From Desulfovirgula sp. (GTDB lineage Bacteria; Bacillota; Desulfotomaculia; Desulfotomaculales; Desulfovirgulaceae): a DNA stretch of 38,387 nucleotides. The notes under the pieces are model-generated. The model made no database searches, was not told where the DNA came from, and saw only the letters and a list, made by a program, of their open reading frames with translations. The stretch lies in the NCBI GenBank assembly GCA_020725525.1, contig DYEX01000117.1, positions 1-38,387 on the forward strand, in the 5' to 3' direction. Shown piece after piece: positions 1 through 38,387 of this stretch. The stretch's first letter is position 1, and every line of letters begins with the position of its first letter. The translations under genes and the position numbers were made by a program.

Positions 1-29
1 AAAAAACCGTGCGCCAGCCCTTGCGCATG

Positions 30-245
30 TCCTCCCTTCCACGCTTACGAAGTTAGCTGACGGGTTCGGGTTGAAAGGATAACCCTACCCCCCGGAAAAC
101 TCGGTAAAAAACCCTTTCAGTGCCAAAATACCCCCCACAGGTGAGCGGGTGAAGCTTTTACCTCGTTTCTTTACCTCGTTTCCAGGGAGATTCACCCCAG
201 GAAATTGGGTCCTCCGCTTCTTTGGGTAAAGAATTAAGCGTTCAG
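30..245 (-). promoter_or_regulatory. Cyclic-di-AMP riboswitch (ydaO/yuaA type)
   Basis: Read on the minus strand, this leader carries the hallmark 3' block of the ydaO/yuaA class. CCTTTCAACCCGAACCCGTC is followed by AGCTAACTTCGTAAGCG (complement of roughly 44-80). The 5' block CGCTTAA...GCGGAGGACCCA...GGGGTGAA lies near 190-240. The class binds c-di-AMP and usually turns off cell-wall hydrolase, osmolyte or potassium-transport genes. The aptamer reads leftwards, so the controlled gene lies outside the window. After GGGAGGAC (about 28-35) the sequence ATGCGCAAGGGCTGGCGC could be either the start of that gene or the TGCGC/GCGCA stem of an expression platform followed by six T. The edge of the window prevents a decision. 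Confidence 0.93.
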
Positions 246-272
246 GACATAAACATATTTAATTGCTTTTAA

Positions 273-301
273 ATTTTATCATCTTTAGTTCAAATTGTAA
301 A
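273..301 (-). promoter_or_regulatory. Sigma-A-type promoter of the riboswitch transcript
   Basis: On the minus strand TTTACA (296-301) and TAAAAT (273-278) are separated by exactly 17 bp. Initiation would fall near 266, about 25 nt before the first conserved riboswitch bases. The region is AT-rich and abuts the stop codon of the spo0M-like gene. The promoter is inferred from motif fit and position only. Confidence 0.6.
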
Positions 302-306
302 GTATT

Positions 307-1104
307 TTAGCAACTGGCTTCTGTACCCGATAAGTGGCTTTTTGCCACCGGCCTCAAAGCGTCCCATAACCGCCGGATAATCCTTTCACCAATACACTGG
401 TGGGCCGGCGTACCATCGGAACGGAACATTTCCTGATAGGGAATGACCAGGGTGAAATAATTATCGGCATCAAGATTGCCTAACAGGTCAACCTTTGCCT
501 TCATGTGAATGCGCAGCCCGTCCTTTTCGTTTACAAAGATCATTTCAATGTGTTCAATGTGGCGAAAATCGGTGGGTGTACCGGGACCGGAACAAAATTT
601 AAATACCTGCTGCCGGGAGGTAGAGGTAAGACCACAGGAGGCAAAACCCAAATGCCAGGACAAGGCTTCCCATACGGCAGTGATGGCCGGGGAAGGCTTT
701 ATGGTCAGTTCGATCATGCGGGTAACATCGGGGGCAAAGGCAATCACCACCTGCACGCGCAAAAAACTACGGTGGTGATCACTGCTGATGGCCAGGTTCA
801 AGGGCAGGTGCAAGGTGAAAGGCAACTCCAATACTCTGCCCGGATGCACGGTTACTCCCCGGGCCAGTTCCATTTTGGCCGCGGTTTCCCTTTGCCGGTG
901 ACGTCCCTTCTCCCCTTCCTCCCCCTCGTGCCATTCCTCCAGTAATTCCAGCTGTATCCCCTTGATGCGCCGGGAAGTTTTTACCGCTTTCAAGAGAACT
1001 TCCCCATGTATCGTCCCTCCCTGGACATACTCCAGGGACGGCAAACGCACGTCCAGGGAGAGATCGGGGAAAACTTTCCCTTTTAAATTATCCCATAAAC
1101 TCAA
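307..1104 (-). CDS. Spo0M-like sporulation-control protein (arrestin fold)
   Basis: This 265-residue soluble protein begins MSLWDNLKGKVF and has no signal peptide or membrane segment. The N-terminal half (about 12-140) has the features of the Spo0M/arrestin-like family: a hydrophobic beta-rich region, a GGTIHGEVLLKA strand pattern and a GIQLELLEEW segment. Spo0M proteins influence entry into sporulation and cytoskeletal organisation in Bacillus; the mechanism is not well defined. The start is a TTG at 1104 behind a GGAGGGTGGGGG purine tract. A charged insert (EGEEGEKGRHRQRE, about 60-73) replaces a loop. The gene lies just downstream of glcDF on the same strand with only about 35 bases between, so it may be co-transcribed. 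The family call rests on overall resemblance and is moderately sure. Confidence 0.65.
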   Translation of the reverse strand: MSLWDNLKGKVFPDLSLDVRLPSLEYVQGGTIHGEVLLKAVKTSRRIKGIQLELLEEWHEGEEGEKGRHRQRETAAKMELARGVTVHPGRVLELPFTLHLPLNLAISSDHHRSFLRVQVVIAFAPDVTRMIELTIKPSPAITAVWEALSWHLGFASCGLTSTSRQQVFKFCSGPGTPTDFRHIEHIEMIFVNEKDGLRIHMKAKVDLLGNLDADNYFTLVIPYQEMFRSDGTPAHQCIGERIIRRLWDALRPVAKSHLSGTEASC

Positions 1105-1140
1105 AAACCCCCACCCTCCCCCCAGTAAATTGGCCCTTTG

Positions 1141-2409
1141 CTAATTATTCGCTGTGGGGGCAACTAATTCCTGCCGCTGGCAAACAGAAGGTAAGGAAAG
1201 GGAGGCGTTGGCCGGGCCGTACACCTGGCTCAGCAAGTCCACTGTGTGCATTACGGGTATAAAAATACCCTCCTCTTTCAGACCATACTCAATTTGCAGG
1301 CGGCAGGAAGGGCATCCTGTGACCACCGCTTGAGCACCGGTAGCCCTGATGTTTTCTATTTTTCGCCTGAGTATCTTCATGGAAAGGTCGTAGTGGGTAA
1401 GGCCGAAGGAACCCGCCGAACCACAGCACCGGTCGCTTTCAGCCATTTCTTTAAGGGAAAGACCGGGAATACCGGCCAAAATTTTTCGCGGTTCCGACCA
1501 GATACCCTGACCCCGCTTCAAATGACAGGGATCGTGGTAAGTAACCACCAGGGGCAGTTCTCCCGTTTTGGGAAGTGTGCCAATTGTATGCACCAGAAAG
1601 AAAGATATGTCCTGCACCCTGTTGCTAAAATCCCTTACGGTATCTTCTGGAAACATTTCTCCGTAGTTTTTCAGCATCTCTCCACAGGTGGCGCAATCAG
1701 TGATGATGTAATCAACACCGGCTTTCATGATACTTTCCACATTGCGCCTGGCCAGCTCGCGCACTGTCTGGCTGTCACCGGCAGCCAGGGCAGGCATCCC
1801 GCAGCAGTACTGCCCGGGAAGCACCACCTGCACGTTGTTTTTTTCCAACACGTCCAGCACAGCCTGGCCCGTCTGGTGGTAGACGTACCGGGTCATGCAG
1901 CCGGTAAAATAAGCCACCAGAAGTGAGGGTTTTTCCAGCTTTTTTATGTGCGCCAGCCGCCCGAAAGGGGCTGTACGGGCAGGCAGCAAAAGGCCTTCCC
2001 TTTTGGACAAACGCAGGCCCGTCGCCCGGTAAGCCGCTAAAACCCTGGCGAATAGTTCGAGCCTGTGATTGTAGCGCAAAACGTTGCGCAGAATGGACTT
2101 CTTGATGAAAGGCAGCCCTTGCTTGCGCACTGCCTCCTGCCTGGCCCAGAGAACAAGCTTATCCACCCTCACGCCGTTCGGACAGTGGGTAACACAGGCC
2201 TTGCACAGTAGACAGCTTTCCATAATCTCCTTAAACCGCCGTGAAAAACCAAGCTGACCTTCTATAGCGGCATTGGCCAGCTGTACCCTGGCCCGGGCCA
2301 CCCAGGGCTCGCCCCCCATTTCAGAAAAAACGGGACACACTTCCCGGCACGACCCGCATTTACTGCAGCGGTTTATCTGGTATTTAGCGGCGCCGACGTC
2401 GTCGTTCAA
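1141..2409 (-). CDS. glcF: Glycolate/lactate oxidase iron-sulfur subunit
   Basis: This 422-residue protein has two N-terminal [4Fe-4S] motifs of the ferredoxin type: CSKCGSCREVCP (about 16-27) and CLLCKACVTHCP (about 66-77). Two cysteine-rich CCG domains follow, with YCCGMPALAAG near 200 and RCCGSAGSFG near 330. This is the architecture of GlcF, which passes electrons from the FAD subunit to the quinone pool or another acceptor. The start is a TTG whose TTGA overlaps the stop codon of the upstream glcD, which indicates translational coupling. GGAGG lies 8 bases ahead. The substrate could be glycolate, D-lactate or another 2-hydroxy acid; sequence alone does not separate these. Confidence 0.87.
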   Translation of the reverse strand: MNDDVGAAKYQINRCSKCGSCREVCPVFSEMGGEPWVARARVQLANAAIEGQLGFSRRFKEIMESCLLCKACVTHCPNGVRVDKLVLWARQEAVRKQGLPFIKKSILRNVLRYNHRLELFARVLAAYRATGLRLSKREGLLLPARTAPFGRLAHIKKLEKPSLLVAYFTGCMTRYVYHQTGQAVLDVLEKNNVQVVLPGQYCCGMPALAAGDSQTVRELARRNVESIMKAGVDYIITDCATCGEMLKNYGEMFPEDTVRDFSNRVQDISFFLVHTIGTLPKTGELPLVVTYHDPCHLKRGQGIWSEPRKILAGIPGLSLKEMAESDRCCGSAGSFGLTHYDLSMKILRRKIENIRATGAQAVVTGCPSCRLQIEYGLKEEGIFIPVMHTVDLLSQVYGPANASLSLPSVCQRQELVAPTANN

Positions 2410-3788
2410 CTGCTGATCCCTCCAAAGATTTTGCCCGGGTTCAGAATGCCCGGGGGATCCAGGGCCTCTTTAATCCGGCGCATCACCGCCACACCCGCCC
2501 GGCCAAACTCCATCTCCAAAAAAGGAGCTTTGAGCAGGCCTATTCCGTGTTCACCGGAAAGCGTGCCCCCCAGAGAAAGGGCCAGCCTGAACATTTCTTC
2601 AATAGCTGCTTCCGCCCGCTCCATTTCCTCCGGGTTGCTTTTATCTACCAGAATGTTGGGATGCAGATTGCCGTCTCCGGCATGGCCAAAAATAGCAATG
2701 ACCAGGTTGTGTTTCCTGGCAATCTCCTTGATACCCCTGATCATAGCGGGAATATTTTTACGGGGAACGGTGGCATCTTCGGATATTTTGGTAGGCTTGA
2801 CCTGCACGACGGCCGGGGAAACGGCCTTCCTTGCCCTCCACAGTTCTACCCCTTCCGCTTCTGTTTCGGCCACCTTCACCCTGGCGGCACCGTGCTGCCG
2901 GCACAGGGCGGCAATGGTCCTGACCTGGCCGGGCAGGGATACCGCCGGACCGTCCACCTCCATCAAAAGGATGGCTTCCACATCAAGGGGCAAACCGGTA
3001 CGCAAAAAATTTTCCACGCAGCGAATGGTTACATCGTCCATTAATTCCAGGGCCGCGGGAATTACCCCGGCACCAATTATGGCGGTGATGGTCCCGGCCG
3101 CCCCTTCGATGGTTTTAAAGTCCGCCCGGATGGTTTGCCTGGCCTGGGGTTTCGGGAGCAGGCGCAGGTTAGCCCGGGTGATGATGCCCAGCGTACCCTC
3201 GGAACCCACGAAAAGACCGCACAGATCGTATCCGCTGACATTTTTTATTGTCTCGCCCCCGCACTGAATTACTTCCCCGCCGGCCAGAACTACTTCCAGT
3301 CCCAAAACGTAATCCCTGGTTACGCCGTATTTCAACCCCCGGGGCCCTCCCGCGCACTCGGCAATATTGCCCCCAATGGTAGAGACATTGGCACTGGAGG
3401 GATCGGGTGGGTAAAAAAGTCCCATGTTTTCCACCTTTTTGTGCAGGTGGGCGGTAATGACACCGGGCTCCACTACGGCCAGCATCTCAGCAGGGTCTAT
3501 TTTAACAATCCTGTTCATCGCCGTCAGGTCAATGACCAGGCTCCCTTCCAGAGGCACGGCACCACCGCTCAAACCGGTTCCGGCCCCCCGGGGCACCACG
3601 GGAATTCCCTCTTGAGAGGCCAGTTTCACTACCGCCGCCACCTCTTCCGTTGAGGAAGGGCGCACCACCACCCCGGGGATACCGGTCTTAAAAGTGCCGT
3701 CGTAGGAATAGCAAAGGCAATCTTCCGGGGTGTGAAAAACCTTTTCTTTACCCAGGATCCTTTTCAGGTGTTTAGCAAGATTTTTCAT
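2406..3788 (-). CDS. glcD: FAD-linked 2-hydroxy-acid dehydrogenase (GlcD-like)
   Basis: This 460-residue FAD-binding oxidase of the VAO/PCMH family oxidises a 2-hydroxy acid such as glycolate or D-lactate to the 2-oxo acid. The PCMH FAD-binding part includes PRGAGTGLSGGAVP (about 61-74), SSANVSTIGGNIAECAGG (about 131-148) and GSEGTLGIITRANLRL (about 196-211). The C-terminal catalytic domain shows FGHAGDGNLHPN (about 365-376) and SGEHGIG (about 411-417), the conserved histidine motifs of this family. Its stop overlaps the start of glcF, so the two form an operon. The ATG start lies behind a weak AGAAAGG. Initiation is presumably in the roughly 100 bases upstream, because the preceding gene has its own terminator. 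Confidence 0.88.
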   Translation of the reverse strand: MKNLAKHLKRILGKEKVFHTPEDCLCYSYDGTFKTGIPGVVVRPSSTEEVAAVVKLASQEGIPVVPRGAGTGLSGGAVPLEGSLVIDLTAMNRIVKIDPAEMLAVVEPGVITAHLHKKVENMGLFYPPDPSSANVSTIGGNIAECAGGPRGLKYGVTRDYVLGLEVVLAGGEVIQCGGETIKNVSGYDLCGLFVGSEGTLGIITRANLRLLPKPQARQTIRADFKTIEGAAGTITAIIGAGVIPAALELMDDVTIRCVENFLRTGLPLDVEAILLMEVDGPAVSLPGQVRTIAALCRQHGAARVKVAETEAEGVELWRARKAVSPAVVQVKPTKISEDATVPRKNIPAMIRGIKEIARKHNLVIAIFGHAGDGNLHPNILVDKSNPEEMERAEAAIEEMFRLALSLGGTLSGEHGIGLLKAPFLEMEFGRAGVAVMRRIKEALDPPGILNPGKIFGGISS

Positions 3789-3886
3789 GTTTCTATGCCT
3801 TTCTAACAGTTAAAGTCCCCATTACCCTATTTCCATAACCAATACGATGTTACCTGATCTTATCCTGCTGCATCTTGAAATAAAAA

Positions 3887-3906
3887 AACCTGCCGTCAGG
3901 CAGGTT
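3887..3906 (-). terminator. Rho-independent terminator after the 105-residue ORF
   Basis: On the minus strand AACCTGCC-TGAC-GGCAGGTT is a perfect 8-bp stem followed by seven T (complement of 3882-3888). It lies 8 bases after the stop at 3915 and separates that gene from glcDF. Confidence 0.85.
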
Positions 3907-3914
3907 CAGTTTGG

Positions 3915-4232
3915 TTAAGCCGTCACTCTGAATGAGCGGGTCGATTCCAGGGGCTCTACCACCGCCACCCGAGAGCCGTGTTCGGCCGCCCAGAGAATCT
4001 GAGATACGAGGCTACCCACGTCTCCTTCCCGAATGGTCCTGGCGGGCAAGGCCAGGGGAAGGCAGAACTCCGGGCGGTCGCCATAGCGCAGGCACACTTG
4101 CAGGTGGAGCCGGTCGCCCACCGATCGAAGTGGAGCAATGCGGGTTATCCGCCCGTCACGGGACAACAGTTCACCCTGCACCTGAGCAAGCAGGACATCC
4201 AGGTTTGTCTCCCACAGACCACTGCTGTACAC
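3915..4232 (-). CDS. Uncharacterised 105-residue protein
   Basis: I do not recognise this family. The product is a compact soluble protein of 105 residues without cysteines, membrane segments or a signal peptide. It has alternating hydrophobic stretches (DVLLAQVQGELL, RLHLQVCLRYGD apart from one Cys, SLVSQILWAAEHGSRVAVVEPL) that suggest an alpha/beta fold. The reality of the gene is supported by a complete expression cassette: a promoter at 4269-4297, a GAGGTG ribosome-binding site near 4241-4247, a GTG start at 4232, and a strong terminator directly after the stop. It is therefore a monocistronic unit between glcDF and the gene-free stretch that carries the candidate structured RNA. No function is proposed. 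Confidence 0.65.
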   Translation of the reverse strand: MYSSGLWETNLDVLLAQVQGELLSRDGRITRIAPLRSVGDRLHLQVCLRYGDRPEFCLPLALPARTIREGDVGSLVSQILWAAEHGSRVAVVEPLESTRSFRVTA

Positions 4233-4268
4233 TTAAAACACCTCACTTTTCCTCTGGGCTTTTGTTTT

Positions 4269-4297
4269 ATTATATTAATTGGGCAACGCCCGGTAAA
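4269..4297 (-). promoter_or_regulatory. Sigma-A promoter of the 105-residue ORF
   Basis: On the minus strand TTTACC (4292-4297), a 17-bp spacer, and a perfect TATAAT (4269-4274). The spacer contains the inverted repeat GGGC-GTT-GCCC (4281-4291), a possible operator site. Initiation would be near 4262, about 30 nt before the start codon. Confidence 0.7.
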
Positions 4298-4456
4298 TTT
4301 TCTTGAGCCCAACAACAAAAATGAAGCAGTTAAATGACAGCAGGAAAGTTTAATGGCAAAAAATCACGCGGTCCTACAAAAATGGTCTTCCCTTTGCCGT
4401 TCAACCGCGTTTAGAGAGGTTTAAGCGAAAAACTGAACCCCCCTGTTTTGGGTTTA

Positions 4457-4485
4457 TTTACCAATAAAGTTTCTGTATATATACC
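4457..4485 (+). promoter_or_regulatory. Possible promoter for the structured RNA
   Basis: On the plus strand TTTACC (4457-4462), a 17-bp spacer, and TATACC (4480-4485), inside an AT-rich stretch with overlapping TATATA. Initiation would be near 4492, about 20 nt before the closing stem of the RNA. The -10 match is poor. The remaining sequence 4298-4456 shows no gene and no other clear signal. Confidence 0.3.
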
Positions 4486-4512
4486 TTTGAAAGGGCAATA
4501 CTACAAACAACA

Positions 4513-4909
4513 GGGTCGGTAATGGCCGAGCCAAGACTGCTACAGGGTCGCAAACGGCTCTGTAGTAGTCGGCCAAAGGTTGATATCGGGTCAGAATGGC
4601 TCGATATCAGCCGGCGGGCAGATCAATGAATGTTCCGGCAGGCTCAGCAGCAGTCCGAAAGATTGCTGCCGGGTCGTAAGGGATGTTCATTGATCGAGCT
4701 AAGATCAGTACAGGTGCCGGAGTGTTTTTGTCGACCACGACTAAAATAGAGAGGTCTGGTGCAGTCGAGAGATTGCATCAGGCTTCCCAGGTATCTGTAC
4801 TGGTCGAGCAAAGGTCATTACGGGTTCCGTAATGGTCCACGGTAGCCGAAAGGTTACCGTGGGCTATGCAGGGATGCGTAATGGCTGTAGCGCAGGTCAT
4901 TACCGGCTC
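4513..4909 (+). ncRNA. Candidate large structured RNA, eight-way junction
   Basis: This gene-free segment folds almost completely. The closing stem P1 pairs 4513-4527 with 4895-4909 (15 bp). Inside are hairpin A 4535-4570 (16 bp, CAAA loop), B 4578-4612 (15 bp), C 4621-4695 (16 bp, a 4x4 internal loop, 5 bp, an A-C mismatch, 9 bp, CGAAA loop), D 4703-4805 (13 bp enclosing a small hairpin at 4725-4746 and a 13-bp arm 4754-4783 with GAGA loop), E 4813-4837 (11 bp), F 4838-4861 (10 bp, GAAA tetraloop) and G 4863-4891 (6 bp). By hand count, about 23 of about 123 pairs (excluding G) are G-U in the plus sense and would be A-C mismatches in the minus sense. The RNA is therefore plus-strand, opposite to its neighbours. 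Linkers GAGCCAA, GGCCAAA, GAGCTAA and GAGCAAA recur between helices. A terminator-like hairpin follows at once. I cannot assign it to OLE, GOLLD, ROOL, group I/II introns or another class I know. Transcription is not shown. Confidence 0.8.
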
Positions 4910-4913
4910 GAAA

Positions 4914-4946
4914 AAGAAACCCTTCTCCAATGGAGAAGGGTTTCTT
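4914..4946. terminator. Bidirectional terminator between structured RNA and ileS
   Basis: AAGAAACCCTTCTCC-AAT-GGAGAAGGGTTTCTT forms a perfect 15-bp stem. On the minus strand it continues into TTTTT and can end ileS. On the plus strand it is followed by ATTTGTATTTC and can end the candidate RNA, which closes only 4 bases before it. Confidence 0.85.
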
Positions 4947-4998
4947 ATTTGTATTTCAATGCTCAGGTTTCAAAACTGGCGGTACGCCGGTCCCGCGT

Positions 4999-7782
4999 TC
5001 ACCCCAGTGTTCCCACGACGCCCACACAGCGGGGGCACAGGGTGGGATGCTCCTGGTCCCGGCCGACTCCAGGATGGTACATCCAGCACCGCTCACATTT
5101 TTCTCCCGGCGCCCTTTCCACCACCACCGCCAGCCCGGGGATTGTTTCAGAAACCACCGCCTTTTCCGGCAGGTCCCCGGTCCATTTTTTCAGCTCCACG
5201 GCCGAAACGATGAAAATGGTAGGCAGATCCTGGGCCCTGGACAGAAAATCGTACATTTCCTCCCGGGCGTACAGGACCACTGCAGCCTCCAGGGAGTTGC
5301 CAATCACTTTTTCCCGCCGGGCCGCCTCCAGTGCCCGGGTGACCTCTCCCCGCACCGCCAGCAGGCGCTCCCATTTGGCCTCCAGCTCCACATCCAGGTA
5401 ATCTTCGTTAACCTGGGGCATGTCGGTTAGCTGGACACTTACCGGCGCATCCTTTTCTTTGGGGGCATAGCGCCAGATTTCCTCCGTGGTAAAGGCCAGA
5501 ATGGGTGCAAGCAAACGCACCAGGGCATGCAATACCTGATAGAGTACAGTCTGGGCCGCCCGGCGTTCCGGGGATCGGGCGGGGGTGGTGTAGAGCCGGT
5601 CTTTAATCATATCCAGATACAGCGCGCTCATATCAATGGTACAAAAGTGATGAATGGTATGGAAAACCACATGGTACTCGTAATCCCTGTAGGCAGCCAG
5701 CACCCGCTCCATCATCCGGTGCAGGCGCAAAAGAGCCCAGCGATCCATCTCGGGAAGCCGGTCATAGGGTACCTGGTCGCCGGGTCCGAAGTCATACAGG
5801 TTCCCCAACAAGAACCGGCAGGTATTGCGGATCTTGCGGTAGGCCTCGGTCATTTGCTTGAGAATGTTCTGAGATACCGCCAGATCACCCCGGTAATCGG
5901 CGGAACTCACCCACAGGCGCAAAATATCGGCGCCCATCTGATCGATAATTTTTAGGGGATCGATTACATTACCCAGGGATTTGCTCATCTTACGGCCCTG
6001 TTCATCAACCACAAAACCGTGAGTGAGCACAGCCCGGTACGGGGCCCGACCCCGCACAGCCACCGCCGTGGACAGGGAACTGTTAAACCAGCCCCGGTGC
6101 TGGTCACTGCCTTCCAGGTAGAGATCCGCCGGCCAGCGCAGTTCCGGCCAGATATCGGGTTGCTCCAGCACGCCTACATGCGAGCTGCCGCTGTCAAACC
6201 AGACATCCATGATATCGGTTTCCCTGGTAAACTCGCCGGCCCCGCAGGACGGACATTTGAACCCCGGGGGAAGCAGTTCGGCTGCTTCCCGCATAAACCA
6301 GATATCGGAACCGTGTTCCCTGAATAATTTCTGTAAATGGCCAATGGTTTCTTCCGTAATAATCTCCTTGCCGCAACCGGTGCAGTAAAATATGGGTATG
6401 GGAACGCCCCAGGTCCGCTGCCGGGAAATGCACCAGTCGCCGCGGTTGGCCACCATATTGTAAATGCGCTCTTCTCCCCAGGCCGGGATCCAGCGCACCT
6501 GGCGGATGGCCTCCAGGGCTTTCTGGCGAAAGCCCTCAATAGAAGCAAACCATTGTTCCGTAGCCCGGAAAAAGACCGGCTTTTTACAACGCCAGCAGTG
6601 GGGATACTGGTGGCTCAGGGTACCGCTTTTGAGCAGTTTCCCCCTCGCCTTTAGCTCGGCAATGATGCCCTCGTTGGCGTCGGCATAAAACTGTCCGGCA
6701 AACTGCCCCGCTTCCTCAGTAAAACGCCCACGGCCGTCAATGGGGGAAAGGATGGGCAAACCATATCGCTGCCCCACCAGGTAGTCTTCGTGGCCGTGAC
6801 CCGGAGCAGTGTGCACGCAGCCGGTTCCCGCATCCAGGGTAACGTGCTCTCCTAAAATGACCAGGGAATCCCGTTCAATAAAGGGATGCCCCAGAACCAC
6901 GCCCTCCAGGTCGCTGCCGGCAAACTCTTCCTTAACGGTCAAATCATTGAGTCCCACAACCTGGGCAAAAGAAGGCAGCAGTTCTTTAGCCACCACATAT
7001 TCCTCTTCCCCGGAAGCCACCAGAACATAGGTATAATCCGGATGCAAACAAACGGCCACGTTAGCAATCAGCGTCCAGGGGGTGGTGGTCCAGATGACCA
7101 CCTGGCTGCCCGCCGGCAAACGCCCCTTTCCATCCTTTACGGGAAAACGAACATAGATGGACGGGGACTTTTTATCCTGATATTCCACTTCCGCCTCGGC
7201 CAGGGCCGTTTCACAGGTGGCACACCAGTAAACGGGTTTCAAGCCCTTGTAAATGTAACCCCGGCGGGCCATTTCCCCGAAGACACCAATCTGCGCCGCT
7301 TCATAGTGGGGCATCAGGGTGAGGTAGGGGTGCTCCCAGTCTCCCCGCACGCCCAGCCGCTTAAACTCCTGCCGCTGGACATCCACAAATTTCAAAGCGT
7401 ATTCCCTGCACCTGCGCCGGAATTCCACCGGGTGAACGGCATGCCGGTTTAACCCCAGGTTTTTAATGGCCTGCTGTTCAATGGGCAACCCGTGGGTATC
7501 CCAGCCCGGCACATAGGGGGCATCGTAGCCGGCCATGGAATGATATTTGACCACAATATCCTTGAGTACCTTGTTCAGGGCAGTCCCCAGGTGGATGTGC
7601 CCGTTGGCGTAGGGCGGCCCATCATGCAGAATAAACTTGGGCCGGCCGGCATTTTTTTGCTGCACTAACCGGTAAATATTAATTTCATCCCAGAACTTTA
7701 AAATTTCCGGTTCCCGCTGGGGCAGATTGGCCCGCATGGGAAAATCGGTTTTGGGCAGGTTTAAGGTCTGGCTGTAATCCAT
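4999..7782 (-). CDS. ileS: Isoleucyl-tRNA synthetase
   Basis: The enzyme charges tRNA-Ile in the cytoplasm and edits mischarged valine. The 927-residue protein has the class I signatures HIHLG (in [15 protein letters not shown], about 61-75) and KMSKS (near 600), and the CP1 editing domain between them. The C-terminal zinc-binding motif CERCWMYH...LCPRCVG is also present. The length is normal for bacterial IleRS of this type. I place the start at the ATG at 7782 rather than the in-frame TTG at 7785, because GAGGTGG (7789-7795) is then 6 bases away. Expression is controlled by the T-box leader immediately upstream. Next to sepF-yggT-ylmH in most relatives, ileS is here separated from them by about 13 kb of catabolic genes. 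Confidence 0.97.
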
Positions 7783-7836
7783 CAAAAACCACCTCAGTTT
7801 TACGTTTAATGGCTGAAGTGTGTCCGGCTAAAATAG

Positions 7837-8098
7837 AAAAAACCCCGCCCCAAGGGACGGGATCTTCCCGCGGTACCACCCTTATAGACAGGTTAACGTT
7901 CACTGACCTGTCCCCTCGTTTTGCCGGTAACGGTGGCCAGCCGTCCGGGCTTACTGAACGGGAGTACTTCCCGCCGTTCAGCCGGCGCCTCCCGGGTGAT
8001 CTTCGCCATGGCTTCCTGTACCCGGTTCCCAGCTTCCCCGGGCTCTCTGTAACAGGAGGGACCTGGCTACTCGTCCCGCTCACAGGCTTTTGCACCAT
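7837..8098 (-). promoter_or_regulatory. T-box leader of ileS
   Basis: On the minus strand the T-box core AGGGTGGTACCGCG lies at 7869-7882; its TGGT pairs with the acceptor end of an uncharged tRNA carrying discriminator A. The terminator CCCGTCCC...GGGCGGGG (7843-7861) plus six T (7837-7842) competes with the antiterminator. The specifier codon in stem I is ATC (7998-8000, in GCGAAGATCACCC), an isoleucine codon that matches the downstream gene. Uncharged tRNA-Ile should therefore allow read-through into ileS. The 5' end is approximate. Confidence 0.95.
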
Positions 8099-8175
8099 AA
8101 ACAAGAAGTATTATACACAAAAACCAGGGGTCAGGTCAACATACGTCGTTGTTATGGTGTGAACCGTCTATGATA

Positions 8176-8480
8176 TTGTCAGGGTAAAATCCGTCAGTGA
8201 AAATGTCAGTATGAAGGAGATGGTTACCCTGTCACAGACGCAACTGAAGCGAATGCTGGTTTTGCAGCAGGTTCTGGAAGGTCAGATTTCAACCTTTGAA
8301 GCTGCCCTGGTATTAGGCTTAAGTGAACGTCAGGTATACAGGTTAAAGGCCAAATTCCAGTCGCAGGGGCCTGCTGCCCTGGTCCATGGGAACCGGGGCC
8401 GCAAGCCGGTTCACGCTGTTCCCGGGGAGACCCGGCAGCAGGTCATCCAACTCGCCCAAACAGACCGGAAGAAAGTCAAG
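8176..8480 (+). pseudogene. Truncated ISNCY-family transposase and its left end
   Basis: The reading frame from ATG 8211 gives about 85 residues of the N-terminal helix-turn-helix region of an ISNCY-type transposase. It shows LSQTQLKRMLVLQQVLEG, then LGLSERQVYRLKAKF, then AALVHGNRGRKP. The frame leaves the family at about IQLAQTDR (8465-8475), and the DDE catalytic domain is missing. Upstream, TTGTCAGGGTAAAA, GTCAGTGAAAA and TGTCAGT (8176-8210) look like the terminal repeats typical of this IS group. The rest of the element is replaced by the 3' end of the thioesterase gene on the other strand. The truncation therefore marks a recombination junction at about 8470-8482, the left edge of the catabolic block. 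It cannot move by itself. Confidence 0.82.
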
Positions 8481-8481
8481 A

Positions 8482-8916
8482 CTATTTTGTTGTTAAGCCA
8501 TCAAACTTTTCTACTGCAGCACGGAAGAAATCAGGCACCGGTTCTGCAGTTCGTGCTGTGGGATTATAGTTTACATAAACTGTTTGCCCTTTAAGCACTA
8601 AAACACCTGAATCTTTCTTATAGATCTCAAAGTCCACAGTATAACTTTTATTCCCAATATTAGAAACACGAACCCCTATTTCCAGAACTTCATCAAAAAA
8701 GGCGGGTGCCTTGAATTCGAGGCATGTTTTTACCAGGGCCATATCCATTTTACCTTCCTGGGCCAGTTGCTTGTAATCAAAACCAAGGTAGCGAAAATAT
8801 TCCGTAATAGCCACGTCCAAATAAGTCAAGTAGTGGGCGTTAAAAACAATCCCCTGTGCGTCAACTTCGGAATAGCGAACCCGGAGTTGATGGAAAAAGC
8901 GAAAGTCAGAACGCAT
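8482..8916 (-). CDS. Acyl-CoA thioesterase, YbgC/FcbC hot-dog type
   Basis: A cytoplasmic hydrolase of acyl-CoA thioesters, about 144 residues from the ATG at 8916. The motif [23 protein letters not shown] holds the aspartate and the Gly-Ile-Val-(F/Y)-x-x-(H/Y)-Y signature of 4-hydroxybenzoyl-CoA thioesterase-like proteins. The rest has the usual hot-dog length. The frame is open upstream to 9060, but that part encodes a piece of HemB and not thioesterase. The ATG at 8916 has its own GGGAGGTG 9 bases ahead, so I choose it. It lies after the terminator of the crotonase operon and converges on the IS remnant. A role in releasing CoA from acyl-CoA intermediates of the neighbouring pathway is possible, but the substrate is unknown. 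Confidence 0.85.
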
Positions 8917-8925
8917 AAATTTTGG

Positions 8926-9078
8926 CACCTCCCGGAATGCCTCGCGCTCGTTTTTGGGGGCCATTTGGTAGGAGCGGCGGTCTCCAAACTTGGGTGTAGA
9001 ATCAGCCGCTTCTCGGAAGGGGCCGTAGAAGGCCGAAGCGTATTTAAATGTGTAAGACATGATAGCGGCATTTGGAAT
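8926..9078 (-). pseudogene. hemB: hemB (porphobilinogen synthase) internal fragment
   Basis: In frame with, and upstream of, the thioesterase, the sequence encodes [20 protein letters not shown] followed by [14 protein letters not shown] and NEREAFREV. This is an internal segment of porphobilinogen synthase (HemB), which normally reads like [20 protein letters not shown]...[13 protein letters not shown]. The active-site lysine region and everything before and after are absent. Changes such as MAPKN for the usual MDPAN suggest decay. The final codons (REV) overlap the ribosome-binding site of the thioesterase. The fragment is a scar of recombination and could be translated as a 48-residue N-terminal extension only if the ATG at 9060 is used. 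Confidence 0.88.
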
Positions 9079-9193
9079 TATGCAAACTATAATCCTGCAA
9101 CACGCTCCGCATAACCAGTACCCGATTTCTTCAGAACTGCCGTGGAAAGTTTCGAAAAACTGCCTCAGTAATCACCGTCGGACACCTACCTTT

Positions 9194-9233
9194 AAAAGGG
9201 ATCCGCTCCCTATTTGGAAAGCGGATCCCTTTT
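9194..9233. terminator. Terminator after the crotonase gene
   Basis: AAAAGGGATCCGCT and AGCGGATCCCTTTT form a 14-bp stem with a 12-base loop. It lies 23 bases after the crotonase stop on the minus strand. It also has a T-rich tail on the plus strand, so it may act in both directions. Confidence 0.75.
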
Positions 9234-9255
9234 TACTTCTAAAAGTAGTTGAACC

Positions 9256-10035
9256 TTATACACCTCTAAATTGAGGTGACCGCTTTTCCAGGAAAGCTCT
9301 GGCCCCCTCTTTCTGGTCTTCCGTTGCACAAAGGCTGCCAAAGAGATCTGCCTCTGCTTCCAGCCCTTTGTCCAGCGGCAAATCCAAACCCCGGTTGATG
9401 GCCTCCTTGGCCGCCCGTACAGCCAGCGGGGCTTTACCGTCAATGACAGCCGCCACCCTTAAAGCCTCTTCCAGGGCCCTTCCCTCAGGCACCACCCGAT
9501 CCACCAGCCCGATACGCAGCGCCTCTTCCGCTAAGAGCGTTTCACCGGTAAAGATCAGTTCCCTGGCTTTACCCGGGCCTACCAGGCGCGCCAGGCGCTG
9601 GGTACCACCATAGCCGGGGATCAGTCCCAAATTCACTTCGGGCTGTCCCAGGCGGGCATTGGCTGCCGCTATCCGGATATCACAGGCCATAGCCAGCTCC
9701 AGCCCGCCGCCCAGGGCATAGCCGTTAACGGCCGCAATTACCGGACAGGGGAGGAAAGCCAGTTCCTCGAAAATAACCTGCCCCTCCCTGGCCAGCTCCC
9801 GACCACTGACGGGATCAAGTTCTAGAAAACGGGTGATGTCTGCCCCGGCCACGAAAGATTTCGGCCCATTACCGGTGACGACCACCGCCCGGACGTCACC
9901 TGCTTCTATTTGCTGCCGCAGCTTTTGAACTGCTTCCCTAAGTTCTTTTAATAACGCTGCGCTCAGGGCATTCACTGGCGGGTTATCTAACCGGATAATT
10001 GCCGTTCGTCCTGCATATTCAAGGTGGACAGGCAC
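9256..10035 (-). CDS. Enoyl-CoA hydratase (crotonase)
   Basis: This 259-residue crotonase-fold protein hydrates crotonyl-CoA to 3-hydroxybutyryl-CoA. It has SFVAGADITRFLEL (the oxyanion-hole region, about 61-74), GYALGGGLELAMACDIRIA (about 103-121) and GLIPGYGGTQRLARLVG (about 134-150). These hold the glutamates expected of a hydratase rather than an isomerase-only member. The GTG start at 10035 lies behind GAGGTGA with 6 bases between. It is the last gene of the 4-hydroxybutyryl-CoA operon and is followed by a terminator. The expected substrate is the crotonyl-CoA made by the dehydratase at the head of the operon, although longer chains cannot be excluded. Confidence 0.93.
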   Translation of the reverse strand: MPVHLEYAGRTAIIRLDNPPVNALSAALLKELREAVQKLRQQIEAGDVRAVVVTGNGPKSFVAGADITRFLELDPVSGRELAREGQVIFEELAFLPCPVIAAVNGYALGGGLELAMACDIRIAAANARLGQPEVNLGLIPGYGGTQRLARLVGPGKARELIFTGETLLAEEALRIGLVDRVVPEGRALEEALRVAAVIDGKAPLAVRAAKEAINRGLDLPLDKGLEAEADLFGSLCATEDQKEGARAFLEKRSPQFRGV

Positions 10036-10098
10036 GATTTATCACCTCACAACTCTTCAGTGCAAGGGGTAACCTTTCCCATAAACCGCCCCGGGAGT

Positions 10099-10941
10099 TT
10101 AATAGGTATAAAAGCCCTTACCGGTCTTCCGTCCCAGGTACCCGGCGCGGACGAGCTTTCTCAGTAGAGGACAGGGACGGTACCTGGCATCGCTGAATTC
10201 GGCGTACAGAGTTTCCATCACTGCCAGGCATACATCGATGCCGATCATGTCCGCCAGGGCCAGGGGACCGATGGGGTGGTTGGCACCCAACTTCATGGCC
10301 GTGTCGATATCTTCGGCACTGGCCACACCTTCCATAAGGATGTACGCGGCTTCATTGATCATGGGTACCAGCATGCGGTTCACAATGAACCCGGGTGCCT
10401 CATTAACGGCCACGGCGGTTTTGCCCAGTTTTTCCACCATAGCCTTGATGGTGGCAAAGGTTTCCTCGCTGGTAGCGGACCCCCTGACAACCTCCACCAG
10501 TTGCATGACCGGCGCCGGGTTAAAGAAGTGCATACCGATGACCTTTTCTGGCCGGGAAGTAGCAGCAGCCAGGGCACTAATACTTAAAGCCGAGGTGTTG
10601 CTGGCCAGAATGGCCTCTTTTTTTATGGTACGGTCCAGTTCCCGGAACACGTTTGTCTTTAATTCCAGGTTTTCAATAACCGCTTCTATAACCAGATCAA
10701 CATCTGCCCCGTCAGCCATATTGGTGGTAGTTTTTATTCGCCCCAGAATAGCTTCTTTATCCGCGGCCGTCATCTTCCCCCTTTCCACCTGACGGGCCAG
10801 GTTTTTCTCAATTAGAGACAGGCCCTTTTGTACAAAACGATCTTCCACATCGCACAACACAACGGAAAACCCGGCCTGCGCCACCACCTGGGCTATACCC
10901 GACCCCATGGTGCCGGCTCCCAGAACCAATACCTTCTCCAT
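10099..10941 (-). CDS. 3-hydroxybutyryl-CoA dehydrogenase
   Basis: A 280-residue NAD(P)-dependent enzyme that oxidises 3-hydroxybutyryl-CoA to acetoacetyl-CoA. The Rossmann motif [16 protein letters not shown] begins at residue 5. SNTSALSIS (about 115-123) and [17 protein letters not shown] (about 136-152) carry the catalytic Ser, His and Asn region of the family, and the C-terminal domain ends in [12 protein letters not shown]. The frame is open further upstream, but the ATG at 10941 starts the family-typical [10 protein letters not shown] and has GAGGGGGG ahead. The length matches single-domain clostridial Hbd proteins. It sits between thiolase and crotonase in the operon. Confidence 0.93.
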
Positions 10942-10973
10942 GGTAGTTTTTCCCCCCTCTTTTGTTTCTCCCT

Positions 10974-12155
10974 TCAGGCAAGCATTTCGACGACCGTGGC
11001 CATGGCCGGGCCGCCACCCACGCACAGGGAGGCCACCCCGTAGCGTGCGCCCCGGCGGCGCAGTTCGGACAGAAGGGTGACGATAATCCGGACCCCGGTA
11101 CATCCCACCGGATGACCCAGGGCAATACCGGAACCGTTGGCATTTACACGCTCCATGTCCAGCTTCAATTCCCGGTTTACGGCCAGGAATTGAGCAGCAA
11201 AGGCCTCGTTGATCTCAAAGTAGTCGATGTCTTCCAGTTGCAGCCCCGCATACTTCAATGCCCTGGGAATGGCATAGGCCGGCCCGATGCCCATAATCTC
11301 GGGAGCCACACCAAAAGAAGCGGTAGCAATAATTTTTGCCAGGGGCTTTACGCCCAGTTCCCGGGCTTTTGATTCAGCCATCAGGATAAGTGCCGCCGCA
11401 CCGTCGTTGACCCCGCTGGCATTGCCGGCCGTTACGGTTCCCCCCTCTTTGAATACAGGCCGGAGTTTTGAAAGAGCATCCAGGGAAGTGTCTGGCCGGG
11501 GATGTTCGTCGGTGTCTATCACCACAGTTCCCTTCCTGGTCTTGACCTCTACGGGGACGATTTCCTCTTTAAATTTTCCTTCCCGGATGGCGGCTACGGC
11601 GCGCTGGTGGCTCAACAGGGCCAGTTCGTCCTGTTCCTGGCGGGTGATACCGTATCTTTCCGCCAGATTCTCCGCGGTCACCCCCATATGGTAACCGTGA
11701 AACGCATCATGCAGCGCATCGTATAGCAGGGCATCCTCTACGCGCCCGGGGCCCATCCGGTATCCCGTGCGCGCCCCCATCAGCAGGTAAGGCACCTGGG
11801 ACATGCTTTCCATACCCACTGCCAGGCTAATGCTGGATTTCCCGAGCATAATCTGCTGGGCCGCAACCTCCACCGCACGCATACCGGAGGCACACTGCTG
11901 TTCCACGGTAACCGCAGCGGCCTCCACCGGGATCCCGCACTTTAACTGCACCTGCCGGGCCGGGTTGCCCTTCACGCCTTCCTTGTACACCATCCCGGCC
12001 ACTACATCCTCCACCTGTTCGGGGCTAACCCCGGCACGCTCCATGGCCGCCCGGGCTGCGATTATCCCCAGATCTACCGCCGAGACATCTTTCAAGCTAC
12101 CCAGAAAATCACCAATGGGGGTCCGGGCCGCACCTGCAATGACGACACTTTCCAC
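10974..12155 (-). CDS. Acetyl-CoA acetyltransferase (thiolase)
   Basis: This 393-residue thiolase cleaves acetoacetyl-CoA with CoA to two acetyl-CoA (or runs in reverse). The catalytic residues are present: Cys88 in [12 protein letters not shown], His348 in [10 protein letters not shown], and Cys378 in LCVGGG. Length and spacing are those of the degradative/biosynthetic thiolase family. The variant GHPVGCTG replaces the commoner GHPIGASG; it occurs among acetyl-CoA acetyltransferases and keeps the histidine. It is separated from the upstream MFS gene by about 130 bases containing a stem-loop, and is followed closely by the 3-hydroxybutyryl-CoA dehydrogenase gene. It is the terminal step of the C4 acid oxidation encoded here. 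Confidence 0.93.
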
Positions 12156-12238
12156 TGCTTACCCTCCTTGTATACTGACAGAATTTCTTTTAAGGCAATC
12201 TTGTCCTGCCGGCTTTACACCTGGAACGGGTAAATGAC

Positions 12239-12272
12239 GGCGGGGTGATGACTTTTAGCGTCATCACCCGCC
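12239..12272 (-). other. Intercistronic stem-loop between MFS and thiolase genes
   Basis: On the minus strand GGCGGGTGATGAC and GTCATCACCCCGCC pair over 13 bp with one bulged base and a 7-base loop. It starts 16 bases after the MFS stop. No T-run follows, so it is more likely an mRNA-processing or stabilising element, or a partial terminator, than a full terminator. Confidence 0.55.
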
Positions 12273-12288
12273 ATGCGTCGTACATTAC

Positions 12289-13614
12289 TTATGCCTTTAC
12301 TGTGGATTCGGATTTCGGCAGGGTAGCGGTCAGCGGTTTTTCACTCAGGAAAAGGGTAAGCACGGCAGCAATCACGGCCATGGCCGAAAAGAAGATAAAC
12401 ACGTTAGTGTAAGAAGCCCCTCCGCCAGCCTTCTCCACCACCAGATAACCGGCAATGAGCGGAGCCACAAAGGAACCGAACTGGCCAAACCCGTTAGAAA
12501 TTCCTACCGCACTGCCCACAACCTCCCGCGGATAACGGATCTGCGGATAGGCGTAAACCGCCCCGAAGCTCAGGTTTACAAAGAATCCCATCAGGGCCAG
12601 CATGGCCACGATCATGGATACGTTTCCTTTGGGAATCATCCCAATGTACAACAGAACCGGAATACTTACAAGATAGGAGATTAGCAGTACAGGACGGGTC
12701 TTGTTCTTAAATACATTATCGGTGAGCCAGCCGCCCAGAATCATGGCCACAAAGGCTACGGCATAGGGCAGGGAAACCAGGGCACCCATAGTTTTCAGGC
12801 TAAAACCATGCTGTTCATAAAGGAAGGAGGAAATCCATGTGGTGCTGCCCCAGTAAATGGCCAGGTTCATGAACAGGACAATGCAGTACATCCAGAAGTA
12901 CACGTCCCTGGCCACAACAGTCAGCCCACCTTTGGAACTTCCCTTTGCGGGCTCCGACACCACACCAGCTTCAATGTAGTCGGCCTCCGCCTGGGTCATC
13001 CGGCCCCGCCTGACCATTTCTTCCGGCTTATCAGCCACAAAGTACCAGAGCAACAGGATACCGATAATCCCCGGAACGGCCAGCCAGAAGAACACCGGTC
13101 GCCAGCTCCCGTAAACGGCAGCCAGCCATGTGATGATAATCGGAACGATAGCAGGCCCCACAGCCCACGAAGTGGAAAAGAATCCAGCTGCCCGTCCTTT
13201 TTCCTCTTTAGGAAACCAGTTGGCAATGGCTTTATGAGAAGGAGAGAAATGGTGACCTTCGAAGAAACCCAGTCCTAATCGTACAAGGATGAAGTGGGTG
13301 AAATTGCGAATGAACCCCGTGACAAAGGTAACGGCTGTGAAAGTAGTGATAGCAATATACATTACCTTCTTCGGTCCAATGCGGTCGGCAAGCCACCCGC
13401 CGGTAAACTGAGCAATCGCATAGGCGAAGAAAAACAGGGATGCACCAAGACCGGCCTGGGCAGCTGTGAGTCCCAGGTCGCTCCGGATAAGTGGCAGAAA
13501 CGTCAGTACCGCAATACGGTCAAAGTAGTTAATAATATAGACAAGCCAAAGGACGATAAGTACTATCCACCGGTACCGGGATACCTTGCCCAAAACATTT
13601 TTTGCGGTTTCCAC
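12289..13614 (-). CDS. MFS transporter, anion:cation symporter-like
   Basis: A 441-residue inner-membrane carrier with about 12 transmembrane segments. The N-terminal signature YIINYFDRIAVLTFLPLI, then FFFAYAIAQFTGGWLADRIGPKK, resembles the ACS (anion:cation symporter) family, whose members take up organic anions such as hexuronates, phthalate or tartrate. The frame is open to 13689, but I choose the GTG at 13614 because GGAGG (13624-13628) lies 9 bases ahead and the longer form would add a non-conserved polar leader. Its position in the operon suggests uptake of the acid that feeds the pathway, for example 4-hydroxybutyrate or crotonate. The substrate is inferred from context only. Confidence 0.85.
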   Translation of the reverse strand: METAKNVLGKVSRYRWIVLIVLWLVYIINYFDRIAVLTFLPLIRSDLGLTAAQAGLGASLFFFAYAIAQFTGGWLADRIGPKKVMYIAITTFTAVTFVTGFIRNFTHFILVRLGLGFFEGHHFSPSHKAIANWFPKEEKGRAAGFFSTSWAVGPAIVPIIITWLAAVYGSWRPVFFWLAVPGIIGILLLWYFVADKPEEMVRRGRMTQAEADYIEAGVVSEPAKGSSKGGLTVVARDVYFWMYCIVLFMNLAIYWGSTTWISSFLYEQHGFSLKTMGALVSLPYAVAFVAMILGGWLTDNVFKNKTRPVLLISYLVSIPVLLYIGMIPKGNVSMIVAMLALMGFFVNLSFGAVYAYPQIRYPREVVGSAVGISNGFGQFGSFVAPLIAGYLVVEKAGGGASYTNVFIFFSAMAVIAAVLTLFLSEKPLTATLPKSESTVKA

Positions 13615-13673
13615 AGGCTTAAACCTCCTTTGTTGCTGGATGAATAATGGCAACATTCTGAATCTGTTTTTTG

Positions 13674-14438
13674 TTACTGGGCCGTCCACCCCCCGTCAAT
13701 GACCAGGCACTGGCCAGTCATATAACTGGCGGCATCCGAGGCCAGGAAGACTACAGCTCCTACCATGTCTTCAACCTGTCCCAGGCGGCGCATCGGAATA
13801 TTCTTGATAAGATGGTTATAAATTTTTTCATTCTTGAGGTCAGCCTCATTCATCGGGGTGAGAACATAACCTGGACAAAGGGCATTGACACTGATGTTGT
13901 ATTTGGCCCATTCCAGTGCCAGTGCCCTGGTCATCTGGATGACACCACCCTTGGCCACGCAGTAAGGCAGCACCTGGCGTTCGCCCACCAGTCCGAGGAT
14001 GGAGGCCACGTTGATGATTCGACCGCCGCCCTGCTTGATCATCTGCCGGCCCACGGCCTGGGCCATAAAAAAGACCGCCCGCTGGTCAAGGGCCACCACC
14101 CGATCAAAATCCGCTTCCGTCAGGTCTTCTGCCCTCTTCGTAATGGCAGTACCGGCGTTGTTCACCAGGATATCAATCCTACCATATTCCGCCACGGTCC
14201 TTTCCACCAGTCTCTGCACCTGATCATTTTGGGTTACATCGGTGGCGACACCTGTAGCCCGGCGGCCCATGCCACGAATTTCATCGGCCACACGGTCGCA
14301 ATCGGCCTGATTCCGGCTGACTATAACCAGATCCGCTCCGGCCCCGGCCAGCGCCAGAGCAATACCATAGCCAATCCCCCTGGTGGATCCCGTAACCAGG
14401 GCCACTCTACCGTTTAAACCAAACGTGGGAAATTTCAT
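13674..14438 (-). CDS. Short-chain dehydrogenase/reductase
   Basis: A 254-residue classical SDR with the NAD(P)-binding motif TGSTRGIGYGIALALAGAGA (about 16-35), NNAG (about 92-95), and the catalytic Ser (NVASILG) and Tyr-x-x-x-Lys (YCVAK). The typical CPGYVLTPM segment also follows. The likely reaction is oxidation or reduction of a secondary alcohol/ketone. Within this operon it may act on a hydroxy acid precursor or on free 3-hydroxybutyrate, but the exact substrate cannot be read from the sequence. It resembles FabG-like proteins, and a fatty-acid role is unlikely from context. The start ATG at 14438 has GAGGAAGAGGGG just ahead. Confidence 0.85.
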   Translation of the reverse strand: MKFPTFGLNGRVALVTGSTRGIGYGIALALAGAGADLVIVSRNQADCDRVADEIRGMGRRATGVATDVTQNDQVQRLVERTVAEYGRIDILVNNAGTAITKRAEDLTEADFDRVVALDQRAVFFMAQAVGRQMIKQGGGRIINVASILGLVGERQVLPYCVAKGGVIQMTRALALEWAKYNISVNALCPGYVLTPMNEADLKNEKIYNHLIKNIPMRRLGQVEDMVGAVVFLASDAASYMTGQCLVIDGGWTAQ

Positions 14439-14579
14439 GCCCCTCTTCCTCTCTCAAGGTATAATCAACGATGCACAAAAGAATCTCCCATCAATTCATC
14501 ATACACGTACTTCCCACCCGCACATTAAACTTAACCGGTGCCTGAGTAGAAAGTACCCACTGAAGGCCCGCCGGGCCAA

Positions 14580-15446
14580 TTAAAAGAGCTGCTGCAGTTC
14601 CTCCAGGGAACCTTCCAGAAGTTGAATGTAGCTCTCGAAGGTAAGGTTTTTGAGGCCGTTGTTGGTATAGATACCGGCCCGGTCTATAATGCGAATGATG
14701 CGCAACTGTTCCTCAGTGGGAGGAGGCGTAACTTTGACCTCCGGAGCTACCTTAAGATCCCAGGAAACATTGGCCCGCACCTCTTCCACGCTCACTCCGG
14801 GGTGGACGCTGTCCAGATAGGCCTCCCTGGTCTCCGGATCAAACCGGAAGATGCATTTATTGGTAATGATGGCCACCGGACCTCCACCCGGCAGACCTGC
14901 TTTTTTACGGGAATCGTACCCGTTCAGGTACCCGGGAGAGGTGATGTAATCGACCCGCTCCAGGAAGCGTCTCTTTTCCAGGGGGATGGTGATGACGGTC
15001 CGGCGGGCAGAGCTCGCAATGTCGTTGGCCCCGCCGCTTCCCGGCAACCTGGAGGCAGGATGGTAGTAATCCCCACTGCCAAAAATGGCCGTGCTATTCA
15101 AGTTACCATATTTATCCACCTGGGCACCACCGACCATCCCCACATCAAAGTAACCCCGTTGCTGGTCGGCAAAGAGCCGCCATAATGAGGTGGTGCAAAT
15201 GGCATTTTCCACACATGCGTTATCCCCAATACCCAGCACTATACGGTAAGGCATGGGGCCGACGCTTCCTGACTCCATGGCCATGATAAGATTTGGTGCG
15301 TGGGTGAGTTTGGCCACCAGGGCCCCCAACAGGGGCACCCCCACACCGACGAACACCACGTCGCCGTCTCGAAGCTCCCGGGCAGCTGCCGCCACCAGCA
15401 GTTCCGGCAGATTATAATCCCGGGCGAAATTTTGATTCTCTGCCAT
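14580..15446 (-). CDS. CoA-transferase beta subunit (GctB-like)
   Basis: A 288-residue class I CoA-transferase subunit. MAMESGSVG places a glutamate at residue 58 in the position of the catalytic Glu that forms the glutamyl-CoA thioester in the beta subunits of this family. The GYFDVGMVGGAQVDKYGNLN and GSGGANDIASSA stretches are family hallmarks. Closest resemblance is to glutaconate CoA-transferase subunit B and related uncharacterised pairs. Paired with the alpha subunit directly upstream (11 bases apart), it would transfer CoA from acetyl-CoA or another donor to the acid entering the pathway. In this operon that would most simply be 4-hydroxybutyrate. The ATG lies behind AGGGGGG. Confidence 0.87.
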   Translation of the reverse strand: MAENQNFARDYNLPELLVAAAARELRDGDVVFVGVGVPLLGALVAKLTHAPNLIMAMESGSVGPMPYRIVLGIGDNACVENAICTTSLWRLFADQQRGYFDVGMVGGAQVDKYGNLNSTAIFGSGDYYHPASRLPGSGGANDIASSARRTVITIPLEKRRFLERVDYITSPGYLNGYDSRKKAGLPGGGPVAIITNKCIFRFDPETREAYLDSVHPGVSVEEVRANVSWDLKVAPEVKVTPPPTEEQLRIIRIIDRAGIYTNNGLKNLTFESYIQLLEGSLEELQQLF

Positions 15447-15457
15447 TCTGTTCCCCC

Positions 15458-16387
15458 CTAGCAGCTGATGTGGGTAAACCTTCTTTCAACGCGCCGCAAC
15501 CTTTCCAATCTATCCCAGCCCACTTTTGCCAGATACCCCTCCCAGCTGTCCACACCAAAACACCACTCATCCATCCACCTTTCAAAACCCTCGCGGGTCC
15601 GGAAGGCGGTCAACTGCTGTATATGAAAGGGTATATCATAGGCATAATAATAAGGCATGTTCCAGGGATGACAGGCAAAGGGCACTTCCGCCACGGCATC
15701 CACGGTATACTCCGGTGCAATGGTTAGATTGGGATGACGGCGCACCTCATCAGTAGAAACTATTTCCTCGCAGGTAATAATGACTTTTTTTGCCGCCCTT
15801 ACCAGATTCTCGGCATTGGAGGAGAAACCAAACATCTGGGCGTTACCCCTTTTATCAGACCGGCTGACGTGGACGATGGCTACATCCGGTCTGGCTGCCG
15901 GTACCAGGGCCACCGTTTCTCCCGTGTAGGGATCATCCATGGTTTTAATTCGCGCATTGTACTTCGGCAGATCTGAACCCAGCAAGGATTTGGTAGGCAA
16001 AAAGGGTACGTTCATGGCCCCCGCCAAAAACCTCAAGCCGATGGTAAAATTCGAATAATCCTCCACCTCTATGGGGTGTGGAATTCCCTGTTCCACGGCC
16101 CGCCGGAAATTGTGGGCCAAACCTGCCACAGCGTAGGAGCACCATGCAATCTCCATCCGTTTTAAGACTCCCGCCCCCACCAGCAGGTCTCCAGCCTCGC
16201 AGGGACTGTCCCCAATGAGGGTAAGATTTCTCTTTCCCTGTCTTATGATTTCGTAGGCATGGGCTACGCACTGGATGCCACCCATCCCGCCAAAGGCAAT
16301 AGTATCTCCATCTTTTACGAAAGTAGCGATGGCTTCCTTCAGGGTCATACGTTTATCCGTTTTCTTCCTGGTGTTCACAAATTCCAT
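15458..16387 (-). CDS. CoA-transferase alpha subunit (GctA-like)
   Basis: A 309-residue class I CoA-transferase subunit. The N-terminal TLKEAIATFVKDGDTIAFGG and GGIQCVAHAYEIIRQGKRNL, and the later HVSRSDKRGNAQMFGFS, are typical of the alpha chain (GctA-like). It carries no catalytic glutamate of its own and needs the beta subunit encoded next. AAAGGAGG lies 7 bases ahead of the ATG at 16387 and overlaps the end of the preceding small gene, so translation is coupled. In Clostridium aminobutyricum the matching step (AbfT) is done by a single-chain enzyme. Here a two-subunit pair of the glutaconate type stands in the same place. Confidence 0.87.
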   Translation of the reverse strand: MEFVNTRKKTDKRMTLKEAIATFVKDGDTIAFGGMGGIQCVAHAYEIIRQGKRNLTLIGDSPCEAGDLLVGAGVLKRMEIAWCSYAVAGLAHNFRRAVEQGIPHPIEVEDYSNFTIGLRFLAGAMNVPFLPTKSLLGSDLPKYNARIKTMDDPYTGETVALVPAARPDVAIVHVSRSDKRGNAQMFGFSSNAENLVRAAKKVIITCEEIVSTDEVRRHPNLTIAPEYTVDAVAEVPFACHPWNMPYYYAYDIPFHIQQLTAFRTREGFERWMDEWCFGVDSWEGYLAKVGWDRLERLRRVERRFTHISC

Positions 16388-16390
16388 TCC

Positions 16391-16720
16391 CTATCCTCCT
16401 TTCCTGGTACCGAAGACTTTAAGCCCCTCATCCAGACAAGCCTCCAGCAAATTTTCCGCCGGGTGACCGGCTGGTACGTACCATTCCCGCACTTCACCGG
16501 CGGCAATCTCTATGCGGGGGCCGTTAAAGGGCGGCCGGGTGGCACAGTCGGACGGGCAGGCACTTACCACCAGCAGGACGTCATAGGTCCGGTCATTCCA
16601 GGGAACCACCTTCAGTTCCGGAAGCCGGCTCTGTAATTTACGCACCAGAGCCGGGCCGTCCTCCTGCGGGTTGCAGTGCCCGCAGTACTTTACACCGGCC
16701 GTCAGCTTCCTTTCTGCCAA
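16391..16720 (-). CDS. Small cysteine-containing protein of unknown function
   Basis: I do not recognise a named family. The product is up to 109 residues, soluble, with two conserved-looking cysteine clusters: VKYCGHCNPQEDGPALVRKL near the start, and VVSACPSDCATRPPF at about 52-66. A hydrophobic alpha/beta pattern (VLLVVSACP, AENLLEACLDEGL) suggests a thioredoxin- or ferredoxin-like fold, but this is a guess. The frame begins with TTG at 16720. A GTG at 16693, behind AAAGGAAG, is an alternative start and would begin directly at VKYCGHC. It is packed between the 4-hydroxybutyryl-CoA dehydratase gene (5 bases away) and the CoA-transferase alpha gene (3 bases), so it is a genuine member of the operon. 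Confidence 0.75.
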   Translation of the reverse strand: MAERKLTAGVKYCGHCNPQEDGPALVRKLQSRLPELKVVPWNDRTYDVLLVVSACPSDCATRPPFNGPRIEIAAGEVREWYVPAGHPAENLLEACLDEGLKVFGTRKGG

Positions 16721-16725
16721 GGGGA

Positions 16726-18171
16726 TCAGTCCCTTTCCGGTATACCGGCCAGGATGCTGGCCAGTTTCTTCTTCTGCTCCAGGTTACCCTGGCGCATGAT
16801 CATTACACGCTGTGCCTGGGGAGAACCGGCTCCGTGCATACTTTCGGCCAGGGCGGTACCGCCGGTCATGTTTTCAATCAGCCGGGCAATCCGGATCCGG
16901 TCCTCCGTCGGGACACTGGCCACACCCCGGAAATATTTCTCTACATAGGGGCCAACTTCTGGACAGCGAAGATCCTGCTCCGAGGGCAATGTGGCAATGA
17001 ATCCGCCCGCAATATCGTGGCTGAGACGACAAATCTCATAGATAAACCGCGTAACGTTTAGCTTGGTGATGTTAGCCAGCAATGGATCGACAAAATAGGC
17101 GCCGGAAGGGGTGGGCCTGCCTTCGGCGGAACAGGCAATGGAACCGGCATAAAGAGTTTCCGTTAGATGGATCATCTCCGTGAGCTTGTCCCGCACATGG
17201 GATGCTTTGGCAACGCCATTATAGTCCGCGATAAGTGCCGTAGCCCCAATAATCACGTCACTTACGCCACCTTTACAGCCCCCGTAATTCTGCCGGTGGT
17301 ATGAGGCAAAACGCTCCACCAGGGTACCGGCAAACTGCCACTCGCCACACATAAATACACGCTCCCATGGAACAAACACATTTTCCAGAACCGTCAGTGC
17401 TTCACCTCCCACGATACCATAACGGGCATTCCCCTGGTCAATCTGACCGTTCTTACGGGAGTCATTGGTCTGCCGTCCAAAGATGTGAATGACACCGGGA
17501 GCATCTACCGGAACAGCACAGGCTACGGCATACCGGGCGTCCTCGGCCGTCATGGCCGTGGTGGGCATGATGAGCATTTCGTGGGAGTTCACAATTCCTG
17601 TCTGGTGGGCTTTGGCACCGCGAAGCACGATGCCCTTTTCGTTCTTCTCAACTACGTGAACGTAGAGGTCCGGGTCCGCCTGCTGGGAAGGCCGGAGGCT
17701 GCGATCCCCCTTGGGATCGGTCATGGAACCGGCCACCATAATGTCCGTATCCTGAACGTATAAAAGGTACTCTTTGAAACGTTCGTGATAATTGGTTCCC
17801 AGGTTCTGGTCCATTTCATAGGTAACGGAATACAAAGCATTGAGGGCATCGAACCCCACACACCGCTGGAAACAGGTACCTGTACGCCGGGCAATCATGC
17901 GCAGCATTTTGACCTTTTTTACAAGGTCTTCTGTGCTTTGGTGAATGTGGGTAAACCGGCTGATCCGCTTACCGGTAAGGTGAGAAACGGCCGTCACCAG
18001 GTCTTCGGTTACGGGATCATGGGCCATGTCATAAGTTACGGCTGCCGCGTTGATGTGGGGCCGGAACAACGGGTTATCAACCAGGTCTGCTACCTGCTCC
18101 CCGAAGGCGTATACCTTTGTTTTAAGCCTGCGCAGGCTTTCGATGTACTCGGATCCCGTTTTCATGACCAT
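16726..18171 (-). CDS. abfD: 4-hydroxybutyryl-CoA dehydratase / vinylacetyl-CoA isomerase
   Basis: A 481-residue FAD- and [4Fe-4S]-containing enzyme that dehydrates 4-hydroxybutyryl-CoA to crotonyl-CoA by a radical mechanism and isomerises vinylacetyl-CoA. All four cluster ligands known from Clostridium aminobutyricum AbfD (Cys99, Cys103, His292, Cys299) have counterparts: Cys100 and Cys104 in RRTGTCFQRCVGFDAL, and His292 and Cys299 in YHRQNYGGCKGG. This separates it from the related flavin monooxygenases of the 4-hydroxyphenylacetate 3-hydroxylase family, which lack the cluster. The ATG at 18171 has GGAGG 5 bases ahead; a second ATG two codons on is also possible. It is the first gene behind the sigma-54 promoter. 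Confidence 0.94.
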   Translation of the reverse strand: MVMKTGSEYIESLRRLKTKVYAFGEQVADLVDNPLFRPHINAAAVTYDMAHDPVTEDLVTAVSHLTGKRISRFTHIHQSTEDLVKKVKMLRMIARRTGTCFQRCVGFDALNALYSVTYEMDQNLGTNYHERFKEYLLYVQDTDIMVAGSMTDPKGDRSLRPSQQADPDLYVHVVEKNEKGIVLRGAKAHQTGIVNSHEMLIMPTTAMTAEDARYAVACAVPVDAPGVIHIFGRQTNDSRKNGQIDQGNARYGIVGGEALTVLENVFVPWERVFMCGEWQFAGTLVERFASYHRQNYGGCKGGVSDVIIGATALIADYNGVAKASHVRDKLTEMIHLTETLYAGSIACSAEGRPTPSGAYFVDPLLANITKLNVTRFIYEICRLSHDIAGGFIATLPSEQDLRCPEVGPYVEKYFRGVASVPTEDRIRIARLIENMTGGTALAESMHGAGSPQAQRVMIMRQGNLEQKKKLASILAGIPERD

Positions 18172-18220
18172 AATATCCTCCTAATTTGTTCTCGGGATAG
18201 ACCTTGTTATTCTTTCGTCA

Positions 18221-18237
18221 GGCAAGACCTGTGCCAG
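18221..18237 (-). promoter_or_regulatory. Sigma-54 promoter of the 4-hydroxybutyryl-CoA operon
   Basis: On the minus strand CTGGCACAGGTCTTGCC matches the -24/-12 consensus TGGCAC-N5-TTGC, with exactly 10 bases between GG and GC. It lies about 50 bases upstream of the dehydratase start, in a region served by a sigma-54-dependent activator gene. The position fits an mRNA start near 18210. Confidence 0.9.
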
Positions 18238-18283
18238 CCCCCCAACTCGATACATCTATCTTCATTAATCATGAAAACCAAAA

Positions 18284-18318
18284 GCAAAAGAGGCGTTCAG
18301 GTCATACGCCTCCTTTGC
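18284..18318 (-). terminator. Terminator after the sigma-54 activator gene
   Basis: On the minus strand GCAAAGGAGGCGT and ACGCCTCTTTTGC form a 13-bp stem (one G-U) with a 9-base loop, followed by TTTTGGTTTTC. It ends the activator transcript between the candidate activator sites and the sigma-54 promoter, so the operon depends on its own promoter. Confidence 0.8.
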
Positions 18319-18354
18319 TTAACACCCTGGCTTAACCGGATAAATGTTTTGAAT

Positions 18355-18378
18355 CGCTACAGCGTAGCGTTTCGCTAC
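18355..18378. promoter_or_regulatory. Upstream activator sites (CGCTAC/GTAGCG repeats)
   Basis: Three six-base half-sites stand in a row: CGCTAC (18355-18360), GTAGCG (18364-18369) and CGCTAC (18373-18378), each separated by 3 bases. They form two overlapping inverted repeats. They lie about 120-150 bases upstream of the -24/-12 promoter and directly after the stop of the activator gene, the usual place for enhancer sites bound by a Fis-type domain. Binding is inferred. Confidence 0.7.
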
Positions 18379-18413
18379 AATACATTCCTGTCCTGGGCAA
18401 CTCATAAACCTGC

Positions 18414-20405
18414 TCACCATTGATTTGTCCGGTTATATTGATCCCGATCGCAACGCAGCCCGTATTTGGCCATCCTCCGGTACAGGGTAGTCCGGGCTAT
18501 GCCCAATTGGTTCGCCACCCGTGAGAGATTACCCTTATTTTCCTCGAGCAATTTCAAAATTACCTGCTTTTCGTAGTCCGGTACTGGTAAAAGATCCTTT
18601 CGTGCCTGCAGGTTGTTTTGGACCCTGCGGATTTCCTCCGGCAGGTGTTCCGGTCGCAACGTCGGACCACTGGCAAGGTGCAGGGCCCTCTCCACCACAT
18701 TTTGCAGCTCACGGACATTGCCGGGCCATGGATAGGCTTTAATGAGGGGCCAAACCCTCTCATCCACCGAAAGGATATGTTTTCCCATTTGTTTACTCAA
18801 CCGCTCCAGGAAATGCTGCAACAGAAGTTCAATGTCTCCCTGTCGTTCCCTAAGGGGAACAAGGCGAATGGTAACGACATTTAAGCGGTAATACAGGTCC
18901 CGCCGGAAGTTTCCCCGTTCCACCTCTGCAAGCAGGTCCCGGTTGGTAGCCGCAATGACACGTACATTGACAGGCACTACCGTAGAACCGCCAATACGGG
19001 TAATGGCCTTTTGCTCCAGTACCCTCAGAAGGGTAGTTTGCAATTCCAGAGGCATATCCCCAATTTCATCCAGAAAAATGGTCCCTCCGTCCGCCAGTTC
19101 GAATTTACCGGGACTCCCTCCCTTCCTGGCGCCGGTGAAGGCACCTTCCGTATAGCCAAAAAGCTCGCTTCCAATCAGGTCCCTTGGAATGGCCCCACAG
19201 TTAATGGCCACAAACGGCCCCTTCGCCCGTTGACTGGCGTTATGAATGGCTTGAGCCAGGATATCTTTACCGGTGCCACTCTCCCCCAGCAGCAATACCG
19301 TGGAGTCACTGCTCGCTGCCGCACGGGCAAGGCGCAAGGATTCTCGGAACTTGGGATCCTCACCCACCATATCGTCAAAGGTAAGCCTAGCCACTGCCCC
19401 GCTCATTCTTTGAGTCAACTTCCGGGCGCGGGTAATTTCATTCAGGATCATAACGATACCCTCACATTGCCCGTCGTTTCCACGAATGGGCCGGGAAGTC
19501 ACGGTTAGCTTTACGGTTCCGAAAGGGGTGGTTACATCCAGTTCCCGGTCGGTGATAAATTTCTGCCCGCTTACAATTGCTTCCCAGTCCGCCCCCTCAC
19601 CACCCAGGACCTTCCGGACGTCCACCCCTACCGCCCTTTCTTTTTTTGTACCTAAAAGGCGAACAGCCTCTTGATTCATATGGATGACTCTTCGATTGCA
19701 ATCCGTGGCCAGGATTCCTTCTGAAATTGATTCCATCAGGGCCTCCCGAACCCGGTTGGCCAGGTCCCGCTCCCGCCAGGCCCTTTTCATGGCCATTTGC
19801 CGTTCAATGGCATCCGCACCTGCCACCACCATTCCCAGTGTATGGGGATGGACCTTTTCAAAGGACCCGGTCATATCCAACACACCAATCAGATTACCAT
19901 CCGGATCATGAATGGGCGCCGCAGAACAGGTCCACCGGTGGGAACAGATGCAATAGTGTTCGTAGCTGAAAATTTGTAATGGTTGATTCATAATAAGTAC
20001 AGTGCCAACGCTATTGGTACCGGCGCTAAGTTCGCTCCAATCGGCCCCTGGTACAAAATTCCCTTTTGCAATAGCTTGAACCACTTCTGGATCTCCAATT
20101 ACTTCCAACAAGTAACCCTCACAGTCAGCGACTGCAACCACAAAGCCCGACCCGGCAACAAACCTGTATAAGGTTTCCATTACCGGGCGAGCAATCTCCA
20201 GCCACTCCCTATTTTTTTCACGGCACATCGCCAGAGCTTCCGGATCCAGTACGTTGGGAACTACCTTTTGATATGGGTTAACACCGGCGCGCCGACAGCG
20301 TTCCCATGACTCCCGCACGATAGGCCTTAGCATTTGTAAGCCATCTTCGTTCCCAACAACAAAAGCATGCCAGGCAGCCCGCAATTCCTCCTGAACCGGT
20401 GCCAT
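18414..20405 (-). CDS. Sigma-54-dependent activator, GAF-PAS-AAA+-Fis
   Basis: A 663-residue AcoR-like enhancer-binding protein. An N-terminal GAF-like sensor (about 60-200) is followed by a PAS domain (about 215-325). The AAA+ core has Walker A GESGTGKD (374-381), the sigma-54 contact loop GAFTGA (421-426) and Walker B GGTIFLDEIG (about 440-449). The C-terminal Fis-type helix-turn-helix reads NLSRVANQLGIARTTLYRRM. There is no receiver domain, so it probably senses a small molecule directly; the ligand may be a pathway acid or its CoA ester. The ATG at 20405 has GAGGGGGG ahead. Placed head-to-tail with the operon it probably controls and divergent from the flavoprotein gene. Confidence 0.93.
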   Translation of the reverse strand: MAPVQEELRAAWHAFVVGNEDGLQMLRPIVRESWERCRRAGVNPYQKVVPNVLDPEALAMCREKNREWLEIARPVMETLYRFVAGSGFVVAVADCEGYLLEVIGDPEVVQAIAKGNFVPGADWSELSAGTNSVGTVLIMNQPLQIFSYEHYCICSHRWTCSAAPIHDPDGNLIGVLDMTGSFEKVHPHTLGMVVAGADAIERQMAMKRAWRERDLANRVREALMESISEGILATDCNRRVIHMNQEAVRLLGTKKERAVGVDVRKVLGGEGADWEAIVSGQKFITDRELDVTTPFGTVKLTVTSRPIRGNDGQCEGIVMILNEITRARKLTQRMSGAVARLTFDDMVGEDPKFRESLRLARAAASSDSTVLLLGESGTGKDILAQAIHNASQRAKGPFVAINCGAIPRDLIGSELFGYTEGAFTGARKGGSPGKFELADGGTIFLDEIGDMPLELQTTLLRVLEQKAITRIGGSTVVPVNVRVIAATNRDLLAEVERGNFRRDLYYRLNVVTIRLVPLRERQGDIELLLQHFLERLSKQMGKHILSVDERVWPLIKAYPWPGNVRELQNVVERALHLASGPTLRPEHLPEEIRRVQNNLQARKDLLPVPDYEKQVILKLLEENKGNLSRVANQLGIARTTLYRRMAKYGLRCDRDQYNRTNQW

Positions 20406-20435
20406 GACTGGTGCCCCCCTCTAAAGTTTGACAAT

Positions 20436-20474
20436 TGATACTTATCAGTATTATTCAACTCAGTATTATTCAAC
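20436..20474. repeat. Palindrome and tandem 15-bp repeats in the divergent promoter region
   Basis: TCAGTATTATTCAAC occurs twice without a gap (20445-20459 and 20460-20474). The first copy overlaps the palindrome TGATA-CT-TATCA (20436-20447). A TTGACA at 20428-20433 followed 15 bp later by TATTAT could be a plus-strand promoter with a short spacer. These AT-rich elements lie between the activator gene and the flavoprotein gene and look like regulator sites; the regulator is unknown. Confidence 0.55.
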
Positions 20475-20553
20475 AACGTATTTGGAATCACCTTTTTATT
20501 TTCGCTTTACTTATGTTAGTAAAATATTGATTCAAATTGCGAAAAATGGTACA

Positions 20554-20580
20554 TTAACCTGGAGGTTAACTATTGGTTAA
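20554..20580. promoter_or_regulatory. TTAACC/GGTTAA inverted repeat upstream of the flavoprotein gene
   Basis: TTAACC (20554-20559) and GGTTAA (20564-20569) are inverted copies 4 bases apart. A third half-site GGTTAA follows at 20575-20580. They end 31 bases before the ribosome-binding site of the plus-strand flavoprotein gene. This fits an operator, but no regulator is identified. Confidence 0.4.
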
Positions 20581-20624
20581 TAGACCTAAAAGCAATTCCA
20601 CCAATATTTCGGAGGTGCCTAACA

Positions 20625-21473
20625 ATGGCCACCATACTTGGTATCTGCTGTTCCCGGCGTCCCCTGGGAAATAGTGAGGTGCTCTTGCGGGAAGCCCTGG
20701 ACGAGGCTCAAAAAACCGGTGCAGCTGTATCCTTTTTACGCCTGCCGGACCTGCGGTTCGAACCCTGCCGGGGTTGTCTGGCCTGTGTCTACAAGGGGTC
20801 CTGTGCCATTAAAAATGACGACCTGGGGGTTTTACTGGAGAAAATCCTGGAGGCCGACGGGTTAATCATTGCCGCACCCACCTACCTTTTGGGCCCGGCA
20901 GGAATAGTCAAGCTGGTAACAGATCGGGCCCTCAGCCTCTCCCCCCACCTTGAAGATCTGGCCGGTCGCTCCAGGATGGCCGCCACCATCAGTGTAGCCG
21001 GCAACAGAAAGTGGAACCCGCTGGGGGTGGAACTGCTAAACCTTTTCCCACTGGCCTACGGCTACCGGGTCATCGACTACCTGGAAGCGTATGCTCCCGG
21101 ACCGGGAGAGGTCCTGTTGGAATCCGAAAACGTTACCCGGGCCCGCGAGTTGGGCCGGCGGGTAGCCCGGGCCCTATCCGGAGAAATCGAGGCGCGTCCT
21201 CCGGAAGAGCAGCAGTGCGGCAACTGCTACGGTCGCGCCTTTCGCCTCAGTGGGCAGGACAGGGTTACCTGTGTGGTATGTAATGCCACAGGACGGCTGG
21301 TTCCAGATGAGAGCGGCCTGCGCTTCGTACCCGACCCGCCGGGCCCCCATGGCCATTTCTGGACGGCAGAACATCGCCGCCACCATCTCAATGAGTGGAT
21401 TGTTCCCAGCCGCGACCGTTATTTGGCCCGGCGGGAGCTAATTAAGGAACTGCTGGCCAGGTATAAAACGTGA
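20625..21473 (+). CDS. Iron-sulfur flavoprotein with C-terminal zinc-ribbon-like motif
   Basis: A 282-residue NADPH-dependent-FMN-reductase/flavodoxin-fold protein. The N-terminus (MATILGICCSRRPLGNSEVL) is the FMN phosphate-binding loop of this family. CRGCLACVYKGSC (about 48-60) has the C-x2-C-x2-C-x5-C pattern of iron-sulfur flavoproteins, which carry a [4Fe-4S] cluster and move electrons in anaerobes. The C-terminal part adds CGNCYGRAFRLSGQDRVTCVVC, a C-x2-C...C-x2-C pair like a zinc ribbon or rubredoxin. The gene is divergent from the sigma-54 activator, has GGAGGTG 7 bases ahead of the ATG, and ends in its own strong terminator. Its partner and electron acceptor are unknown; a redox role linked to the catabolic operon is only a guess. 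Confidence 0.82.
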   Translation: MATILGICCSRRPLGNSEVLLREALDEAQKTGAAVSFLRLPDLRFEPCRGCLACVYKGSCAIKNDDLGVLLEKILEADGLIIAAPTYLLGPAGIVKLVTDRALSLSPHLEDLAGRSRMAATISVAGNRKWNPLGVELLNLFPLAYGYRVIDYLEAYAPGPGEVLLESENVTRARELGRRVARALSGEIEARPPEEQQCGNCYGRAFRLSGQDRVTCVVCNATGRLVPDESGLRFVPDPPGPHGHFWTAEHRRHHLNEWIVPSRDRYLARRELIKELLARYKT

Positions 21474-21523
21474 GTGGAAGAGGTGATGCGCCTGCTTAAC
21501 ACGGTGCATTACCTCTTCCACTC
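21472..21523 (+). terminator. Terminator of the flavoprotein gene
   Basis: An 18-bp stem (21472-21489 with 21506-21523, one G-U) with a 16-base loop, followed by TTTATAAAG. It begins within the stop codon of the flavoprotein gene. On the other strand it may also stop transcripts leaving yggU. Confidence 0.8.
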
Positions 21524-21565
21524 TTTATAAAGAATAAAGCTTTTGGTTGACGCGATTAGCCAAGC

Positions 21566-21859
21566 CTATCTTTGGGCTGCCATCAAAGAGCGCACCTGCT
21601 CGACAGTAACACCCTGTACCCGCACGAGCTTGTTACGGCCGGTGTGCCCGGCTATGATTTCCACCCGTACCCTGGGCACTCCCAGCAGCCGGGCAAAAAA
21701 ATCCCGGCAGGCTTCATTGGCTTCTCCTTCCACGGGGGGAGCCGTCAAACGGACCTTCAGGGCGTCTTCAAACACCCCGGCCAACTCATTTCTGGCCGCC
21801 CGGGGCTGAACGCGCACTTTAAAGACTACTGCTCCCTTTTCTTCCCGCAGGAAGATCAT
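21566..21859 (-). CDS. yggU: DUF167/UPF0235 family protein (YggU)
   Basis: A 97-residue protein of the UPF0235 family with the typical VRVQPRAARNELAGVFEDALKVRL start and the APPVEGEANEACRDFFARLLGVPR core. The function is not established; the family is often found beside yggT. It ends the division-associated gene run yggS-sepF-proC-yggT-ylmH. In many relatives a divIVA gene comes next and then ileS. Here the run stops and the catabolic block begins. Confidence 0.87.
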   Translation of the reverse strand: MIFLREEKGAVVFKVRVQPRAARNELAGVFEDALKVRLTAPPVEGEANEACRDFFARLLGVPRVRVEIIAGHTGRNKLVRVQGVTVEQVRSLMAAQR

Positions 21860-21874
21860 AAACCCGTCACCCCA

Positions 21875-22663
21875 TCAGACATACCGGTGTAAAATGAGCG
21901 CCAGGCGCCCGCTTTTAGTGGTTCCCGTAACCCGGGTTACCTGCACCCGGCCGCGTCCCCGGGCGGAAATAATGTCCCCTTCCCGCACCGTATGAGAAAG
22001 CTCACTGCAGACCTGCCAGTTCAGGCTAACCCGCTGGGCAGTAATTTCCCGGGCCATGCGGGTGCGGGAAGTACCAAAACCGGCAGCAGCCACCACGTCC
22101 AGACGCAGGGAAGGCACGGTGGCCTTGATTTCCCGAATCCGGCGGGGGGGAGAACAGAGTTGCTCCCTGGAAATCTGGTGCACGGTCACGGAAATGCGAC
22201 CCACCCGGGCAAGCTGGGATTGAATGAAGGGAGCTATTTCACCGGCCACAACCACCTGGGCCTGGTCGTTATGCAGGAGGATGTCCCCAATTTTCTCCCG
22301 GCGCAGGCCGAGGGCCAGCAAAGCCCCCAGAAAATCCCTGTGGCTAGGCTCCTGCTCTTCAAAGGAACCCTGGATAGATAAAAATGCCAGTTGCCAATCC
22401 TCCTCCCGGGGATCTAGATAATCGGGATAAATAAGAATACGCACCCGCTCGGCGCCCGGGTAACCACCATCACTCCGTGCCGCCAGATCGGGAACCCTTT
22501 CTAATGCCATAAGCACAAGACCGGCATGATAAGGATCAAGGAAATCGGTTACTCGCGGCTGGCGGGCACGCAAAACTTGCTGCACCAGGTCATAAACCCG
22601 GGACAGCATTTCTTTTTCATCTTGGGTTTTGGCACGGTATAGCAAAAACTCCTTATCCAGCAT
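21875..22663 (-). CDS. ylmH: YlmH-like S4-domain RNA-binding protein
   Basis: A 262-residue protein with an N-terminal YlmH-type domain and a C-terminal S4 RNA-binding fold (about 180-245: SLRLDVVAAAGFGTSRTRMA, REITAQRVSLNWQV, REGDIISARGRGRVQV). In Bacillus, YlmH (RqcP2) binds ribosomes and takes part in rescue of stalled large subunits. Length and position after yggT fit the family. It starts with ATG at 22663 and is tightly packed with its neighbours (17 bases from yggT, 15 from yggU). Confidence 0.9.
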   Translation of the reverse strand: MLDKEFLLYRAKTQDEKEMLSRVYDLVQQVLRARQPRVTDFLDPYHAGLVLMALERVPDLAARSDGGYPGAERVRILIYPDYLDPREEDWQLAFLSIQGSFEEQEPSHRDFLGALLALGLRREKIGDILLHNDQAQVVVAGEIAPFIQSQLARVGRISVTVHQISREQLCSPPRRIREIKATVPSLRLDVVAAAGFGTSRTRMAREITAQRVSLNWQVCSELSHTVREGDIISARGRGRVQVTRVTGTTKSGRLALILHRYV

Positions 22664-22680
22664 TCCTCACCCCTTCAGGA

Positions 22681-22944
22681 CTACAACCCCAGGGCCCGGA
22701 TCACGTTGAGAATTATCTGGCGCAGCAATTCCAGGGCAAAGAAAGCCACCAGGGGTGAAAAATCCAGCATCCCCACGGGGGGAATAAATCGCCTGAAGAA
22801 ACCCAGTACAGGTTCAGTAATTTCATAAACGAAGCGGATCAGTGGCTGGTAGGGGTTATGACGGATAAAAGACAAAATAATGCGGATAAAGATCAGCCAA
22901 GCATAAACTTGGAAAGCCACGTTTATAATGCGTTCTAAACTCAT
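22681..22944 (-). CDS. yggT: YggT family membrane protein
   Basis: An 87-residue protein with two hydrophobic segments (about 8-27 and 62-83) separated by a conserved RHNPYQPLIRFVYEITEPVLGFFRRFIPP loop typical of YggT/YlmG. The family is linked to cell division and osmotic tolerance in bacteria and to nucleoid distribution in plastids; its exact role is unclear. It sits between proC and ylmH as in many Firmicutes. The length is that of single-domain members, half that of the duplicated proteobacterial form. Confidence 0.92.
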   Translation of the reverse strand: MSLERIINVAFQVYAWLIFIRIILSFIRHNPYQPLIRFVYEITEPVLGFFRRFIPPVGMLDFSPLVAFFALELLRQIILNVIRALGL

Positions 22945-22956
22945 AATGCTCTCCTC

Positions 22957-23778
22957 TTATTTTAATGCACTGGACAGTTCCCGGGAACGGCGTGTAGCTT
23001 CTTCCACCGCCCGCATGAGGGTTACCCGCAGTCCTCCCTCTTCCAGGGCAAAGACACCTGCAATAGCCGTACCCCCCGGTGTGGTAACCATATTTTTCAG
23101 GCGGCCAGGGTGTTCGTTGGTTTCTAGAACCATCCGGGCGGCCCCCAGCATGGTCTGGGCGCTGAGCAAAAGAGCCACATCCCGGGGGAGACCCACCCGT
23201 ACTCCCGCGTCGGCCAGAGCCTCCAGGATGACATACATATAGGCAGGCCCGCTGCCGCTAAGCCCTGTCACAGCGTCCATCAGCCCTTCCGGCACTTCCA
23301 CCGCCCGGCCGACGACACTGAAAATAGCCATAGCCCGCTCCCGATCCCTAACACCGGCATGGGTCCCGAGACAAAGGGCACTGGCACCGGCTCCCAAAAG
23401 GCAGGGTGTGTTGGGCATGACGCGGACTACCGGTACCGGTTGGGCGAGAAAACTTTCAATAAACTGGGTGGTAATACCGGCGGCAATGGAAATGAGGGTT
23501 TGCTGGGGCTGAAATATGCCCCCTGTTTCTTTCAAAACCTCCTCTACTACTTGAGGTTTAACCGCTAGAATAACCACATCTGATTCCTTTACTAGATCCT
23601 TGTTGCTCTCCCGCGTATGTACACCCAGCTCCCGGTGCAAAAACTCCAGTCGATCCCGGCGGGTATCGCTTACATACAGATTCCGGGCCTGAAGACCGCT
23701 TTTAATTAATCCTGTGAGCAAGGCCTGGGCCATGGCCCCGCCCCCCAGGCAGCCAATGGCAAGTCCTGTCAATGGCAA
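22957..23778 (-). CDS. proC: Pyrroline-5-carboxylate reductase
   Basis: A 273-residue enzyme that reduces 1-pyrroline-5-carboxylate to proline with NAD(P)H. The Rossmann motif GLAIGCLGGGAMAQALLTGL is at the N-terminus; VILAVKPQVVEEVL, RVMPNTPCLLGAG and the C-terminal VTGLSGSGPAYMYVILEALADAG and TPGGTAIAGV are hallmark ProC motifs. The ATG start at 23778 is about 12 bases from the sepF stop. Its place among division genes is common in Firmicutes and does not imply a division role. Confidence 0.95.
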   Translation of the reverse strand: MPLTGLAIGCLGGGAMAQALLTGLIKSGLQARNLYVSDTRRDRLEFLHRELGVHTRESNKDLVKESDVVILAVKPQVVEEVLKETGGIFQPQQTLISIAAGITTQFIESFLAQPVPVVRVMPNTPCLLGAGASALCLGTHAGVRDRERAMAIFSVVGRAVEVPEGLMDAVTGLSGSGPAYMYVILEALADAGVRVGLPRDVALLLSAQTMLGAARMVLETNEHPGRLKNMVTTPGGTAIAGVFALEEGGLRVTLMRAVEEATRRSRELSSALK

Positions 23779-23793
23779 AAGGAATACCCCCCT

Positions 23794-24225
23794 TTACTCG
23801 TCCATCCAGGAGAAAATCCCCCGCTCTCCATATTCTTTAATGTCACCGGCTATATCCATATTACTGGGTACAAAGAGAAAAATTCCGTTGCCCACCTTTT
23901 GCATGTTCCCGTTCAGGGCGTATGTAGCTCCGCTGACAAAATCCACCACGCGCCTGGCCAGCTCGCTTTCAGCCCTCTCCAAATTAACCACCACCGGGCG
24001 GCGGTTTTTTAAATGTTCAGCGATGCTCTGCACATCTTCAAAAGCCCGGGGTTCTGCCACAATAACCCGCACCTGGCGCTGGGTGTGTAAGCTGAATACC
24101 TGCCCCTTGCGCTTCACCTGGGGCACAGAATCTTCTTCCCGGAAGCGCTCCTTTTCCTCTTCCTCCAGGGGCTCCTCTTCAAAGCCCATAAAACCGAGTA
24201 CTTTATCCACCAATTTTTTCGCCAT
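23794..24225 (-). CDS. sepF: Cell division protein SepF
   Basis: A 143-residue protein that anchors FtsZ filaments to the membrane. The N-terminal MAKKLVDKVLGFMGF is the amphipathic membrane-binding helix, followed by an acidic linker (EEEPLEEEEKERFREED). The core domain has VNLERAESELARRVVDFVSGATYAL and ends in GNGIFLFVPSNMDI. I choose the ATG at 24225 with AAGGAGGG ahead, since the longer frame adds MDLDQTQGGIT before the conserved helix. The start overlaps the 3' end of yggS by 23 bases. Confidence 0.94.
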   Translation of the reverse strand: MAKKLVDKVLGFMGFEEEPLEEEEKERFREEDSVPQVKRKGQVFSLHTQRQVRVIVAEPRAFEDVQSIAEHLKNRRPVVVNLERAESELARRVVDFVSGATYALNGNMQKVGNGIFLFVPSNMDIAGDIKEYGERGIFSWMDE

Positions 24226-24925
24226 GGTTATCCCTCCTTGGGTTTGGTCGAGGTCCAAAAATGGCGCTACCCACCCGAATTATATTTGCCCCTTCCTCTA
24301 CGGCCACCGTAAAATCGTTGCTCATCCCCATAGACAAAAAATCCAGCGGTAACTCCGGCAGCTCTTGTTTAAGCCAGCTGGCCATTTGATACAGTTCCCT
24401 GAAGATCGGCCTTGCCTGTTCGGGATCGGAGACCAGGGGAGCAATGGTCATTAATCCGCGCACGCGAATACCGGGAAGCTCCGCCACCCCCGCAACAAAG
24501 CTCCTCACCTCCCCGGGGGGTAAACCGTATTTGGTTTCTTCCCCGGATATATTTACCTGTACCAGCACTTCCACCGTTAAACCCCGCTCCTGGGCCCGGC
24601 GGCTGATTTCCCGGGCCAGGCGCCAGCTGTCCAGGGAATGGATCAGGTGTACCTTGCCGATAATATATTTAACCTTATTCGTTTGTAAATGGCCGATAAG
24701 GTGCCATTCCACATCAACCGGCAGCTGGGGGTGTTTGGACACCAGTTCCTGTACCCGGTTCTCCCCAAAGGCATTTATTCCTGCCGCCAGCGCTTCCCGC
24801 ATAATGTCGACAGAAACATTTTTGGTCACTGCTACCAGCTTAACCGAGCCGGGATCCCGGCCGGCCTTTTTTGCCGCCTTTATCACCTGCTCAATTACAT
24901 GAGAAAGGTTTTCCCTGACTCCCAA
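24203..24925 (-). CDS. yggS: YggS family PLP-binding protein
   Basis: A 240-residue PLP-homeostasis protein of the alanine-racemase N-terminal fold. The PLP lysine is Lys35 in VKLVAVTKNVSVD. FGENRVQELVSKH, WHLIGHLQTNKVKYI and LSMGMSNDFTVAVEEGANIIRVGSAIFG are typical. The family binds PLP but has no established catalytic reaction; it affects vitamin B6 and amino-acid balance. The C-terminal tail runs beyond the usual end and overlaps the start of sepF, so translation of the two is likely coupled. Confidence 0.93.
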   Translation of the reverse strand: MGVRENLSHVIEQVIKAAKKAGRDPGSVKLVAVTKNVSVDIMREALAAGINAFGENRVQELVSKHPQLPVDVEWHLIGHLQTNKVKYIIGKVHLIHSLDSWRLAREISRRAQERGLTVEVLVQVNISGEETKYGLPPGEVRSFVAGVAELPGIRVRGLMTIAPLVSDPEQARPIFRELYQMASWLKQELPELPLDFLSMGMSNDFTVAVEEGANIIRVGSAIFGPRPNPRRDNHGEKIGG

Positions 24926-24943
24926 TATCTTTCCCCCCAGCTC

Positions 24944-25870
24944 TCATTCCAGCCTGTCTCCCTCCCGGACCCAGAAAGGGTTGGTCACATAGCGGGTGCG
25001 GGTAGATAGACCCCGGCCGGAAATAACCACCCGTCCTGACGTTTCACCCAGAACCTGAACGGGCAGCCAGGTGGCCCGGCGCCGGGAAATAACATAGATA
25101 CCGGGTTGCCCGTCCCGCTCCACCACCGCCCGGGGAGGGACCACAAAACCGGCCACTTCTCCCGCCACCAGCTCCAGCTGGACATGGCGCTGGTGGACCA
25201 GATCGCCTGGATAAGCGGGTAAAAGAAAGAGCATCTCCCCGCCGGTAATTTTCTCTAAACGCATACGTATTTGCTGCCCCTGCCACAGGGCAACCACTGG
25301 CTGCCCGGGGGACCACTTTGCGGGAATAGCTTGTTCCCATGGAATGCGACACCAGTACCACATCCCGGACAGGTTATCCACCAGCTTACCTACCGGCTGC
25401 CCTTTTTCCACCCGGTCACCCGTAGCGGGGGAAGCGGACTTTGCCCCCAGTTTTTCCACGGCTTCCATTTCTAATGCATTTCCCGGTCGTAAAACCCTTT
25501 CCATTCCATCAATATGGTTGCAAAAAACTCCCCCCCGGGGTGCATAGACAACCACCTTTTCCTCACCGGTACCGCTATTGACCAGCAGAACCTCGGCCAC
25601 CGCCGCCCCGGCCCGCACCCGCTGCCCATCCCCCACCAGCAACCTTAGCTGACCCCGGCCGGGTGCAGATAACAGCTGCTCTTCTTTAATCAACCAGCCG
25701 GAAGTGGCAATGGTGCGGGAAATCTGGCCCTCCTTCAACCATTCGATCTTGACCAGGCGGGTCTCTACCAGGTACCAGGCCCGGTTGGCCAGCCACCAGA
25801 GGAAAAAAAGAACCACCAGGGAAAGGATAACCCGGGGGAAATTTCTTCTGTCCCTGAACAGGGAGATCAA
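24944..25870 (-). CDS. HlyD-like membrane fusion protein
   Basis: A 308-residue protein with one N-terminal membrane segment (about 13-31: PRVILSLVVLFFLWWLANRA) and an extracytoplasmic part with HlyD/RND-adaptor features. It shows a lipoyl-like half near 70-90 (RGQLRLLVGDGQRVRAGAAV) and a second near 145-165 (GDRVEKGQPVGKLVD), then a beta-barrel region (VQLELVAGEVAGFVVPPRAV). No efflux pump gene is adjacent; instead it precedes yggS-sepF, which suggests a cell-envelope role in relatives of this group. Family-level call only; the function is unknown. Confidence 0.78.
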   Translation of the reverse strand: MISLFRDRRNFPRVILSLVVLFFLWWLANRAWYLVETRLVKIEWLKEGQISRTIATSGWLIKEEQLLSAPGRGQLRLLVGDGQRVRAGAAVAEVLLVNSGTGEEKVVVYAPRGGVFCNHIDGMERVLRPGNALEMEAVEKLGAKSASPATGDRVEKGQPVGKLVDNLSGMWYWCRIPWEQAIPAKWSPGQPVVALWQGQQIRMRLEKITGGEMLFLLPAYPGDLVHQRHVQLELVAGEVAGFVVPPRAVVERDGQPGIYVISRRRATWLPVQVLGETSGRVVISGRGLSTRTRYVTNPFWVREGDRLE

Positions 25871-25950
25871 CCCCCGTCATGTGCCACCATCAGGCGGTAA
25901 TACGTAACGTGTCCTATTCGACGGTTCACGGTACAAATCCTGCGATAAAA

Positions 25951-25968
25951 GCGCCGGGAACCGGGCGC
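25951..25968 (-). terminator. Terminator after phoU
   Basis: On the minus strand GCGCCCGG and CCGGCGC-type arms form a GC-rich hairpin immediately followed by TTTTATCG (complement of 25943-25950). It lies 14 bases after the phoU stop. Confidence 0.75.
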
Positions 25969-25981
25969 ATGGCTAAAAAAT

Positions 25982-26647
25982 TTAGTTCAGCTCCCGGCGT
26001 TCGCCCGTAACCAGGTAAATAACCGCTTCGCCGATATTGGTGGCGTGATCGGCAATTCTTTCCAGGTAACGGCTTACATAAAGAAGGTAGGCCGATTGCA
26101 TTACCGTTTTGGGGTTCTCCATCATGTCGTTCAGCAACTCACGAAAAACTTTGGCAAAGATATAGTCCACTTCATCATCCAGGGCACACATTTCCCTTGC
26201 TTTTTGGACATCACCGTTTACATAGGCATCCAGGCCATCCTTGACCATCTGCTGGGCCAGGCGCCCCATCTGGGGGATATATTCCAGGCATTTTACCGTC
26301 AGGGGCTGACCGCTTAAACACATGGTAGCCCGGGCAATGTCCACTGCATGATCGGCCATGCGTTCCAGGCTCAAGAGAATTTTAATCCCGGTAATGGCCA
26401 CCCTCAAGTCCCGGGCAATGGGTTGCTGGGTGGCAATTAACTTTACACACTTATCTTCAATTTCCAGATAAAGCTCATCGATCATTTCATCGCCCATAAT
26501 TACCTGGGCCGCCCCGGCTACATCCAGCTTGACCAGGGATTGCACGGCATCATAAATGGCCTGTTCCACCAGACTGGCCATGCGCAGGATATCCTGCTGG
26601 AGCTCGGCCAGGGCTTTATCAAAGGAAGAACGGGGACTCACCTTCAT
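25982..26647 (-). CDS. phoU: PhoU phosphate signalling protein
   Basis: A 221-residue all-helical protein with the duplicated PhoU repeat. The N-terminal repeat reads FDKALAELQQDILRMASLVEQAI...ARDLRVAITGIKILLSLERMADHAVDIA, and the second ends DYIFAKVFRELLNDMMENPK and YLERIADHATNIGEAVIYLVTGE. PhoU links the Pst phosphate transporter to the PhoR kinase and dampens phosphate uptake. It follows pstB, and the phoP-phoR pair is upstream on the same strand. A terminator ends the unit. Confidence 0.94.
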   Translation of the reverse strand: MKVSPRSSFDKALAELQQDILRMASLVEQAIYDAVQSLVKLDVAGAAQVIMGDEMIDELYLEIEDKCVKLIATQQPIARDLRVAITGIKILLSLERMADHAVDIARATMCLSGQPLTVKCLEYIPQMGRLAQQMVKDGLDAYVNGDVQKAREMCALDDEVDYIFAKVFRELLNDMMENPKTVMQSAYLLYVSRYLERIADHATNIGEAVIYLVTGERRELN

Positions 26648-26717
26648 CCCTCCCCAAAGAGTCGTTTGTTTTCATCCTGTGCGCCACCAGTTACGGGGGA
26701 CCGGCCAGGGCGAATTA

Positions 26718-27479
26718 TTAACCGAACCGGCCGGTAATGTAATCTTCGGTTCGCTGATCTTTAGGACGGGTGAAGATTTCATCGGTCGTCCCCCATTCCA
26801 CCAGTTCGCCGTTTAAAAAATAGGCCGTGATGTCTGAGACCCGGGCCGCCTGCTGCATGTTATGGGTCACAATAACTATAGTATAGTTTTTCTTGAGGAC
26901 CTGGATCAGTTCCTCTATTTTCAGGGTGGAAATTGGATCCAGGGCAGAACTGGGTTCGTCCATCAGTAGCACTTCCGGTTCCACCGCCAGGAGGCGGGCA
27001 ATGCAGAGGCGTTGCTGCTGGCCACCGGAAAGGCCCAGGGCCGATTTAAATAAGCGGTCCTGCACCTCATCCCACAGGGCCGCGTCCCGCAGGCTCCTTT
27101 CCACAATTTCGTCCAACAACCGCTTATTCTTGATACCGTGAACCCTCGGGCCGTACGCCACGTTATCATAAACCGACATAGGAAAGGGATTCGGACGCTG
27201 GAAGACCATCCCGACTCGTTTGCGTAAGTAAACCACATCCACATCGGGAGCGTAGATATCCTGGCCGTCCAGTAAAACCGTTCCCTCTATCCGTACTCCC
27301 TCGATAAGATCGTTCATCCGGTTTAAGGTACGTAAAAAGGTTGACTTGCCGCAACCGGAAGGACCAATAAGAGCAGTGATTTTATTGGCCTTTATATCTA
27401 AATTGATATCTTTCAGGGCGTGAAAATCTTTATAATAAAGGTTTAAATCTTTAACGGCAATCTTCACGTGTTCCTCCAT
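26718..27479 (-). CDS. pstB: Phosphate ABC transporter ATPase PstB
   Basis: A 253-residue ABC ATPase with Walker [21 protein letters not shown], signature [16 protein letters not shown], Walker [14 protein letters not shown], and the PstB-specific [14 protein letters not shown] and [20 protein letters not shown] stretches. It energises high-affinity phosphate import with PstC/PstA and the binding protein PstS. None of those is encoded in this window, although phoU and phoPR are adjacent. The permease must therefore be elsewhere, or the gene is a remnant of a rearranged pst operon. The ATG at 27479 has an adequate site ahead. Confidence 0.95.
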
Positions 27480-27569
27480 CGGGCACCCCCCAAGTCAACT
27501 CTTTTTTTGTCATTGTGGCCCGTTCTAACAAAGGAATGTTAATTATGGTTTACCAAAGGCTATTTTTGA

Positions 27570-28961
27570 TTAACGGGATGCCGGTTCAGCCAGGGGCAGG
27601 GTAAAGTAAAACAAACTTCCCTTGCCGGGTGTACTTTCCACCTCAATCTTGCCGCCATGAGCGCGAATAATATGTTTCACAATGGCCAGGCCGATACCAA
27701 AACCCCCCAGTTCCCGGGAACGGGCCTTATCCACACGGTAGAAACGCTCAAATATACGGGGCAGGCTTTCGGCAGGAATGCCAATGCCGGTATCTTCCAC
27801 CTCTACCCTCAACTGATCCTCCAGGACCATGGCCCGGATGGTTACGCTGCCCCGGGGCGGGGTATATTTAATGGCGTTGTCCAGCAAATTAATCAACACC
27901 TGGGCAAGCATATCGGGATCACCATACACGCTGGGCAGATCCCGGGGCACTTCCAGGGAAAGGGTGAGTGCTTTTTCCTTTGCCTGCGGCCGGAACAGGG
28001 AAGCCACGCGGTTGATAATGTCCACCAAATTCACCGGTTGCCAGCGGTGCACCACCCGTCGTTCCTCAATCTTGGAGAGATCCAGCAGATCGTCCACCAG
28101 ACGGGTTAGGCGTTCGGTTTCCTGACTCATTATTTCCAGAAACTGGCGGGAAGTTTTGGGATCATTCATAGCCCCGTCCAGAAGGGTTTCTAAGAAACCC
28201 TTGATGGAAGTTAATGGAGTACGCAGTTCATGGGAAACATTGGCCACAAACTCCGTACGCATCTGTTCCAGTTTTTTGCGTTCGGTAATATCCCGCAGGA
28301 CCACCACTACCCCCCCGGTTTCCCGGTTGGAGCCTTTTAAAGGGGTGGCATGGAGGCGGAAAATGCGAGGGTCGGAGCCGGCCCCGAAAATTTTCACTTC
28401 CTCGCTGGTGGGTTTTTGTGTCTCTAGAGCCTTGCGCAGGAGGCGCTCAACGTCATAGTTGCGGATAACTCCCAGGATTTTTTTCCCCAGGCAGGTTTCC
28501 TGCCTTAAGTCAAATATTTCCTCTACCACCGGGTTTATGAGCAGCACGCGACCCTCCCGGTCCAGGGCAATTACTCCGTCGGCCATGCTGTCCAGAATGG
28601 CGCGGGCCCGGTTCCTTTCATCGGTAATCATGTCAATAGTGTTCCGCAGTTGACGGGCCATGTCATTAATGCTGCGGGCCAGTTCCCCTATTTCATCCTG
28701 GGTATAAATATGCAGTTCCCGGTCCAGGTTGCCCCGGGCCATATCCCTGGCCGCGGCAATGATTTCATTTAACGGACCGATGACCCTCTGGTATAAAAGC
28801 CAGGCCAGTAATACCGATAGGGGCAGGATAATAAATAAAGCTCCTAATACGCTCAGTTTTTTAGCGGCATAAAGCTGCAAAAGGGCAAAAAAGATGACCA
28901 TTAAGAAAAAATAACTGACCACCGGCCGCCAGGAAATACCCCGCAGGAAGTTAAGCTTCAC
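27570..28961 (-). CDS. phoR: PhoR-type sensor histidine kinase
   Basis: A 463-residue membrane kinase. Two N-terminal membrane segments (about 14-31 and 38-57) are joined by only about six residues, so it lacks the large extracytoplasmic sensor domain of classical PhoR. HAMP (about 58-112) and PAS (about 120-225) follow, then HisKA with His244 in NVSHELRTPLTSIKGFLETL. The HATPase motifs are NLLDNAIKYT, GIGIP and GFGIGLAIVKHI. It phosphorylates the adjacent PhoP, and with PhoU and PstB present the signal is probably phosphate. It starts 3 bases after phoP. Confidence 0.93.
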   Translation of the reverse strand: MKLNFLRGISWRPVVSYFFLMVIFFALLQLYAAKKLSVLGALFIILPLSVLLAWLLYQRVIGPLNEIIAAARDMARGNLDRELHIYTQDEIGELARSINDMARQLRNTIDMITDERNRARAILDSMADGVIALDREGRVLLINPVVEEIFDLRQETCLGKKILGVIRNYDVERLLRKALETQKPTSEEVKIFGAGSDPRIFRLHATPLKGSNRETGGVVVVLRDITERKKLEQMRTEFVANVSHELRTPLTSIKGFLETLLDGAMNDPKTSRQFLEIMSQETERLTRLVDDLLDLSKIEERRVVHRWQPVNLVDIINRVASLFRPQAKEKALTLSLEVPRDLPSVYGDPDMLAQVLINLLDNAIKYTPPRGSVTIRAMVLEDQLRVEVEDTGIGIPAESLPRIFERFYRVDKARSRELGGFGIGLAIVKHIIRAHGGKIEVESTPGKGSLFYFTLPLAEPASR

Positions 28962-28964
28962 CCC

Positions 28965-29675
28965 TCAAGGCACCTCCCGGAAGCGATAACCCACTCCACG
29001 TACCGTTTCAATATACTGGGGGGCGTTGGGGACCTGTTCCAGCTTTTGACGGATATGCCGGATATGCACATCTACTGTGCGGGAGTCCCCCGCATAGTCA
29101 TAACCCCAGATCTGTTCCAGCAGGTATTCACGGGAAAATACTTTTCCCGGTTCACTGGCCAGAAACCGCAGTAACTCGAACTCCTTCGGAGTCAGGTCCT
29201 GTTTAACGCCATCCACGGTAACCAGGAAACGATCCGGGTCAATTACCAGCCGCCCGCGGACCAGCTTTCCCCCCGGGGGGCGAGCACCCCTGCCTTCGCC
29301 CTCCACAGGCGCCCGGCGCAACCGGGCTTTGACCCGGGCCACCAGCTCCCGCGGGCTAAAAGGCTTGGTGACGTAGTCGTCGGCTCCCATTTCCAGGCCC
29401 AGGATCTTATCCAGCTCCTCCCCCCGGGCACTGATCATAATCACCGGAATATGCCGGGTTTCGGCCTCCTGCTGCAGGGTGCGACAGACCGCCAGGCCGT
29501 CCTGTCCCGGCAACATCACATCCAGCAGGATGAGATCGGGCCGCTGGGAGCGTGCCATTTCGATGGCGGTATTCCCGTCAGTGGCGGCTATTACCTGGTA
29601 ACCCTCCTTTTCCAGGTTAAAGCGGATCAATTCCACAATATGCTCTTCATCATCCACAACCAGGATTTTAGCCAT
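28965..29675 (-). CDS. phoP: PhoP/PhoB-type response regulator
   Basis: A 236-residue OmpR-family regulator. The receiver has the acidic pair DD (8-9), the phosphorylated Asp52 in LILLDVMLPGQDG and the conserved Lys in DDYVTKPFSPREL. The C-terminal winged helix shows LTPKEFELLRFLASEPGKVFSREYLL and SRTVDVHIRHIRQKLE. It would control phosphate-starvation genes with the following PhoR. The ATG at 29675 lies 25 bases after pgeF, and the three genes probably share the promoter upstream of pgeF. Confidence 0.93.
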   Translation of the reverse strand: MAKILVVDDEEHIVELIRFNLEKEGYQVIAATDGNTAIEMARSQRPDLILLDVMLPGQDGLAVCRTLQQEAETRHIPVIMISARGEELDKILGLEMGADDYVTKPFSPRELVARVKARLRRAPVEGEGRGARPPGGKLVRGRLVIDPDRFLVTVDGVKQDLTPKEFELLRFLASEPGKVFSREYLLEQIWGYDYAGDSRTVDVHIRHIRQKLEQVPNAPQYIETVRGVGYRFREVP

Positions 29676-29700
29676 ATACTCGCCTCCTTTAAGCGGCCGG

Positions 29701-30519
29701 TTAAGTTAACATGATCAGGGCCGCCATCCTCCCGGTACGGCAGCCACTCCCCCGGTATGAAAAAAAGAGATCCTGCCGGCAACAGGTGCAAACACCGGCT
29801 ATAAAAATGTTTTCCGGCCCAAGGCCGGCTTTCACCAGAATGCGCCGGTTAGCCTCCCAAAGGTCAAGCTGCCACTTGCCGGACGGATTGGGAACCAAAA
29901 GTTCCTGCCAGAAGGGAAAATGTCCTTTAAACAGATCAACTAAGGGCGCATCCACTTCATAGCAACAGGGTCCAACGGAGGGGCCAATACCCGCCAGGCA
30001 ATCCCCGGGCCGGCTGCCAAAAAAACGGCCCATGGCCTCCACCGTTTTGGCCGCAATGCCAAGGTACGTCCCCCTCCAGCCGGCATGGGCCAGACCAACC
30101 ACCCGCCGGACCGGGTCCAGAAGGAAAACCGGCACGCAATCGGCATAATAACTGGACAGGGGTACCAGGGGTTCCCCGGTAATCAGGGCATCGGTGGCGG
30201 GCAGGGCATCTTCCGCCGTCCGGGCCCCCCGGCCGCGGTGAGCCTTCCCTACCACCGCCACCCGGTCTCCGTGGACCTGCTGGCCGGCCACCAGGTGTGC
30301 GGGGTTCATTTCCAGGGTCCGGCAGGCCAGCTCCCGGTTGGTCAGAACATGATCAGGGTCATCACCCACATGAAAGGCCATATTTAAAGTGGCGAATTCC
30401 CCGGTACTGACACCACCATGGCGGGTGGTAAAGCCATGACTCACCAAACCGGTTTCCAGGAAGGCTTCCCAGAGCAGCCACTTAACCGTCCCTTCTTCTT
30501 TCCACAGGTAGCCGGACAC
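29701..30519 (-). CDS. pgeF: Polyphenol oxidase / purine nucleosidase family PgeF (YlmD)
   Basis: A 272-residue protein of the DUF152/YfiH/YlmD family. It has SHGFTTRHGGVS near the N-terminus, ATDALITGEP..LSSYYADCVPVFLLDP (about 131-160), and AHAGWRGTYLGIAAK with the metal-binding His and Cys residues. Family members act as multicopper-like laccases or purine nucleoside phosphorylase/adenosine deaminase-like enzymes, and in E. coli YfiH edits peptidoglycan precursors. Which reaction applies here cannot be told. The GTG start has GGGAGGG ahead. It leads the pgeF-phoP-phoR run. Confidence 0.9.
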   Translation of the reverse strand: MSGYLWKEEGTVKWLLWEAFLETGLVSHGFTTRHGGVSTGEFATLNMAFHVGDDPDHVLTNRELACRTLEMNPAHLVAGQQVHGDRVAVVGKAHRGRGARTAEDALPATDALITGEPLVPLSSYYADCVPVFLLDPVRRVVGLAHAGWRGTYLGIAAKTVEAMGRFFGSRPGDCLAGIGPSVGPCCYEVDAPLVDLFKGHFPFWQELLVPNPSGKWQLDLWEANRRILVKAGLGPENIFIAGVCTCCRQDLFFSYRGSGCRTGRMAALIMLT

Positions 30520-30568
30520 GGAAATCGATCCCTCCCCAAAAACCGGGAAAATTCCCGATTACACCATA

Positions 30569-30597
30569 ATTATACCGGTACACCTTGTTTTAGGCAA
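30569..30597 (-). promoter_or_regulatory. Sigma-A promoter of pgeF
   Basis: On the minus strand TTGCCT (30592-30597), a 17-bp spacer, and a perfect TATAAT (30569-30574), 50 bases before the pgeF start. A CGGGAA/TTCCCG hairpin followed by TTTTT (30539-30557) lies in the first transcribed bases. It can serve as a terminator for the upstream nuclease gene and may attenuate pgeF. Confidence 0.7.
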
Positions 30598-30602
30598 TGT
30601 AA

Positions 30603-32165
30603 TTAACTGGCCTGCTTTTGAATGGATGCCAGCAGGGCGTTCAAATGGTCCAGCTGTTCCATAATCTCCTGGTAATGTCCCCTGCCCAGACCGCTGGCCA
30701 GCACATCCTGTAAACGGCTCGCCACTGCGTCATATGCCCGGCGCAACTCCTCCTCGCCAACCGGCAAAGCCGGGGTTAGCTGCACTTCTTCCTCAAGCAC
30801 GGGAACGTGCACGGAATAACCGTAACGGCGGGCAATATCCTGCGCCAGAACATTCATGGAAGAAGGTTCCCCGTGCACCAGGAAAACCCTGGTAGGGGGT
30901 TTTTGCAAGTGTCCCAACCATTCCAGCAATTCTTCTTTATCCGCATGGGCAGAAAAACTATCGATACTTTTAATGGTAGCCCGGACGGCCACTTCTTCCC
31001 CGTGAATGCGCACGTATTTTGCCCCGTCTTTTATCTTGCGACCCTTGGTTCCAGGAGCCTGGTAACCAACAAAAAGAACGGTGCATTCGGGACGCCACAG
31101 GTTGTGGCGCAGGTGGTGCTTGATCCGGCCGGCCTCGCACATGCCGCTGGCCGCTATGATGATGGCCCCGCTTTTAATTTTATTTAAAGCCATGGATTCT
31201 TCGGTGGTGCGGGTAAACTCAAGGGCGGTCATGTTCAGGGGATCTTTCCCCTGGGCTATAAGCTCCTGGGTCTCCTGGTCAAAATAAGGGGTATATTTTT
31301 TGAAAACTTCCGTGGCCGCCACGGCCATGGGGCTGTCAATATAAACCTTCATGGGCGGGAAGCGGTTGTTGACAATCAGGAGATTGAGATCATAAATCAA
31401 ATCCTGGGTGCGTTCCACGGCAAAAGCGGGAATAATTAAATTGCCGCCTTTACGATAGGTCTCCCAGATAATATCGTGGAGCAGATTTAAATGATCTTCC
31501 TGGTCCGGGTGCATCCGGTCACCATAGGTGGATTCGATGAATACATAATCAGCATGGTCGATAAACGAGGGATCTTTAAGGAAGGGCTTGTTCTTTTTCC
31601 CTAAATCGCCGGTAAAAAGAAGTTTGGTTTCTTGTCGCCCCTCCCTGACCGTAAGTTCTACCATAGCCGAACCAAGGATATGTCCTGCTTCCAAAAAGCG
31701 TACGCTGATCTCTTTGGTGAGATTTACCACCCGGTCGTAATCCACGGGCTCAAAAAAATTTATAGCCCGGTTGGCGTCTTCAACGCTATAAATTGGTTCT
31801 ATGAGCGGGCGGCCGGCCCGGGCGGCCTTGCGGTTAAGCCTTTCTACCTCCATTTCCTGGATGTGCCCGCTGTCGGGTAACATAACAGCACAAAGATCAA
31901 TGGTAGCCGGGGTAGCCAGCACTTTGCCTCGAAAACCATTTTTCACCAGCTTAGGGATTAAACCGCTGTGATCTATATGGGCGTGGGTGAGCAAAACGTA
32001 ATCTACGCTAAGGGGTGACACAGGGAAAGGTCGATAGTTGCGCTCCCTTAAGGCCCTGGACCCCTGAAACATGCCGCAATCCACCATCAGCCGGTTGGGC
32101 CCCACTTCTAATAGAAAGCAAGAGCCGGTAACTGTTTGAGCAGCTCCCAGAAAACGAACCCGCAT
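30603..32165 (-). CDS. Beta-CASP metallo-beta-lactamase RNA-processing nuclease
   Basis: A 520-residue cytoplasmic Zn enzyme of the CPSF/Ysh1-type MBL fold. The motif LTHAHIDHSG (about 58-67) is the HxHxDH metal site; the glycine-rich TGSCFLLEVG and MVDCGMFQG lie before it, and GDLG supplies the next ligand. The beta-CASP and RMMBL parts include DFIIPAFAVERTQDL-like IPAFAVERTQDL, IIAASGMCEAGRIKHHLR and FSAHADKEELLEWL. Family members cut or degrade RNA; the in vivo target is unknown. The C-terminal about 55 residues form a helical extension. It is monocistronic, between pgeF and the fmdB gene. Confidence 0.88.
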   Translation of the reverse strand: MRVRFLGAAQTVTGSCFLLEVGPNRLMVDCGMFQGSRALRERNYRPFPVSPLSVDYVLLTHAHIDHSGLIPKLVKNGFRGKVLATPATIDLCAVMLPDSGHIQEMEVERLNRKAARAGRPLIEPIYSVEDANRAINFFEPVDYDRVVNLTKEISVRFLEAGHILGSAMVELTVREGRQETKLLFTGDLGKKNKPFLKDPSFIDHADYVFIESTYGDRMHPDQEDHLNLLHDIIWETYRKGGNLIIPAFAVERTQDLIYDLNLLIVNNRFPPMKVYIDSPMAVAATEVFKKYTPYFDQETQELIAQGKDPLNMTALEFTRTTEESMALNKIKSGAIIIAASGMCEAGRIKHHLRHNLWRPECTVLFVGYQAPGTKGRKIKDGAKYVRIHGEEVAVRATIKSIDSFSAHADKEELLEWLGHLQKPPTRVFLVHGEPSSMNVLAQDIARRYGYSVHVPVLEEEVQLTPALPVGEEELRRAYDAVASRLQDVLASGLGRGHYQEIMEQLDHLNALLASIQKQAS

Positions 32166-32255
32166 ATGACTCCTCCTGACTGCTGTAAATCAGTTTTTTA
32201 TTAATTCCCTTTAAATAAGGATAATCCCTTCTAAATACAGTGAAAAATGTCTTCC

Positions 32256-32284
32256 TTGACAGGTGCCGGGCCGCGGCGTAAGCT
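32256..32284 (+). promoter_or_regulatory. Sigma-A promoter of the FmdB-type gene
   Basis: On the plus strand TTGACA (32256-32261), a 17-bp spacer that is unusually GC-rich, and TAAGCT (32279-32284). The transcript would start near 32291, directly at a perfect AGCCGGGA-AA-TCCCGGCT hairpin (32291-32308) before the ribosome-binding site. Confidence 0.6.
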
Positions 32285-32332
32285 AAAAATAGCCGGGAAA
32301 TCCCGGCTGTTTATCGGAAAGGAGTGTTGTGC

Positions 32333-32563
32333 ATGCCTATTTATGAATTTCGCTGTAAGACCTGCGGTCACCGCTTTGAAAAGTTATGCTCACTGGGAGA
32401 AAGTGGTGAGCAACAGGTATGCCCGGCATGCCAGGCCACCGGCGCAAACCGGGTGATGAGCAGTTTTGCCTCCCCGGGCAACCGGGATGCGGGCGGTAGC
32501 AGCAGCGGTGGCAGCAGTTGCAGCGGGTGCGCCGGGGGAAGCTGCTCCACCTGCGGACATTGA
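32333..32563 (+). CDS. FmdB-type zinc-ribbon protein
   Basis: A 76-residue protein that begins MPIYEFRCKTCGHRFEKLCS and has the second pair CPACQATG, a CxxC...CxxC zinc ribbon typical of the FmdB/putative regulatory family. The tail is rich in Gly, Ser and Cys (GGSSSGGSSCSGCAGGSCSTCGH). Function is not established for the family. It is the only plus-strand gene in this part of the window. I choose the ATG at 32333 with AAAGGAG 8 bases ahead rather than the in-frame TTG at 32324. It has its own promoter and terminator. Confidence 0.9.
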   Translation: MPIYEFRCKTCGHRFEKLCSLGESGEQQVCPACQATGANRVMSSFASPGNRDAGGSSSGGSSCSGCAGGSCSTCGH

Positions 32564-32592
32564 AAAAGGGGGTTCAAAGCCCCCCTTTTTTT
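32563..32592. terminator. Bidirectional terminator between fmdB and nrdG
   Basis: GGGGG-TTCAAAG-CCCCC flanked by AAAAA and TTTTTTT. It ends the FmdB-type gene on the plus strand and, with its T5 on the other strand, the nrdR-nrdD-nrdG operon. Confidence 0.88.
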
Positions 32593-32634
32593 CGCTATAT
32601 GGAATATGGCTGGAAAAAGAGGAAATTCCGTCCG

Positions 32635-33150
32635 TTATCCAGTCCTACCCCACGAAGCGATGACCACCCGGCCGCAGGTAAGGGATGCAGGCACGTCGAT
32701 AATGCGCTGGTTGCTGGAACCACGGAAAGGCAGTGCCGGGTCCCTTTTTTCCTTTATATACGGACCGTCCACAATGTAATCGGAAAGCTCCAGAAGCTCT
32801 TTGACCGCCCCATCCCTTTGGGCCAGCTCAAGAAGCCTCTCCCAGGTATAGCCCGTATAAGTAATCACGTCCCGGCCCAGGGCGCGAACCTGCCGGGCCA
32901 GGTGGGCCAGGGCACCGGCCTGGGCAAAGGGCTCGCCCCCGGAAAGGGTTATCCCTTTTAAAAGGGGGTTTTTCTTGACCATGGCCAGAACTTCTTCCAC
33001 CTCAACCGGAGTACCCCCGGCCGGATCCCAGGTGTGGGGATTATGGCAGCCGGGACAGCGATGGGGGCAGCCCTGGGCAAAGACCACCAGCCGCAGGCCC
33101 GGCCCGTCCACCACACTTTCCTTAATGATCCCGGCCACACGTAACAACAT
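32635..33150 (-). CDS. nrdG: Anaerobic ribonucleotide reductase activating protein
   Basis: A 171-residue radical-SAM enzyme that makes the glycyl radical on NrdD. The cluster motif CPHRCPGCHNPHTWDP holds Cys-x3-Cys-x2-Cys; SGGEPFAQAGAL is the SAM-binding GGE motif. It starts with ATG at 33150, 20 bases after nrdD, and is the last gene of the nrd operon. Confidence 0.94.
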   Translation of the reverse strand: MLLRVAGIIKESVVDGPGLRLVVFAQGCPHRCPGCHNPHTWDPAGGTPVEVEEVLAMVKKNPLLKGITLSGGEPFAQAGALAHLARQVRALGRDVITYTGYTWERLLELAQRDGAVKELLELSDYIVDGPYIKEKRDPALPFRGSSNQRIIDVPASLTCGRVVIASWGRTG

Positions 33151-33169
33151 CCCACATCTCTCCTTATTC

Positions 33170-35188
33170 TTAGCTCATACTGTGGGGCAGGCGGTCGTGT
33201 AATTCGGCCACCTTGCTGTCGTTGAAGCGGTCCACGGTGGAAAGGTAACCAGTAATCCGCCGCACCCGCCGGATGGCTGCCGAGCCGCAGCGGGGACAGT
33301 TGTTCTCATTAATTACGCCCATCAAATTGCAGCCGGTACAGAAATCCACCGGGAAGTTAATGGCCGCGTAACCCATGTCGCTGGCCGCCATGTGGCGGAT
33401 AAGTGCTTCCACCGCCTCGGGGTTATGTACCGGCGGTGAGGCCATTTCCACATAGCTGATGTGACCCGCATTGCAGTATTTATGGTAGGGTCCCTCCAGG
33501 CTGATCTTCTCAAAGCTGTTGATGGGATAATATACCGGTATATGGAAGGAGTTGGTATAATATTCCCGGTCCGTCACCCCGGGAATAATACCGAACTCCC
33601 GCCGGTCTATCTGCACAAACCGCCCGGAAAGACCCTCGGCCGGTGTGGCCAGCAGGGTATAGTTCAGGTCATATTCCTCGCAGGCCTCATCAATGCGCCG
33701 GCGCATAAAGGCCACAATCTCCTGCCCCAGGGCCTGGGATTCCTCGCTCTGGCCGTGATGCCGGCCGGTTAAAGCCACCAGGGTTTCAGCCAGTCCGATA
33801 AAGCCCATGGCCAGGGTACCGTTGACAATGGCCGGCTCGATACAATCGTCTTCCTTCAGCCCCTCTGAACCCAGGTAAATGCCCTGACCCATGACGAAGG
33901 GCATGTCCTTGACCTTGAGTTTGGCCTGCACCCGGAAACGATGGTAAAGCTGCCTGATGACCAGGTCCATAACCTCCGACAAAAGCCCATAGAACCGCTT
34001 GAGATTTCGCTCGGCCTTTATGCCCAGCCGGGGCAGGTTGATCGTGGTGAAGGACAGGTTCCCCCTACCCGGCGTGACCTCCGGGCCCCGCCGGTTGGCC
34101 ATCACCCGGCTGCGGCACCCCATATAGGCCACCTGATCTCCGTAAGGACGGTTAAAGGAAGAATCCATAAAAGCGAAGGAAGGATTAAGCCTTTTACTGG
34201 CTACCCGAATGGCTAACTGGAACAGATCATAGTTCGGGTCCCCGGGATCAAAGTTAACCCCTTTCTGGACACGGAAAATGATGTTGGGAAAAATGGGGTT
34301 TTCTCCCCGCCCCAAACCGGCCTCATAGGCTAAAAGCAAATTGCGGGTTACCTTTCGCCCGGCCTCGGAAGTATCGGTGCCCAGGTTGATACTGGAAAAC
34401 GGCACCTGACTCCCCGCCCGGGAGTGCATGGAGTTGAGGTTATATACCAGAGCTTCCATGGCCTGGAATGTCTCGTTCTCATCGGCATTTTCCACAAAGG
34501 GGGCCATTTGCCGGTCAAAGAAGGGGAAAGACTGTCCGCCGAACATATCATTCTGTGAACTCTGCAGAATGATCGCCGCCAGGGCCGTAGCCGAGGTGGG
34601 CCGTTTCGGGGGCCGGATATACCCGTGCCCGGTATTAAACCCTTCGCTCAATAGCCTGTCTAACGGTAGCTGCAGGCAGTTCAAGGTTTTGGCGTACCAG
34701 TCCAGGTCGTGGATGTGGATGTCTCCCCGCATATGGGCATTGGAGAAATCCTCATCCAGAAGACGGGTGAGATAATATTTCTTGCTGGCCGCGCTGGCAA
34801 TCTGCAACATTTTGGCCGAGGGGGAATTGCCCACATTGGCATTTTCCCGGTTGGTTTCCTCCAGGATTTCCGCCACCGCATCCATTAAATCACCCTTGGC
34901 CTCCCGGATGCGGGTCCGTTTATCCCGGTAGAGGATATAGGCCTTGGCCGTACGGGCGTGACCGGCTTCAATGAGCACCTTTTCCACCACGTCCTGGACA
35001 TCTTCCACCCCGAAGACCTGGCCGTTGTACTTCTTCTTGAGCATCTTGAGGACTTCAATGGTGAGCTCCATGGCCGTCTGCCGGTCCTCACCGCCTACCG
35101 CCCGGGCGGCCTTAAAAATGGCATCGGTAATTTTAGTTTCATCGAAGGGCACTTCCCGCCCATCCCGCTTGCGGATAACCTTGAACAA
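33170..35188 (-). CDS. nrdD: Anaerobic ribonucleoside-triphosphate reductase
   Basis: A 672-residue class III ribonucleotide reductase that makes dNTPs from NTPs in the absence of oxygen. An N-terminal ATP-cone (about 3-90) with IRKRDGREVPFDETKI, a glycyl-radical core, the zinc-binding CTGCNLMG...CPRCGS, and the radical loop RRITGYLST with Gly647 are all present. It depends on the adjacent NrdG. The ATG start lies 103 bases after nrdR; the operon is probably controlled by the NrdR boxes upstream of nrdR. The enzyme is consistent with an anaerobic host. Confidence 0.96.
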   Translation of the reverse strand: MFKVIRKRDGREVPFDETKITDAIFKAARAVGGEDRQTAMELTIEVLKMLKKKYNGQVFGVEDVQDVVEKVLIEAGHARTAKAYILYRDKRTRIREAKGDLMDAVAEILEETNRENANVGNSPSAKMLQIASAASKKYYLTRLLDEDFSNAHMRGDIHIHDLDWYAKTLNCLQLPLDRLLSEGFNTGHGYIRPPKRPTSATALAAIILQSSQNDMFGGQSFPFFDRQMAPFVENADENETFQAMEALVYNLNSMHSRAGSQVPFSSINLGTDTSEAGRKVTRNLLLAYEAGLGRGENPIFPNIIFRVQKGVNFDPGDPNYDLFQLAIRVASKRLNPSFAFMDSSFNRPYGDQVAYMGCRSRVMANRRGPEVTPGRGNLSFTTINLPRLGIKAERNLKRFYGLLSEVMDLVIRQLYHRFRVQAKLKVKDMPFVMGQGIYLGSEGLKEDDCIEPAIVNGTLAMGFIGLAETLVALTGRHHGQSEESQALGQEIVAFMRRRIDEACEEYDLNYTLLATPAEGLSGRFVQIDRREFGIIPGVTDREYYTNSFHIPVYYPINSFEKISLEGPYHKYCNAGHISYVEMASPPVHNPEAVEALIRHMAASDMGYAAINFPVDFCTGCNLMGVINENNCPRCGSAAIRRVRRITGYLSTVDRFNDSKVAELHDRLPHSMS

Positions 35189-35291
35189 GTCGGTAGCCTC
35201 CTCTAACTAAGGTCTGCATCATGTCCGGCGGTCGTAGCTCCATGTGAAAGAAGTTCGTGGCGGCAACCCCAGCCATAATGTAAAGCCAAAC

Positions 35292-35747
35292 CTACGGGGT
35301 TTCGGAAAGGCGCTGGATTTCCTGCAAAAATTCCTGTACATCCCGGAACTCCCGGTATACCGAAGCAAAGCGCACATAAGCCACTTCATCCAGGACTCGC
35401 AGCCGTTCCATAACCATTTCACCGATGCACCGGCTGGAAACCTCCAGTTCCGCCGTGCTGCGCAATGCCCGCTCCACCTCATCCACCAGGGCCTCCAGGG
35501 CGGACATGGATACGGGGCGTTTCTGGCAGGCCTTGACCAGCCCGGCCACCAGTTTATTGCGGTTAAAAACCTCCCGCCGGCCGTCCTTTTTGACCACCAC
35601 CAGGGGAGGCTCATCCACCCGCTCGTAGGTGGTAAACCGCCGGCCACAACCAGCGCATTCCCGCCGGCGGCGGATGGAATACCCGTCTTCCGCCGGCCGG
35701 GAATCCAGCACCCGGCTTTCCGAAAAACCGCAAAAGGGACAGCGCAC
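35292..35747 (-). CDS. nrdR: Transcriptional repressor NrdR
   Basis: A 151-residue regulator with an N-terminal zinc ribbon ([22 protein letters not shown]...[15 protein letters not shown]) and a C-terminal ATP-cone that senses dATP/ATP ([22 protein letters not shown]). It represses ribonucleotide reductase genes when dATP is high. The start is GTG at 35747. The twin boxes upstream and the downstream nrdDG indicate that it controls its own operon. Confidence 0.96.
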
Positions 35748-35825
35748 GCTGCTTCACCACTCTTTCCGCCAGAGGCCCTGGGGAGAAAAATACCACCGGA
35801 TAAAACAGAGCTTAACCTTTTCTTA

Positions 35826-35868
35826 ACATATATAGTATGCCTGGCGAAGACATTATACTATATATTGA
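35826..35868. promoter_or_regulatory. Two NrdR boxes over the nrdR promoter
   Basis: ACATATATAGTATG (35826-35839) and ATACTATATATTGA (35855-35868) match the NrdR box consensus ACACWATATYTWGT in inverted orientation, with 15 bases between them. The second overlaps a minus-strand TATAAT (35852-35857). The spacing of about three helical turns is typical for NrdR pairs. Confidence 0.88.
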
Positions 35869-35882
35869 AGCAGAACAAAAAC

Positions 35883-35954
35883 ATGAAAAGGGTACCCCTG
35901 ACGAAACCGCAAACGATTTACTCCTTCTTTGTCCATCAGAGGTACCCTTTTCAT
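35883..35954 (-). terminator. Long inverted repeat, probable terminator after ymxH
   Basis: ATGAAAAGGGTACCCCTGA (35883-35901) and TCAGAGGTACCCTTTTCAT (35936-35954) form a 19-bp stem with a loop of 34 bases. The single irregular pair is a G-U only in the minus-strand RNA. Runs of A and T flank it, so it may end minus-strand transcripts from ymxH. The unusually long loop also permits a MITE-like origin. Confidence 0.55.
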
Positions 35955-36033
35955 TTTTTTCCGTAGCGGTAGGGCCTGTCCACTTTCCATGCTTGAGAGA
36001 AGAAGCAACCATCCACCGTAAGTAAAGAGGATG

Positions 36034-36330
36034 TTAGAAGTAACGTTCTTTTCCGTTGCCAGGGAAACCGCCTTCGGGCCGTACATCGGCTATATCCCGC
36101 AGATCGATGAGGATTACATCCAGCCCTATTTTTTTAATCTTGTGCCAGGGAACCACAATCTCTTCTTCCCGGCCGAACAAGCCCAAAAGGCGATTTCCCT
36201 GACCGGGGAGAATAATGGCGCTAATGCGCCCATGTTCCAGGTCAATGTCAATATCCTTAATCGGCCCCATCCGGCGCCCGTCGGCAATATTGATCACTTC
36301 CCGCATGCGCAGGTCCGATACCTTTACCAT
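36034..36330 (-). CDS. ymxH: PRC-barrel sporulation protein YlmC/YmxH
   Basis: A 98-residue PRC-barrel protein. VKVSDLRMREVINIADGRRMGPIKDIDIDLEHGRI shows the barrel core, followed by ILPGQGNRLLGLFGREEEIVVPWHKIKKIGLDVILI. Members lie next to sigG in Bacillus and clostridia and are sporulation-associated; the function is unclear. I choose the ATG at 36330 with AGGGGTG ahead, six codons into the open frame. It follows spoIIR and precedes nrdR. Confidence 0.88.
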   Translation of the reverse strand: MVKVSDLRMREVINIADGRRMGPIKDIDIDLEHGRISAIILPGQGNRLLGLFGREEEIVVPWHKIKKIGLDVILIDLRDIADVRPEGGFPGNGKERYF

Positions 36331-36416
36331 TGCCTGCACCCCTGGCATATTATATGCTGCCAGGGGGTCAAGCTGAACCAGGGGCCAGGCGCACCTTCCC
36401 GAAAATCAATCTGCAG

Positions 36417-37298
36417 TTAACCCGCCACCCGGTTTTTCCAAAGGTGTCCGAACCAGCTTTGCGAATGAGCAAGGAAATCCAGGATCCGGAAACGAAACTC
36501 TACCGGCGTACCACCGGAAGAAGACGCTTTTAGAACAACACCCCCGTTTTCACCGTCCTGGTGGGCTGGAGCCAGGGTGGCTGCTGCGGGGGGCCCGGTC
36601 CATTTAAAGGCCGGCTGCGCTGACGACCCCATCCCGGCATCCACTTCCCCTTGTCTACCTCCCCCTTCCACCAAAGACAAGGGTTTTTGCTCCGGTTTTC
36701 CGCCAGCTATATTTGGTGCCGGCCCCAGGTCTGACCGGCCCGGTTTCTCCCGAACGCCGGTACAAGTTCCGGCGGAATCATGAAGGTCTACGAAGCACAG
36801 GGGGGGGAACAACACACACCACCAGTTGGCCCCGGCACCCCGGCCAATTACTACCCGTACCGCTTCATATTTACCGGCGGGCAGGGTCAGGTCATGAGGT
36901 TCGCCTGGATTGCCGGCAGCAGCCAGGTGGTAGGTTTTCACCGGAAACTGAAAGTGCCCCAGGGAAACGGCCACGGGGTAATCAGCTCCCGCAGCGTGGA
37001 TTTCTTGCCTGGCCAGTTGTTCCATGTAACCCAGATTGGCCCGGGCAATGATCCTGGCCTCTTCAATACTGCGGGCCTGCCGGAAGCGGGGAGCCATGGC
37101 CTGGACGATCACATCCCGCACCCGGTATTTGAGCGCCTGGTCGGCAGGTGAATCACTATTGGCAATGACGTGGAAGCGGATCAGGTGCCCGGGACGGTAA
37201 GGTTCAACCATCGCAGTCCGGTACCAACCCCAACCGGCCAGCAGGGCCACCGCGAGCACGCCCGTAACCAAAAGGCCGACCCGCCTTTGAATGAGCAT
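36417..37298 (-). CDS. spoIIR: Stage II sporulation protein R
   Basis: A 293-residue secreted signalling protein that triggers SpoIIGA to process pro-sigma-E in the mother cell. A signal-anchor (about 7-25) precedes the core with LIRFHVIANSDSPADQALKYRVRDVIV (about 39-65), and later the YEAVRVVIGRGAGANWWCVLFPPLCFVD motif typical of SpoIIR. A low-complexity stretch of about 85 residues (about 180-265, rich in Gly, Pro, Ala, Ser) is inserted before the C-terminal helix, so the protein is longer than the usual 220-230 residues. It lies downstream of sigG as in many clostridia. Confidence 0.92.
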   Translation of the reverse strand: MLIQRRVGLLVTGVLAVALLAGWGWYRTAMVEPYRPGHLIRFHVIANSDSPADQALKYRVRDVIVQAMAPRFRQARSIEEARIIARANLGYMEQLARQEIHAAGADYPVAVSLGHFQFPVKTYHLAAAGNPGEPHDLTLPAGKYEAVRVVIGRGAGANWWCVLFPPLCFVDLHDSAGTCTGVREKPGRSDLGPAPNIAGGKPEQKPLSLVEGGGRQGEVDAGMGSSAQPAFKWTGPPAAATLAPAHQDGENGGVVLKASSSGGTPVEFRFRILDFLAHSQSWFGHLWKNRVAG

Positions 37299-37413
37299 CT
37301 TTCCTGTTCCCCCATTACCAGAAAACCTTGCAAAATATTTATCCCATCCCTAGTGTTGCCCGTATTTCGACAGCTTAAACCTGCACATATCGGGGCACAG
37401 GAGCACAAAAAAA

Positions 37414-37462
37414 GCCGGTGAGTTTGTCCCCGGGAAGCGGGTATGAAGGGACGATCACCGGC
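37414..37462 (-). terminator. Terminator after sigG
   Basis: On the minus strand GCCGGTGA and TCACCGGC form an 8-bp stem with an inner GTCCC/GGGAC stem, followed by seven T (complement of 37407-37413). It lies about 40 bases after the sigG stop. Confidence 0.85.
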
Positions 37463-37503
37463 AGGGAACCACACGCGAAAGAGAAAGCCTGGAAAGCCTG
37501 TAA

Positions 37504-38277
37504 CTATAAATATTTGCGCATGTTACTTAATGCGGCCTTTTCCAGCCGGGATACCTGGGCCTGGGATATGCCGATTTCTTCTGCCACCTCCATCTGGGTT
37601 TTCCCCTCATAAAAACGCAGGGTCAGGATTAATTTTTCCCGATCGCTCAGTCGCCTTAAGGCGTCCCGGATGGCGATGTCTTCCAGCCAGTTATGGTCGT
37701 GGTTCTTTTCGTCCCTGATCTGGTCCATGACAAAGATGGGATCGCCGCCATCATGATAGATGGGTTCAAAAAGGGAAATGGGTTCCTGGATGGCATCCAG
37801 GGCAAAAACAATTTCTTCCCGGGGCAGCTTCAGTTCACTGGCAATTTCATTGATCGACGGTTCCCGGGAATACCTGTTTACCAGATTATCCCTGACCTGC
37901 AGGGCTTTGTAGGCTATATCCCTTAAAGAACGGCTTACGCGAATGGAATTGTTGTCCCTTAAATAACGGCGGATTTCACCAATGATCATGGGAACGGCGT
38001 AGGTGGAAAACTTAACATTCTGGGAAAGGTCAAAATTATCGATCGCCTTCATCAATCCGATGCAACCTACCTGAAAGAGGTCGTCCACATATTCACCGCG
38101 GTTGGTAAAACGCTGGATCACTGAGAGGACCAAGCGCAGGTTACCGTTAATCAACCGGGTTCGGGCTTCCTGGTCTCCGTTGTGCATTGCTTCAAACAGC
38201 TGGCGCATCTGGGCCCCCGTTAGCAGGGGGAGCTTTGAGGTGTTCACACCACTGATTTCTACCTTGTTCACCAGCAT
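37504..38277 (-). CDS. sigG: RNA polymerase sporulation sigma factor SigG
   Basis: A 257-residue forespore sigma factor. MLVNKVEISGVNTSKLPLL at the start is typical of SigG; region 2 reads DLFQVGCIGLMKAIDNFDLS and FSTYAVPMIIGEIRRYLRDN, and region 4 reads GKTQMEVAEEIGISQAQVSRLEKAAL. The frame is open upstream, but the ATG at 38277 with AGGTGG ahead fits the family start. It directs late forespore transcription. The sigE/spoIIGA genes normally upstream would lie outside the window. Confidence 0.96.
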   Translation of the reverse strand: MLVNKVEISGVNTSKLPLLTGAQMRQLFEAMHNGDQEARTRLINGNLRLVLSVIQRFTNRGEYVDDLFQVGCIGLMKAIDNFDLSQNVKFSTYAVPMIIGEIRRYLRDNNSIRVSRSLRDIAYKALQVRDNLVNRYSREPSINEIASELKLPREEIVFALDAIQEPISLFEPIYHDGGDPIFVMDQIRDEKNHDHNWLEDIAIRDALRRLSDREKLILTLRFYEGKTQMEVAEEIGISQAQVSRLEKAALSNMRKYL

Positions 38278-38387
38278 GGAAGTCCGCCCACCTCTTTTCA
38301 AGTATTATGCGATACTGTCGCATTACTAACTACCCAGGGCGGCGGTCGTCCCCCGTCGCTCCGTGCTACGGGCCGGACGAAACATCG
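38278..38387 (-). other. Upstream region of sigG, right edge of window
   Basis: It holds the sigG ribosome-binding site and a small TGCGA/TCGCA hairpin (about 38307-38322). I see no coding sequence and no convincing sigma-F promoter in what is available. Confidence 0.4.

Follow-up and report, generated by a model that had tools for sequence, protein, structure and literature searches.

Introduction

Few large structured RNAs of unsettled function are known, and every new class has so far been notable. OLE (~600 nt), large and ornate, occurs in anaerobic and extremophilic Bacillota and forms a ribonucleoprotein at the membrane, while GOLLD and ROOL are large RNAs with GNRA-type loops, the latter encoded in prophages and phages (PMC12286853). 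GOLLD, ROOL and OLE form assemblies stabilised by A-minor contacts, according to the same paper (PMC12286853), whose reference list includes a paper on sporulation and aggregation defects. The raiA motif (ModT; ~205 nt) is likewise a structured RNA of Bacillota. The listed study of sporulation and aggregation defects reportedly concerns raiA. Among RNAs of spore formers, CsfG (RF00516, ylbH region; ~136 nt) is free-standing and has CU-rich loops (PMC3574147), and Bvs196/S547, a structured forespore RNA of 294 nt (MFE -82 kcal/mol), was reported in Bacillus between hinT and ecsA (PMC9147052); the promoters of both belong to the sigma-F/sigma-G class (PMC9147052).

Here we describe an RNA gene in a 38,387-nt stretch of Desulfovirgula DNA (hereafter the window) whose resemblance to OLE, GOLLD, ROOL and raiA is only that of one structured RNA of unsettled function to another. 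Multivalent assembly of the GOLLD/ROOL kind would be possible for it as well, and it too is large, with GNRA-type loops; unlike raiA it is far from 205 nt and folds differently. It shares with CsfG a free-standing position, a sigma-F/sigma-G type promoter and spore-forming hosts, and with Bvs196 (compared by description only) its structured nature and forespore-type promoter, but it differs from CsfG in length, loops, fold and loci, and from Bvs196 in length and folding energy. No Rfam 15 family exceeded its gathering threshold over the RNA in the window or in nine homologue loci, and at E<=10 no plausible match was found over the RNA region; in particular, the models of OLE, GOLLD, ROOL, raiA and HEARO do not match it in the window, the region or the homologue loci. 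Thus the first-pass annotation was right to see a large structured RNA outside known families. A literature search that omitted many subscription papers and preprints yielded no report of the RNA, and a term search of the 50-genome (PMC11109978) and 26-genome (PMC8632094) discovery papers gave no match.

Results

A conserved plus-strand RNA with a six-way hub

The stretch singled out by the first-pass annotation (Table 1) is a conserved, plus-strand gene for a large structured RNA, with exactly the ends first proposed. Its plus strand folds with an MFE of -246.7 kcal/mol, against -132.4 +/- 5.7 for shuffled sequences (z = -20.2), whereas the minus strand reaches only -138.3 kcal/mol (z = -6.7); both flanking genes lie on the minus strand, as had been noted. 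Selection for pairing in the plus-strand RNA, argued earlier from G-U pairs, is borne out by this asymmetry and by strong covariation. The wobbles are indeed kept on the plus strand, but a hand count of about 23 falls short of the 31 of 162 pairs in the MFE structure. The 15-bp closing stem, long helices (14-16 bp), CAAA, CGAAA, GAGA and GAAA loops, and a terminator hairpin starting 4 nt past the closing stem were all present. The supposed eight-way junction is instead a six-way hub of the closing stem and five arms; the outer helices of arms 3, 4 and 5 were probably taken for junction arms.

Table 1. Coordinates of the RNA gene, its parts and its neighbours in the window.
Feature	Position	Strand	Basis or remark
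Small ORF, 105 aa, other side of RNA	3915..4232	-	no Pfam or NCBIfam match
-35-like element TGTATATA, consensus K-N-ATA-W-T, forespore sigma-F/sigma-G type	4474..4481	+	EM motif
-10-like element GGGCAATACTAC, consensus GG-NN-A-T-A-M-T-A	4493..4504	+	ends 8 nt before RNA
Structured RNA, six-armed star, 397 nt	4513..4909	+	folding and covariation
Closing stem, 5' strand (sixth arm, circularly permuted)	4513..4527	+	pairs with 4895-4909
Arm 1, one module	4535..4570	+	13/15 pairs changed on both sides
Hub mini-helix extending arm 2 (pairs 4573-4617, 4574-4616)	4573..4617	+	absent from single-sequence MFE
Arm 2, one module	4578..4612	+	helix in covariation alignment
Arm 3, inner module and outer module 4641-4675, CGAAA loop	4621..4695	+	two covariation helices
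Hub mini-helix extending arm 4 (pairs 4698-4809, 4699-4808, 4700-4807)	4698..4809	+	covariation
Arm 4, inner module and outer module 4751-4786, GAGA loop	4703..4805	+	two covariation helices
Arm 5, inner module and outer module 4832-4867, GAAA loop	4813..4886	+	two covariation helices
Closing stem, 3' strand	4895..4909	+	covariation alignment
Intrinsic terminator hairpin, T-rich tail	4914..4946	+	starts 4 nt past closing stem
ileS, isoleucyl-tRNA synthetase, convergent	4999..7785	-	Pfam PF00133, PF08264, PF06827; neighbour not conserved
T-box leader upstream of ileS	7850..8092	-	Rfam match

Homologues covary strongly. In 38 of them, standard pairs make up 98.1% of the cells over 138 pairs, and both sides have changed in 97 pairs; the covariation score is 0.465 versus 0.238 for shuffled data (reached by 0 of 500 shuffles), and only 30-42% of cells pair when the partners are shifted by 1-3 columns. 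The closing stem is 99.5% paired, with 9 of its 15 pairs changed on both sides. In a wider set of 109 sequences that span many families, the structure accounts for 109 of the 170 pairs strongest in mutual information; the alignment outside the home order was built from sequence alone, and the folds of individual distant copies independently back it. By blastn, 54 of 60 related genomes gave a match at E<=1 (the weakest being chance or terminator-only matches), 79 of 113 genomes of the class matched at E<=1e-5, and many genomes of the class carry two to four diverged copies.

The six-way junction recurs in most foldable homologues; about a quarter of the distant copies lack a clean six-way count under automatic folding, among them two in which the closing stem was not located. 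Two compact predicted variants, L163 (312 nt) and L159 (283 nt), remain six-way with shorter arms, which suggests a core of six inner arms to which the outer modules are optional additions. Arm 4 is branched internally, by a variable hairpin at ~4721-4748 that is paired in only 42-75% of sequences.

Covariation also refined the hub. Among the strongest mutual-information pairs outside the drawn structure were 4573-4617 (CG 83, GC 19, UA 3; 98% paired in 109 sequences) and 4700-4807 (UA 85, CG 16; 94% paired); in the same sequences 4574-4616 is 99%, 4698-4809 95% and 4699-4808 81% paired. Judged by the alignment, the two mini-helices formed by these pairs take the place of some of the single-sequence MFE pairing at the hub; they suggest a pseudo-threefold alternation of extended and unextended arms.

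One helix module repeated nine times

The arms are variations on one ~16-bp module, which occurs nine times: as the six inner arms (counting the closing stem, circularly permuted) and as three outer hairpins. Inner arms were read outward from the hub, with the closing stem taken as an inner arm whose tip carries the two ends of the RNA, and the outer hairpins of arms 3, 4 and 5 were read from their GNRA-type loops. In this register position p1 is G-C (mostly G.U in arm 5), p2 is R-Y in every module, p3 is U.G (weaker in arms 1 and 3), p4 is Y-R, p12 is G.U, p14 is U.G (G.U in arm 4, mixed in arm 5) and p15 is mostly C-G. Wobbles occupy p3, p12 and p14 in 905 of 1026 cells (88%) versus 441 of 4218 (10%) elsewhere; in the window copy they fill 25 of these 27 places. 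The start of each module is either a purine-rich strand of the hub (NAA-G) or, standing in for the hub, a GNRA-type tetraloop: the hub strands are GAGCCAA, GGCCAAA, GGCGGGCA, GAGCUAA, GAGCAAA and GUAGCGUA, and the apical loops GAAA, GAGA and CGAAAG sit at places equivalent to them. To our knowledge, a helix module repeated nine times with wobbles at a fixed helical register is an RNA design not seen before. Neither this repeat nor the link to sporulation described below had been recognised in the first-pass annotation.

A forespore-type promoter and a terminator

An EM motif from 60 non-redundant upstream sequences comprises a -35-like element with an ATA core (A in 56, T in 60 and A in 55 of the 60) and a -10-like element (G in 52 and 49, A in 60, A/C in 58, T in 60, A in 59), and in 44 of the 60 it ends 8 nt ahead of the RNA. 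Sigma-F promoters have a GGNNANAMT and sigma-G promoters a CATNMTA -10 element, with GYATA/GHATR at -35. The promoter agrees with this consensus (GYATA/GHATR, spacer, GGNNANAMT/CATNMTA), by which the sigma class was assigned, sigma-F and sigma-G sites overlapping. Moreover, the motif matrix scored the upstreams of ten loci of SASP spore genes from the same order at a mean of 9.3 versus -5.3 for window tiles (p = 1.6e-7; start codons were set by a simple rule, and two of the loci overlap one gene, leaving nine independent). Of 60 RNAs taken from a broad range of families, 50 scored above the 99th percentile of window tiles; a few of the 60 come from genomes that also supplied motif training sequences. 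Two other promoter classes were rejected: i) sigma-A, as the conserved -35 is K-N-ATA rather than TTGACA and a simple sigma-70 scan gave no plus-strand site; ii) sigma-E, whose -10 consensus CATACANT clashes with the invariant T and A.

At the other end, a U tract lies directly 3' of the closing stem in 35 of 57 diverse loci; in the window a separate hairpin takes its place. Read on the minus strand this hairpin is likewise followed by a run of Ts, which makes it a probable terminator of the convergent ileS transcript as well.

Near-confinement to genomes with spore sigma-F

We searched a 398-genome sample drawn across the phylum, taken to be Bacillota from the B. subtilis-type families and Thermosediminibacter in it, using a covariance model that covers the first 103 nt and, being built from one order, is of limited sensitivity. 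The RNA was found in 150 genomes, well over a third of those sampled. Spore sigma-F (TIGR02885, E<1e-75, a cut-off set by eye at a gap in the E-values) was clearly encoded by 340 genomes and missing from 58. It accompanied the RNA in 149 of the 150 genomes, the sole exception being a 61%-complete assembly, while genomes in which the RNA was not detected divided into 191 with and 57 without it (Fisher p = 6e-12, an overstatement since the genomes are not phylogenetically independent). As no copy was detected in 191 of the 340 sigma-F-positive genomes, the RNA is not a universal companion of sporulation. Among the holders are Desulfofundulus thermosubterraneus, Desulfoscipio geothermicus, Desulfotruncus, Desulfocucumis, Pelotomaculum, Desulforudis and Thermosediminibacter litoriperuensis. 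No match to the RNA was found in phage and plasmid records; a phage or plasmid origin was rejected on these grounds, and in this the RNA differs from ROOL.

Neighbouring genes vary

The genes beside the RNA differ among lineages (ileS, spoIVA, spoVT and others), and the small ORF is kept in near relatives only, recurring in eight close loci. Thus the RNA appears free-standing and trans-acting; control in cis of ileS or another neighbour was rejected, as the neighbours change and the RNA is convergent to ileS. No partner protein emerged from a search of the neighbourhoods, and no co-occurring protein family was found. In several lineages the RNA lies beside spoIVA or spoVT, genes named by eye from sequence (L026, L033, L048, L059; L029, L041, L090, L165, L194).

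Discussion

From the promoter, the gene content of the host genomes and the repeated module we infer expression in the forespore and a scaffold role. An own promoter and terminator, varied neighbours and diverged copies in many genomes argue for action in trans, and we consider it reasonably probable that the RNA is a trans-acting forespore noncoding RNA that serves as a rigid multivalent scaffold, with a dsRNA-binding protein as likeliest partner. It would be transcribed in the forespore by sigma-F (probably also sigma-G) RNA polymerase. Each module would form a ~16-bp A-form helix with wobbles at 3, 12 and 14, those at 3 and 14 lying one helical turn apart; repeated at a fixed register, they may constitute a minor-groove recognition site, which would give the RNA as many as nine docking sites of near-identical form. 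The most likely partner would be a dsRNA-binding protein produced in the forespore or packaged into it; alternatively, the sites would bind a helix or tetraloop of a second molecule of the same RNA. The particle would have its role in maturation, dormancy or outgrowth of the spore. The conserved wobbles could instead reflect RNA-RNA packing, metal binding or RNase III avoidance.

The same features might be read as those of an RNA-only homo-oligomer like GOLLD, ROOL or OLE, in which GNRA loops and purine linkers dock in the wobble-marked minor grooves of neighbouring molecules to build a cage, sheet or filament inside the spore. For such docking the RNA offers three conserved GNRA-type loops, six purine-rich linkers and nine helix sites that are nearly identical, and assemblies of this kind, held by A-minor contacts, are known for all three RNAs (PMC12286853). 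Nevertheless we regard it as rather unlikely: no intermolecular covariation could be distinguished, the strongest well-paired signals outside the structure being the intramolecular hub mini-helices, and the phage and plasmid ties of ROOL are missing here. We tentatively rate a protein scaffold above an RNA-only assembly. Allowing for both, we also advance a broader picture, which we hold somewhat doubtful as a whole: that many Bacillota endospores contain a dedicated RNA nanostructure in the shape of a pseudo-symmetric star, with six arms and nine minor-groove docking sites of near-identical form, and that it joins with further copies or with a spore protein to form a defined particle produced only in the forespore.

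A regulatory small RNA acting by base-pairing to spore mRNAs, a mode proposed for Bvs196 and suspected in the case of CsfG, would account for the promoter class common to those two RNAs (PMC9147052) and to ours. It is improbable here, since nearly all conserved bases lie in helices and the longest conserved unpaired stretches are the 7-8 nt hub linkers, leaving little seed sequence for mRNA pairing; CsfG's CU-rich loops (PMC3574147) have no counterpart. A ribozyme or RNA enzyme at work in the spore would be in keeping with a large, ornate and highly conserved RNA, but conservation is spread across nine equal modules with no single core, which makes catalysis very improbable. That the locus is a DNA-level element or selfish repeat (palindromes or a mobile element), as several diverged copies per genome amid varied neighbours might suggest, is scarcely credible, as the conserved G.U pairs work only in the plus-strand RNA and the copies come with promoter and terminator, are diverged rather than recent and have no phage or plasmid matches.

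Promoter and gene content tie the RNA to one process, sporulation, so its function is directly testable. Spread through Bacillota and absent from Rfam, the RNA would bear on the role of RNA inside forming and dormant spores.

CsfG itself is a separate RNA: RF00516 has no match in the genome that holds the window, and matches to the two coexist in 78 of the 398 genomes at separate loci (e.g., in G442 and G125). RF00516 matched 148 of the 398 genomes at E<=1e-3 and passed its gathering score in only 12, which suggests that the family extends far beyond Bacillaceae and that the Rfam threshold or model is too narrow.

Two further observations concern the window. A c-di-AMP riboswitch was found by Rfam near its edge (27-250, minus strand). 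The minus-strand ORF at 8482-9060 matches porphobilinogen synthase (ALAD, profile 186-230) over its first 45 residues and then a YbgC-type thioesterase, a pattern that points to a remnant of hemB either joined to a thioesterase gene or read through into one.
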